Source: a virus
Reading direction: 5' to 3' (one strand)
DNA length: 33,305 nt
Virus record (IMG/VR): IMGVR_UViG_3300044939_000168
Coordinates: 1 to 33,305 of that record
Part shown: positions 1-33,305 of the stretch, one piece after another
How the letters are laid out: every line of letters starts with the position of its first letter
Numbering within the stretch: position 1 is the stretch's first letter
Position numbers and translations under genes: made by a program
Notes under the pieces: generated by a model
Seen by the model: the letters and a program-made list of their open reading frames with translations, nothing else
Databases searched by the model: none
Told to the model about the DNA's origin: nothing

Positions 1-868
1 TCCAAGTCTCATTTGCTGGTATCCACCCACCTAAACTTTCGGAAACGATATAAAACTTATTGCCTGAACTGTCAAGGATAAAAGGATTGCTTGAAGTATC
101 AGTAAAAATAGTATTTTTCCCACTCGATGGATTTGAGGGAGTGGAGGATTGTTGGGTTAAAACAGTTACCCCCCCCACCTCAACATTTCCTGTTGTTGAA
201 ACTTTCCCTCCGACAGTAACATCACCTGTTGTGGTTAGAGATGTTGCGGTAATGTTTTTATGAGTGCCGTCGGTGTTGTGTTCTCTTTCAACGTCAACAA
301 AATTTCCTTTTGTCCCAACTTCAAGTTCTATTGATGTAATAGTAGTTGGAACGGTAGATTCTCTAACAACAACGGTTGTATCTGGATTAGAATATGATGA
401 AGAAGCAACGTGAACAATAATTGATCCATTAAGACGAATTCTTCTTCCGGCAGAATACATTGGCGTTCTATCAACTCCTGATGCTGTAATCTTAAAAGAA
501 TTATTACTTACCTTCGTAAATGTGTATGATGGGTCTTCTGTTATATAACCAGTTTCAATTGCATCGGCAAGTTTATTCCAAGCATAGTTTGTTAGTTTCT
601 CTTTATATAAAGAGTTTTGTGGGTGGGCTATTCCCGTTCCGCCAAGATTTACACCACGTTCAATAGTTATAGTTGTCCCAGATACCCCAATTACTCTAAC
701 TACTTCAGCATTAACCGTTCCATATTCAAATTCAAAATAAGTCGGAAGTTTAGACGCTGATGGTGGATTGTTAACTACTGCTGTAGTAGCAGTATCGGAA
801 AGGTCGGCTAATAATTTACCGCTTAAAAGTCTATCCGCTCTTGGTAAGTATTTTAATTCTGTTGCCAT
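1..868 (-). CDS. Receptor-binding / tail fibre-like protein, N-terminal 289 codons (continues at 33305..33169)
   Basis: Open frame from ATG 868-866 to the left edge without a stop. It continues in frame at the right edge of the window (33305 down to 33169), giving a 334-aa protein if the molecule is circular. The N-terminus (ATELKYLPRADRLLSGKLLA) and a beta-rich 'VVRVIGVSGTTITIERG' segment (about residues 53-69) look like the virion-attachment part of phage tail proteins. The later part has short threonine/glycine repeats of the 'TTTGDVTVGGKVSTTGNV' kind, typical of beta-helical or fibre shafts, and a terminal 'FILDSSGNKFYIVSESLGG' segment. It is the last gene of the virion operon, after the nozzle gene, which fits a distal tail protein. 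The start is supported by a promoter whose -10 lies 8 nt upstream. The role is inferred from position and composition; no enzymatic motif is seen. Confidence 0.7.
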   Translation of the reverse strand, partial: MATELKYLPRADRLLSGKLLADLSDTATTAVVNNPPSASKLPTYFEFEYGTVNAEVVRVIGVSGTTITIERGVNLGGTGIAHPQNSLYKEKLTNYAWNKLADAIETGYITEDPSYTFTKVSNNSFKITASGVDRTPMYSAGRRIRLNGSIIVHVASSSYSNPDTTVVVRESTVPTTITSIELEVGTKGNFVDVEREHNTDGTHKNITATSLTTTGDVTVGGKVSTTGNVEVGGVTVLTQQSSTPSNPSSGKNTIFTDTSSNPFILDSSGNKFYIVSESLGGWIPANETW

Positions 869-876
869 ATGCTATT

Positions 877-905
877 ATTAGATAATTTTTAACAATAAAA
901 GTCAA
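877..905 (-). promoter_or_regulatory. Leaderless-type promoter of the tail fibre gene
   Basis: TTGACT (905-900), 17-nt spacer, TCTAAT (882-877), then 8 nt to ATG 868. The spacer ends in AAAAATTA, shared with four other late promoters. The -35 overlaps the stop codon of the upstream gene. Transcription would start at or next to the A of the start codon. Confidence 0.65.
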
Positions 906-2824
906 CTATTAATAACAAACTCGTCACGTTCATAGTCAACATCTTCTATCTCATACATACCGTTTGTTGTTTGAATTGTAACGTGATTGTCATTAGTCCC
1001 CGAAACAGAAATCTTATAGAATATTGAATATGCTTCAAATTCAAGCCATTTCTTAACGGTATTGATAACATCACCAGTATCAGTTGAGACAACCTGTTCA
1101 TCAAACATTGCCTCATCAAACATAAACTCACCCACTCCACCACCACTTTCAAAACTAATATTTGTGGTGTCAACAAAATTCTCTCCATCCTTATAAGTTG
1201 TTATTGATATTCTTCCTTTACCATTGAGAAACTTAAACTTAGTATAGTAGAAATATTTCAAAACAGTATCTTCCCCACCATCAATTCGCTTAAATCTAAC
1301 AAAAGCAGGGATTGGCTGATTATCATCTTGAAAGTAATTATCTACTAAGATTTGATAAATTTTACCGGTGTTTTTTTGAACGGCAAATAACTTTTGTTTT
1401 CCTGTTCCTTTATCCCAAACCAAAAATCCACCAAAGTCTTGATTTGTCCATTTACCTAAAAAACCAACATATCTTCTATCATACGCGTAAGCATTTTGAC
1501 CGTCACAGATAATATATTTTTGCTCAAAAACAGTGCCGAAAATATTCTCTGGAATACTCATATCAATCGTATCAAGTAATGGCTGAATTCTGTTTGAAAA
1601 ATCTGTGGTTCTTAAAACATTAAGTTGATTAGGTTCATAACCAAATATTCTAAATCTTCCATCAGAACCAAAAAAAACAATATCTTTTTCAAATCTTTGA
1701 ACTGTATCTGGTGAAGAGGTTCCGTATTGAGGAATAACTGCTATAAGTTGTGGACCACCATCACCACCAAACGTGAATTTCCATACGGAGTTTTCTTTAA
1801 ATATAACCAAAAAGTCTTCAAAACCAATCATTGCAGTGCATTTTTCTCCATCTCCTCTTCCCGGCTTAACCCATCCACCATTATCTGATGGATTAAAACT
1901 TTCCCACATACCTCCTGTTCCTCCATAAAAAATAGTATCAGGCTCTTGTAAATTTCCCGCAACAAATAAAGTGTTAGCATACTTTGCAAATATATTTCCT
2001 TTAACTCCACCCGTTGTATTAAATGTTGGCGCTTCATATATTAAAGATGCGGCTACCGTCCCATCATCAACATAATTTATAGTTGATCCTGATGTTGGTT
2101 GGTCAACAAAGTCAAGAAGAAATAATGTTCCCCCATTTTCAGCACGATAAATATTATATCCTTTTACGGCACTATCGGTTTTTCTATTAAAATTAAAAGT
2201 AATTTTATTACTTGCATCCAATTTTCTTGGTCCCCAAACAGTAACTTCATTTGATATTTCCGTTTCTCCAACATCAGTAACGACAGTAACTGCATATGCT
2301 CTTAAAGTATCGTTTCCCGAACCTGTTAATGTAGCCGAATTGGCAGTTGTTGCTGAGACATAATTCCATTTAACAACTGTATTACCATCCGTCTTTGCCA
2401 TAAAATCAACACCGTTTCCAAAGTAAAACCAACCCCTAAGCAATACTCCCCTCATTTTTGCATTGCTATCCCAAGTCTTAGATGGATCAATTTCGGTAAC
2501 TATTCCTGTTGTTGTTATTTTATACAACCTTCCCCCAGCCATAACAAGCATTAAATTGGTTGATGTTACCGGGTCTTTATATACTCCCCAACCATTGAAA
2601 GTTGTTTGAGGAAGAGTAGCAAATAACTCTCTTCCTCTTCTTGGAAGTTGAATTGATGCTTTACCGACAATTTCAACATTCTCTCCTTCATAAAATTCAT
2701 CATCTCTTATCTCATTATCAAGAGCAAATATATTCTCTCCCCTTTGCCAACCATCGTGTTTCCACGCTTTTGGTCTTGGCATTGGGGCTATTCTTTGATT
2801 GTAATATCCAAGTCCTTGTGGCAT
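902..2824 (-). CDS. Tail nozzle / hub-like protein (beta-propeller type), 640 aa
   Basis: Long beta-rich protein lying between the head-tail adaptor and the tail fibre gene, the position of the nozzle (T7 gp12-like) in podoviruses. Visible traits are an N-terminal arm (MPQGLGYYNQRIAPMPRPKA), propeller-like strands with repeated aromatic-glycine turns (for example GVLLRGWFYFGNGVDFM, EDFLVIFKENSVWKFTFGG, DIVFFGSDGRFRIFGYEPNQ), and a fibronectin-like insert around residues 160-250 containing 'VTDVGETEISNEVTVWGP' and 'VKGYNIYRAENGG'. I chose ATG 2824 rather than the upstream TTG 2833, because a TATAAT lies exactly 8 nt before it, as at sister genes. It probably forms the tail tube through which DNA passes. 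Function is inferred from gene order and general resemblance. Confidence 0.72.
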   Translation of the reverse strand: MPQGLGYYNQRIAPMPRPKAWKHDGWQRGENIFALDNEIRDDEFYEGENVEIVGKASIQLPRRGRELFATLPQTTFNGWGVYKDPVTSTNLMLVMAGGRLYKITTTGIVTEIDPSKTWDSNAKMRGVLLRGWFYFGNGVDFMAKTDGNTVVKWNYVSATTANSATLTGSGNDTLRAYAVTVVTDVGETEISNEVTVWGPRKLDASNKITFNFNRKTDSAVKGYNIYRAENGGTLFLLDFVDQPTSGSTINYVDDGTVAASLIYEAPTFNTTGGVKGNIFAKYANTLFVAGNLQEPDTIFYGGTGGMWESFNPSDNGGWVKPGRGDGEKCTAMIGFEDFLVIFKENSVWKFTFGGDGGPQLIAVIPQYGTSSPDTVQRFEKDIVFFGSDGRFRIFGYEPNQLNVLRTTDFSNRIQPLLDTIDMSIPENIFGTVFEQKYIICDGQNAYAYDRRYVGFLGKWTNQDFGGFLVWDKGTGKQKLFAVQKNTGKIYQILVDNYFQDDNQPIPAFVRFKRIDGGEDTVLKYFYYTKFKFLNGKGRISITTYKDGENFVDTTNISFESGGGVGEFMFDEAMFDEQVVSTDTGDVINTVKKWLEFEAYSIFYKISVSGTNDNHVTIQTTNGMYEIEDVDYERDEFVINS

Positions 2825-2832
2825 ATAACACA

Positions 2833-2861
2833 ATTATATAATTTTTTAGGAAAGAAATAAA
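2833..2861 (-). promoter_or_regulatory. Leaderless-type promoter of the nozzle gene
   Basis: TATAAT (2838-2833) preceded by AAAAAATTA and followed by 8 nt to ATG 2824. The -35 position (TTTATT, 2861-2856) is poor, so the conserved A-tract plus TTAT block may carry recognition here. Confidence 0.5.
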
Positions 2862-2863
2862 AA

Positions 2864-3523
2864 TCAATCGTAGTTTCTTTTAAATCCAAGATAAGAAAAG
2901 AAGTTATATACTCTTCGTGGTTTGTCTTTTATTTTTGCCGAACCTTGTTGAGGTATTAATGTGTCAAGTGCTTGTTTGAAGTCTAATAGTGCGTTTCTTG
3001 AATCAAACCTTTGTCTTTTTCCTTCGTGAACCAAATGTTTAACATATAAAGCAATCAATTCAACCATTGATTCGGGAATAGGAACGGAGATGGTGTCAGT
3101 ATAACCGCCTACATCAGTCCATTCTGGATAGTAGTAAATATCAATATTCTCACTCCCTGTTATTGAAGCAGTAAAACCTAATGTTTTATCATCGGGTTTA
3201 AGATAAAAATAATTTAAAGTATTTGAGGAAACACTATCTTTGTTTTCATAAGGAACAGGATCTAACTTCTCTTCATTAGAATAAATTTCATATATTCCTC
3301 TAATAACGGAATAATCCGATATTTCAGAAGTTAAATCATATTCTTGAACTCCAGAAATAGTTGTTAAATCTTTTTTCTTTATAGACCAACCCCATTTATA
3401 CAAGCCAAGAATATAACGAATAGCATCATTAGTATAACCAACTCGCAACGTTGATGTGTCTGTTGTGTCTTCTTTAAGCTTTCTTGAAACAGCTTGTAGG
3501 ATTGGATAAATGGTTGTCAACAT
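2864..3523 (-). CDS. Head-tail adaptor (connector) protein, 219 aa
   Basis: Mixed alpha/beta protein between the capsid region and the nozzle gene. It opens with a helix (TTIYPILQAVSRKLKED) and a second helical stretch with 'YTNDAIRYILGLYKWGWSIKKK'. A central beta part follows ('TISGVQEYDLTSE', 'ENIDIYYYPEWTDV'), then a C-terminal helical bundle ('IPESMVELIALYVKHLVHEG', 'RNALLDFKQALDTLIPQQ'). This order of an N-terminal helix, a beta sandwich-like middle and C-terminal helices matches adaptors of P22/SU10-like podoviruses that dock under the portal. Start ATG 3523 has a TACAAT 8 nt upstream. Assignment rests on position, length and pattern, with no search done. Confidence 0.65.
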   Translation of the reverse strand: MLTTIYPILQAVSRKLKEDTTDTSTLRVGYTNDAIRYILGLYKWGWSIKKKDLTTISGVQEYDLTSEISDYSVIRGIYEIYSNEEKLDPVPYENKDSVSSNTLNYFYLKPDDKTLGFTASITGSENIDIYYYPEWTDVGGYTDTISVPIPESMVELIALYVKHLVHEGKRQRFDSRNALLDFKQALDTLIPQQGSAKIKDKPRRVYNFFSYLGFKRNYD

Positions 3524-3531
3524 ATAAATGA

Positions 3532-3560
3532 ATTGTATAATTTTTTGTCAAGTCTTTCAA
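3532..3560 (-). promoter_or_regulatory. Leaderless-type promoter of the adaptor gene
   Basis: TTGAAA (3560-3555), 17-nt spacer ending in AAAAAATTA, TACAAT (3537-3532), 8 nt to ATG 3523. The -35 overlaps the TGA stop of the upstream zinc-finger gene. Confidence 0.62.
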
Positions 3561-3931
3561 CCATTTTGAGAACCGGCATTTTCGGGATGTTTGAATTTAA
3601 TGTGACTTTCCAATCCAATCCTTGTTTTCGCATTAAAAGTGCAGAATGGACAAGATGTTAATGTATTTTCTGCACTTTCTTTTTCTTCTTTAATTTTGTT
3701 TTGTGCTGCTTCACTTGCAGGCTCAACATCACCAACTGCCTTAAAATCAACATTATACCATTCACTTTGTTTTAGCATTTCAATTATCTTCTGATCCTCA
3801 GTGTTGTATTCAAAATTATGGAACTCAACGACAATTCCCGGAACGAAATTTCTTTGACCTGTATTATCAACAACATAACGCGGAGGAATAAGACTGATTG
3901 TGTATTCTTTATACTTTGAGATAAACTTCAT
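3557..3931 (-). CDS. C2H2 zinc-finger protein of the head gene cluster, 124 aa
   Basis: Residues about 93-115 hold a classical C2H2 finger: CPFC, then H and H spaced as in 'GLESHIKFKHPE'. The N-terminal part (MKFISKYKEYTISLIPPRYV, then 'IVVEFHNFEYNTEDQKIIEMLKQSEWYNVDFKAV') is beta-rich, and a lysine/glutamate helix links the two. Small proteins of this plan are frequent between capsid and connector genes of SU10-like phages; the role is unknown (perhaps capsid or DNA binding). Translation starts from a strong Shine-Dalgarno, AAAGGGGGTGA, 5 nt before ATG 3931, unlike the leaderless neighbours. This suggests a transcript with a leader or read-through from upstream. A terminator lies just upstream, at 4009-4036. 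Confidence 0.75.
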   Translation of the reverse strand: MKFISKYKEYTISLIPPRYVVDNTGQRNFVPGIVVEFHNFEYNTEDQKIIEMLKQSEWYNVDFKAVGDVEPASEAAQNKIKEEKESAENTLTSCPFCTFNAKTRIGLESHIKFKHPENAGSQNG

Positions 3932-4008
3932 CTATACTCACCCCCTTTCATTTTATTTTCCTTTATCATGCTAATAATTTAGCATAGATAAACTAATATG
4001 TCAAGTTA

Positions 4009-4036
4009 AAAAATGCTCCCTCTTTCGTGAGGGAGC
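4009..4036 (-). terminator. Rho-independent terminator after the major capsid gene
   Basis: On the minus strand GCTCCCTC (4036-4029), loop ACGAAA, GAGGGAGC (4022-4015), then A and a run of six T (4013-4008). It has a perfect 8-bp GC-rich stem. It closes the capsid transcript about 55 nt after the stop codon. Confidence 0.88.
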
Positions 4037-4040
4037 GAAC

Positions 4041-4077
4041 GCCATGCTGAGTAACCAACTGGCATGGTAGTTGGGTT
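4041..4077 (-). ncRNA. H-type pseudoknot in the capsid mRNA 3' untranslated region
   Basis: Read on the minus strand: AACCCAACT (4077-4069) pairs with AGTTGGTT (4060-4053), with one bulged C. The loop between them holds CCATGC (4067-4062), which pairs with GCATGG (4047-4042) after the linker ACTCA. This is the order of an H-type pseudoknot, placed between the capsid stop codon (4091) and the terminator. It may stabilise the 3' end or bind protein; function is inferred. Confidence 0.6.
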
Positions 4078-4090
4078 AAAGTGTCAAGGG

Positions 4091-5236
4091 TTAACTGTAT
4101 GCGTTAACACCCTTCAAGAAACCGTGTCTGTCTTCAGTTATTACCTGAATTCCAACCTCGCTTAAGTATTCTTCAACTATCTTATCCTCACCTGGATTCT
4201 GTCTGTTTTTCAAGAGTTTAGTATCTCTATCTTGTAAATAACGATACGCTACTCTTTCCATATCAACAGCAAAGGCATATCCGTTGTAGGTGGTGTTTTC
4301 AGCAAACAGTTTCTCAACTACAAAGTTCAACTCTCCGTGAATAGAAAGATAATTAGTTACGGCAATACCGTAGGTTTTATCTTTCGGGAACATCTGGAGT
4401 TTGCCTAACGCCCAAGAATTAATTGCTGATGCAATTAATGGCGAGACAAATCCCATTTTTTTATCTCCACCCTTAGCATAAACGTTTCTTATCCATTGCT
4501 CAAATAAAGCATTGGTAAGAGTAGAGCTTGTTTGAACATTGGTTGATAACCAATATCTCAAACCACCTGTTGCCCTAATCGGTTGAGAACCGCTGGTGTC
4601 TTCTTTTGGTTCGCCGAAGAAGAACGCTCTTTCGATATCCTTCAAGTGTAATTGAAGGTGTTCTCTTCGAAGTTGAGCCAAGTCATTTGGACCAGCATAA
4701 ATTTCAGTAGAATTCTCAGTTCCAGTTACTTCAAACGGTTCTCTAAAGATTTGGGTGTAGTTCGCCTTTTTGGTTGTGGTTGTGGTTAATGCTGTTGGAA
4801 CATTTGCACCCTCCTCATTAGCATTACCAAGAATCACGATTACGGCATTATTTGCAATTGCAGCCGCAGCAGTTGTTCCCCATCCACGCACTACGGTTAG
4901 AGTATTACCTGAAACACCAGTTACTCTCATTTGCTCACCAGTTGACACGTTTTGAATAACCATCCCCGCTCTAAACTTAGTCCCATCATCAACAACGATT
5001 GATGTAGCAGTAGCTGTATATCCAGAGGAATGATTTACGGCATCAAAACGTGAGGGACTGGTTTTTTCAAACCATCTGAACTCTGGGTCGGTTGTTTTCT
5101 GTTTGTTCAGTTTTCTCACGAAAAATGCCAATGTGGCATAATCAGCATCAACCAACCATAACTTATCCGATACATCATATTTTCTAACATCCGCACCTAT
5201 ATTTGCAGTTCCCCTTGTTCCAGATACAATGCCCAT
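4091..5236 (-). CDS. Major capsid protein, SU10 / DUF5309 type, 381 aa
   Basis: HK97-fold capsid protein of the SU10-like family (DUF5309). The N-terminus is 'GIVSGTRGTANIGADVRKYD'. An inserted beta domain lies around residues 66-125 ('ATSIVVDDGTKFRAGMVIQN', 'MRVTGVSGNTLTVVRGWGTT'). The family-typical stretch 'NYTQIFREPFEVTGTENSTE' follows, then the long helix with 'RREHLQLHLKDIERAFFFGE'. The C-terminal part carries 'GVNAYS' at the end. It follows the scaffold gene, as expected. There is no Shine-Dalgarno before ATG 5236, and the leader from the promoter at 5387-5415 is about 140 nt, with a 9-bp hairpin. A pseudoknot and a terminator follow the stop. Confidence 0.88.
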   Translation of the reverse strand: MGIVSGTRGTANIGADVRKYDVSDKLWLVDADYATLAFFVRKLNKQKTTDPEFRWFEKTSPSRFDAVNHSSGYTATATSIVVDDGTKFRAGMVIQNVSTGEQMRVTGVSGNTLTVVRGWGTTAAAAIANNAVIVILGNANEEGANVPTALTTTTTKKANYTQIFREPFEVTGTENSTEIYAGPNDLAQLRREHLQLHLKDIERAFFFGEPKEDTSGSQPIRATGGLRYWLSTNVQTSSTLTNALFEQWIRNVYAKGGDKKMGFVSPLIASAINSWALGKLQMFPKDKTYGIAVTNYLSIHGELNFVVEKLFAENTTYNGYAFAVDMERVAYRYLQDRDTKLLKNRQNPGEDKIVEEYLSEVGIQVITEDRHGFLKGVNAYS

Positions 5237-5305
5237 ATCTTTTTGCGCTTAGAAGAACTTATAATGTCGATAGTTTTTGTGCTTTCTTATCCTCAAATAG
5301 GCTAA

Positions 5306-5338
5306 ATATCAAGGGTATCTTTTAAGAAGCCTTGATAT
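5306..5338 (-). promoter_or_regulatory. Hairpin in the capsid mRNA leader
   Basis: Perfect 9-bp inverted repeat ATATCAAGG / CCTTGATAT with a 15-nt loop, about 68 nt upstream of the capsid start. There is no T-run, so it is not a terminator. It may be an mRNA stabiliser, a protein operator or a translational control element. The rest of the 5237-5430 gap holds only the promoter and a few unstructured bases. Confidence 0.6.
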
Positions 5339-5386
5339 GTTAGGTGCTATTTTACTAATAATAAGCACTATAACTATCCATTAAAT

Positions 5387-5415
5387 ATTAGATAATATGA
5401 AAAAAAATTTGTCAA
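5387..5415 (-). promoter_or_regulatory. Promoter of the major capsid gene
   Basis: TTGACA (5415-5410), 17-nt spacer, TCTAAT (5392-5387). Same -10 variant as the tail fibre promoter, but here the capsid start lies about 150 nt downstream. Confidence 0.62.
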
Positions 5416-5430
5416 GGGGGTAATTGGAGG

Positions 5431-6447
5431 TTAAAAGATTGATTTACGTTTGATATTCATCATCTCTTCAATATCTCTCTCTATTTCATCAATAACCGAA
5501 GAAGAAGATGTTGTTCCTTTTAAAGGAACATCACTTTTTACTTTTTCAATCGGCTCTTCCGGTTGTGGTTGAGGAGATGATGGTTGAGAACCAACTATCT
5601 CTCCAGCAAGTTTAATATAATCTTCCTCTGTCATTTGAACAGGTTCAGTTCCATTTTGTTGTGCTTCTATTTCTCTTCTTCTTTTTTCTCCATAAATTGC
5701 TCTTTCAAATAATAGTTGAAGTCGTTGGTCTTTGCTTAAAATAGGATATGTTTTTTGAACGTTGTTCCATATTCTAACCGCTTCCTCTTGACGTCTTGCT
5801 TCTTCTAATGTATTGTTATGTTCTTCTGATATTGCTTTACTAAGCAATGTATAAACCGCTGATGCTAATGGTCCACCAAGCAAGTTTTGCTGAATAGCGA
5901 TTGAATAATTATTTAATGTATCTCTCATCCAAGCATTTAAATCAAGCACTTCTTCACCTCTTTCATTGGTAAAGTAATAATATGAAGGATCAGGAATATT
6001 TGACCTTATCAATGGGGTTTTTCTAAATACAGCAAGTTCATCGTTGGTATTTGGGTTAACACCAACTCTTTTTGCTTCATTTTGTAGCCTATTAAAAGCT
6101 CTTTGAAGTTCAAGATATGCTTTTTCAAGTTCCTCAACGTTTTTATACTTTCCCATTATTAAAGGCTTTTCCTCAGTATTTTTTTCTTCCTTTTTCTCTG
6201 TGGACTTTTCTTCTGTTCCAGTTTGAGTTTGAGTATCTGTTTTAGTTTCAGTAGTTTTTTCTTGAGGTTCAGTTTCTGTTTGTGTTTGTTGTTCCGTTGG
6301 TTGTTCTGGTTCTTTTTTTTCCTCAGTAACAACATCGGTTTTAGTTTCTTCTGTTTTTTCCGGTTCATCTTGAAGGACAGACAAAACATCTTTTTCTTCC
6401 TCGTCGTCCCCAATGTTTTGTAAGAATGATGGTTTATCTTTCGCCAT
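5431..6447 (-). CDS. Capsid scaffolding protein, 338 aa
   Basis: Located just upstream of the capsid gene, highly charged and disordered at the start: residues about 20-95 are an E/K/T/Q-rich low-complexity tract. Then comes the signature 'MGKYKNVEELEKAYLELQRA' helix (a 'GKYK(S/N)xEELEKAYLEL' motif common to phage scaffolds), and a central helical part ('LNNYSIAIQQNLLGGPLASA'). The C-terminus ends in a basic helix ('RDIEEMMNIKRKSIF'), as scaffolds use to bind capsid protein. The start ATG 6447 lies 7 nt after a TAATAT box. The scaffold should direct procapsid assembly and leave before DNA packaging. Other reading frames through the E/K/T tract are long but are shadows. Confidence 0.85.
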   Translation of the reverse strand: MAKDKPSFLQNIGDDEEEKDVLSVLQDEPEKTEETKTDVVTEEKKEPEQPTEQQTQTETEPQEKTTETKTDTQTQTGTEEKSTEKKEEKNTEEKPLIMGKYKNVEELEKAYLELQRAFNRLQNEAKRVGVNPNTNDELAVFRKTPLIRSNIPDPSYYYFTNERGEEVLDLNAWMRDTLNNYSIAIQQNLLGGPLASAVYTLLSKAISEEHNNTLEEARRQEEAVRIWNNVQKTYPILSKDQRLQLLFERAIYGEKRRREIEAQQNGTEPVQMTEEDYIKLAGEIVGSQPSSPQPQPEEPIEKVKSDVPLKGTTSSSSVIDEIERDIEEMMNIKRKSIF

Positions 6448-6454
6448 AATTAAA

Positions 6455-6483
6455 ATATTAAACTATTATTTACAATTTGTCAA
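6455..6483 (-). promoter_or_regulatory. Leaderless promoter of the scaffold gene
   Basis: TTGACA (6483-6478), 17-nt spacer, TAATAT (6460-6455), 7 nt to ATG 6447. Both boxes are near consensus. Confidence 0.75.
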
Positions 6484-6486
6484 GGG

Positions 6487-6783
6487 CTAATTATTTTCTT
6501 TTTTAGATTCTTCAACTAATTTAATATTTTTCTCAAAATCGGGCATAAATTTAACAAACTTATTATTAACTTTTTTGTATATAATTCCATCTCTTATATC
6601 CCACAAATGAGGCGGATGCAATCTAAACCCATGAGAAAACCTATCTCTATGAACAATACATTCTGCCAATCTAAGAGATTGGTTAATTATCTTAAACCGG
6701 CACTTTTTAAATTCATCTTTAGTAAGATGAAAAACCAATTCCTCTTCTATTTTTTTGTTATTTTTTTCTTGGTTTCCATCCAT
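6487..6783 (-). CDS. Unknown small virion-cluster protein, 98 aa
   Basis: Not recognised. It has a charged N-terminus, a central 'VFHLTKDEFKKCRFKIINQS' segment, then 'RLAECIVHRDRFSHGFRLHP' and 'LWDIRDGIIYKKVNNKFVKF', and ends with a lysine/glutamate tail. I start it at ATG 6783 rather than TTG 6789. It overlaps the end of the 44-aa gene upstream by 26 bp, implying translational coupling. It lies between the portal-proximal genes and the scaffold, so a head assembly role is possible. Confidence 0.65.
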   Translation of the reverse strand: MDGNQEKNNKKIEEELVFHLTKDEFKKCRFKIINQSLRLAECIVHRDRFSHGFRLHPPHLWDIRDGIIYKKVNNKFVKFMPDFEKNIKLVEESKKENN

Positions 6784-6892
6784 GTTCAACTGCTCTTAAA
6801 AGATTAACTTGCCTTTTTGCCCTTTCTTCACTATCATGCTCCGCTACTTTTTCACCAGTATCGGCTTTAACAACAACCCATTTATTCCCCAT
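6758..6892 (-). CDS. Small conserved-type phage protein, 44 aa
   Basis: Short frame 'MGNKWVVVKADTGEKVAEHD' followed by 'SEERAKRQVNLLRAVEHGWK'. It resembles the widespread tiny phage proteins with a 'W.V....G..V..HD....A..Q...L' pattern that sit near capsid and portal genes; their role is unknown. ATG 6892 is preceded by AAGGAAA, a usable ribosome site. It overlaps both neighbours (11 bp with the upstream frame, 26 bp with the next gene), which supports it being a coupled gene. Confidence 0.6.
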   Translation of the reverse strand: MGNKWVVVKADTGEKVAEHDSEERAKRQVNLLRAVEHGWKPRKK

Positions 6893-7220
6893 TTTCCTTA
6901 TTGCGTAAGGCATTTTCTTTTTTTAAACTTATAATTGCATTATAAATCTCTTTTCTAATACCTTCAATCACCCATAATGCTCCATTTTGAAATCCAATAA
7001 ACATCTCCAAACTTACTTTATCTTTTCGTGTTTCTGGAAATCTTAAATTCATATAACAAAAGTTTTCCCACTGTTTAAGTAAATTAACTATGATCTCCCA
7101 TCCTTCGGTTCGGCTAAGGTTAACGAGGTTAATATTTCTTTTTCTAATTTCCTCTTCTCTTCGTTGAATTTCCTCATTTTCTCTTTTTCGTATGGACTGT
7201 TTGCGTAATAATTCATCCAC
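6882..7220 (-). CDS. Helical protein or frameshifted C-terminal domain following the zinc-finger gene
   Basis: The frame -1 to the zinc-finger gene at 7088-7537 becomes protein-like from about 7180 downward. It has a charged helix ('NEEIQRREEEIRKRNINLVN'), then 'TEGWEIIVNLLKQWENFCYM' and 'VSLEMFIGFQNGALWVIEGI', a two-helix pattern seen in small phage head proteins. No ATG with a ribosome site lies at the boundary; GTG 7220 is only a nominal start. Three explanations remain: a separate gene with an unusual start, a -1 ribosomal frameshift from the zinc-finger gene, or one base missing in an A-run of the sequence (GAAAAAG near 7140-7150). I favour one protein split between two frames, but cannot decide. 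Confidence 0.5.
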   Translation of the reverse strand: MDELLRKQSIRKRENEEIQRREEEIRKRNINLVNLSRTEGWEIIVNLLKQWENFCYMNLRFPETRKDKVSLEMFIGFQNGALWVIEGIRKEIYNAIISLKKENALRNKENGE

Positions 7221-7537
7221 TCTCGGTGGTTTTTCGTAGGCATCCCATATTCTTTTGGTGAAATCGTTAACACTTGCTCTGGTGTCATATCGTCTATATG
7301 AAGTCTCCAACTCGGGATTTTCCTGTCGAATGTCATTATGTTTGCTTTGTTGACGCAATTCACGCATGCGAAGAGGCTTGGCGGTTTGCTTCCTGCGAAT
7401 TCGTCCTTTTTCCCGCATTTTGGGCATTGATACTCCCATATCTGCCATATCTCCCTTTTCTTTTCCTTGAAGAGAAGTTTCTCTATTTTCCAAATTATTA
7501 GTTTGATTCTGTTCTTTATCCATATTAAGTAAGGCAT
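7088..7537 (-). CDS. Zinc-finger protein upstream of the scaffold region, 149 aa
   Basis: Residues about 33-55 hold a treble-clef or ribbon-like site, 'CPKCGKK' and 'CVNCVNK', 18 residues apart. The remainder has 'MTPEQVLTISPKEYGMPTKN' and a charged coiled-coil end. The start at ATG 7537 is chosen because a TTGACA-N18-TATGAT promoter places it 7 nt after the -10, as in the other leaderless genes; ATG 7540 is in the same frame. The alternative frame over the same bases (from 7556) is long, but lacks the cysteine pairs and is less protein-like before 7180. Role unknown; position suggests a capsid or packaging accessory. Confidence 0.68.
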   Translation of the reverse strand: MPYLIWIKNRIKLIIWKIEKLLFKEKKREIWQIWEYQCPKCGKKDEFAGSKPPSLFACVNCVNKANIMTFDRKIPSWRLHIDDMTPEQVLTISPKEYGMPTKNHREWMNYYANSPYEKEKMRKFNEEKRKLEKEILTSLTLAEPKDGRS

Positions 7538-7544
7538 CATACTT

Positions 7545-7574
7545 ATCATATAACATAAACTAATCAGCTGTCAA
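7545..7574 (-). promoter_or_regulatory. Leaderless promoter of the zinc-finger gene
   Basis: TTGACA (7574-7569), 18-nt spacer, TATGAT (7550-7545), 7 nt to ATG 7537. It lies immediately after the portal stop codon. Confidence 0.62.
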
Positions 7575-7579
7575 GAGTA

Positions 7580-9589
7580 TTATCCTAAGTTTTCAACCGG
7601 TGGTAAATTTTCGGCGTTTACCAATTGTTCTAATGGTGCTGGTATATTAGCCACTTGGTCGCTTTGAACAACAGGAGTTGTTAAAGGAGGAACCTCTGGA
7701 GCATTGCCCAACATTCCCATCTTTGCTAATGCTTCTGCTCCCGCCTTATTATTCACACCTTTTGTTGCTTTCTTCTCTGCTGTTTGCGCCTCAAGTCTTG
7801 CTTTTCTTCTTTCCCTTACCCAATAAACCGCATCAGTTATTCCATACGCCATCAAGTATTTAAGTAGGAATTTATCATAAACTTCTTCAGGAATATTGGC
7901 AAAAGGTCCTTTTTGGGTTAAAAATCTATCGGCAATAGCGTTCATCTTTAAAGCCTCAGCCTGTTGGTCTATCACCATAGATGAATTGGGAATAACTTTA
8001 ATATCCATAAATCCTTTAATGGTTTTTAAATCTGCCGCTTTTAATAATAACTCTTCCTTCTCTCCCGTTTCTCCAACAATTCTTGCCACTCTATCCTTGT
8101 TAATAAATTGTCTTGAAAACTCAAGAATAAAATATCCTAATGCTTTTAATGACATTTTTTCTATTAATCTTGATTTAACAATAAAACGGGCATTAGCCAT
8201 TTCCTGAACCAATCTCATTCCCCCATAAGTTCTTCCCGCTAATGTTTGACCTTCTCCTCCTTTAACATAATCTTCCGTTCCCGAAACTCTATCAATAAGA
8301 GCAATTAATTCTTGCGCTTCTCTATACGCGCTTGCGGTGACATCTTTACCAGAAATTATTCTTACCGCTCTATCAATATCGGTTACTGATGTAATTGTGT
8401 TTGGAATTGGTAAAAACTCATCTCCTTCAGCAATAAAGTTTTTATTAACCAACCAATAATTAAGCATTGATTGGATAAGATTGTCAAATCTCATATTGTA
8501 AATATCAGTTGCTCCATCTTCGAGTTTCTTTATTGCATCAACCTCGCCACGACCAAAATATGAATGAGGAATGGAAACATCAACACCAAAGATGAATGGG
8601 TCTTTCTTAACATCATACGGGTTTGGCATGCCCTCATCTCCTGTTAAAACATATTTTTCATTGACAATAACGTGAACCTTTTCTCCACCCTCCCACATCT
8701 TATCAACAATAAGTAAAGGAATTTTATCATCATCTGTTGATCCAACACTATCATTAACATTAGCAAATAAATCATTATATTCAACTAAAAAGTCTTTTCC
8801 AAGTTCTGACGTAAAACCATACTCTTTTCTGTCAACTATTCTTCTAATTTCATCCATAACAGCCTTGTCATATCCAAATGTTTCTGCCTCATCAAATAAC
8901 TCATCAGGAGTCATAAGAGTTCGTTCAATTTTATATCTCATTCTCCCCGGCTCGGAGAAATAGACGTCGGGATAAAAATGGAAGAAGGGAACAAGCCTAA
9001 TATCAAAATCATCCAAGAAAGGAGACTCAACGAATTTTTTTCCGTATGTTATTTCCTTTTCAATATCGGGAATGTCTTTTTTTAATCTATTTGCCGCTTC
9101 CATTACTTTTTTAATATCCTCATTTTCATGTCCTGTTCTTTTTAATGTTGCTGTATAAATAACATGCTTTCTTGTCTCTCTTCTCCAAAATGCTCTCCAA
9201 ACGACATTTCCCGTAATCAAGCATTCTTTTATTCCCTTTACTAATTTCAAATAAATCGGTTCTCCCAATAACTCCAACTTTGGATTATTGTATTGCATAT
9301 CAATAGCAATCCTTGCGGTATTTTCATAAGGAACATCATTAGGTTCAATAGCAATGGGAGAAAATTCTGGGTCTTTACCAATAACTCTTGGTAATACTTT
9401 TTCAACAATTTCATATGATAAAGGAAGAACCATTTTGGAACTGAAAGGATAATCTTTTTCCGATATCCCGCCAACATCTAATCTTCCTAAATAATGTTTA
9501 TAATTATCAATTGCTCTACTCCAATGGGGCTCGGCAATATTTTTACTTGCTCTTAATCTTTGTTTATATATGTTTAATATTGATGGCAT
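7580..9589 (-). CDS. Portal protein, 669 aa
   Basis: Dodecameric portal of the podovirus P22/SU10 class, inferred from size, order (terminase then portal) and pattern. The N-terminal helices include 'YKQRLRASKNIAEPHWSRAI'. A 'PLSYEIVEKVLPRVIGKDPE' segment, where the protein contacts capsid, follows. Later parts are 'GVDVSIPHSYFGRGEVDAIK' and 'LEDGATDIYNMRFDNLIQSM' (stem region), a glycine-rich 'KGGEGQTLAGRTYGGMRLVQ' loop, and a helical C-terminal barrel ending in an alanine/proline tail. It starts 5 bp after the terminase stop with no ribosome site, so translation is probably coupled. Confidence 0.85.
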   Translation of the reverse strand: MPSILNIYKQRLRASKNIAEPHWSRAIDNYKHYLGRLDVGGISEKDYPFSSKMVLPLSYEIVEKVLPRVIGKDPEFSPIAIEPNDVPYENTARIAIDMQYNNPKLELLGEPIYLKLVKGIKECLITGNVVWRAFWRRETRKHVIYTATLKRTGHENEDIKKVMEAANRLKKDIPDIEKEITYGKKFVESPFLDDFDIRLVPFFHFYPDVYFSEPGRMRYKIERTLMTPDELFDEAETFGYDKAVMDEIRRIVDRKEYGFTSELGKDFLVEYNDLFANVNDSVGSTDDDKIPLLIVDKMWEGGEKVHVIVNEKYVLTGDEGMPNPYDVKKDPFIFGVDVSIPHSYFGRGEVDAIKKLEDGATDIYNMRFDNLIQSMLNYWLVNKNFIAEGDEFLPIPNTITSVTDIDRAVRIISGKDVTASAYREAQELIALIDRVSGTEDYVKGGEGQTLAGRTYGGMRLVQEMANARFIVKSRLIEKMSLKALGYFILEFSRQFINKDRVARIVGETGEKEELLLKAADLKTIKGFMDIKVIPNSSMVIDQQAEALKMNAIADRFLTQKGPFANIPEEVYDKFLLKYLMAYGITDAVYWVRERRKARLEAQTAEKKATKGVNNKAGAEALAKMGMLGNAPEVPPLTTPVVQSDQVANIPAPLEQLVNAENLPPVENLG

Positions 9590-9594
9590 AAAGT

Positions 9595-11982
9595 TTATCT
9601 AAAAACTAAATAAGGAACGTTTAATTCTTTTTTCTTTTTATTATCGTTCTTTTTCATTTTACCATTATATAATTTTTTTAAAGAATTTTCATAATTGTCA
9701 AGTATCCAAAAACCCGTTGCAATTGTTTTTAATCTTTGACCCGTCCCAAAAGACATTATTAATTTATCTCCCTCTACACTTATTAACTCCCCCATTTCTT
9801 TTATTACTTGCTCATCGGGAATTTTTATGTGTCTCCCATCAACTATCTGCTTAAAATAATCCATAATGATGGGAAGATTTGAGACTGTTATCTTAAATCC
9901 CTCCCTAACCGTTGGAAAACCGTTATCGTCTGGCTGCATACATAAAAGATTAGGATAGTTTCTTTTTGTTAATTCAATAAAAATAGCATCACCCTCACCC
10001 GATCTCTCAACAACAATCTGGGCTTTGTTAAAAAAATATCCCGCTTTTTCAAGCAAAGTAGCACACATTAAAGCATTAATATCACCATCAATTTTTCCAA
10101 TAACCTCCGAGGTTAACTTGTTAAATATATACGCAACGGTTTTTTGCTCTCTCGTAACAAAAATAAAAAATTTGTCATTTTCCTCAAAAAAGGGAGTATA
10201 TTCTTTTGCATCAATCGGAACAAAAACCGAGACTAATGAGGTTGTTCCCAAACGATAAACTGGTGGGTTATAGCCAAAAAGAAGAATTCTTGTCGGCGCT
10301 CTTACCGACCTCATCTGGTCAACCAAAGCACCCGTATCAAAAAATCCACGATTTTCTTTTACTTTACTGTCAAAATCACGAAGGACATCTAAAGCAAACC
10401 AAGAAGCCATTAACAAATCTCCCGCATGCGTATTGTAAGTATAAACGGACATTTCATACAATAATTGTCTAACTTTATTAAACGATTCTCTATTTGCTTT
10501 TGCCGATGGAATAATTATTTTATTCTGCTCCATTAACATTGCAATATGGGCAATTCCTGTTTCTGGATTAAACTTTTTACTAGCTGTTGTTTTAAATCCT
10601 TCAATTGGTATCTCATCCGATAATTCCTGTCTTATCATATCCTGAAAAGCAATCGTCTCTACTCTTATCTTAACGGGATGAAAAGCATAATAAGCATCCA
10701 CTATTTTTTGTTTTGTTTCTTCAGGATTCCATTTTCCATAATCAAGCCATAATAAAATCCTTTCTCTTTTGTCATTTAATCCCCAAACGGCAATTGCTGA
10801 ATTGGCAGCATCTTTTGATTTTGATATTGCCAAATCAACGCCTATCGCAACAACCAAATGACCATATGTGTTATACAAAAAAGGAATATGAAGATTATCC
10901 CATTCGGGAAGCAGAGACTTCTGAGAACCCCTCTCAATAGCGTTTTTTATTGCACTCTCACGAAAGACTTTATCTTCTTCAACAACGGGTTCGTTTAAAT
11001 ACTGCCTCATAAAAGAAGCGTTGCTCATATTCTCTTTTTTCTTCATTAATTTTTCAAAACTCCATTTTTCCTCCCATAACACACCTGACATTAATTTTTT
11101 TCCCATCGCCCATTGTCTTCGGATCTCCATTGACATAATCTCTTGAATCTTTTGCGCAAGTGGAAAATCTAAAGGGTTATATGGCAAATGGTATCTTAAT
11201 TTTCCCTCATTCTTAATTACATTTTCATCATATATTAAAGCTTTTAATTTAAGACGAACATCGAAATTACTATCATTTAAAAGTGTGTCATACAAATCGT
11301 TTCTATACCAACTTGTCCCGACAATGATTAAACGACCATCATCTTCCAATATCGGCAATAATACATTCTCGAACCATTCTAATGTTTTCTTTCTCATATC
11401 ATTGCTACGAGCATTATTAATATCAAGCAAATCATCAACAATAATAATGTCCGCTCTTCTTGAAATTAACTTACCACCCGCTCCAATAGCGGCCACCGTT
11501 GGGTCTTTTTCCATTGTTGTTCTTTTAACGATAAAAGCTCTTTCTCCCCATTTCTTTGGAGTTTGAGGCACAAGGTATCCAAAGTTATCAATTAAAGCAG
11601 TGTTGTTTTCGAGATTATTGATTATGGCACGATTAAAGGAAATAGCAATATCTTCGTTTGCGGAAACAATAAGGATGCGGATATTTGGATTTCTGTATAT
11701 CTCCCATATCGGATAGTTGATTGTAAAGCAGGTCGACTTCGAATGAAATCGTGGCGCTAAAACAATAATGTTTTTATTTATTCCATGAACCCATTTTCTA
11801 TATTTCTTAACATTAAAGAACAACTTTAATTTTCCGTCCTTATCCAATCTTTGAATTATTTTATTTTCCAAGATGTTATAGAACAATCTATGATGCCAAT
11901 TCATTCTTAACTTCATTGGCAGATAATTTTCCACAAACTCGGTTAAAGATTCGGGGACAGGTTTTAGAAGTTCATTTGACAT
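9595..11982 (-). CDS. terL: Large terminase (ATPase-nuclease) with an extra nuclease-like C-terminal domain, 795 aa
   Basis: Packaging motor. The N-terminal ATPase has a Walker A-like loop 'APRFHSKST' (residues 76-84), Walker B 'IVDD' (181-184) and a coupling motif 'VGTSW' (221-225). An RNase H-type nuclease follows, with acidic residues D383 ('GVDLA'), E442 ('RVET') and D522 ('AGDLL'). Most terminases of this kind would stop soon after. Here about 230 more residues repeat the pattern of a second terminase nuclease: 'VPIDAKEY' (D591), a hydrophobic strand block, 'ALMCATLLEKAGYFFNKAQI', 'VVERSGEGDAIFIELTKRNY' (E659) and 'LPIIMDYFKQIVDGRHIKIP'. The third acidic position seems absent ('QRLKTIATGFWIL'). 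The gene is transcribed from a divergent leaderless promoter shared with the glycosyltransferase gene. Confidence 0.92.
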   Translation of the reverse strand: MSNELLKPVPESLTEFVENYLPMKLRMNWHHRLFYNILENKIIQRLDKDGKLKLFFNVKKYRKWVHGINKNIIVLAPRFHSKSTCFTINYPIWEIYRNPNIRILIVSANEDIAISFNRAIINNLENNTALIDNFGYLVPQTPKKWGERAFIVKRTTMEKDPTVAAIGAGGKLISRRADIIIVDDLLDINNARSNDMRKKTLEWFENVLLPILEDDGRLIIVGTSWYRNDLYDTLLNDSNFDVRLKLKALIYDENVIKNEGKLRYHLPYNPLDFPLAQKIQEIMSMEIRRQWAMGKKLMSGVLWEEKWSFEKLMKKKENMSNASFMRQYLNEPVVEEDKVFRESAIKNAIERGSQKSLLPEWDNLHIPFLYNTYGHLVVAIGVDLAISKSKDAANSAIAVWGLNDKRERILLWLDYGKWNPEETKQKIVDAYYAFHPVKIRVETIAFQDMIRQELSDEIPIEGFKTTASKKFNPETGIAHIAMLMEQNKIIIPSAKANRESFNKVRQLLYEMSVYTYNTHAGDLLMASWFALDVLRDFDSKVKENRGFFDTGALVDQMRSVRAPTRILLFGYNPPVYRLGTTSLVSVFVPIDAKEYTPFFEENDKFFIFVTREQKTVAYIFNKLTSEVIGKIDGDINALMCATLLEKAGYFFNKAQIVVERSGEGDAIFIELTKRNYPNLLCMQPDDNGFPTVREGFKITVSNLPIIMDYFKQIVDGRHIKIPDEQVIKEMGELISVEGDKLIMSFGTGQRLKTIATGFWILDNYENSLKKLYNGKMKKNDNKKKKELNVPYLVFR

Positions 11983-12004
11983 ACCTTAATTTATATTATA
12001 CAAT
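11976..12004 (+). promoter_or_regulatory. Leaderless promoter of the glycosyltransferase gene
   Basis: TTGACA (11976-11981), 17-nt spacer, TACAAT (11999-12004), 7 nt to ATG 12012. The -35 overlaps the terminase start codon on the other strand. Confidence 0.78.
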
Positions 12005-12018
12005 TTAACTTATGTCAA
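11990..12018 (-). promoter_or_regulatory. Leaderless promoter of the terminase operon
   Basis: TTGACA (12018-12013), 17-nt spacer, TATAAA (11995-11990), 7 nt to ATG 11982. The -35 overlaps the start of the plus-strand gene, so the two promoters are mirror images over 43 bp and cannot be occupied together. Confidence 0.78.
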
Positions 12019-12623
12019 TGGCTAACTATAAAGTTTTAGTAGGAATGCCGGTTTATGATTCGGTTCATGTTGAAACAGTTTCGTCTTTACTTGCCCTATA
12101 TCGCGATTGTCAAACTCCCGTCATAATAAGATTTGTTCCATACACATATATTCATCTTGCCAGAAATATGCTTCTTATGGAAGCAATTGACCTTGATGCA
12201 ACTCATCTTTTATTTATCGATGCCGATATGGTATTTCCAAAAGACGGGCTTGATAAATTAATAGCACACGATAAAGATATAATAGGTGGGTTATATCACA
12301 CTCGGGCAGAAAAACACAACCCCGTTATTTATAGAAAAAAAGGAGATAGTCTTGAAATTATTGAGGATTACCCGAAAGATAAAATATTTAAAGTTGATGT
12401 TATCGGAACGGGATTTCTTTTAATAAAAATGGAAGTATTTAAGAATATGCAACCTCCTTTTTTTTATTATGCCGACCCTGAGGAATATGGACTAAAATCG
12501 GTTCATTTAGCCGATTTGGGAGAAGACACAACATTCTGCCTTAAAGCAAGGAAAAACAATTATAAAATATTCTGTGATCCAACAATAAAGATAGGACACA
12601 TTGGAAAAGAAATATACTATTGA
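12012..12623 (+). CDS. GT-A fold glycosyltransferase (family 2-like), 203 aa
   Basis: Nucleotide-sugar dependent transferase. The N-terminus 'YKVLVGMPVYDSVHVETVSS' is the nucleotide-binding strand and helix. 'HLLFIDADMVFPKDGLDKLI' contains the metal-binding DxD (DAD, about residue 75). 'DIIGGLYHTRAEKHNPVIYR' and the later 'LGEDTTFCLKARKNNYKIFC' give the acceptor side and the typical ED pair. It is short but apparently complete. It lies alone on the plus strand between the terminase and a structured RNA. The target could be phage DNA, a virion protein or the host surface; the sequence does not say which. The start at ATG 12012 follows from the promoter spacing. Confidence 0.82.
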   Translation: MSMANYKVLVGMPVYDSVHVETVSSLLALYRDCQTPVIIRFVPYTYIHLARNMLLMEAIDLDATHLLFIDADMVFPKDGLDKLIAHDKDIIGGLYHTRAEKHNPVIYRKKGDSLEIIEDYPKDKIFKVDVIGTGFLLIKMEVFKNMQPPFFYYADPEEYGLKSVHLADLGEDTTFCLKARKNNYKIFCDPTIKIGHIGKEIYY

Positions 12624-12648
12624 CAAATTAAAAAAAAAGAAATATAAT
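12620..12648 (+). promoter_or_regulatory. Perfect-consensus leaderless promoter
   Basis: TTGACA (12620-12625), 17-nt spacer, TATAAT (12643-12648), then 7 nt to ATG 12656. Both boxes are exact consensus. It overlaps the stop codon of the glycosyltransferase gene and may also drive the structured RNA downstream. Confidence 0.85.
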
Positions 12649-12655
12649 GACTTTT

Positions 12656-12880
12656 ATGAACGATACAATATCACAAATCGAGGAAAAAGTGAATGAACTA
12701 ATGGATTTAATCTCTTCTTTAGATGAAGGAGAACAAAAAACAACTCTTCTTGGATTGGTAAATCAAATGAAAGATAATCTTCAAAACACTTCTTTTGAGG
12801 AAACTCCAATACCAAAAAGACCTTCTAATATCATGGAGCAAATAACGGGTGAAGAAATGAAACCTGAACCGATGAGATAA
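12656..12880 (+). CDS. Unknown small helical protein, 74 aa
   Basis: Not recognised. It is acidic and predicted helical at the start ('NDTISQIEEKVNELMDLISS'), then 'GEQKTTLLGLVNQMKDNLQN', with a proline-rich, methionine-rich end. An ATG at 12647 in the same frame lies inside the -10 box, so 12656 is the start. Lying straight after an exact consensus promoter, it should be strongly expressed. Confidence 0.6.
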   Translation: MNDTISQIEEKVNELMDLISSLDEGEQKTTLLGLVNQMKDNLQNTSFEETPIPKRPSNIMEQITGEEMKPEPMR

Positions 12881-12899
12881 ATTTTTCATATGCAATAAA

Positions 12900-13023
12900 C
12901 AGCCCCTCGTAATAGTCGAGCAAACAAGGCGACGGGCTGGGGAGAGTGCCTAAGAAGGTCCATCCTGACCTGGAAACAGGCAACAAACAGGGAAACTCTC
13001 CACGCTCACACTCGGGTGAGGCG
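12900..13023 (+). ncRNA. Candidate structured non-coding RNA, core domain
   Basis: A block clearly richer in G and C than the genome around it, with nested helices: CAGCCC 12900-12905 / GGGCTG 12934-12939, enclosing CTCG 12906-12909 / CGAG 12917-12920; GGAGAGT 12941-12947 / ACTCTCC 12995-13001, enclosing AGGTC 12956-12960 / GACCT 12967-12971, or alternatively CCTG-GAAA-CAGG (12969-12980, GNRA tetraloop); and CTCAC 13005-13009 / GTGAG 13016-13020, extended by CG/CG. I found no match to RNase P, tmRNA, 6S or group I/II intron core motifs. The plus strand is favoured, since a terminator lies downstream at 13478-13505 and a strong promoter upstream at 12620. Function unknown. Confidence 0.6.
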
Positions 13024-13136
13024 TTACTCACAACCGCTGGAAAAAACACAAAAAATTAAACTTCGCTAATGAACGAACTGTACCCATAACCCAAACACGA
13101 ATCTTACTCTCTAATCTTAGCCTTGATTCCATTAAA

Positions 13137-13165
13137 GTGAGACGATTAAGCATTTATCCTATAAT
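13137..13165 (+). promoter_or_regulatory. Possible promoter for the second part of the non-coding region
   Basis: TATAAT (13160-13165) with GTGAGA 17 nt upstream (four of six -35 positions). A transcript would start near 13172, at a G-rich stretch. Weak on its own. Confidence 0.35.
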
Positions 13166-13170
13166 TTTTA

Positions 13171-13477
13171 CGAGGGTGGGGGATGGGTTACCATCCATGT
13201 TACACCATCCCAATCGTGGCTACCAATTGTCCAGTCCCCATCCTCCAACCATTTTCAACTACCCCATACCCTACCAATTACCATCTACCACCACCCACCA
13301 AAAAAAACAAAAACCCAAATAATGTAAAAATTGATAGAGGCAACTAAAAGGTGGGACGTTTAGGTTTAGATTGTCATAACAACCCAACCACCTACCCACA
13401 CAATAACACCTACCAACTAACAAGTAAAGCGACATTTTAAGCGGTCATTTTTTCATTTTCAACTAACACAAAAAAAA
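13171..13477 (+). other. Gene-free stretch with alternative pairing elements and C/A-rich tracts
   Basis: No plausible gene. GGGATGGG (13180-13187) can pair with three different downstream partners: CCATCC 13191-13196 (loop GTTA), CCATCCC 13205-13211, or CCCATCC 13236-13242. Then follow pyrimidine- and CA-rich tracts (CCATC, CCACC and ACCAACTA-like words around 13230-13310 and again 13376-13425). Together with 12900-13023 this makes a 640-bp untranslated region ended by a terminator, so it may be part of one long RNA or a binding region. Confidence 0.4.
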
Positions 13478-13505
13478 CGCCAGCCGGTAAAGGCCGACGC
13501 TTTTT
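13478..13505 (+). terminator. Terminator closing the non-coding region
   Basis: Imperfect GC-rich stem (CG, C, GCC on the left; GGC, G, CG on the right, two mismatches) with loop GGTAAA, followed by TTTTT (13501-13505). An A-run on the other side (13470-13477) would also give T's on the minus strand, so it may be bidirectional and serve the convergent gene at 13523. Confidence 0.6.
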
Positions 13506-13522
13506 ATTGTTATTCTTTTTTT

Positions 13523-13873
13523 TCAATCTTCAAAGCTAAAATAGTAGGGCTCATCGTAAAGATAAACTCTTTTGACGGCTTTTATTTCTTCATCTGTCAA
13601 TAGTATCTCTTCATAAATCCCCCAATCAGTATAGTAGTAGTATCCTCTATCATAGTAAATGATAAAGCCATCACCCGGGCCGCCTGTTGATAGTTGGATA
13701 AGTATACGCCCGCCTTCCTCTTCAATTGCTAACGGATAGCGATACTCTTCATCATTTACTATTTTATCCATATCGCCGTTATGTTTTTGATATAATTGAT
13801 TAAGAGTTTTGATCTCCTCATTTTTTCGCTTTTTCACATATTCAAGCAGTTTTTTTTTGTTGTTTGTTTTCAT
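13523..13873 (-). CDS. Unknown acidic phage protein with a QLSTGGPGDGF motif, 116 aa
   Basis: The first 40 residues form a lysine-rich helix ('KTNNKKKLLEYVKKRKNEEI'). The rest is beta-rich and very rich in tyrosine: 'RILIQLSTGGPGDGFIIYYD' then 'RGYYYYTDWGIYEEILLTDE'. An '(I/V)xLSTGGPxxxF' segment recurs in small phage proteins of unknown function, as far as I recall. ATG 13873 is preferred to the TTG 13924, which lies in a structured leader. It has its own promoter (14022-14050) with a leader of about 140 nt. Confidence 0.6.
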   Translation of the reverse strand: MKTNNKKKLLEYVKKRKNEEIKTLNQLYQKHNGDMDKIVNDEEYRYPLAIEEEGGRILIQLSTGGPGDGFIIYYDRGYYYYTDWGIYEEILLTDEEIKAVKRVYLYDEPYYFSFED

Positions 13874-13909
13874 ATGCTTTTGAGAAAAAATAAAACTAAT
13901 AACACAAGA

Positions 13910-13939
13910 GCGACAGCAAGCCAAAGCCTGCCTGCTCGC
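13910..13939 (-). promoter_or_regulatory. Imperfect hairpin in the leader of the 13523 gene
   Basis: GCGA 13910-13913 pairs with TCGC 13936-13939, and interrupted CAG/CTG and GC pairs continue inward to a CAAA loop. The neighbouring GGATACCGGTACCC (13965-region) is also near-palindromic. It lies in an unusually long leader of a tyrosine-rich small protein; a regulatory role is possible but unproven. Confidence 0.35.
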
Positions 13940-14021
13940 TTACATCGGTTATATTCGGATACCGGTACCCGTCTAGGATAGTAAATCATAGATTAATAAA
14001 TAATAATTTATAACTAATTTA

Positions 14022-14050
14022 ATAATAAATAAAATCTTTTTAATTGTCAA
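14022..14050 (-). promoter_or_regulatory. Promoter of the 13523 gene
   Basis: TTGACA (14050-14045), 17-nt spacer, TATTAT (14027-14022). The transcript would start near 14015, about 140 nt before ATG 13873, unlike the leaderless genes. Confidence 0.7.
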
Positions 14051-14132
14051 GGAGGGCTAAACATTAAACGACGTTCGTGTTTTTTTATTTTTCACTGTTA
14101 GCTGTTAGCGCCGTGCTAATTTTTTAATCGTT

Positions 14133-14255
14133 TCACCTGCCGGCGTTTCTCATCATAAACAACAACCACAACACAATTAAAAAGTAAATAAAAACCGTTC
14201 TTTGCTCCTGTTGTTTTTGCTGTTGGTATATTTTTTTATAAAGTTTATAGTCCAT
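14133..14255 (-). CDS. Small single-pass membrane protein, 40 aa
   Basis: Short frame, 9 bp after the stop of the 107-aa gene. It has a charged glutamine-rich head ('MDYKLYKKIYQQQKQQEQRT'), one hydrophobic segment 'VFIYFLIVLWLLFMM' and a basic tail. This is a plausible inner-membrane miniprotein at the end of the amidoligase operon; holin-like or anchor roles are possible. No ribosome site is seen, as for other genes of this operon. Confidence 0.5.
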   Translation of the reverse strand: MDYKLYKKIYQQQKQQEQRTVFIYFLIVLWLLFMMRNAGR

Positions 14256-14264
14256 ACTATTTTT

Positions 14265-14588
14265 TTAGATATAAATTTTAACATTAGTCTGATCCTCATT
14301 TATTGCTGTTAAACCATAGTTATAATTAATACTGTTATCAACCTCATCATCGCCCCATATCCTTTTTATTCTTTTTTCTCTTATCCAATCGTATAATTGC
14401 CACTTATACATATACACCTTAAAAAAATAACATTCCCCCGCTCTGTTCGTGTCCCACCGGCTGTTGGTCTCAACCGCCTTAATCAACCCCCTACTAAATA
14501 GTTCCGGTAAATTAATAATTAAATCGCTCGCTCTTACGCGATAATAAGTCCTACCACCTCTTGCCACCAAGTAAAATCTTACTCCCAT
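14265..14588 (-). CDS. Unknown protein of the amidoligase operon, 107 aa
   Basis: Not recognised. It starts 'MGVRFYLVARGGRTYYRVRA', then a helical segment with 'INLPELFSRGLIKAVETNSR' and an aromatic/basic 'YFFKVYMYKWQLYDWIREKR' part. It lies 28 bp after the glutamine amidotransferase gene in the same direction, so it may be a substrate, adaptor or regulator of that system. No catalytic motif is visible. Confidence 0.6.
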   Translation of the reverse strand: MGVRFYLVARGGRTYYRVRASDLIINLPELFSRGLIKAVETNSRWDTNRAGECYFFKVYMYKWQLYDWIREKRIKRIWGDDEVDNSINYNYGLTAINEDQTNVKIYI

Positions 14589-14616
14589 AGGTTTATAAAT
14601 TATTAACTTATAACTA

Positions 14617-15489
14617 TTAACTTAACTCAATCAGTTTTCTTAAACCATTACTTTTTTTATTTTTATTTTTTTCTTTTTTATTATATTGTTCCAGATAAAG
14701 TTCTTCATTATCAGCATAATAATTATAATTATAATAGTTATTATTACCCCAATTATTACCATTACCCCAATAATAATATGATCTGTTTTCAATCTTACCG
14801 GTCTCTTTTAAAATCCCATCCTCAAACTTTAAAAAGATATTATCAATCTCCTCGTGATGAATAATACCCCCAATCTCCACCCTTTTTTCAGCAACTTTCC
14901 AAGTATATCCCAATACCGTTTTATAATCGTAAAAGGTATAGGATGTTGTTAATTTAAAAGTTGTTAGGATAATCGCATCATCCAAGATATATACTTGCGT
15001 TGGTGTATTACAAAACCAAATTAAAGTTTTCTCTTTTGGATTGTATAACACCCCTTTACCCGAGAAGCCGGCTTCCTGTGTATATTTATTAACATTTTCA
15101 GCGTTTAAATTTTTATATCTTTTTAAAAGATGCTTAAAGAAGTAAAAACTATCTGATTTTTTTAACACCCCAGCAAACTTATTCACCGTCCCATTATGAG
15201 CGAATACCCAACCGCCAATATCTTGCAGATGCAGACCGTCAATACCGGATGATCCGGCTGTTTTTGTCCTTGTATGAATAATAAAAATCTCTTCATTGCG
15301 ATATTCTAAATTGTTTAAAATGTTAGTATAGGCTTTTTCACCGTCATAAAAATAAGTTCTATTCTCACGATAAACCGAATATCCGTCCCCCTCCATTGAT
15401 AAATCGTTTATATTAGCGTTTAATAGTTGATTGATTGTTTTATTATTTAACTCACCTTTTTTATTTATACTTAAAAATATCTTACACAT
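14617..15489 (-). CDS. Class II glutamine amidotransferase (Ntn hydrolase), 290 aa
   Basis: The frame begins Met-Cys, so removal of Met exposes the N-terminal cysteine nucleophile of the class II amidotransferases. Downstream are 'IIHTRTKTAG' (residues 70-79, R74 of the glutamine site) and 'GGWVFAHNGTVN' (N99-G100, oxyanion hole). These are the diagnostic motifs in the right order. It lacks a synthetase domain, so the ammonia or the gamma-glutamyl group must go to a partner. The last 50 residues are an N/Y-rich linker and a lysine tail. It lies directly after the amidoligase gene (one base between them) with a GGGGGGG ribosome site 7 nt before ATG. Pairs of this type occur in phages and were discussed as peptide-tagging or metabolite systems by Iyer, Aravind and colleagues (2009). 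Confidence 0.85.
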   Translation of the reverse strand: MCKIFLSINKKGELNNKTINQLLNANINDLSMEGDGYSVYRENRTYFYDGEKAYTNILNNLEYRNEEIFIIHTRTKTAGSSGIDGLHLQDIGGWVFAHNGTVNKFAGVLKKSDSFYFFKHLLKRYKNLNAENVNKYTQEAGFSGKGVLYNPKEKTLIWFCNTPTQVYILDDAIILTTFKLTTSYTFYDYKTVLGYTWKVAEKRVEIGGIIHHEEIDNIFLKFEDGILKETGKIENRSYYYWGNGNNWGNNNYYNYNYYADNEELYLEQYNKKEKNKNKKSNGLRKLIELS

Positions 15490-15490
15490 A

Positions 15491-16375
15491 TTAATACCCC
15501 CCCTGATAATTTATAACAATAGGATTTAATTGATCCAGCTTTTTAAATCTATAATCAAAACTTTTAACTTTATCCGGAGTAAATTTTCTAAAATTAAACT
15601 CTATCTTTTTTATTATTCTTTTGCTGTAAAATCTTAAAGGCTTAACTTCAAGTTGATTGATTTTTTTTAATGGTTCAATGTTGACCGGTATAAATCGACA
15701 AATATCGCCGGTTTCTTTTTCAATGTTTTTTTTAATCTCAAATCTTTTTCTTGTATATTTACCGATAATCTTAACTACTTCTTTAATAGCCTGATATAAT
15801 CCTAAGATTGTGGCATAACTACCACCATAAAGCCTTATCTCTATCGTTGGTATCTCATCTACCCCCTCTAACGAATAATTTACCGCGTGATAGCGTTTAA
15901 CTGATTGTTTATAGAATGTTTCCTCCTCTTCAATATAATCCTCAAAAGCAGTATTACAATAATAGTTGTTTTCCCTTTCAGCATAAACATCCGGGAATTT
16001 TTCTTTAAACATTTTGACTACATCATTAAAAAACTCAATCCTTTGGCAGTGTGCCTGATAGTTCTTTTTTGTTGATATATGGAAGTGGAGCCCGCAACTT
16101 TTATTTATATTATAAATACCGTCTGCTTCAAATTGAATAAACTTTTTAATAATAAAGTAAAGTTCTTTATCGTTTAACGGCTTTGTTTTTAATTCAAGCG
16201 CTCTATAATCCTCACTATCAAAACCATCATAGTTCAATGAGCTGTCTGTTGTTATCTTAATAAAGCCTTGTCTTTCTAAATCTATTAATTCAGTTTCATC
16301 CGGTCTATAATAAATACCCTCAAACTCTATCCCAATTAGGTTAATATACTTAGGATATTTAAAAAACTTTATCAT
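15491..16375 (-). CDS. Amidoligase of the GCS/glutamine-synthetase fold, 294 aa
   Basis: Member of the 'putative amidoligase' family (COOH-NH2 ligases related to gamma-glutamyl-cysteine synthetase). From ATG 16375: 'GIEFEG' (15-20) is the metal/ATP glutamate strand, 'TDSSL' (43-47), 'ELKTKPL' (61-67), and 'CGLHFHIS' (94-101) carries the two-histidine metal and nucleotide site. Further on, 'TIEIRLYGGSYAT' is the conserved arginine loop. It should use ATP to join a carboxylate to an amine, perhaps attaching glutamate or glutamine-derived groups supplied by the neighbouring amidotransferase. A TTG at 16450 would add 25 residues, but that stretch holds a perfect hairpin, so ATG 16375 is preferred. 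The substrate is unknown. Confidence 0.82.
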   Translation of the reverse strand: MIKFFKYPKYINLIGIEFEGIYYRPDETELIDLERQGFIKITTDSSLNYDGFDSEDYRALELKTKPLNDKELYFIIKKFIQFEADGIYNINKSCGLHFHISTKKNYQAHCQRIEFFNDVVKMFKEKFPDVYAERENNYYCNTAFEDYIEEEETFYKQSVKRYHAVNYSLEGVDEIPTIEIRLYGGSYATILGLYQAIKEVVKIIGKYTRKRFEIKKNIEKETGDICRFIPVNIEPLKKINQLEVKPLRFYSKRIIKKIEFNFRKFTPDKVKSFDYRFKKLDQLNPIVINYQGGY

Positions 16376-16416
16376 AGCGATATAATAATTATTAACTTTT
16401 GTTTTGATTGTTGATC

Positions 16417-16441
16417 CTACCGGCTGTTGTAAAGCCGGTAG
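16417..16441 (-). promoter_or_regulatory. Hairpin upstream of the amidoligase start
   Basis: Perfect 8-bp inverted repeat CTACCGGC / GCCGGTAG with a 9-nt loop, between the stop of the 16451 gene and ATG 16375. There is no T-run after it on either strand. It may be an attenuator, processing site or translational control element. Confidence 0.55.
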
Positions 16442-16450
16442 TTTCCTCAA

Positions 16451-16903
16451 TCAAAACTCTAAATTGATAGAAGCTTTGATTGATGTTTTTTCGACAAAGT
16501 TCGTGTATAAAAACTTCACAAACTTTGCCAGCTTTTCAATCCACCGTTGAACGTCCGCGTCAACTATCAAGTTGTTCACTTTAACTTCAACCCCCTCACC
16601 TATCCCCTTTGTTCTTAGGATTGACAAGTTAGCGATATATCCATCGATAAATAAATCTGTCCCGTATCTTGTCAACTCTACCCGGTCAAGCTCTTGTCTG
16701 TATTTTTCAGCGTATTGATTTAACTTATCAGATAACTTATAATAAACTAACCCGTCCCCGTCTTTGTCTTTATAGACATTGCTTGTCTCTGTGCTTTCAG
16801 TCTTAAAAAGTTTTTCAAGTTCCGGAGATACTCTAATTGATAAAATCTGATCCCCGTTATCTCTTGTAAAGTTGATTTCACAGATTGTTTTCTTTTGTGC
16901 CAT
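16451..16903 (-). CDS. Unknown protein of the amidoligase operon, 150 aa
   Basis: Not recognised. It starts at ATG 16903 after the strong ribosome site AAAGGGGGTG, not at 16912. Beta strands at the start ('KKTICEINFTRDNGDQILSI'), a helix-rich charged middle ('KLSDKLNQYAEKYRQELDRV'), then 'GVEVKVNNLIVDADVQRWIE' and a final helix. It precedes the amidoligase gene and, having the best ribosome site of the operon, may be its most abundant product. A substrate carrier for the conjugation system is conceivable but only inferred. Confidence 0.65.
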   Translation of the reverse strand: MAQKKTICEINFTRDNGDQILSIRVSPELEKLFKTESTETSNVYKDKDGDGLVYYKLSDKLNQYAEKYRQELDRVELTRYGTDLFIDGYIANLSILRTKGIGEGVEVKVNNLIVDADVQRWIEKLAKFVKFLYTNFVEKTSIKASINLEF

Positions 16904-17081
16904 ATTTTTCACCCCCTTTCGTTGGATATAAACTATTAATTAAACTTATAATCTCCTCGTCTATTTCCTCTTTAATTTCGCTCAAATTAACCGGTGCGAT
17001 AATATCCAAAACCCTATCCGGTATGATGCTTTTTTTTATCCGCTCAAGCTCTATATCAAAATTATTGTTTTTATTTTTCAT
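16878..17081 (-). CDS. Unknown small acidic protein, 67 aa
   Basis: Not recognised. It is helical and acidic: 'NNFDIELERIKKSIIPDRVL' and 'NLSEIKEEIDEEIISLINSL', ending 'GGEKYGTKENNL'. It overlaps the next gene by 26 bp. No ribosome site precedes ATG 17081; the upstream AGTTATAAGTTAA word is repeated before the 107-aa gene (near 14600). Confidence 0.55.
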   Translation of the reverse strand: MKNKNNNFDIELERIKKSIIPDRVLDIIAPVNLSEIKEEIDEEIISLINSLYPTKGGEKYGTKENNL

Positions 17082-17089
17082 ATAATTTT

Positions 17090-17353
17090 TTAACTTATAA
17101 CTTTTTTTGACATCATTCTTTTATTAAAAGCAACCCCAATTCTACTTATATTTAAAACTTTTGCTAATACTGTTGACGGTATATCTTTTGCTTCAACCCA
17201 CAACTTATATTGTTTATTTTTTTCTTTTTCTAATTCTTGCTTAAACATTTTTAAATATTCTCTTATTTCTTTTATTCTTTTGCGTGTTATAATTAAATCA
17301 GCCATAATTCGATAATCTTTTTTTGTTAGTTTTCTTGTTTTTCTACCCGACAT
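17090..17353 (-). CDS. Small basic helix-turn-helix-like protein, 87 aa, first gene of the amidoligase operon
   Basis: Highly basic with a long coiled-coil ('RIKEIREYLKMFKQELEKEK'), followed by 'IPSTVLAKVLNISRIGVAFN', which has the spacing of a helix-turn-helix (helix, turn at NIS, recognition helix). It could be a DNA-binding regulator of this operon. It is preceded by a consensus promoter (17393-17421) with a leader of about 35 nt that has no ribosome site. Confidence 0.58.
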   Translation of the reverse strand: MSGRKTRKLTKKDYRIMADLIITRKRIKEIREYLKMFKQELEKEKNKQYKLWVEAKDIPSTVLAKVLNISRIGVAFNKRMMSKKVIS

Positions 17354-17392
17354 ATTTTTATTTTCATTTTTAAATTTTAAAAGCCTAACTTC

Positions 17393-17421
17393 AATATAAC
17401 AGCATAGTTAAAAAAAGTCAA
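17393..17421 (-). promoter_or_regulatory. Promoter of the amidoligase operon
   Basis: TTGACT (17421-17416), 17-nt spacer, TATATT (17398-17393). The same pair of boxes (TTGACT and TATATT, 17 apart) is used at 26670-26698 on the plus strand. Confidence 0.75.
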
Positions 17422-17478
17422 GTATTAACCCATAGTATTCAGCCTCACAGAGCCTCAAAGCAGAAAAAAATAAAATTA

Positions 17479-17512
17479 AGAATTGGCACGGTGCTAGAAT
17501 TGGCACGGTGCT
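17479..17512 (-). terminator. Tandem 17-bp repeat acting as a probable terminator of the large virion gene
   Basis: AGAATTGGCACGGTGCT occurs twice in exact tandem (17479-17495, 17496-17512). On the minus strand the core GCACCGTGC of one copy can pair with the other copy, with a single C-C mismatch. T-rich bases (TTTTATTTTTTT) follow, near 17475-17464. It begins right after the stop of the 1440-aa gene. Confidence 0.5.
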
Positions 17513-17513
17513 G

Positions 17514-20500
17514 TTACGCGACACGAAGCCTCAACCCACGACGAGAGGTTTTGGATACTTTAAGTTTTTTAGTCCTCACCTTGCTTGGTGGCTTCGACCC
17601 CCCACCACTTATTTTTACCCTACCCAAAGGTTTGATTTGATATGGTTTGTATTCTTGTAATGTAGAAGTTTTAATTCTTTTAACCGGTAACCCCACCCCT
17701 TTAAAAGTATATTTTTTAGTTGATATTTTTTTAGGTTTAACACCAGCGCTTGCCACTGCTTGACTCACAACATCTGATATACCCTTAAACTCTCCTGGCT
17801 TATTTCCGTGTAGAAGATTATACAATCCTTCATATTGACCAACATAAGGTTTCTTTGTTTCGGTCTGCTCTGTCTTTGTTTGTTTGTCTGCTGGCTGTAA
17901 AGTATTTTCTGCCGCCTCAACTTCTTTACCTACTACTTGCTTAAATAAATTACCAATTTCGTTAAGAACGTCATTGACTATTCCTTTTGTTTCTTCTTTC
18001 TGTTCAAGTATCTTAGCAATATCTTCACCAACCTCGCTTGCTTTCTGATTAAACTTCTCAACTGCCTGATCTCTTGTTGCTGGGTCTAAATACATAGGGG
18101 TTAATTCCTTCGCATAGTCTTTTAGTATCTGAATTTTATCTTGCACGTCTCTTAATAGATGGACACGATTATAATACTCAATTGCTGCTTGCGGATTTGT
18201 TTCCATTAATGTTTTAAATATCGCAGATTGTTGTTCGCCAAGCGCTGTTTCACCACTCTCATAATATTTATTTGCAGCAGGAGTTGAATACTGACCAAAC
18301 AATACAGAGCGGATAAGATTTGAAATGTTTTTTTCAACAGGATATCTTACACTTCCTTTCGCTGTTTCTGAATATCCCTTGATATAATTTTCCATTCCTT
18401 CAATCGTTTTATATGCTTGATATCCTCCCGCAGGAGGAAAATATGTTAAACCAAATTTAAGTAATGATTTAGGAATAGATTCTGAAAGTTCTCTTGCACT
18501 TGGAATACCAGCCGCAACTGGGATACGACCACCACCAGTAAGAATAGAAATAAAAGGAAGATTGTCTGCGATTGTTTCTCCTATTTTTTTTACTTTTTCA
18601 TTTGGAGAATCTGAACTTTGTAATATATCATAAGAATGAAGAGCAATATATATTGGGTCAAATGCCGGTCTTCTACCTGTTGCCCACTGAAAAACATTGT
18701 TAAATAAATGAGAATATAAAACTATTTGACCAATAGTAGATGCTGTTTTTATAAAATCTTTTTCGTTTTGTTTAGGGATATCTTTGAAAATAAATGAAAG
18801 TTGATTGTTCACTTCTAACTGGAACATTGTTGCTAATTTAAGTAATCCTTGATTTTCAAATAACAATGGCATTTGTCCAAATGACCTATCGCCAATTAAC
18901 CTTGCCGCATAATCATCAGCAATTTTCATTGCCTCTTCTGGCGAAAAACCCTTTTTTAATCCTTCAAAATATTTAGAAGAAACAACAGCCGTTGAGGTCC
19001 ATTTATCAATCGTATAAAACAACCACGCCGCTTTTTCAGAGAACTTCTCCCACAACGTTTGTGATATGTCTTTATACGGAAAACGTCTTCTTAAAAATGA
19101 AGACTGAACACCATCAATCATAAAATCTTCTGCCTCATCTATTGGATTTAATGTTGCTGTAATTAATCCTTTCACAAAAGAAGCTTTATCTGTTGTTGCT
19201 AATGCTTGAGTTAAAGGTATCCAGTTAGTAAAAGCAGCACTTATATTTCCTGCTATTAAATTAGCGGAAGCCTGTTTTGCTAATGTATTAACAACACCAT
19301 ACATTTTTCTTCCACCTAATCCCTCCGTTGCTCTTGCCATTAATGATTTTTTACCAGCTAAAATATTCACATAATCATTTAACCAAGCCATAAAATTAGA
19401 CAAATGAGTTGGAGAAAGACTTTCATTTTTTTGTATTGCTTCGGCTAAAGTTTTATGTAACGCCCTTCCTCTTTGAATAACATCGGTATAATAAATTTGC
19501 CGAGCCGCTGGTCGAAGATAATTTTCAAAAGCACCGATTGCCGATTCGGTATAATCTCCTCCTAAGCGTGGTTGGGCAAACTGGAAGAATTGTTTGCCCG
19601 GTTTAAAATCTGCGGTTAATCCATTTAACCAAGCAGGTAATCTTTCACTACGCGTTATTGCTCCAAGTTGTTGAAATAAATTTCCAATTTCTTGATAATG
19701 AGTATAATAATCTTTTCTTTTCTTAACTGGCTCATATCCATATTTTGTGATAGTATCATTGATCTTATTTAATAAATCATCATAAAGATTTCTAAAATAT
19801 TTATCTGCCTCAATTATTTGTTGCCATTTATCAGGGGCAGCTTTTTTCAATTCCTCTAATGTCATCCTTCCCTCACCCCATCTCATTACCAATTTATCTT
19901 CATTACTGTTAGGAGTAATACCAAGTTTTTTAATAATGTTTTCTTCTATTCCAACTTTTATATTTTTAACAAAATTCTCAAATTGTCTTGTGGCTTCAGC
20001 AACTCTATTAACAAAAAAATCTTTAATAACAGGGGCATCTTTTCCAGTAATATCTTCTATGTTCCTAATCGGTGTTTCACGATTAAGTAAAAGAATATCT
20101 TTATCTTTCCACTTAGTAATATCAATCTCACCAAACGGCACTCTAATTCCGCCCTTCCCCTCAACGTTTATTGTTTCTTCCCTAAATGCTTTTTCTGCTT
20201 CTTTTAAAAGTTTAGATTGTCCTTTCATACTTATCTTTACTTGCTGTTCTTGAACACGTGAATATTGTTTTGGTGTTAATAAATCATACTTTTCTTTTAA
20301 GAAACGATTGGCGTCACGATAAATTTCATTAAATTCTTTTTCACTAATAGAACGAGAAGAAGCAACTTCTTCTGTTGTTTTTTTAAGACTTTGGTTAACC
20401 TTTTTAAATGTCTCTCCACTTTCAGCAAAACGATTTAACTCATCCATTAATTCTCTTTCAGTCATCCCCAAATTCGTCGCAAGTTCATCGGAAGACATAT

Positions 20501-21836
20501 GTTTGGATGTGGCCGGGATATGTTCACGATAAAGTTCATTTGTTTTCTTATTAACACTCTCACCAAATCTTTTAATCTTTGCTATCATTGCTCTTGCATC
20601 ATCAGCATACTTTCCAAACCTTTCGGCAATCGGGTCAAATGTTTTTGTTGCTTCTCTTAATGCCTGTTCTTCTTGCTCTAATGCTTTCACTTCTTCTTTG
20701 GTTAACTCTCTATTACCAACAAAAACACCTGTGCCGGTTTTAGTTCCCGTCTTGAGGGCAATTCCTTTTTTACCTAACTGTTTCTGTTCTCCACTTAAAA
20801 AATTTATTAACTCATCATTTGTATCTATTCCCACTACTTTACTAAGTTCATCTTCATTGCCGGCTTTTGGTATAATTTTTTTTGTTCCCTGTTTTACTAT
20901 CTCGGGCAATTTTCCAACAATCTTTTTAATTGGTCTAAATCCTTCATCAAAAATAAACTCGACATTCTTGCCAACTTTTTGGACCGAGAAATTATCACCA
21001 ACCAATGCTTTTTTATCAAGTTCATCAAGCAAGTCATCAGAAATTTCATAACCACTTTTCGACAATTTTCTTATCAAATCACCAAGAGACGTCATTACCG
21101 ATTCACCTGCTTTCTTCTTAAATTCTTTTGAAGCAACAGACACTAACTCATCAGCGTTTTCTATTAATAACCTTGCCTCTTTTTTTCCTTCTCCAATAGG
21201 CAAATTAACACCAGGGGCATCTAATGCTACATCAGCAATAGTTAATCCACCTATTAAGGGAACAGCGATTGGTTCTGGAATTTTCATTCCTAAATATTCT
21301 CCTTTCTTTGCTTTTTCTATTCTCTGGGAAGCGGTTTGTCCCACCGAATAAATTGGCTCTTCACCAAAAAGATATTTTGCTACTTCACCCTTTGGTGTAT
21401 ATGGCTCGTAAGAACTGCCCATTGTTTTTGCCGCAGAGACAATATTTCTTAAAACCCCCTGAACAATAGGATGAATTGTTTTTTCTGTTGCAGAAGGAAG
21501 TTCCCTTATTATATCTCTTACTCTAACATTGGGGGCTGGCTCCCAATACTCTTTTTGCAAAGGAGTTACTGGAGTAGAAAAAGATGATGGAGGTGGGGTT
21601 TTTTTTAACGAAGCCGATAATGGTTCTGTTTTTATTTCGGGCATCGGCAATGGCTGTGGTTTGGGTAAAGAAGACAAAGGAGCAGGAGGTTGTGTTGGGG
21701 TAGAAATAGGCAATGGTTGTTGTGGAATTGATTGAATTTTAGGAATACTCATTGGGGCAGGAGGAGGTGGTAATTCCTCTTCATCCTTTTTTTTTAATCT
21801 AAAAATAGATTTAATTGCATTTAAAATTCCTTCCAT
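17514..21836 (-). CDS. Giant ejected virion protein, polyvalent-type, 1440 aa
   Basis: It has a short basic N-terminus, a proline-rich linker (residues about 22-90) and a long, mostly helical body with several charged coiled-coil stretches. The region around residues 820-1100 ('ASANLIAGNISAAFTNWIPL', 'GLLKLATMFQLEVNNQLSFI') recalls the 'large polyvalent protein-associated domain' segments (LPD38-like) of phage ejected proteins. The C-terminal 90 residues are extremely basic and glycine/proline/lysine-rich, ending 'KTSRRGLRLRVA', suited to bind DNA. I see no clear transglycosylase or protease active site. It probably travels with the DNA into the host, as T7 gp16-like proteins do. It starts 8 nt after a TATAAT box; the tandem repeat at 17479 closes it. 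Confidence 0.7.
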   Translation of the reverse strand: MEGILNAIKSIFRLKKKDEEELPPPPAPMSIPKIQSIPQQPLPISTPTQPPAPLSSLPKPQPLPMPEIKTEPLSASLKKTPPPSSFSTPVTPLQKEYWEPAPNVRVRDIIRELPSATEKTIHPIVQGVLRNIVSAAKTMGSSYEPYTPKGEVAKYLFGEEPIYSVGQTASQRIEKAKKGEYLGMKIPEPIAVPLIGGLTIADVALDAPGVNLPIGEGKKEARLLIENADELVSVASKEFKKKAGESVMTSLGDLIRKLSKSGYEISDDLLDELDKKALVGDNFSVQKVGKNVEFIFDEGFRPIKKIVGKLPEIVKQGTKKIIPKAGNEDELSKVVGIDTNDELINFLSGEQKQLGKKGIALKTGTKTGTGVFVGNRELTKEEVKALEQEEQALREATKTFDPIAERFGKYADDARAMIAKIKRFGESVNKKTNELYREHIPATSKHMSSDELATNLGMTERELMDELNRFAESGETFKKVNQSLKKTTEEVASSRSISEKEFNEIYRDANRFLKEKYDLLTPKQYSRVQEQQVKISMKGQSKLLKEAEKAFREETINVEGKGGIRVPFGEIDITKWKDKDILLLNRETPIRNIEDITGKDAPVIKDFFVNRVAEATRQFENFVKNIKVGIEENIIKKLGITPNSNEDKLVMRWGEGRMTLEELKKAAPDKWQQIIEADKYFRNLYDDLLNKINDTITKYGYEPVKKRKDYYTHYQEIGNLFQQLGAITRSERLPAWLNGLTADFKPGKQFFQFAQPRLGGDYTESAIGAFENYLRPAARQIYYTDVIQRGRALHKTLAEAIQKNESLSPTHLSNFMAWLNDYVNILAGKKSLMARATEGLGGRKMYGVVNTLAKQASANLIAGNISAAFTNWIPLTQALATTDKASFVKGLITATLNPIDEAEDFMIDGVQSSFLRRRFPYKDISQTLWEKFSEKAAWLFYTIDKWTSTAVVSSKYFEGLKKGFSPEEAMKIADDYAARLIGDRSFGQMPLLFENQGLLKLATMFQLEVNNQLSFIFKDIPKQNEKDFIKTASTIGQIVLYSHLFNNVFQWATGRRPAFDPIYIALHSYDILQSSDSPNEKVKKIGETIADNLPFISILTGGGRIPVAAGIPSARELSESIPKSLLKFGLTYFPPAGGYQAYKTIEGMENYIKGYSETAKGSVRYPVEKNISNLIRSVLFGQYSTPAANKYYESGETALGEQQSAIFKTLMETNPQAAIEYYNRVHLLRDVQDKIQILKDYAKELTPMYLDPATRDQAVEKFNQKASEVGEDIAKILEQKEETKGIVNDVLNEIGNLFKQVVGKEVEAAENTLQPADKQTKTEQTETKKPYVGQYEGLYNLLHGNKPGEFKGISDVVSQAVASAGVKPKKISTKKYTFKGVGLPVKRIKTSTLQEYKPYQIKPLGRVKISGGGSKPPSKVRTKKLKVSKTSRRGLRLRVA

Positions 21837-21844
21837 ACAAAATG

Positions 21845-21873
21845 ATTATATAATTTTTCAAGAAGAATTTGAG
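21845..21873 (-). promoter_or_regulatory. Leaderless-type promoter of the 1440-aa gene
   Basis: TATAAT (21850-21845) preceded by GAAAAATTA and followed by 8 nt to ATG 21836. The -35 position (CTCAAA) is weak. Confidence 0.5.
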
Positions 21874-21879
21874 AAGTAT

Positions 21880-23580
21880 TTATTTTGAACCTATTGCACC
21901 AACAATACCTTGCATCCAAGAAGGATAAGATTCTTTGTTAATGTTACCATATATGTTGCCTAATTTTTTCATTATATTTGGGTTTTGTAATATAACATCG
22001 TTTATGTCGGGTTGTAATGATTTTTGTTCTTTAAGCGCTTGAAGTTTAACAAAGTCTTCCGTAACTGGTATGCTTGTCCATGACCACGAACCATCTGAAT
22101 TTGGAACTGCTCCGTGAACAAACCACTGATCTGACCCATCTTTAGTTTTCATCTTAACAAATGTTCCCCCATTCTCACGAATGCTTTTTACTAAATCAAC
22201 ATTTTGTCTAACCGCAGCAATATTCTTCCACGCATCATCTACCTTACCCGCAGCAGCAGTAGCAACCGCAGCCTTTAACTGCATCTGGAACTGTGCCATC
22301 CAAACAGCAAGACCCATTTTTTGATCGCTTATTTTCTGTGCAACATTCTCTCTTAATTGATTTGCTTGAGCAACGGCATTTCTAATTTCATTAAGTTTTC
22401 TGGTTAACGCCATATTCTCTTGTGCTTGGATTGATTGAATTTGTTGTCTTTCCCAATTATCAATATCTGTTAACGCCTGATTATAATCCATATCAAGTTT
22501 TTGTCTTTCTCTTGTGTAATATTTATTTGTTTCAATAACAGCATCGGAAAAATCTTTTAATGCGGCTTGTGATTGAGCAGCAATCTTTCTTAAGCCTCGA
22601 TTAAAATCCATCATTAGTTTAGCGTCATTTGAGGCGGCAAATGAACTATCTTGAATTCCTCTTGCTCTCATTAAACGTTGAGTTTCCAAAGATAATTCTC
22701 TCCAAGCACGAGCCAACTCTTCTTTAGTATCTTGCATCTCTTCCTCAAATGCGGTTTTTTGCTTTTCAATATTTGCTATTTCAGATTGTTCTTTTTTTGT
22801 TAATCCCTGCTCGGTAAATTCTTTTTGTTCTTTTAGTCGTTGTCGGTGTTGTGTTGCTAACGTTCCCACTTCTCCCTTTTGAGTTCTTAACGCATCAAGA
22901 ATGGTGTTATATTCCCGTTCAGCGTTTTCAATTGCAGCCCGCTCTATTTCTTTAGCAACCCTATCTGCCCTATCTGCTGTTTCCTGTTCCCATTTTGATA
23001 AATCAAGTTTAGACATTTCTTCACTAGTAAGACCAAGAGCAGAAGCAATATTTTCTACTCCCTTCCTGCCAAGAGGCGGTGAATTAGTATTTTGATTTTG
23101 CTGATTTAATTGAGCCTCTATTTCCCTAAATTTAGCAAACTTAGGAGAGTTGACGTCTTCACCAAATTGAAGAGCCTTAGCCCTCCAATTAGGATCATAT
23201 GAACTTGTATCAACTGATTTTGTTTCATAACTTTTTGCAGAACCAGAGCCAGTTGTTTGTTTAGTTTTTTGTTCTAATTCCTGAAGTTTTTTTTGCCTCT
23301 CTTGCTCAGATAAGTTTTTATTTTGTTCGGTTTTAACCATTTGACTATACCCACCTTTTGATTGCACTTCCTCAGTAGCACCTAAATCTGGAAGTGGGTT
23401 TCCTAATGCTTTACCAACAACATCAACCGTGTGTGCCACTTTTCCTCCAAGCGTTGGACTAACAGAAGATATTGCTCTTAATATACTACCGCCTAAATAA
23501 GATGCTAATGTTCCCGTTGCCGGATTTACACTAACCCTAATTGAGCTTGCCTGATTTTTTTGTGGAACGCTTTTATCCAT
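21880..23580 (-). CDS. Probable internal virion (ejection) protein, coiled-coil, 566 aa
   Basis: It has a hydrophobic/glycine-rich N-terminus (residues 20-90, 'ATGTLASYLGGSILRAISSV') that could insert in membrane. A charged Gln/Lys/Ser linker follows. A long coiled-coil (about residues 200-460: 'ERAAIENAEREYNTILDALR', 'AEEMQ'-like heptads, 'LTRKLNEIRNAVAQANQLRE') comes next, then a compact C-terminal part ('DGSDQWFVHGAVPNSDGSWS'). It sits directly upstream of the giant ejected protein and far from the head genes, like the internal core proteins of podoviruses. No enzymatic motif is seen. Leaderless start at ATG 23580. Confidence 0.6.
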   Translation of the reverse strand: MDKSVPQKNQASSIRVSVNPATGTLASYLGGSILRAISSVSPTLGGKVAHTVDVVGKALGNPLPDLGATEEVQSKGGYSQMVKTEQNKNLSEQERQKKLQELEQKTKQTTGSGSAKSYETKSVDTSSYDPNWRAKALQFGEDVNSPKFAKFREIEAQLNQQNQNTNSPPLGRKGVENIASALGLTSEEMSKLDLSKWEQETADRADRVAKEIERAAIENAEREYNTILDALRTQKGEVGTLATQHRQRLKEQKEFTEQGLTKKEQSEIANIEKQKTAFEEEMQDTKEELARAWRELSLETQRLMRARGIQDSSFAASNDAKLMMDFNRGLRKIAAQSQAALKDFSDAVIETNKYYTRERQKLDMDYNQALTDIDNWERQQIQSIQAQENMALTRKLNEIRNAVAQANQLRENVAQKISDQKMGLAVWMAQFQMQLKAAVATAAAGKVDDAWKNIAAVRQNVDLVKSIRENGGTFVKMKTKDGSDQWFVHGAVPNSDGSWSWTSIPVTEDFVKLQALKEQKSLQPDINDVILQNPNIMKKLGNIYGNINKESYPSWMQGIVGAIGSK

Positions 23581-23588
23581 ATGCTATT

Positions 23589-23617
23589 ATTTGATAATTT
23601 TTTTTTTAACTTGTCAA
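23589..23617 (-). promoter_or_regulatory. Leaderless-type late promoter of the ejection protein gene
   Basis: TTGACA (23617-23612), 17-nt spacer ending in AAAAATTA, TCAAAT (23594-23589), 8 nt (AATAGCAT) to ATG 23580. The eight bases before ATG are identical to those at the tail fibre gene (869-876). Confidence 0.68.
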
Positions 23618-23627
23618 GAGGTATCAC

Positions 23628-23656
23628 TTGACTTTTTAAGAAAGATAGGTTAAAAT
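23628..23656 (+). promoter_or_regulatory. Early promoter 1
   Basis: TTGACT (23628-23633), 17-nt spacer, TAAAAT (23651-23656), at the head of the plus-strand early genes and divergent from the late promoter at 23589-23617. Confidence 0.7.
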
Positions 23657-23662
23657 ATATTA

Positions 23663-23707
23663 TTGACAAACTATTAGGAATATCATATCATATTTTATGG
23701 TATGATA
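23663..23707 (+). promoter_or_regulatory. Early promoter 2 with an operator-like inverted repeat
   Basis: TTGACA (23663-23668), 17-nt spacer, TATCAT (23686-23691). An inverted repeat TATCATA (23686-23692) / TATGATA (23701-23707) covers both the -10 box and the start codon at 23702, so a bound protein or an RNA hairpin would block expression. The leader is only a few nucleotides. Confidence 0.6.
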
Positions 23708-23992
23708 TACCTGATAGACAAAATAGATTTAGAGTTATTTGAGATTAATAAAAATAGTTTTTACACGTTTGATTTGTTTGAAACAACTGAGGAAAGAGTT
23801 TTAAAATGGATTGAGAACGAAAGATGCAGAAGTATTTTTTCAAGATTGGAAATAATAAATTTATTTAAGACGAGATATAAAGTTCAGGTAGTAAAGGTAG
23901 ATAAAATTAAATTAAAGAAATATGACAAGTTAATAGTTTGGACAAACAGTGGAAGATATTTTATATTAGAATTTAAAAATTTATACAAATGA
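23702..23992 (+). CDS. First early protein, 96 aa; possible STIV B116 / DUF1874 (AcrIII-1) relative
   Basis: The start 'MIYLIDKIDLELF', a central helix 'SIFSRLEIINLF' (residues 44-55), then 'VDKIKLKKYDKLIVWTNSGR' resemble the B116/DUF1874 plan: an N-terminal strand, the 'S-A-I-G-H-x-x-T' helix, and a '+xxLxxGDKxxVxxxxxR' strand. That family includes AcrIII-1, a ring nuclease that destroys cyclic tetra-adenylate of type III CRISPR. In my hand alignment the catalytic His is Arg48 here, so activity may be lost or different. Its place as the first early gene behind two promoters fits an anti-defence protein. The resemblance is remote, and the gene may belong to another small fold. Confidence 0.5.
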   Translation: MIYLIDKIDLELFEINKNSFYTFDLFETTEERVLKWIENERCRSIFSRLEIINLFKTRYKVQVVKVDKIKLKKYDKLIVWTNSGRYFILEFKNLYK

Positions 23993-24261
23993 AAGTCAAA
24001 GAACTTTTTGAACAACACCAAAGTCTTGTTGACGAAAGAAGAAAAAACAGAAGGTTGTCTAACAAATTGATTAAGAAAAACAAAGAGTTAAAAGAAAAAG
24101 AGGAGTTGGTAAAAAGGGAATTGGTTGATGAGATTGGAAAACAAATGGCTGATGGGAAAAGTTTATATCAAATATGCCAAGAAAACTTTGGTCAAGTAGA
24201 TAACAGGTTTCATAATCTTTATATAATCTTTACCAAACAGATGAAAAAGGATGGGAGGTGA
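23989..24261 (+). CDS. Unknown coiled-coil early protein, 90 aa
   Basis: Not recognised. It is strongly basic and helical ('RRKNRRLSNKLIKKNKELKE', 'ELVDEIGKQMADGKSLYQIC'). The end 'GKSLYQICQENFGQVDNRFH' has the look of a short helix-turn-helix. The start overlaps the previous stop codon (ATGA). Confidence 0.55.
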   Translation: MKVKELFEQHQSLVDERRKNRRLSNKLIKKNKELKEKEELVKRELVDEIGKQMADGKSLYQICQENFGQVDNRFHNLYIIFTKQMKKDGR

Positions 24262-24268
24262 GAAAAGC

Positions 24269-24445
24269 GTGATAAAAATTATTTTTAAATCTTTAACTAA
24301 AATTGTTGCTATCGCGTTCTCAACGATAACAGCAATAATGCTTTTTCAAGAAGGATTTGGCAAACAAAGTATTGTAATTATTTTATATTCTTTTGCTGGA
24401 CTTTGGCTTGCTGTAGTAGCCTATTGGCTTGTAAGAAAAATATGA
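24269..24445 (+). CDS. Small two-pass membrane protein, 58 aa
   Basis: GTG 24269 is chosen because GGGAGGTGAG sits at the right distance before it; the ATG at 24251 lies upstream of that site. Two hydrophobic segments, 'IVAIAFSTITAIMLF' and 'IVIILYSFAGLWLAVVAYWL', are separated by a short polar loop. This is the size and topology of a class II holin or an early membrane protein; no more can be said. Confidence 0.55.
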   Translation: MIKIIFKSLTKIVAIAFSTITAIMLFQEGFGKQSIVIILYSFAGLWLAVVAYWLVRKI

Positions 24446-24446
24446 C

Positions 24447-24475
24447 TTGACAATAGTTAAAAAATAGTGTATATT
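24447..24475 (+). promoter_or_regulatory. Promoter of the DUF5659 / replication operon
   Basis: TTGACA (24447-24452), 17-nt spacer, TATATT (24470-24475). The transcript has a 20-nt leader that contains GGGGGACGA before the GTG start at 24502. Confidence 0.8.
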
Positions 24476-24501
24476 AAACTTATCGTATTGGGGGACGACG
24501 A

Positions 24502-24810
24502 GTGGAATTAAAAATTATATGTATAAAGAATATGGAAAAATATATAACTGACAACCTATACCTCGCTTCAGCGTTGCTTTCATTAGGATATAAAAATTAC
24601 TCTCTTAAACAAGAAGGAAGAAAGGTTTTTTTTATCTTTGATTATCCAAAAGACAAAATACTTAAAAACGAAGATGAGTATTGGCGAGAGGAAATGCTTG
24701 TTTCTCCTAAAAAACTATTTATGGCGTATAAAGAATTAAAAAACCGTATTAGTAGTTTAGGATTATATGTATATGAAAGATCAAAATCAAAATATCCAAC
24801 CAAAGATTAA
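24502..24810 (+). CDS. DUF5659-like protein, 102 aa
   Basis: Matches the pattern of the DUF5659 family of mobile elements: 'YITDNLYLASALLSLGYKNY' (family: D-L-YLAA-L-LG), then 'GRKVFFIFDYPKDKILKNED' and 'VSPKKLFMAYKELKNRISSL'. These small proteins commonly sit near replication genes; biochemical role unknown. GTG start; the gene overlaps the initiator gene by 44 bp. Confidence 0.7.
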   Translation: MELKIICIKNMEKYITDNLYLASALLSLGYKNYSLKQEGRKVFFIFDYPKDKILKNEDEYWREEMLVSPKKLFMAYKELKNRISSLGLYVYERSKSKYPTKD

Positions 24811-25501
24811 AGGAGGATATTACTTAAAAGCAAGAAAAATTCAGTCTTCTTGGATTGCTAAAGCACCTCCTTTTGTTAGGGAAATATGGGATTGGCTACT
24901 AATGAATGCTAATCATACCGATAATGAAATATGCAAAAGAGGGCAACAGATAAGGACGTATAAAGATATTCTTGATGGGCTGGCGTGGTATATTGGCTGG
25001 AGAAAACAAACATATACAAAATGGCAATGCGAAAAAGCAATGAAATTATTACGAGAGCATAATATGATAGCCACAACGAAAACCACAAGAGGAATTTTAA
25101 TTGAGATTGTCAATTACGACTATTATCAAAATCCAGAAAACTATGAGAGCCACAAGAGAGCCACAACGAAAGCCACAAGAGAGCCACAGACTAGCCACAC
25201 TATAAACAAGAATGATAATAATGATAAGAATGATAATAATAATATATATAAAGAGAAAGTAAATAAAGAGAAAAAATATTTTGAACTTCCTGAATATCTT
25301 ATAAACAAAGAACAACTAAAACAAGACTTTATTAATGGTCATTTTAAAAAATACAATGTAACCCTAACTGACGTTATAAGAAAAGCAGAACAACTCTATA
25401 ACTGGTATCTTTCCAATCCTAAAAAGAATAAGAAATCAAACTGGCGGGCGACTTTGATAAACGCTATTATTAGGGACTTTGGTTATCAGTTTAATAGTTA
25501 A
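24767..25501 (+). CDS. Replication initiator (lambda O / DnaD-type), 244 aa
   Basis: The N-terminal winged helix 'RTYKDILDGLAWYIGWRKQT' and 'KAMKLLREHNMIATTKTTRG' ends in the hallmark 'ILIEIVNYDYYQNPENYE' wing, as in phage replisome organisers. A low-complexity linker follows (residues about 125-170: SHK/ATT and DNN repeats), encoded by iteron-like DNA. The C-terminal helical part 'LIRKAEQLY'-type ('LTDVIRKAEQLYNWYLSNPK') with 'NWRATLINAIIRDFG' is typical for helicase-loader-binding ends. It should bind the iterons inside its own gene and recruit the DnaB-type helicase encoded next (2 bp downstream). ATG 24767 has AGGA 5 nt upstream. Confidence 0.78.
   Translation: MYMKDQNQNIQPKIKGGYYLKARKIQSSWIAKAPPFVREIWDWLLMNANHTDNEICKRGQQIRTYKDILDGLAWYIGWRKQTYTKWQCEKAMKLLREHNMIATTKTTRGILIEIVNYDYYQNPENYESHKRATTKATREPQTSHTINKNDNNDKNDNNNIYKEKVNKEKKYFELPEYLINKEQLKQDFINGHFKKYNVTLTDVIRKAEQLYNWYLSNPKKNKKSNWRATLINAIIRDFGYQFNS
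25069..25262 (+). repeat. Putative replication origin: phased AGCCACA iterons plus an AT-rich unwinding tract
   Basis: AGCCACA occurs at 25148, 25159, 25171, 25182 and 25193, that is every 11-12 bp, one DNA turn. A further pair lies at 25069 (AGCCACA) and 25081 (AACCACA). Immediately after the five-copy array lies an almost pure A/T tract (25200-25262, GATAATAATGATAAG-like and ATATATATA). This order, iterons followed by an AT-rich region inside the initiator gene, is the layout of phage lambda ori within gene O. Confidence 0.68.
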
Positions 25502-25503
25502 TT

Positions 25504-26673
25504 ATGGAAGATCCAAGATTACTTGAGGCTCAAATTCTCTATAGCGTTATTAATAACCCAGCGTGGATGGATGAGATTACTGATATGGATGAAATAGATT
25601 TTAGAAACTTCCCCACCCTCTTTTCCGTTCTTAAAAGACTTCATCAAGAACAAAAGACAATAGATTATGTTATTGCTTTAACCTATACCCAAGAAGCAAG
25701 AGAGGTAGCGGACATTGTTTTATCATCCGATAATTTAGGTTTAACTATTATTCCAAAAAGAAATATATTTGAGGAACGGGTTAATGAACTTAAAAATATT
25801 TCTTATAAAAACATCATCAAGCAAGAATTAGAGAGCGAAGTTGATATCGCTACCCTAAAAGAAAAATTAGAAAGGATTTATAAGAAGGGAGCTTCACGGT
25901 GGTTAACGCCTGATGAGATAAGAAAATTAGCCAATGAACTATTACAAAACAAAATCCAAAATGAAGTTTTATATCATCTTCATTTACTTGATTACTATAC
26001 CAGTGGGATAAGCAAGGGGCAATATATCATTGTTGCTGGCAGACCATCTGTAGGCAAATCGGCGTTCCTTCAGTATGTTGGTCTTGCCAATGCCAAAAAA
26101 GGAAAAAAAGTATTATTTGTATCAGCCGAGATGGGCGAGGAGATGATAACATCCCGTATCTTAAAAACCCATCAACCGGAAGAAATTCCAAACACTTTTC
26201 ATATCTTAATTGCTGGATCAACTCAAACAATAGAGGCTGAAATTAATAAAAAAGCAAGAGACTTTGACTTGATTTTAGTTGACTATATTCAACTTCTTAA
26301 ACCAAAAATAAAAACAAAAGATATGTATGAAAGAGTAACATATACGTCCGCCGAACTAAAAGAAATCGCAACCCGTTTTAATTTGCCCTTAGTTTGTGCT
26401 TCACAGTTTTCAAGAAGAGCGGAAAAAGGACAACCCTCACTTGCCGACCTTAAAGAAAGTGGTGCTTTGGAACAAGATGCGGATGTTGTTATATCCTTAT
26501 GGAAAAAGCCGGGAGATGATGATTTAATCACCCAACCCAATTTAACAAAAGTAAGAGTAGATTTATTAAAAAACAGAAATGGTGGAACGTTTATAAATAC
26601 TGATGAAAAAGATTATCTAATTATGTTTAAAAAAGACGAGTTTAGATATTTTGATATAGAAAATTACTCTTGA
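25504..26673 (+). CDS. dnaB: DnaB-type replicative helicase, 389 aa
   Basis: RecA-fold hexameric helicase. A short DnaB N-terminal helical domain ('LLEAQILYSVINNPAWMDEI') is followed by a linker and then the motor: Walker A 'GRPSVGKS' (179-186), H1a 'SAEMG', Walker B 'LILVDYIQL' (D260), H3 'VCASQFSRRAE', and the 'LADLKESGALEQDADVVISL' H4/arginine-finger region. It is smaller than cellular DnaB (about 450-470 aa), as phage versions often are. It should unwind at the fork after loading by the initiator. It starts 2 bp after the initiator stop without a ribosome site, hence coupled. Confidence 0.92.
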   Translation: MEDPRLLEAQILYSVINNPAWMDEITDMDEIDFRNFPTLFSVLKRLHQEQKTIDYVIALTYTQEAREVADIVLSSDNLGLTIIPKRNIFEERVNELKNISYKNIIKQELESEVDIATLKEKLERIYKKGASRWLTPDEIRKLANELLQNKIQNEVLYHLHLLDYYTSGISKGQYIIVAGRPSVGKSAFLQYVGLANAKKGKKVLFVSAEMGEEMITSRILKTHQPEEIPNTFHILIAGSTQTIEAEINKKARDFDLILVDYIQLLKPKIKTKDMYERVTYTSAELKEIATRFNLPLVCASQFSRRAEKGQPSLADLKESGALEQDADVVISLWKKPGDDDLITQPNLTKVRVDLLKNRNGGTFINTDEKDYLIMFKKDEFRYFDIENYS

Positions 26674-26698
26674 CTTTTTAGTAAAGATATGTTATATT
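26670..26698 (+). promoter_or_regulatory. Promoter of the SSB-region genes
   Basis: TTGACT (26670-26675), 17-nt spacer, TATATT (26693-26698). The -35 overlaps the helicase stop codon. The leader to ATG 26730 is about 25 nt and has no ribosome site. Confidence 0.72.
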
Positions 26699-26729
26699 AT
26701 TACTAATTAAGATTTTACAAAACAAAAAT

Positions 26730-26927
26730 ATGATAAAGAAAGAAACAAAAAAACAAACCACAAAAAAAGATTTAATGTATTGTAAAGATTTTCCCTGCAA
26801 AAGATGTGGTGAAGAGGCTGTTTTTGGAGATTGGATTGATGATGTTGATTATGATAATGGGGGCGTTCACAGAACCGTTCACGGTTATTTTGAATGTTAT
26901 AAATGCGGTTATAAGTTTTCTTTATAA
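26730..26927 (+). CDS. Zinc-ribbon miniprotein, 65 aa
   Basis: A basic N-terminus (IKKETKKQTTKKD), then 'CKRCGEE' and 'CYKCGYKF' at the two ends of a beta-hairpin with 'VHRTVHGYFE': a classical four-cysteine zinc ribbon. Role unknown; nucleic-acid binding is likely. Confidence 0.68.
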   Translation: MIKKETKKQTTKKDLMYCKDFPCKRCGEEAVFGDWIDDVDYDNGGVHRTVHGYFECYKCGYKFSL

Positions 26928-26942
26928 ATTAAATAAAAACAT

Positions 26943-27167
26943 ATGAAAAAACAAACAGAATCTATTTCTCGCTGTAGGAGATTGTTGATTGATATCTATA
27001 TGCTACTTGGAAAAATACAAGTAGAAGGAATAAATGATCCAACCATTTTTACTGCCACCATGCTAATCCATAAAAAACTTTTTGAGTTGGATGGCATATT
27101 AGAAAGTTTAGAAGCGGAAAAAGAAAACGGGAAAGGAAAGGAGGTGAAGGAACATGACACAAAATGA
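26943..27167 (+). CDS. Unknown helical protein, 74 aa
   Basis: Not recognised. Two amphipathic helices ('SRCRRLLIDIYMLLGKIQVE' and 'KLFELDGILESLEAEKENGK') with a lysine-rich end. Its 3' end carries the ribosome site AAAGGAGGTGA for the SSB-like gene, and the two genes overlap by 14 bp. Confidence 0.58.
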   Translation: MKKQTESISRCRRLLIDIYMLLGKIQVEGINDPTIFTATMLIHKKLFELDGILESLEAEKENGKGKEVKEHDTK

Positions 27168-27501
27168 TGGATGGGAAAAGTTAGAAATGAGTCCTACTTG
27201 GGATTACAAAAACCAAAAAGAATTAGTTGGAATCTTTGTCGGTGCTGAGACCGGGATTGGTCCAAACAATTCAAACATGTATAAGTTCAAAACAGAAAAA
27301 GGAATTGTTGGGGTATGGGGGACAACTTTACTTGATACAAGATTAAAAAATCTTGAGCCGGGTGAAGAAGTAAAATTGGTTTATCTTGGTAAAAAACCAA
27401 GCCCGAAGAGAAAAGGTTCTTATTATCACGATTTTGAGGTATATCACCGAAAACCTGTAAAGCAGGAAGAAGAAGTTAATGACGGTGATGTTCCTTTTTA
27501 A
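27154..27501 (+). CDS. SSB-like OB-fold protein, 115 aa
   Basis: A beta-rich core 'KELVGIFVGAETGIGPNNSN', 'YKFKTEKGIVGVWGTTLLDT', 'LEPGEEVKLVYLGKKPSPKR' and 'GSYYHDFEVYHRKP' fits an OB fold. The tail 'EEEVNDGDVPF' mimics the acidic DDDIPF tip through which single-strand binding proteins recruit replication partners. It lies two genes after the helicase. It probably coats single-stranded DNA at the fork. It has an optimal ribosome site (AGGAGGTGA, 6-7 nt before ATG) and so is expected to be abundant. Confidence 0.72.
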   Translation: MTQNDGWEKLEMSPTWDYKNQKELVGIFVGAETGIGPNNSNMYKFKTEKGIVGVWGTTLLDTRLKNLEPGEEVKLVYLGKKPSPKRKGSYYHDFEVYHRKPVKQEEEVNDGDVPF

Positions 27502-27518
27502 AAAGGATAGTGGTATAG

Positions 27519-27547
27519 GTGGTTGGTTGATTTAACCAGCCAACCAC
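27519..27547 (+). terminator. Strong hairpin after the SSB-like gene
   Basis: GTGGTTGG (27519-27526) pairs with CCAACCAC (27540-27547), two more pairs inside. No T-run follows, so it may be a processing or stability element rather than a true terminator. Confidence 0.5.
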
Positions 27548-27557
27548 TAATATCATT

Positions 27558-27815
27558 ATGAAAAACACAAACAGAACACTAAACATTGTTGCGTTTTGTA
27601 TCTTAATGGAAAATAATGGGGGAATTTTAACCAAGCATCCCGGATATGTTTTGGAGAAATTTGAAAGATATTGTGGGTCTGATGAAATGGAATGGATGTG
27701 GGGACTTGACGCGGTTAACTTTAAAAAACTTAAAAAGTGGTTAAAGACTTGGGTGAGCGATCAAAGATATAAGGAGTTATTAAAGTTAATTGAAGAATGG
27801 AGAGGAGAAAAATGA
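27558..27815 (+). CDS. Unknown tryptophan-rich protein, 85 aa
   Basis: Not recognised. Helical, with 'RTLNIVAFCILMENNGGILT', 'GYVLEKFERYCGSDEMEWMW' and 'KKLKKWLKTWVSDQRYKELL'. The layout suggests a small helical domain conserved among phages of this kind. It ends in an ATGA overlap with the next gene, which has the ribosome site GGAGAGGAG. Confidence 0.58.
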   Translation: MKNTNRTLNIVAFCILMENNGGILTKHPGYVLEKFERYCGSDEMEWMWGLDAVNFKKLKKWLKTWVSDQRYKELLKLIEEWRGEK

Positions 27816-27952
27816 AAAACAAAATCTATAAACAACTAATCGGAGCGTGTAATGTTTGTAAGAAAAAACCAAAATCAAAAATAGAAAAAGAATATGTGAA
27901 AGAGAATGGGGTATGTTTTACATGTGAAAAGAGCCTTTATCAGTTTAGTTAA
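27812..27952 (+). CDS. Zinc-binding miniprotein, 46 aa
   Basis: Frame 'MKNKIYKQLIGACNVCKKKP' ... 'ENGVCFTCEKSLYQFS', with two CxxC pairs about 24 residues apart. A good ribosome site (GGAGAGGAG) and the ATGA overlap support it. Confidence 0.62.
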   Translation: MKNKIYKQLIGACNVCKKKPKSKIEKEYVKENGVCFTCEKSLYQFS

Positions 27953-27958
27953 AAAAAT

Positions 27959-28111
27959 ATGAAAAACAATGGTAAAAAAAATAAACAAAGCAAGGAATTA
28001 AAGTTTTTGATTAACAGATTAGAAAGAGCAAGAAACTTAATAGATGGAGGTTTTGGATTTATTGCTCTTGGAATAATTGAAACTTTAATAGATTTATTAA
28101 AAGAAGATTAA
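27959..28111 (+). CDS. Unknown basic miniprotein, 50 aa
   Basis: Lysine-rich start, then a helix 'LKFLINRLERARNLIDGGFG' and 'FIALGIIETLIDLLKED'. It is preceded by AGTTAAAAAAAT, part of a recurring junction sequence. Supported by tight packing only. Confidence 0.5.
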   Translation: MKNNGKKNKQSKELKFLINRLERARNLIDGGFGFIALGIIETLIDLLKED

Positions 28112-28112
28112 T

Positions 28113-28730
28113 ATGATAAAAAAAATTATCTTAATTACAATCACAATTCTTCTTTTACTTATTGCTTTAGATTATTTTTTTGACAGATTTACACTCCAAA
28201 GTCCAATCTTAATTAAATTTCAATCACCTATTGCTCCTCGTTCTTCGGAAACTAAATCTACGATACGCAAAAATGCTCATAATTTGACCAAGAAGGCGGG
28301 TGTTAGAGTGGTATCAACCAACGACAAGTTAGGGGCGTGCGTAAATGGTCAAAAATGCTCACTAAACGCCCAGGAAGAGGGGGGAAAAAAAGAACAAAAA
28401 ATTCAACCTTTTCGCAAATATCTAACCGATATTGGAGCAAGAAATCGTGAAATCGCTTTATCACATTTAAGAGAAAAAGGATTTTCCGAAGATGAAATAA
28501 CAGCCTTTGATAACATTTTCAAAAAAGAAAGTGGTTATCAAGCAAACGCAGTCAATGAGATTGGCTGCGTTGGAATACCGCAGGATTGTCTGGGAAGAAT
28601 GAAATGCTCTTTAGAAAATACGGAAGAAGCGGTAAAGTGTCAAGTAGATTGGGCAATACAATATGTAAAGAATAGATATGGAAATGGAATATCGGCATGG
28701 CAACACCATACCATTGCCAACTATTATTAA
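28113..28730 (+). CDS. Membrane-anchored lytic transglycosylase, probable endolysin, 205 aa
   Basis: Residues 4-23 are a strongly hydrophobic signal or anchor segment after a basic start. A long flexible, basic linker carries four of the protein's cysteines or is near them ('GACVNGQKCS'). From about residue 100 the C-terminal domain has a lysozyme-like fold: 'AFDNIFKKESGYQANAVNEI' with catalytic Glu139, 'GCVGIPQDCLGRMKCS' in place of the usual G-x-x-Q loop, and 'QVDWAIQYVKNRYGNGISAW'. It cuts peptidoglycan glycan strands, so it should act in lysis (signal-anchor type) or in wall opening. No dedicated holin is adjacent, though several small membrane proteins are near. Confidence 0.75.
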   Translation: MIKKIILITITILLLLIALDYFFDRFTLQSPILIKFQSPIAPRSSETKSTIRKNAHNLTKKAGVRVVSTNDKLGACVNGQKCSLNAQEEGGKKEQKIQPFRKYLTDIGARNREIALSHLREKGFSEDEITAFDNIFKKESGYQANAVNEIGCVGIPQDCLGRMKCSLENTEEAVKCQVDWAIQYVKNRYGNGISAWQHHTIANYY

Positions 28731-28741
28731 AAGTTAAAAAA
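28726..28741 (+). repeat. Junction repeat, copy 1
   Basis: ATTAAAAGTTAAAAAA ends 3 nt before ATG 28745. Exact copies lie at 28952-28967 and 29130-29145. Confidence 0.6.
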
Positions 28742-28744
28742 ACT

Positions 28745-28963
28745 ATGAGTATATTTAATTTTTTTAAACCAAAAAAAAGAGGGTTTGTATATACAAAAGC
28801 AGTGGGAGTCGGATTAATTAATAAAGGAGAAGAAATAGAGGGATATTTTGAAGTTGAAATATTAGACGAAGCCAACGATATGTATAAAATCAAGTTTGTG
28901 GATTTGCCTATTTATGAAAAACAATGGGTTAAAAAAAACTTAGTAAAAATTATTAAAAGTTAA
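28745..28963 (+). CDS. Unknown small protein, 72 aa
   Basis: Not recognised. Starts 'MSIFNFFKPKKRGFVYTKAV', then beta-rich 'GLINKGEEIEGYFEVEILDE' and 'YKIKFVDLPIYEKQWVKKNL', which looks like a small SH3-like barrel. ATG 28745 is preferred over the upstream 28697, which would overlap the transglycosylase. Confidence 0.55.
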   Translation: MSIFNFFKPKKRGFVYTKAVGVGLINKGEEIEGYFEVEILDEANDMYKIKFVDLPIYEKQWVKKNLVKIIKS

Positions 28964-28967
28964 AAAA
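28952..28967 (+). repeat. Junction repeat, copy 2
   Basis: Second exact copy of ATTAAAAGTTAAAAAA, spanning the stop codon of the 72-aa gene and ending 4 nt before ATG 28972. Confidence 0.6.
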
Positions 28968-28971
28968 TACA

Positions 28972-29148
28972 ATGAAAAATCCAACTCTAAATCAACAGGA
29001 AATTAAAGTAAATTATATTAGCGTTGAAGTTGAGACTTATTGTGAATGCCCATTGTGTAAGACTATACATACAAGAAAAGTTGTTAATTATTTACCTACT
29101 TTTTATTTTTCTGAAAAAACATTGAAAAAATTAAAAGTTAAAAAATAA
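28972..29148 (+). CDS. Zinc-binding miniprotein, 58 aa
   Basis: 'MKNPTLNQQEIKVNYISVEV' then 'YCECPLCKTIHTRKVVNYLP'. CxCPxC plus a histidine may bind one metal. It ends in a lysine tail encoded by the third junction repeat. Short, supported by spacing to its neighbours. Confidence 0.55.
   Translation: MKNPTLNQQEIKVNYISVEVETYCECPLCKTIHTRKVVNYLPTFYFSEKTLKKLKVKK
29130..29145 (+). repeat. Junction repeat, copy 3
   Basis: Third exact copy of ATTAAAAGTTAAAAAA; here it is read as coding sequence, ending 5 nt before ATG 29151. Confidence 0.6.
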
Positions 29149-29150
29149 CT

Positions 29151-29648
29151 ATGAGAATAATAAAATTTAGAATTTGGGATGGAAAAAATATGCATTACCC
29201 AGAAACTGATTATTGTTATCTTCTTCAATGGACAAAAAATCGTAATTTTTATATTGGCACTTGGTCATTGTGGAAAAAGTGTTGTAATTATGAAAAAAAA
29301 ATAGGAGAAGAATTTGACAAAAAACCATTTATTTTAATGCAATACACTGGTCTAAAAGACGAAAAAAGAAAAGATATTTATGAAAATGATATTATACGAT
29401 TAAGTGATGAAAAAATTGGTATTGTTTCTTACTCAGATTGCTATCTTGCTGTTTTGTTTTATTTATACGATTGTAAAAAAACTATTTCTCGTTTTAAAAA
29501 TAAAAGAATAAAATATGAATATTTTCCTAACGGGAGTTGTTATTATTCTGAAATAAGAAATTTAAAAATTAAAGTTATTGGAAATATTTTTGAAAATAAA
29601 AAATTAGCAAAAAAATTCAATTTAATAGTTGATCCAATAAAACTATGA
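29151..29648 (+). CDS. YopX-family protein, 165 aa
   Basis: The start 'MRIIKFRIWDGKNMHYPETD', the central 'FILMQYTGLKDEKRKDIYEN' and 'DIIRLSDEKIGIVSYSD', and the end 'IKVIGNIFENKKL' are the signature blocks of the YopX family, found widely in phages and prophages of low-GC Gram-positive and other bacteria. Its function is not established. It overlaps the next gene by 4 bp. Confidence 0.82.
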   Translation: MRIIKFRIWDGKNMHYPETDYCYLLQWTKNRNFYIGTWSLWKKCCNYEKKIGEEFDKKPFILMQYTGLKDEKRKDIYENDIIRLSDEKIGIVSYSDCYLAVLFYLYDCKKTISRFKNKRIKYEYFPNGSCYYSEIRNLKIKVIGNIFENKKLAKKFNLIVDPIKL

Positions 29649-29878
29649 AAATAGACGAACAAATCATAAGACATTACACTTTAAAGGAAGGCGACTATCA
29701 TATAATAATGACACTATTTGATACCGATATGATTGAAATAAAAACCTATAAAGGTGATAAAACATTTACCTTTGCTAATATTTACGATCACGGAACATTA
29801 GAAAAATGGGATAAGGTTTTATCTTTAATGAAAAAAGCTGTTAAGATAGCAAGAGAGAAATTAGAAGGTAAAAAATAA
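29645..29878 (+). CDS. Unknown protein, 77 aa
   Basis: Not recognised. Beta-rich start 'IIRHYTLKEGDYHIIMTLFD', then 'DTDMIEIKTYKGDKTFTFAN' and a C-terminal helix 'WDKVLSLMKKAVKIAREKLE'. An ATGA overlap with the YopX gene supports it. Confidence 0.58.
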   Translation: MKIDEQIIRHYTLKEGDYHIIMTLFDTDMIEIKTYKGDKTFTFANIYDHGTLEKWDKVLSLMKKAVKIAREKLEGKK

Positions 29879-29879
29879 T

Positions 29880-30101
29880 ATGAAAAATAACAATTTACCA
29901 TTACAAGCAACTAAAGAAGAATTAAAAAAACAAGAATATAAATGTTGGTGTAGTGGTTGCAAAAACAGGGCTTGGCTTATTGATTGGGTAGGTTGTCGCT
30001 GGTGTTTTAAGCATTGGTATTATCATTGGCGATGGGGCGGTGGTGAAGTAAGTATAAAAAGTTTTCTTTTCTATTTGAAAAATACAAAATTAAATCTATG
30101 A
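29880..30101 (+). CDS. Tryptophan-rich zinc-binding miniprotein, 73 aa
   Basis: 'CWCSGCKNRAWLIDWVGCRW' and 'CFKHWYYHWRWGGGEV' hold several cysteines and histidines with many tryptophans, probably a small metal-bound knuckle. Role unknown. Starts 1 bp after the previous stop and overlaps the next start by 4 bp. Confidence 0.55.
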   Translation: MKNNNLPLQATKEELKKQEYKCWCSGCKNRAWLIDWVGCRWCFKHWYYHWRWGGGEVSIKSFLFYLKNTKLNL

Positions 30102-30379
30102 AAAACATACTAATAGATTTTGACCCTAAAAAATTTAAGAAAACAAAAGAACAAAAAAGATTGGAAAAGCTGTTTGAATATAAAGAAAAAAAGTTCATAT
30201 TAAATAAAAAAGAAATAATTTGCCTTGCTTCAGCGGTTAAAGACGCCTATCCATTTGTTATACCTGGAGATTTTTGTAAATACGGATTTGTAAAATGTGG
30301 TCAATGTAGGGGTTGTATTAGATACAAGAATATAAAAAAAGCCTATGAAATTGCTGAAAAGTTTTTGGAAAAAATATAA
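30098..30379 (+). CDS. Cysteine-rich protein, 93 aa
   Basis: A basic N-terminus ('LIDFDPKKFKKTKEQKRLEK'), a helix with 'IICLASAVKDAYPFVIPGDF', then 'CKYGFVKCGQCRGCIRYKNI' with four cysteines that could bind zinc, and a final helix. Not recognised further. Confidence 0.58.
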   Translation: MKNILIDFDPKKFKKTKEQKRLEKLFEYKEKKFILNKKEIICLASAVKDAYPFVIPGDFCKYGFVKCGQCRGCIRYKNIKKAYEIAEKFLEKI

Positions 30380-30380
30380 T

Positions 30381-30584
30381 ATGAAAAGAATTTTTAGGGT
30401 AAAAGATAAGTATAAAGGTTTTTTGGAGGTTTATCGCTTACAACATAACAATTTGCGAAAAAATGATTTGATTTGGATTCATTGGCAAGATTATACTGGC
30501 AAAAATGAAAATGGAATAACGATCACCAAAGAAGAGGCGAAGTATTTAATAGAAGGATTGAAATTGGTGTTAAAAACATTTTAG
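30381..30584 (+). CDS. Unknown small protein, 67 aa
   Basis: Not recognised. 'MKRIFRVKDKYKGFLEVYRL', 'NLRKNDLIWIHWQDYTGKNE' and the helix 'ITKEEAKYLIEGLKLVLKTF'. ATG 30381 directly follows the previous stop; the longer version from 30345 would overlap it. Confidence 0.55.
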   Translation: MKRIFRVKDKYKGFLEVYRLQHNNLRKNDLIWIHWQDYTGKNENGITITKEEAKYLIEGLKLVLKTF

Positions 30585-30661
30585 AAGTTAGAAAAATAAT
30601 ATTGAAATTGGTGGAGAATATACGGCAAAACGAATAATAGAAATTTTTAATGGATATAAAA

Positions 30662-30829
30662 ATGAAAAAATCATATAAATTAGTAAGCGATTGTTGTAAA
30701 GCAGAATTAACAATCATCTGTAAAGATGAAGACCCTTATAGCGAATGGTGGAATTGTTATTATGTATGTAAAAAATGTGGTAAATATTGCAATTCAATAC
30801 AAGTTAAGGTGAAAAATGAACAATCTTAA
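30662..30829 (+). CDS. Zinc-ribbon miniprotein, 55 aa
   Basis: 'SDCCKAELTIICKDEDPYSE' and 'YYVCKKCGKYCNSIQVKVKN' form two cysteine pairs of a zinc ribbon. Its 3' end contains AAGGTG, the ribosome site of the next gene, which it overlaps by 14 bp. The short stretch 30585-30661 before it holds no gene. Confidence 0.6.
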   Translation: MKKSYKLVSDCCKAELTIICKDEDPYSEWWNCYYVCKKCGKYCNSIQVKVKNEQS

Positions 30830-31091
30830 TCTATTTTTACTTTTAAGATTTGCCGACCTAACAACTACTTATATTGGTGTCAAAAAAGGCTTAACAGAAC
30901 TTAATCCCACTCAAGATTTTTTCATTCAAAAAAGCCTGTTGTTTTTCTTATCTATCAATACGATTGTTAGTCTTGCGATCTACTTTGTCTTCAAAAAACT
31001 ATACAAGTATAGAATAATCAGATTAACTTTAACGCTTTTTAACATATTAAACTTTATTGTTGTTGTTATAAATTTAATGGTGATAATATGA
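30816..31091 (+). CDS. DUF5658-like membrane protein, 91 aa
   Basis: 'RFADLTTTYIGVKKGLTELN' with the D-x-x-T-T-Y and E-L-N-P pattern of the DUF5658 family, followed by two to three hydrophobic helices ('LLFFLSINTIVSLAIYFVF', 'FNILNFIVVVINLMVII'). Integral membrane protein, function unknown. Confidence 0.62.
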   Translation: MNNLNLFLLLRFADLTTTYIGVKKGLTELNPTQDFFIQKSLLFFLSINTIVSLAIYFVFKKLYKYRIIRLTLTLFNILNFIVVVINLMVII

Positions 31092-31273
31092 GTAAACCAA
31101 TTTTCAAAACAACTAATGAATCGTTTGCTCCAAAATCTCATTCGGAAATAAAGAATAGATTTATTAATAAAAATGAGATTAAAGAAGAAGATTTTCTAAT
31201 TTACTACGTAATAGGATTAATTTGCTATATGATAGGATTAATTTTTATTTTAATTTTATTTTTATTAAAATAA
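31088..31273 (+). CDS. Small tail-anchored membrane protein, 61 aa
   Basis: A polar, lysine-rich N-terminal 38 residues and a C-terminal hydrophobic helix 'YYVIGLICYMIGLIFILILF'. A 4-bp overlap with the preceding gene supports it. Could belong to lysis or superinfection exclusion; unknown. Confidence 0.55.
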   Translation: MSKPIFKTTNESFAPKSHSEIKNRFINKNEIKEEDFLIYYVIGLICYMIGLIFILILFLLK

Positions 31274-31288
31274 AGGAGGTGAGAAATA

Positions 31289-31450
31289 ATGATAAATAAA
31301 ATCTTGGCTTGGACAATTTTGGTATTGACGATATTTATTTTAATTTATATGTTAACAACACCATTCTCTAATACTTTTCTTTTTAAATTGTTTTACTTTT
31401 TATCAGTAATATATATTACAGTAAAATATATTGAGGGTTTAAAAAAATGA
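31289..31450 (+). CDS. Small two-pass membrane protein, 53 aa
   Basis: 'MINKILAWTILVLTIFILIY' and 'LFKLFYFLSVIYITVKYIEG' are two hydrophobic helices. The ribosome site AAAGGAGGTGAG is the best in the early region, and its end overlaps the next gene (ATGA). Holin-like size; a candidate partner of the transglycosylase, by inference only. Confidence 0.6.
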   Translation: MINKILAWTILVLTIFILIYMLTTPFSNTFLFKLFYFLSVIYITVKYIEGLKK

Positions 31451-31881
31451 AAAGTAATCTTAAGCAAAAAACAAAACAGTTTTTAGAGGAAAAAGGAGCG
31501 ATTGTTGGAAATGTTGAGTTTTTCAACAAATACTCCCGTCGCTCCCTTGACCTTTTTAATCTTTTTGACCAAATAGCAATATGGAATCGTTCGGTAGTTG
31601 GTATTCAAACTACATCACAAGAACATTTAAAAGACCACCACCAAAAAATGATAAATAATAAAACTCTTTTTTCTTGGCTTGATACAGACCAACCAGCCTT
31701 TCTTATTACTTGGAAAAAGAAAAAAATAAAACGAGGTGGTAAGAAGTTTATATGGATACCGCAGATAAGAGAATATTATCTTATGGATTATCAGGAGGCA
31801 AAAGCCGAAGAAAGAGAATTTAGTAAAATTAAAAGTGAAAAGATGTCGGTTATTGTTTGGTCCGATTTTGTTCTTGATTAA
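31447..31881 (+). CDS. PD-(D/E)XK-type nuclease-like protein, 144 aa
   Basis: 'SRRSLDLFNLFDQIAIWNRS' followed by 'VVGIQTTSQEHLKDHHQKMI' matches the compact 'D-L-F-x-x-x-D ... (V)GIQxT' core seen in phage Holliday-junction or restriction-like nucleases, with the Q-x-T variant of the E-x-K motif. The C-terminal half is basic and aromatic. It is likely to cut DNA during recombination or degradation of host DNA. Family level only. Confidence 0.6.
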   Translation: MKSNLKQKTKQFLEEKGAIVGNVEFFNKYSRRSLDLFNLFDQIAIWNRSVVGIQTTSQEHLKDHHQKMINNKTLFSWLDTDQPAFLITWKKKKIKRGGKKFIWIPQIREYYLMDYQEAKAEEREFSKIKSEKMSVIVWSDFVLD

Positions 31882-31887
31882 AAAACT

Positions 31888-32541
31888 ATGTCAGATAAAT
31901 TTTCTAACAGAAAAGATGGTTTTTATATTATTAATAATCACGCTTACCCGTCAGTCACTACGATTCTTAAAGTAGTTTCAAAACCCGCTTTAATTGAATG
32001 GGCGGCTCTTGAAGGTTGGAGAATAGGAAAAAAAGCAAAAAATGAAAAAGAGTTATTAGAGTTATTTAGAAAAATATCAGATAATGCCAAATCAAGAGGA
32101 AGTGATTCGCATCAATTTATTGAGAATTATTTTAAACTAAAAAGTCCCCTTCCCCCTCCATCGGTTAACCCATACGTGGTTGGGTTTAAGAAGTTTATTA
32201 ACGAGAATAAAGTTGAAGCAATCCATTCCGAGACGCAAATTTACTCACCAAAACATGGTTATGCTGGGACTCTTGACCTTCACGCAAGGGTAAATGGTGT
32301 TGAATATATTATTGATTTTAAGACAAATAAGTATGGGAGAATTTATCGCGATGTTGAGATGCAACTTAATGCTTATACGAATGCCGTGTATGAGTTGGGA
32401 TTAACCAAAACAATTCTTCCTACTATGTGCGTTGCTCTTAGCCCATCCGGATACAAGGTAAAGATATGGAAAGAAAACGATATAAAAAAGTTTCTAAATA
32501 TATTTGAAGTGTGGAAATGGATTAATAACTACCAATGGTAG
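31888..32541 (+). CDS. PD-(D/E)XK exonuclease (RecB/Cas4-like), 217 aa
   Basis: Motifs in order: 'GSDSHQFIENYF' (histidine of motif I region), 'HSETQIYSPKHGYAGTLDLH' (with catalytic Asp in G-T-L-D) and 'EYIIDFKTNKYGRIYRDVEM' (D-F-K-T, catalytic Asp/Lys), followed by 'QLNAYTNAVYELG' (the Q-x-x-x-Y motif). This is the RecB-family nuclease layout without a helicase. It ends the early operon. A role in recombination or in processing of concatemers is likely. Confidence 0.78.
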   Translation: MSDKFSNRKDGFYIINNHAYPSVTTILKVVSKPALIEWAALEGWRIGKKAKNEKELLELFRKISDNAKSRGSDSHQFIENYFKLKSPLPPPSVNPYVVGFKKFINENKVEAIHSETQIYSPKHGYAGTLDLHARVNGVEYIIDFKTNKYGRIYRDVEMQLNAYTNAVYELGLTKTILPTMCVALSPSGYKVKIWKENDIKKFLNIFEVWKWINNYQW

Positions 32542-32543
32542 TT
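32527..32543. terminator. Palindrome at the end of the early operon
   Basis: AACTACCA-A-TGGTAGTT, 8-bp arms around one base, covering the stop codon of the nuclease gene. The minus-strand genes converge on this point 35 bp later. The loop is too tight for a normal terminator; it might be a protein site. The gap 32544-32576 holds nothing else. Confidence 0.3.
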
Positions 32544-32576
32544 TATATGATAATAAGAATAGTGGCTTGGTGGTTG

Positions 32577-32753
32577 TTATAGTTTTTCAACTAATCCCAT
32601 CACAAACCTTATTGCACCAATCTTTTTAGCGATAAGTGATTTGTCTGCTCCAAGTCCTTTTTCTAAGTGTCTCCAATGAGCAATCTCTCCTTTTAAGATA
32701 AGAACCGCTCTTTCCTTATCGCTAAGTTTTTTCTCTGGCTTCTTTTTTTCCAT
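32577..32753 (-). CDS. Unknown helical protein, 58 aa
   Basis: Not recognised. Charged helices 'MEKKKPEKKLSDKERAVLIL' and 'GEIAHWRHLEKGLGADKSLI', ending 'AIRFVMGLVEKL'. ATG 32753 is used; a longer frame from 32795 would overlap the upstream gene. Confidence 0.55.
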   Translation of the reverse strand: MEKKKPEKKLSDKERAVLILKGEIAHWRHLEKGLGADKSLIAKKIGAIRFVMGLVEKL

Positions 32754-32767
32754 ATTTAGCAAATAAC

Positions 32768-32959
32768 TTATAACAACAAGCCCGCCCTTCTCCATTCATA
32801 AGTATTACCATCTTGAAGAGTATATTTTTCATTTGTCTTTATCTTAAAACAATTATCACAGATATAGAACTCCGATGGCAACAAAACTTTTGTTTCACCG
32901 TAATAAATATATTTCCGATATTTTGTTTCTTGTTTTTTACAGATAAAGCAAGTAGTCAT
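32768..32959 (-). CDS. Zinc-binding protein, 63 aa
   Basis: 'MTTCFICKKQETKYRKYIYY' and 'SEFYICDNCFKIKTNEKYTL' give two CxxC knuckles about 30 residues apart. A 4-bp overlap with the upstream gene supports it. Confidence 0.62.
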   Translation of the reverse strand: MTTCFICKKQETKYRKYIYYGETKVLLPSEFYICDNCFKIKTNEKYTLQDGNTYEWRRAGLLL

Positions 32960-33162
32960 ATTTGTTTTTTTAACCTATATTGTTTATCTCTATTATACTT
33001 TATTTTTTTTAAACAATCCCAACAATATCTACTTCTTCCGTGTCTTAATGCCACTTTACACTTAACGCAAAACAATTCCTGTTCTTTTTGACAATCTCGG
33101 CATATATTTTTTTCGTTTATTTTTAATACTCTCCCGCAGGATTTACAGATAGGTAATTCCAT
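32956..33162 (-). CDS. Multi-knuckle zinc-binding protein, 68 aa
   Basis: Four CxxC pairs in 50 residues: 'CKSCGR', 'CRDCQK', 'CVKCKV' and 'CWDCLKK', then a basic tail 'IKYNRDKQYRLKKQI'. It resembles the zinc-hook beginnings of HNH-type or ribosome-derived knuckle proteins, but no catalytic part follows. It lies directly after the tail fibre end (33169). Confidence 0.65.
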   Translation of the reverse strand: MELPICKSCGRVLKINEKNICRDCQKEQELFCVKCKVALRHGRSRYCWDCLKKIKYNRDKQYRLKKQI

Positions 33163-33168
33163 ATCATT

Positions 33169-33305
33169 TTACATCAACTTACCTTTTTCCAAAATATATA
33201 CTTTATGCCCTAAAAAATCAGCGTGTCCTTGAGCGCTCATCTGAGCTACTATAAATTCCGTCTGTTTGTCTAATCCACTTGATTGATAAATTGTTTTTCC
33301 TTCAG
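33169..33305 (-). CDS. C-terminal end of the tail fibre-like protein (joins 868..1)
   Basis: Frame entering from the right edge, codons for 'TEGKTIYQSSGLDKQTEFIV' and 'AQMSAQGHADFLGHKVYILE', ending 'KGKLM' and TAA (33171-33169). Base 1 together with bases 33305-33304 forms the codon ACT, so it is in phase with 1..868. It is not an independent gene. Confidence 0.75.
   Translation of the reverse strand, partial: EGKTIYQSSGLDKQTEFIVAQMSAQGHADFLGHKVYILEKGKLM

Follow-up and report, generated by a model that had tools for sequence, protein, structure and literature searches.

A probable amidoligase-glutamine amidotransferase pair in an SU10-like phage and its candidate small partner

The window analysed here, which is the whole 33,305-nucleotide viral record IMGVR_UViG_3300044939_000168 of IMG/VR, carries on its minus strand a run of genes (17353-14133) coding, in that order, for an 87-aa helix-turn-helix (HTH)-like protein, a 67-aa protein, a 153-aa protein, an amidoligase, a glutamine amidotransferase (GATase), a 107-aa protein and a 40-aa protein (Table 1). 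Judging from their sequences, the two enzymes form a real and probably active pair. The pair is of an already described kind; the additions made here are a candidate partner of 150/153 aa, a strong hairpin, and a pattern of gamma-glutamyl cyclotransferase (GGCT) or C26 peptidase partners in relatives. The best reading as a whole, in which our confidence is middling, is that of a glutamine-fed amidoligase pair acting on a host wall peptide or on a related metabolite carboxylate. Amide chemistry using glutamine and ATP appears likely from the make-up of the two proteins; wall peptides or related metabolites are put forward as the target more tentatively.

Table 1. Features of the minus-strand gene run and of its flanking signals (positions in the window)
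Feature	Position	Strand	Basis
Sigma70-like promoter, TTGACT-17-TATATT with TG extension	17393..17421	-	Motif match
87-aa basic HTH-like protein, first gene downstream of the promoter	17090..17353	-	ORF alone
67-aa protein, overlapping the 153-aa gene	16878..17081	-	ORF alone
153-aa protein (150 aa from internal ATG), candidate third component	16451..16912	-	Syntenic homologue in L082
Intercistronic RNA hairpin between the 150-aa gene and the amidoligase start	16401..16457	-	Folding energy
Amidoligase_2, predicted glutamine-synthetase-fold ATP-dependent ligase	15491..16450	-	PF12224, motifs, AlphaFold model
Predicted stand-alone class-II (Ntn) GATase, 290 aa, N/Y-rich C-terminal tail	14617..15489	-	Catalytic residues, profile match
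107-aa protein 3' of the GATase	14265..14588	-	ORF alone
40-aa protein, single hydrophobic segment	14133..14255	-	ORF alone
Intrinsic terminator closing the minus-strand gene run	13472..13505	-	14-pair stem + T run

The amidoligase scores 25.9 bits against PF12224 (Amidoligase_2), for a curated cut-off of 22, and the three motifs attributed to it in an earlier, sequence-only reading of the locus (GIEFEG, CGLHFHIS and IEIRLYGG) are all present. The residues that are invariant across 36 relatives (E42, E44, D69, S71, E86, N116, S118, C119, G120, H122, H124, R186, Y187, N191, E204 and R206) are all kept, and the metal/ATP-binding motifs of Amidoligase_2, i.e. GxExE, CGxHxH and ExR, are conserved in the window ligase (36-sequence alignment). 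The AlphaFold model of the protein has a pLDDT of 67, with a core at 80-90; the core (residues 33-237) matches glutamine synthetase (4bax, Z 9.1), PafA (4bjr, 8.6), YbdK (1r8g, 8.5), Dop (5lrt, 8.5) and GmaS (7cqn, 8.2). All top matches come from one superfamily and suggest that the modelled ligase has a glutamine-synthetase-like fold; because the Z values are modest, this evidence is supportive rather than decisive. No Pup-like gene was noted.

The second enzyme had been recognised as a GATase from Cys2, R74, N99 and G100, which are indeed found at these positions. Across 34 relatives the invariant residues are C2, G36, H72, R74, T77, H87, H98, N99 and G100, and the window protein keeps them all. 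Taken alone it stays under the Pfam cut-offs, with 16.4 bits for GATase_4 (PF13230) and 13.4 bits for GATase_6; 31 of the 34 proteins in its alignment match GATase_6. It is matched at E 3e-28 by a profile extended over neighbours in phage contigs, a profile that was seeded with five GATases, the window protein among them, and that also includes tf_22 and gp83 of phiEco32. The GATase sequence matched nothing when searched against the PDB. Its residues mark the protein as a predicted divergent class-II GATase with the full catalytic set. The order of the two genes and the one-base gap between them (position 15490) are as first described. That the pair could be decayed or non-functional cargo, an idea to which the divergence of the GATase and its low-complexity tail lend some substance, is extremely improbable in view of the two intact frames and of the retention of every invariant residue at 15-27% identity to relatives; no catalytic residue is lost in the alignments of 36 and 34 relatives.

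When each enzyme was used as a single query against phage records and viral contigs, no match was significant. Since these direct searches gave no close relative, alignments of weakly similar phage proteins were used. Scanning with the CGxHxH motif of the ligase alone, the GATase being no part of the query, yielded 80 viral loci; a scan with the GATase alignment only gave no confirmed match. A class-II GATase lies on the ligase strand in 67 of the 80 phage loci, downstream of the ligase in 61 and upstream in 6, the largest gap being 498 nt. All 69 GATase ORFs are on the same strand as the ligase and within 500 nt of it; for other ORFs of at least 150 aa the figure is 38 of 582. A GATase is present in 35 of the 45 ligase clusters (clustering at 60% identity). 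The pairing proposed from the single locus is thus borne out by tight linkage, and a separate distribution of the two genes was not seen. In bacterial and MAG contigs the ligase occurs both with and without a GATase, and the bare pair is found there in the same order.

A second architecture was also revealed. It consists of an amidoligase of about 600 aa, a GATase, in most of the loci a conserved protein of about 100 aa with the motif KSK...LY.RAKKNPF, and a second amidoligase of about 390 aa, and it was seen in loci L017, L020, L030, L031, L035, L049, L069, L071, L077, L078, L080, L091 and others.

Amidoligase-GATase genes have been described in phiEco32, LUZ24-like, RIO-1, PSA-HP1 and OM43 phages (PMC5498523, PMC10580990). 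According to these papers, which cite them, Iyer 2009 and Hardies 2013 guessed that the cassette alters the host peptidoglycan and blocks superinfection; the descriptions of the phiEco32, LUZ24, RIO-1, PSA-HP1 and OM43 cassettes report no substrate and present wall modification without experimental proof (PMC5498523, PMC10580990). The connection between phage pairs of this kind and Iyer et al. 2009, already drawn in the sequence-only reading, is correct. As in the window, the cassette of phiEco32, LUZ24, tf, RIO-1 and PSA-HP1 has Amidoligase_2 and class-II GATase genes adjacent and in the same order, but it also contains a COOH-NH2 ligase, a RimK-like ATP-grasp protein and a GGCT, and its GATases are larger (531-676 aa versus 290 aa here). 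The COOH-NH2 ligase, ATP-grasp and GGCT were not found in the window record, which is possibly a fragment, nor in phage contig L082 (see below); the same searches recovered all three in tf and phiEco32, with RimK there below the cut-off. Because the other cassette members were not found, the locus was classed as Amidoligase_2 plus class-II GATase and not as a full cassette. In Methylophilales phage MEP401 (gp05-gp06) and related OM43 phages, Amidoligase_2 is likewise directly followed by a class-II GATase, with the rest of the cassette not adjacent (PMC10580990). The GATase of MEP401 is 289 aa long, near the size of that of the window, whereas its ligase measures 546 aa and has some 310 extra N-terminal residues; identity is about 25%; besides, the MEP401 pair is without a 150-aa partner and adjoins replication genes.

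In the reading that we prefer, the locus would be a pair-only form of the phiEco32/LUZ24/RIO-1 cassette, inserted as an extra operon in an SU10-like phage. The GATase, with Cys2 as the nucleophile, would split glutamine by hydrolysis, releasing ammonia and leaving glutamate; the ligase, of glutamine-synthetase fold, would use ATP to activate a carboxylate as an acyl-phosphate, and the activated carboxylate would react with the ammonia, or with an amine, to form an amide. The likeliest target, altered by the phage during infection, would be a glutamate-type carboxylate, carried either by a stem peptide of the host cell wall or by a related small metabolite. Here the glutaminase and ligase chemistry is deduced from the families to which the enzymes belong, what the acceptor is and how the phage gains are guesses. 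Against a wall target count the operon's lack of any recognised wall gene and the failure to find here the very cassette members on which the wall hypothesis leans (COOH-NH2 ligase, ATP-grasp and GGCT). A functional analogy, and nothing closer, is provided by MurT-GatD, which we take to be non-homologous to the window pair, GatD being a class-I GATase and MurT a Mur ligase. There too, in staphylococcal peptidoglycan amidation, a ligase and a separate glutaminase operate as a pair (PMC3267633). Protein tagging or virion modification by the window pair is no more than conceivable.

The partners that replace the GATase in some relatives bear on the nature of the reaction. Among ligase loci without a class-II GATase, a GGCT is found in L055, L059, L062, L013 and L104, and a C26 peptidase in L074, where it overlaps the ligase by 4 nt, and in L043, at a distance of 3 kb. 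One or the other is present in 5 of the 10 GATase-less clusters against 1 of the 35 with a GATase (Fisher p 0.001), which is a lead rather than proof because the GGCT and C26 search profiles were seeded from the matches themselves and several of the GATase-less contigs are truncated and short. Pfam independently lists GGACT and Peptidase_C26 among the neighbours of Amidoligase_2. As a lead, this pattern supports gamma-glutamyl amide chemistry as a shared theme, and the swap of the GATase for enzymes cleaving gamma-glutamyl amides fits a make-and-break scheme as well as it fits ammonia supply. In such a scheme the ligase would gamma-glutamylate an amine, as do PuuA, GmaS and BtrJ of the butirosin pathway, and its partner would hydrolyse gamma-glutamyl amides, the pair protecting, routing or recycling an amine or polyamine during infection. 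To the partner pattern and the Pfam neighbours can be added, in its favour, the match of the ligase fold to GmaS. We nevertheless consider it rather unlikely: a class-II GATase with an intact Cys2 classically donates ammonia, and in tf and phiEco32, whose cassettes are complete, a GATase and a GGCT occur together.

The earlier reading had also placed small partners around the enzymes, and only one of them finds any support. A 152-aa gene of IMG/VR phage contig 3300032112_000026 (L082) is a homologue of the 153-aa gene (E 0.0024 among 6331 ORFs, the C-terminal parts aligning) and sits 4 nt upstream of a ligase-GATase pair, just as the 153-aa gene precedes the ligase here. Both loci have the small gene, the ligase and the GATase in this order with gaps of a few nt; L082 differs by a ligase of 210 aa, by a GATase of 195 aa without the N/Y-rich tail, and by leaving no room for an intercistronic hairpin. 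No relative of the 153-aa protein was found in 33 other records, an alignment scan with its family gave no confirmed match, and its fold is not predictable (model pLDDT 41). The gene of about 200 aa that precedes the ligase in LUZ24-like phages was considered as a relative, and hhalign detected no relation; nor was there support for relating the 1440-aa gene of the window to the large L082 gene. As for the 107-, 40-, 67- and 87-aa proteins, they have no relatives in the ligase loci searched, so that calling them partners is a matter of adjacency alone; the 87-aa HTH-like protein has no family match above cut-off. The size of 150 aa initially given for the upstream gene is that obtained from an internal ATG, which is preceded by a purine-rich, ribosome-binding-like run; the full ORF starts on a GTG and encodes 153 aa.

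With 25-nt arms that are 84% complementary and a 7-nt loop, the hairpin that follows this gene exceeds in length the six other inverted repeats listed for the window. On the coding strand the RNA has a dG of -31.5 kcal/mol, which corresponds to a z of -9.1 relative to 200 shuffles, and no second copy of the core was found, making it a single-copy element. It has no U-tract downstream and is therefore not a simple terminator; it is likely a processing or stability element. It covers most of the stretch between two possible starts of the amidoligase, TTG 16450 (319 aa) and ATG 16375 (294 aa). Since most of the first 25 codons are thus occupied by the hairpin, and since the ligase of L082, the nearest relative, starts nearby, ATG 16375 is probably the actual start.

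The small gene and the hairpin raise the question of a three-gene system for peptide or protein modification, with the 150/153-aa protein as acceptor, carrier or third subunit. The position of its homologue in the otherwise very different L082 speaks for such a system, as do the hairpin, which could allow the 153-aa protein to be made in excess over the enzymes, and the presence of PafA and Dop among the ligase fold matches. However, ordinary glutamine synthetases match at least as well as PafA and Dop; L082 is without the hairpin, the examples number only two, and the pair occurs without the small gene in other phages. We therefore view a three-gene system as unlikely. That the protein is a dedicated acceptor or carrier, with the hairpin setting the substrate:enzyme ratio, is a shade less probable still; if true, phages would own a three-gene ligase-glutaminase-substrate module for peptide modification.

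The operon had been credited with its own promoter. The match to the consensus is a good one, but promoter-like matches are about as common in the operon region as in shuffles of the same region (25 versus 22.4), and for that reason the promoter is suggestive at most. At the other end, the strong terminator is also where a 133-aa gene (13523-13924) ends; with the near-perfect promoter that precedes it on the minus strand (TTGACA-17-TATTAT, 14022-14050), this gene is possibly a separate small transcription unit. Farther away, on the plus strand, a perfect 12/12 sigma70 consensus (TTGACA-17-TATAAT, 12620-12648) lies directly 5' of a 77-aa ORF (12647-12880), and the following 600 nt or so (12880-13500) contain short overlapping ORFs only, without excess folding or a match in Rfam. 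The operon genes matched neither defence systems nor NCBIfam.

Some phage base modifications involve amide chemistry. The pair might accordingly be imagined to modify nucleotides or DNA bases, by amidation of a carboxylated base, as a protection against restriction, and DNA methylase, ParB and PAPS-reductase-like genes do occur near some relatives. This role is very improbable: of the window proteins that were scanned, none was recognised as base-modifying, and the neighbours in relatives are mixed.

The phage itself carries SU10-type capsid, portal and adaptor proteins. A glycosyltransferase-like gene (Anp1/rhamnosyltransferase-like; 12012-12623, plus strand) adjoins its terminase gene, and a similar-looking gene stands beside the terminase of L004. 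The nearest phages by terminase, L004 and L005 (56-57%), have no ligase, GATase or 153-aa gene in the available sequence; the absence of the pair from them is consistent with an acquired accessory operon.

To conclude, amidoligase-GATase pairs are widespread in unrelated phages, and in the papers cited here their target has been a guess since the 2009 proposal. A pair such as this one, not accompanied by the remaining cassette ligases, offers a simpler setting for identifying the substrate.

Follow-up and report, generated by a model that had tools for sequence, protein, structure and literature searches.

A probable phage replication origin inside its own initiator gene and the layout it shares with relatives

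Described origins within initiator genes and their likeness to the present locus

Replication origins embedded in the gene for their own initiator have been described in several phages and in at least one plasmid. In lambda and its Stx relatives, the origin is reported to occupy the central part of the initiator gene and to consist of iterons followed by an A/T-rich tract, the iterons being 19-bp imperfect inverted repeats (PMC7466680). Gene 38 of the Bacillus phage SPP1 is described as harboring oriL, with direct repeats and an A/T-rich unwinding element bound by gp38, and a DnaB-family helicase is named among the replication genes of this phage (PMC6316719). For phage L, six imprecise 11-bp repeats (TGTCCAACGGA) within gene 18 were called the likely origin (PMC8022706). 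ORF20 of Staphylococcus phage 80alpha, an initiator gene, was proposed to bear the origin (PMC5499656), and the sequence record of this phage carries a putative rep_origin annotation inside the ORF20 gene. In the staphylococcal plasmid pSK41, whose Rep belongs to the RepA_N group, four Rep boxes inside the rep gene are described as being bound by the winged-helix domain, and the peptide encoded over the origin as a dispensable linker (PMC5703833). Origins inside initiator genes, as well as 11-bp repeats within such a gene (phage L gene 18), are hence already in print.

The DNA analyzed here, referred to as the window, is the whole IMG/VR record IMGVR_UViG_3300044939_000168, 33,305 bases in length. 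We conclude, with a probability of roughly 0.9, that positions 25069–25262 constitute a phage theta-type origin that is located inside its own initiator gene and worked by the product of that gene, P0001. All sequence evidence gathered favors the proposal of an earlier, sequence-only reading that an origin is hidden inside the initiator gene: the iteron array exceeds its null models, the layout recurs in 80/94 clusters of relatives, and iteron copies in wing-coding DNA, a conserved A/T motif, covariation between iteron words and protein residues, a neighboring helicase gene and the precedents of lambda, SPP1 oriL, phage L, 80alpha and pSK41 point in the same direction.

The closest of these precedents is phage L, where tandem 11-bp direct repeats lie inside the initiator gene as they do in the window. 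Proteins of the phages ST64T and HK629 match an N-terminal domain profile whose cluster set includes the window (4.7e-20 and 4.4e-22, respectively), and both loci carry TGTCCA words at 11 bp, the word of phage L. Their word differs from that of the window, a gap divides the words into two sets of three, and the full AAACAANAATG boundary motif (see below) is absent, because the tract reads AAACAATAATA. In ST64T, a DnaB-like helicase gene adjoins, as in the window. SPP1 was compared by layout only and resembles the window in having repeats and an A/T-rich element within the initiator gene.

The label "lambda-like", which the sequence-only reading had attached to the locus, is apt for the layout (within the initiator gene, iterons with an A/T-rich tract behind them) and for the likely mechanism, but not for the detail: lambda has four inverted-repeat iterons with spacings of 21, 23 and 23, whereas the window has 11-bp direct repeats, with a 7-bp word recurring at 11–12 bp steps. 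At E<=10, lambda O was absent from the matches to the N-terminal profile. Lambda O (5.2e-17) and P0001 (8.7e-4) each match PHROG 345 ("replication initiation O-like"), and the C-terminal part of lambda O matches those of the surveyed family members L127, L126 and L062 (6e-22 to 4e-20; L127 6e-22), but not the window. This C-terminal part is common to L126, L127, L062 (a Bacillus genome) and L167, where it is combined with DNA-binding domains of the window type; judged from sequence, such sharing appears to be domain swapping between Gram-positive and Gram-negative phages.

Two further protein matches involve C-terminal parts. ORF20 of 80alpha matches the family member L016 only over this region (residues 157–234), and the C-terminal part of the TP901-1 protein matches many members, including L114 and L054. 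The rep gene of TP901-1 was considered as a match and set aside, as its repeats follow one another at 15–21 bp steps and its N-terminal domain is not matched by the profile; experimental work on the TP901-1 repeats reportedly exists.

Gene context, initiator fold and iteron array of the window

Near 23.6 kb, minus-strand structural genes give way to plus-strand replication genes, and the GC skew changes sign there (positions 23600–25500). GC skew had been suggested as a check on the site. The cumulative minimum was found at ~22.5–23.5 kb, about 2 kb to the left of the site, and was given no weight, because the genes change direction at the same place and the skew is confounded by their orientation. 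The window contains no tRNA genes and no Rfam matches, its terminase shares ~25% identity at best with known phages among the matches listed, and matches to P0001 were present in 4/72,556 plasmid records. The features of the locus are compiled in Table 1.

Table 1. Coordinates of the initiator locus and its elements in the window
Feature	Position	Strand	Remarks
Promoter-like site TTGACA-17-TATATT	24447–24475	+	Upstream of replication genes; 11/12 in consensus scan, consensus match only
Initiator gene P0001 (244 aa)	24767–25501	+	N-terminal winged-helix domain, low-complexity linker, small C-terminal domain
DNA coding for winged-helix DNA-binding domain (about residues 20–123)	24824–25135	+	Predicted model; structural matches
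DNA coding for putative recognition helix (residues 85–97)	25019–25057	+	Model; residues 86 and 90 covary with array words
Satellite iteron AGCCACA, wing-coding DNA (residues 101–103)	25069–25075	+	79 bp before array
Satellite iteron AACCACA, wing-coding DNA (residues 105–107)	25081–25087	+	67 bp before array
Array of five AGCCACA iterons, linker-coding DNA	25148–25199	+	11–12 bp steps, read in three frames
Proposed unwinding region	25200–25262	+	A/T-rich; AABAATG units at 25208, 25217 and 25226 (9-bp steps)
Boundary motif AAACAANAATG (window: AAACAAGAATG)	25204–25214	+	Conserved in 60/94 clusters
DnaB-type replicative helicase gene P0002	25504–26673	+	Pfam DnaB_C 1.8e-39; PHROG 19 2.4e-48

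P0001 matches PHROG 2514 ("DnaD-like helicase loader") at 6e-22. A structure model built on 53 aligned sequences shows a confident winged helix (block mean pLDDT mostly 94–98 over residues 31–120) followed by an unconfident linker. Within this model, we take the helix at residues 85–97 as the recognition helix, and the strands of the wing span residues 101–106 and 109–114. Structural matches over residues 20–123 are winged helices, including origin-recognition subunits (ORC2, Z 9.6), and many of the matching viral predicted structures are named replisome organizers. Also among the structural matches are 4pql (Z 8.8 over 109 aligned residues) and 4pt7 (Z 8.5 over 114), which we take to be RepA_N initiator domains and which form the likeness to pSK41; their Z values are tied with those of other winged helices and indicate a common fold only. 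Unlike pSK41 Rep, P0001 has no RepA_N match by sequence, the Pfam scan having returned only TerB_N at 0.097. No RepA_N or DnaD entry is named among the 50 Foldseek matches listed, a structure search by sequence gave no convincing solved relative, and a structure profile search returned weak winged-helix matches together with two glycosidase chains (2.3e-5 and 2.5e-5). The gene that follows encodes a DnaB-type helicase, just as the sequence-only reading had stated (Table 1).

All five AGCCACA words that had been reported for the linker-coding DNA (at 25148, 25159, 25171, 25182 and 25193) are exact, with spacings of 11, 12, 11 and 11 bp. Two upstream words had been added to these, of which the one at 25069 is exact and the one at 25081 reads AACCACA, with one mismatch; the sole further AGCCACA in the window is found at 19989 on the minus strand. 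The five array units fall into codon phases 0, 2, 2, 1 and 0 and read SH/AT/AT/PQ/SH. Because the units are thus read in all three frames, the repeat is not explained by the peptide. Six copies of one 7-mer, as found in the P0001 ORF, were attained in 0/2000 dinucleotide shuffles and 0/2000 synonymous shuffles. Three-frame reading and the excess over the synonymous null are in line with the suggestion that in the linker the DNA rather than the protein is under selection, and the linker peptide may largely be a by-product of the DNA sequence.

In the mechanism we propose, copies of the winged-helix N-terminal domain of P0001 would line up on neighboring 11-bp iterons at intervals of roughly one helical turn, as we infer from the repeat geometry and from residue–word covariation, and the two wing-coded copies would act as outlying sites for the same protein. 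The bound array would then strain and open the adjacent A/T region at AAACAANAATG and the 9-bp units behind it. Given the observed gene order, the P0002 helicase might enter the open strands with help from the C-terminal domain of the initiator.

Alternatively, the repeats could be an autoregulatory operator by which the initiator shuts off its own operon, with the origin elsewhere. Many winged-helix proteins repress their own genes, and a promoter-like site is indeed present upstream (24447–24475), from which transcription, if it occurs, would cross the origin. The array, however, lies about 670 bp downstream of this promoter-like site and beside a conserved A/T motif, and known cases of the layout are origins. 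We consider an operator in place of an origin very unlikely; the same repeats could, however, serve both purposes. A second near-consensus promoter-like site (11/12) is located at 23663–23691, also upstream of the replication genes.

Arrays, wing-coded copies and residue covariation among relatives

Relatives were mostly collected by the N-terminal domain alone, to avoid selecting for the linker; exceptions are the window, L005, L007 and L010 (whole-protein query) and L011–L018, eight phage records (whole-protein search). This yielded 160 ORFs, two of which were too short, while the remainder formed 94 clusters; as these are related by descent, cluster counts overstate independence. Arrays were called by an unsupervised test for a 7-mer repeat at 10–13 bp steps, which a sequence passed if no more than 1/40 shuffles scored as high. 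A phased array beyond dinucleotide shuffles emerged in 80/94 clusters and an array beyond synonymous shuffles in 65/94, with 29/94 falling short of the latter. Relatives with the same initiator but without repeats, named by the sequence-only reading as a point against an origin, are thus a minority: 14/94 clusters do not pass and had no array detected (L011, L017, L018, L022, L028, L030, L057, L058, L064, L065, L071, L074, L079 and L081).

Iteron words vary among phages, whereas the layout is constant, with a spacing of mostly 11 bp. This periodicity was also apparent when no word search was involved: over the 84 clusters in which an anchor motif was recognizable and the sequence was long enough, the linker DNA gave autocorrelation peaks of 0.494, 0.462 and 0.440 at lags of 11, 22 and 33, respectively, vs. 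0.35 for shuffled sequence. The 11-bp peak was absent from the DNA for the domain body and the C-terminal part. The protein parts that follow the linker are diverse: 82 of them were sorted by sequence into 31 classes, the majority with arrays.

These comparisons bear on the view that the repeats are a protein feature, i.e. a charged repetitive linker whose codons repeat by chance. Compatible with it are the 29/94 clusters that do not beat synonymous recoding and the 12-bp single-frame repeats of L086 (Prevotella), Listeria phage A118 (L291) and Lactobacillus phage iA2 (L293), a one-frame minority that a protein-level reading could explain. An 11-bp step, in contrast, rotates the frame, such that one DNA word gives rise to different peptides; the autocorrelation peaks at 11 and not at 9 or 12; and, in the A/T units described below, a third codon starting with G is far commoner than in other ORFs, with the encoded residues mixed. 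As a general account of the repeats, we regard a protein feature as extremely improbable and retain the origin as the explanation of the array.

A search for the own array word upstream of the array, carried out in the 65 clusters that had both an anchor motif and a suitably located array, revealed a copy exactly 67 bp before the first unit in 23/65 clusters. When the words of other phages were used as a control (200 trials), the mean at this distance was 0.75 and the maximum 4. Smaller own-word peaks were seen at 56 bp (9 clusters) and 79 bp (6 clusters). Synonymous codon choice in the wing favored the own word at p<0.05 in 13/63 clusters, compared to 2/126 control regions, and at p<0.1 in 28/63 clusters, compared to 6/126 (controls taken from the domain body); the window itself has a p-value of 0.073. 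The wing match thus exceeds what protein conservation accounts for, as the codon choice favors the own word, with the reservation that the clusters are related and their p-values non-independent.

The wing-coding copies may also be something other than working sites, namely a relic, the array having arisen from duplicated wing-coding DNA, or a mere consequence of protein conservation, both of which are compatible with an origin. In the window, the wing pair (25066–25091) and two array units (25156–25181), offset by 90 bp without a change of frame, share 92% identity over 26 bp, and the array may therefore stem from a duplication. On the other hand, the match recurs with about eight word groups (15 words, grouped by eye), and synonymous codons of the wing favor the own word. 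That the copies are not working binding sites is in our judgment less likely than not, albeit a serious contender.

Direct reading of the iterons by the DNA-binding domain predicts that iteron words and protein residues covary. In a dereplicated set of 89 sequences whose arrays were strong, the similarity of words tracked domain identity (r 0.465), and after removal of identity the best word-tracking residues were 65 (r 0.222), 86 (0.168) and 90 (0.165). All three surpass the threshold of 0.14 below which 95% of the permutation maxima fall, with residues 96 and 108 next and below this level; the 200 maxima ranged up to 0.179, a value that residue 65 alone exceeds. In the structure model, residues 86 and 90 are one turn apart on the putative recognition helix and residue 108 is part of the wing. 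The covariation is what direct reading predicts, bearing in mind that the permutation ignores the tree. Since array words and recognition residues vary together, a protein–DNA recognition code can be fitted.

The A/T boundary motif, a motif-led scan and a possible common grammar

The DNA downstream of the array had been described as a 60-bp tract of almost pure A/T. An A/T-rich tract does follow the array, but with 83% A+T at 25200–25259 it is not almost pure. Its best 60-bp window reaches 86.7% A+T, a value equaled or exceeded by 217/33,246 windows of the contig, and A+T content alone therefore does not mark the site. What does set it apart is a sequence motif. The boundary motif AAACAANAATG was found in 60/94 cluster ORFs, with 58/60 sites in one frame, compared to 0–3/94 in each of the shuffle sets, and flanking DNA contained 4 sites per 319,623 bp on both strands. 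In the window, a second AAACAANAATG (AAACAATAATG) occurs at 11760–11770 inside the terminase ORF, where no repeat array was seen beside it by eye; this is probably a chance occurrence.

The motif continues as 9-bp units of the form AA[G/T/C]-AAT-GNN. Their lysine codons are AAG in 148 and AAA in 49 cases (95 vs. 204 in other ORFs), and, with AAG exceeding AAA, this preference is the opposite of selection for A+T. The third codon starts with G in 246/429 units vs. 130/493 codons elsewhere, encoding a mixture of Asp, Val, Glu, Ala and Gly. Other plus-strand frames of at least 300 bp in the same loci served as codon controls. Reading the units as a DnaA-trio or DnaD recognition element has some appeal, since codons for N, K, D and E put an A at every third base; it was dismissed as an explanation in itself, as the polarity relative to the array is opposite to that in B. 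subtilis oriC, and is taken up only within the common grammar proposed below. Inspection by eye for the Bacillus DnaD element (5'-TnnT-3' pairs on the top strand beside the boxes) found the A's on the top strand and TnnT on the bottom strand instead.

A viral collection was scanned with the 20-letter pattern AAACAABAATGNNAABAATG, and 120 loci among the matches listed, which are not a random sample and partly represent the same phages as the first set of relatives, were evaluated for the N-terminal profile, cut before the linker (E<1e-3), and for a phased array at most 160 bp upstream. Among these 120 listed matches, the domain was present in 98/120, the array in 98/120 and both in 93/120, and the motif stood in the expected frame in 110/120. 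Of the remaining loci, five had only the domain, five only the array, and 17 neither. Random places in the same listed loci passed the array test in 6/120 cases. In an earlier pass over 80 of the listed loci, for which different shuffles were used, the domain was present in 66 and an array in 59. The five loci with motif and array but no N-terminal domain match are L201, L205, L255, L263 and L276; the last three may carry another DNA-binding domain, while L201 and L205 have little upstream DNA.

Taken together, these regularities lead us to propose, tentatively and at somewhat less than even odds for the whole, a large, host-diverse class of phage origins with one grammar, in which wing-coding DNA that doubles as outlying binding sites at a fixed 67 bp, a coevolving array and an unwinding element that is read form one cassette. 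The array would consist of frame-rotating 11-bp linker DNA whose word coevolves with the recognition helix. The A/T part would be a single-strand element, AAACAANAATG(NNAABAATG)n, instead of a mere A/T-rich tract, and would be read by a common partner, be it the initiator or a host loader (DnaD or DnaA). DNA-binding domain, array and unwinding motif would move together onto different C-terminal domains. In the literature searched, a scope outside which the main review (Weigel and Seitz 2006) and the TP901-1 study fall, we found no report of wing-coded iteron copies, of a common unwinding motif or of covariation between words and residues; the review may already describe parts of the present findings.

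In itself, the site exemplifies an arrangement that is already known. What makes it useful are the rules that it brings to light, which are shared by a large and diverse set of phages. By means of the 20-letter motif together with a phased array, the origins of uncultivated phages can be found with nothing but their sequence. The shared unwinding motif, for its part, makes it testable whether the A/T-rich region of an origin is merely easily melted or read as a sequence.

Array spacings over the 120 listed loci were 11 (287 instances), 12 (62), 10 (3) and 13 (1), and 72/103 dereplicated arrays were strongly in register with the motif. Across the family, the iterons follow the loose consensus CAARNRRAMMA, with T nearly absent from the top strand.
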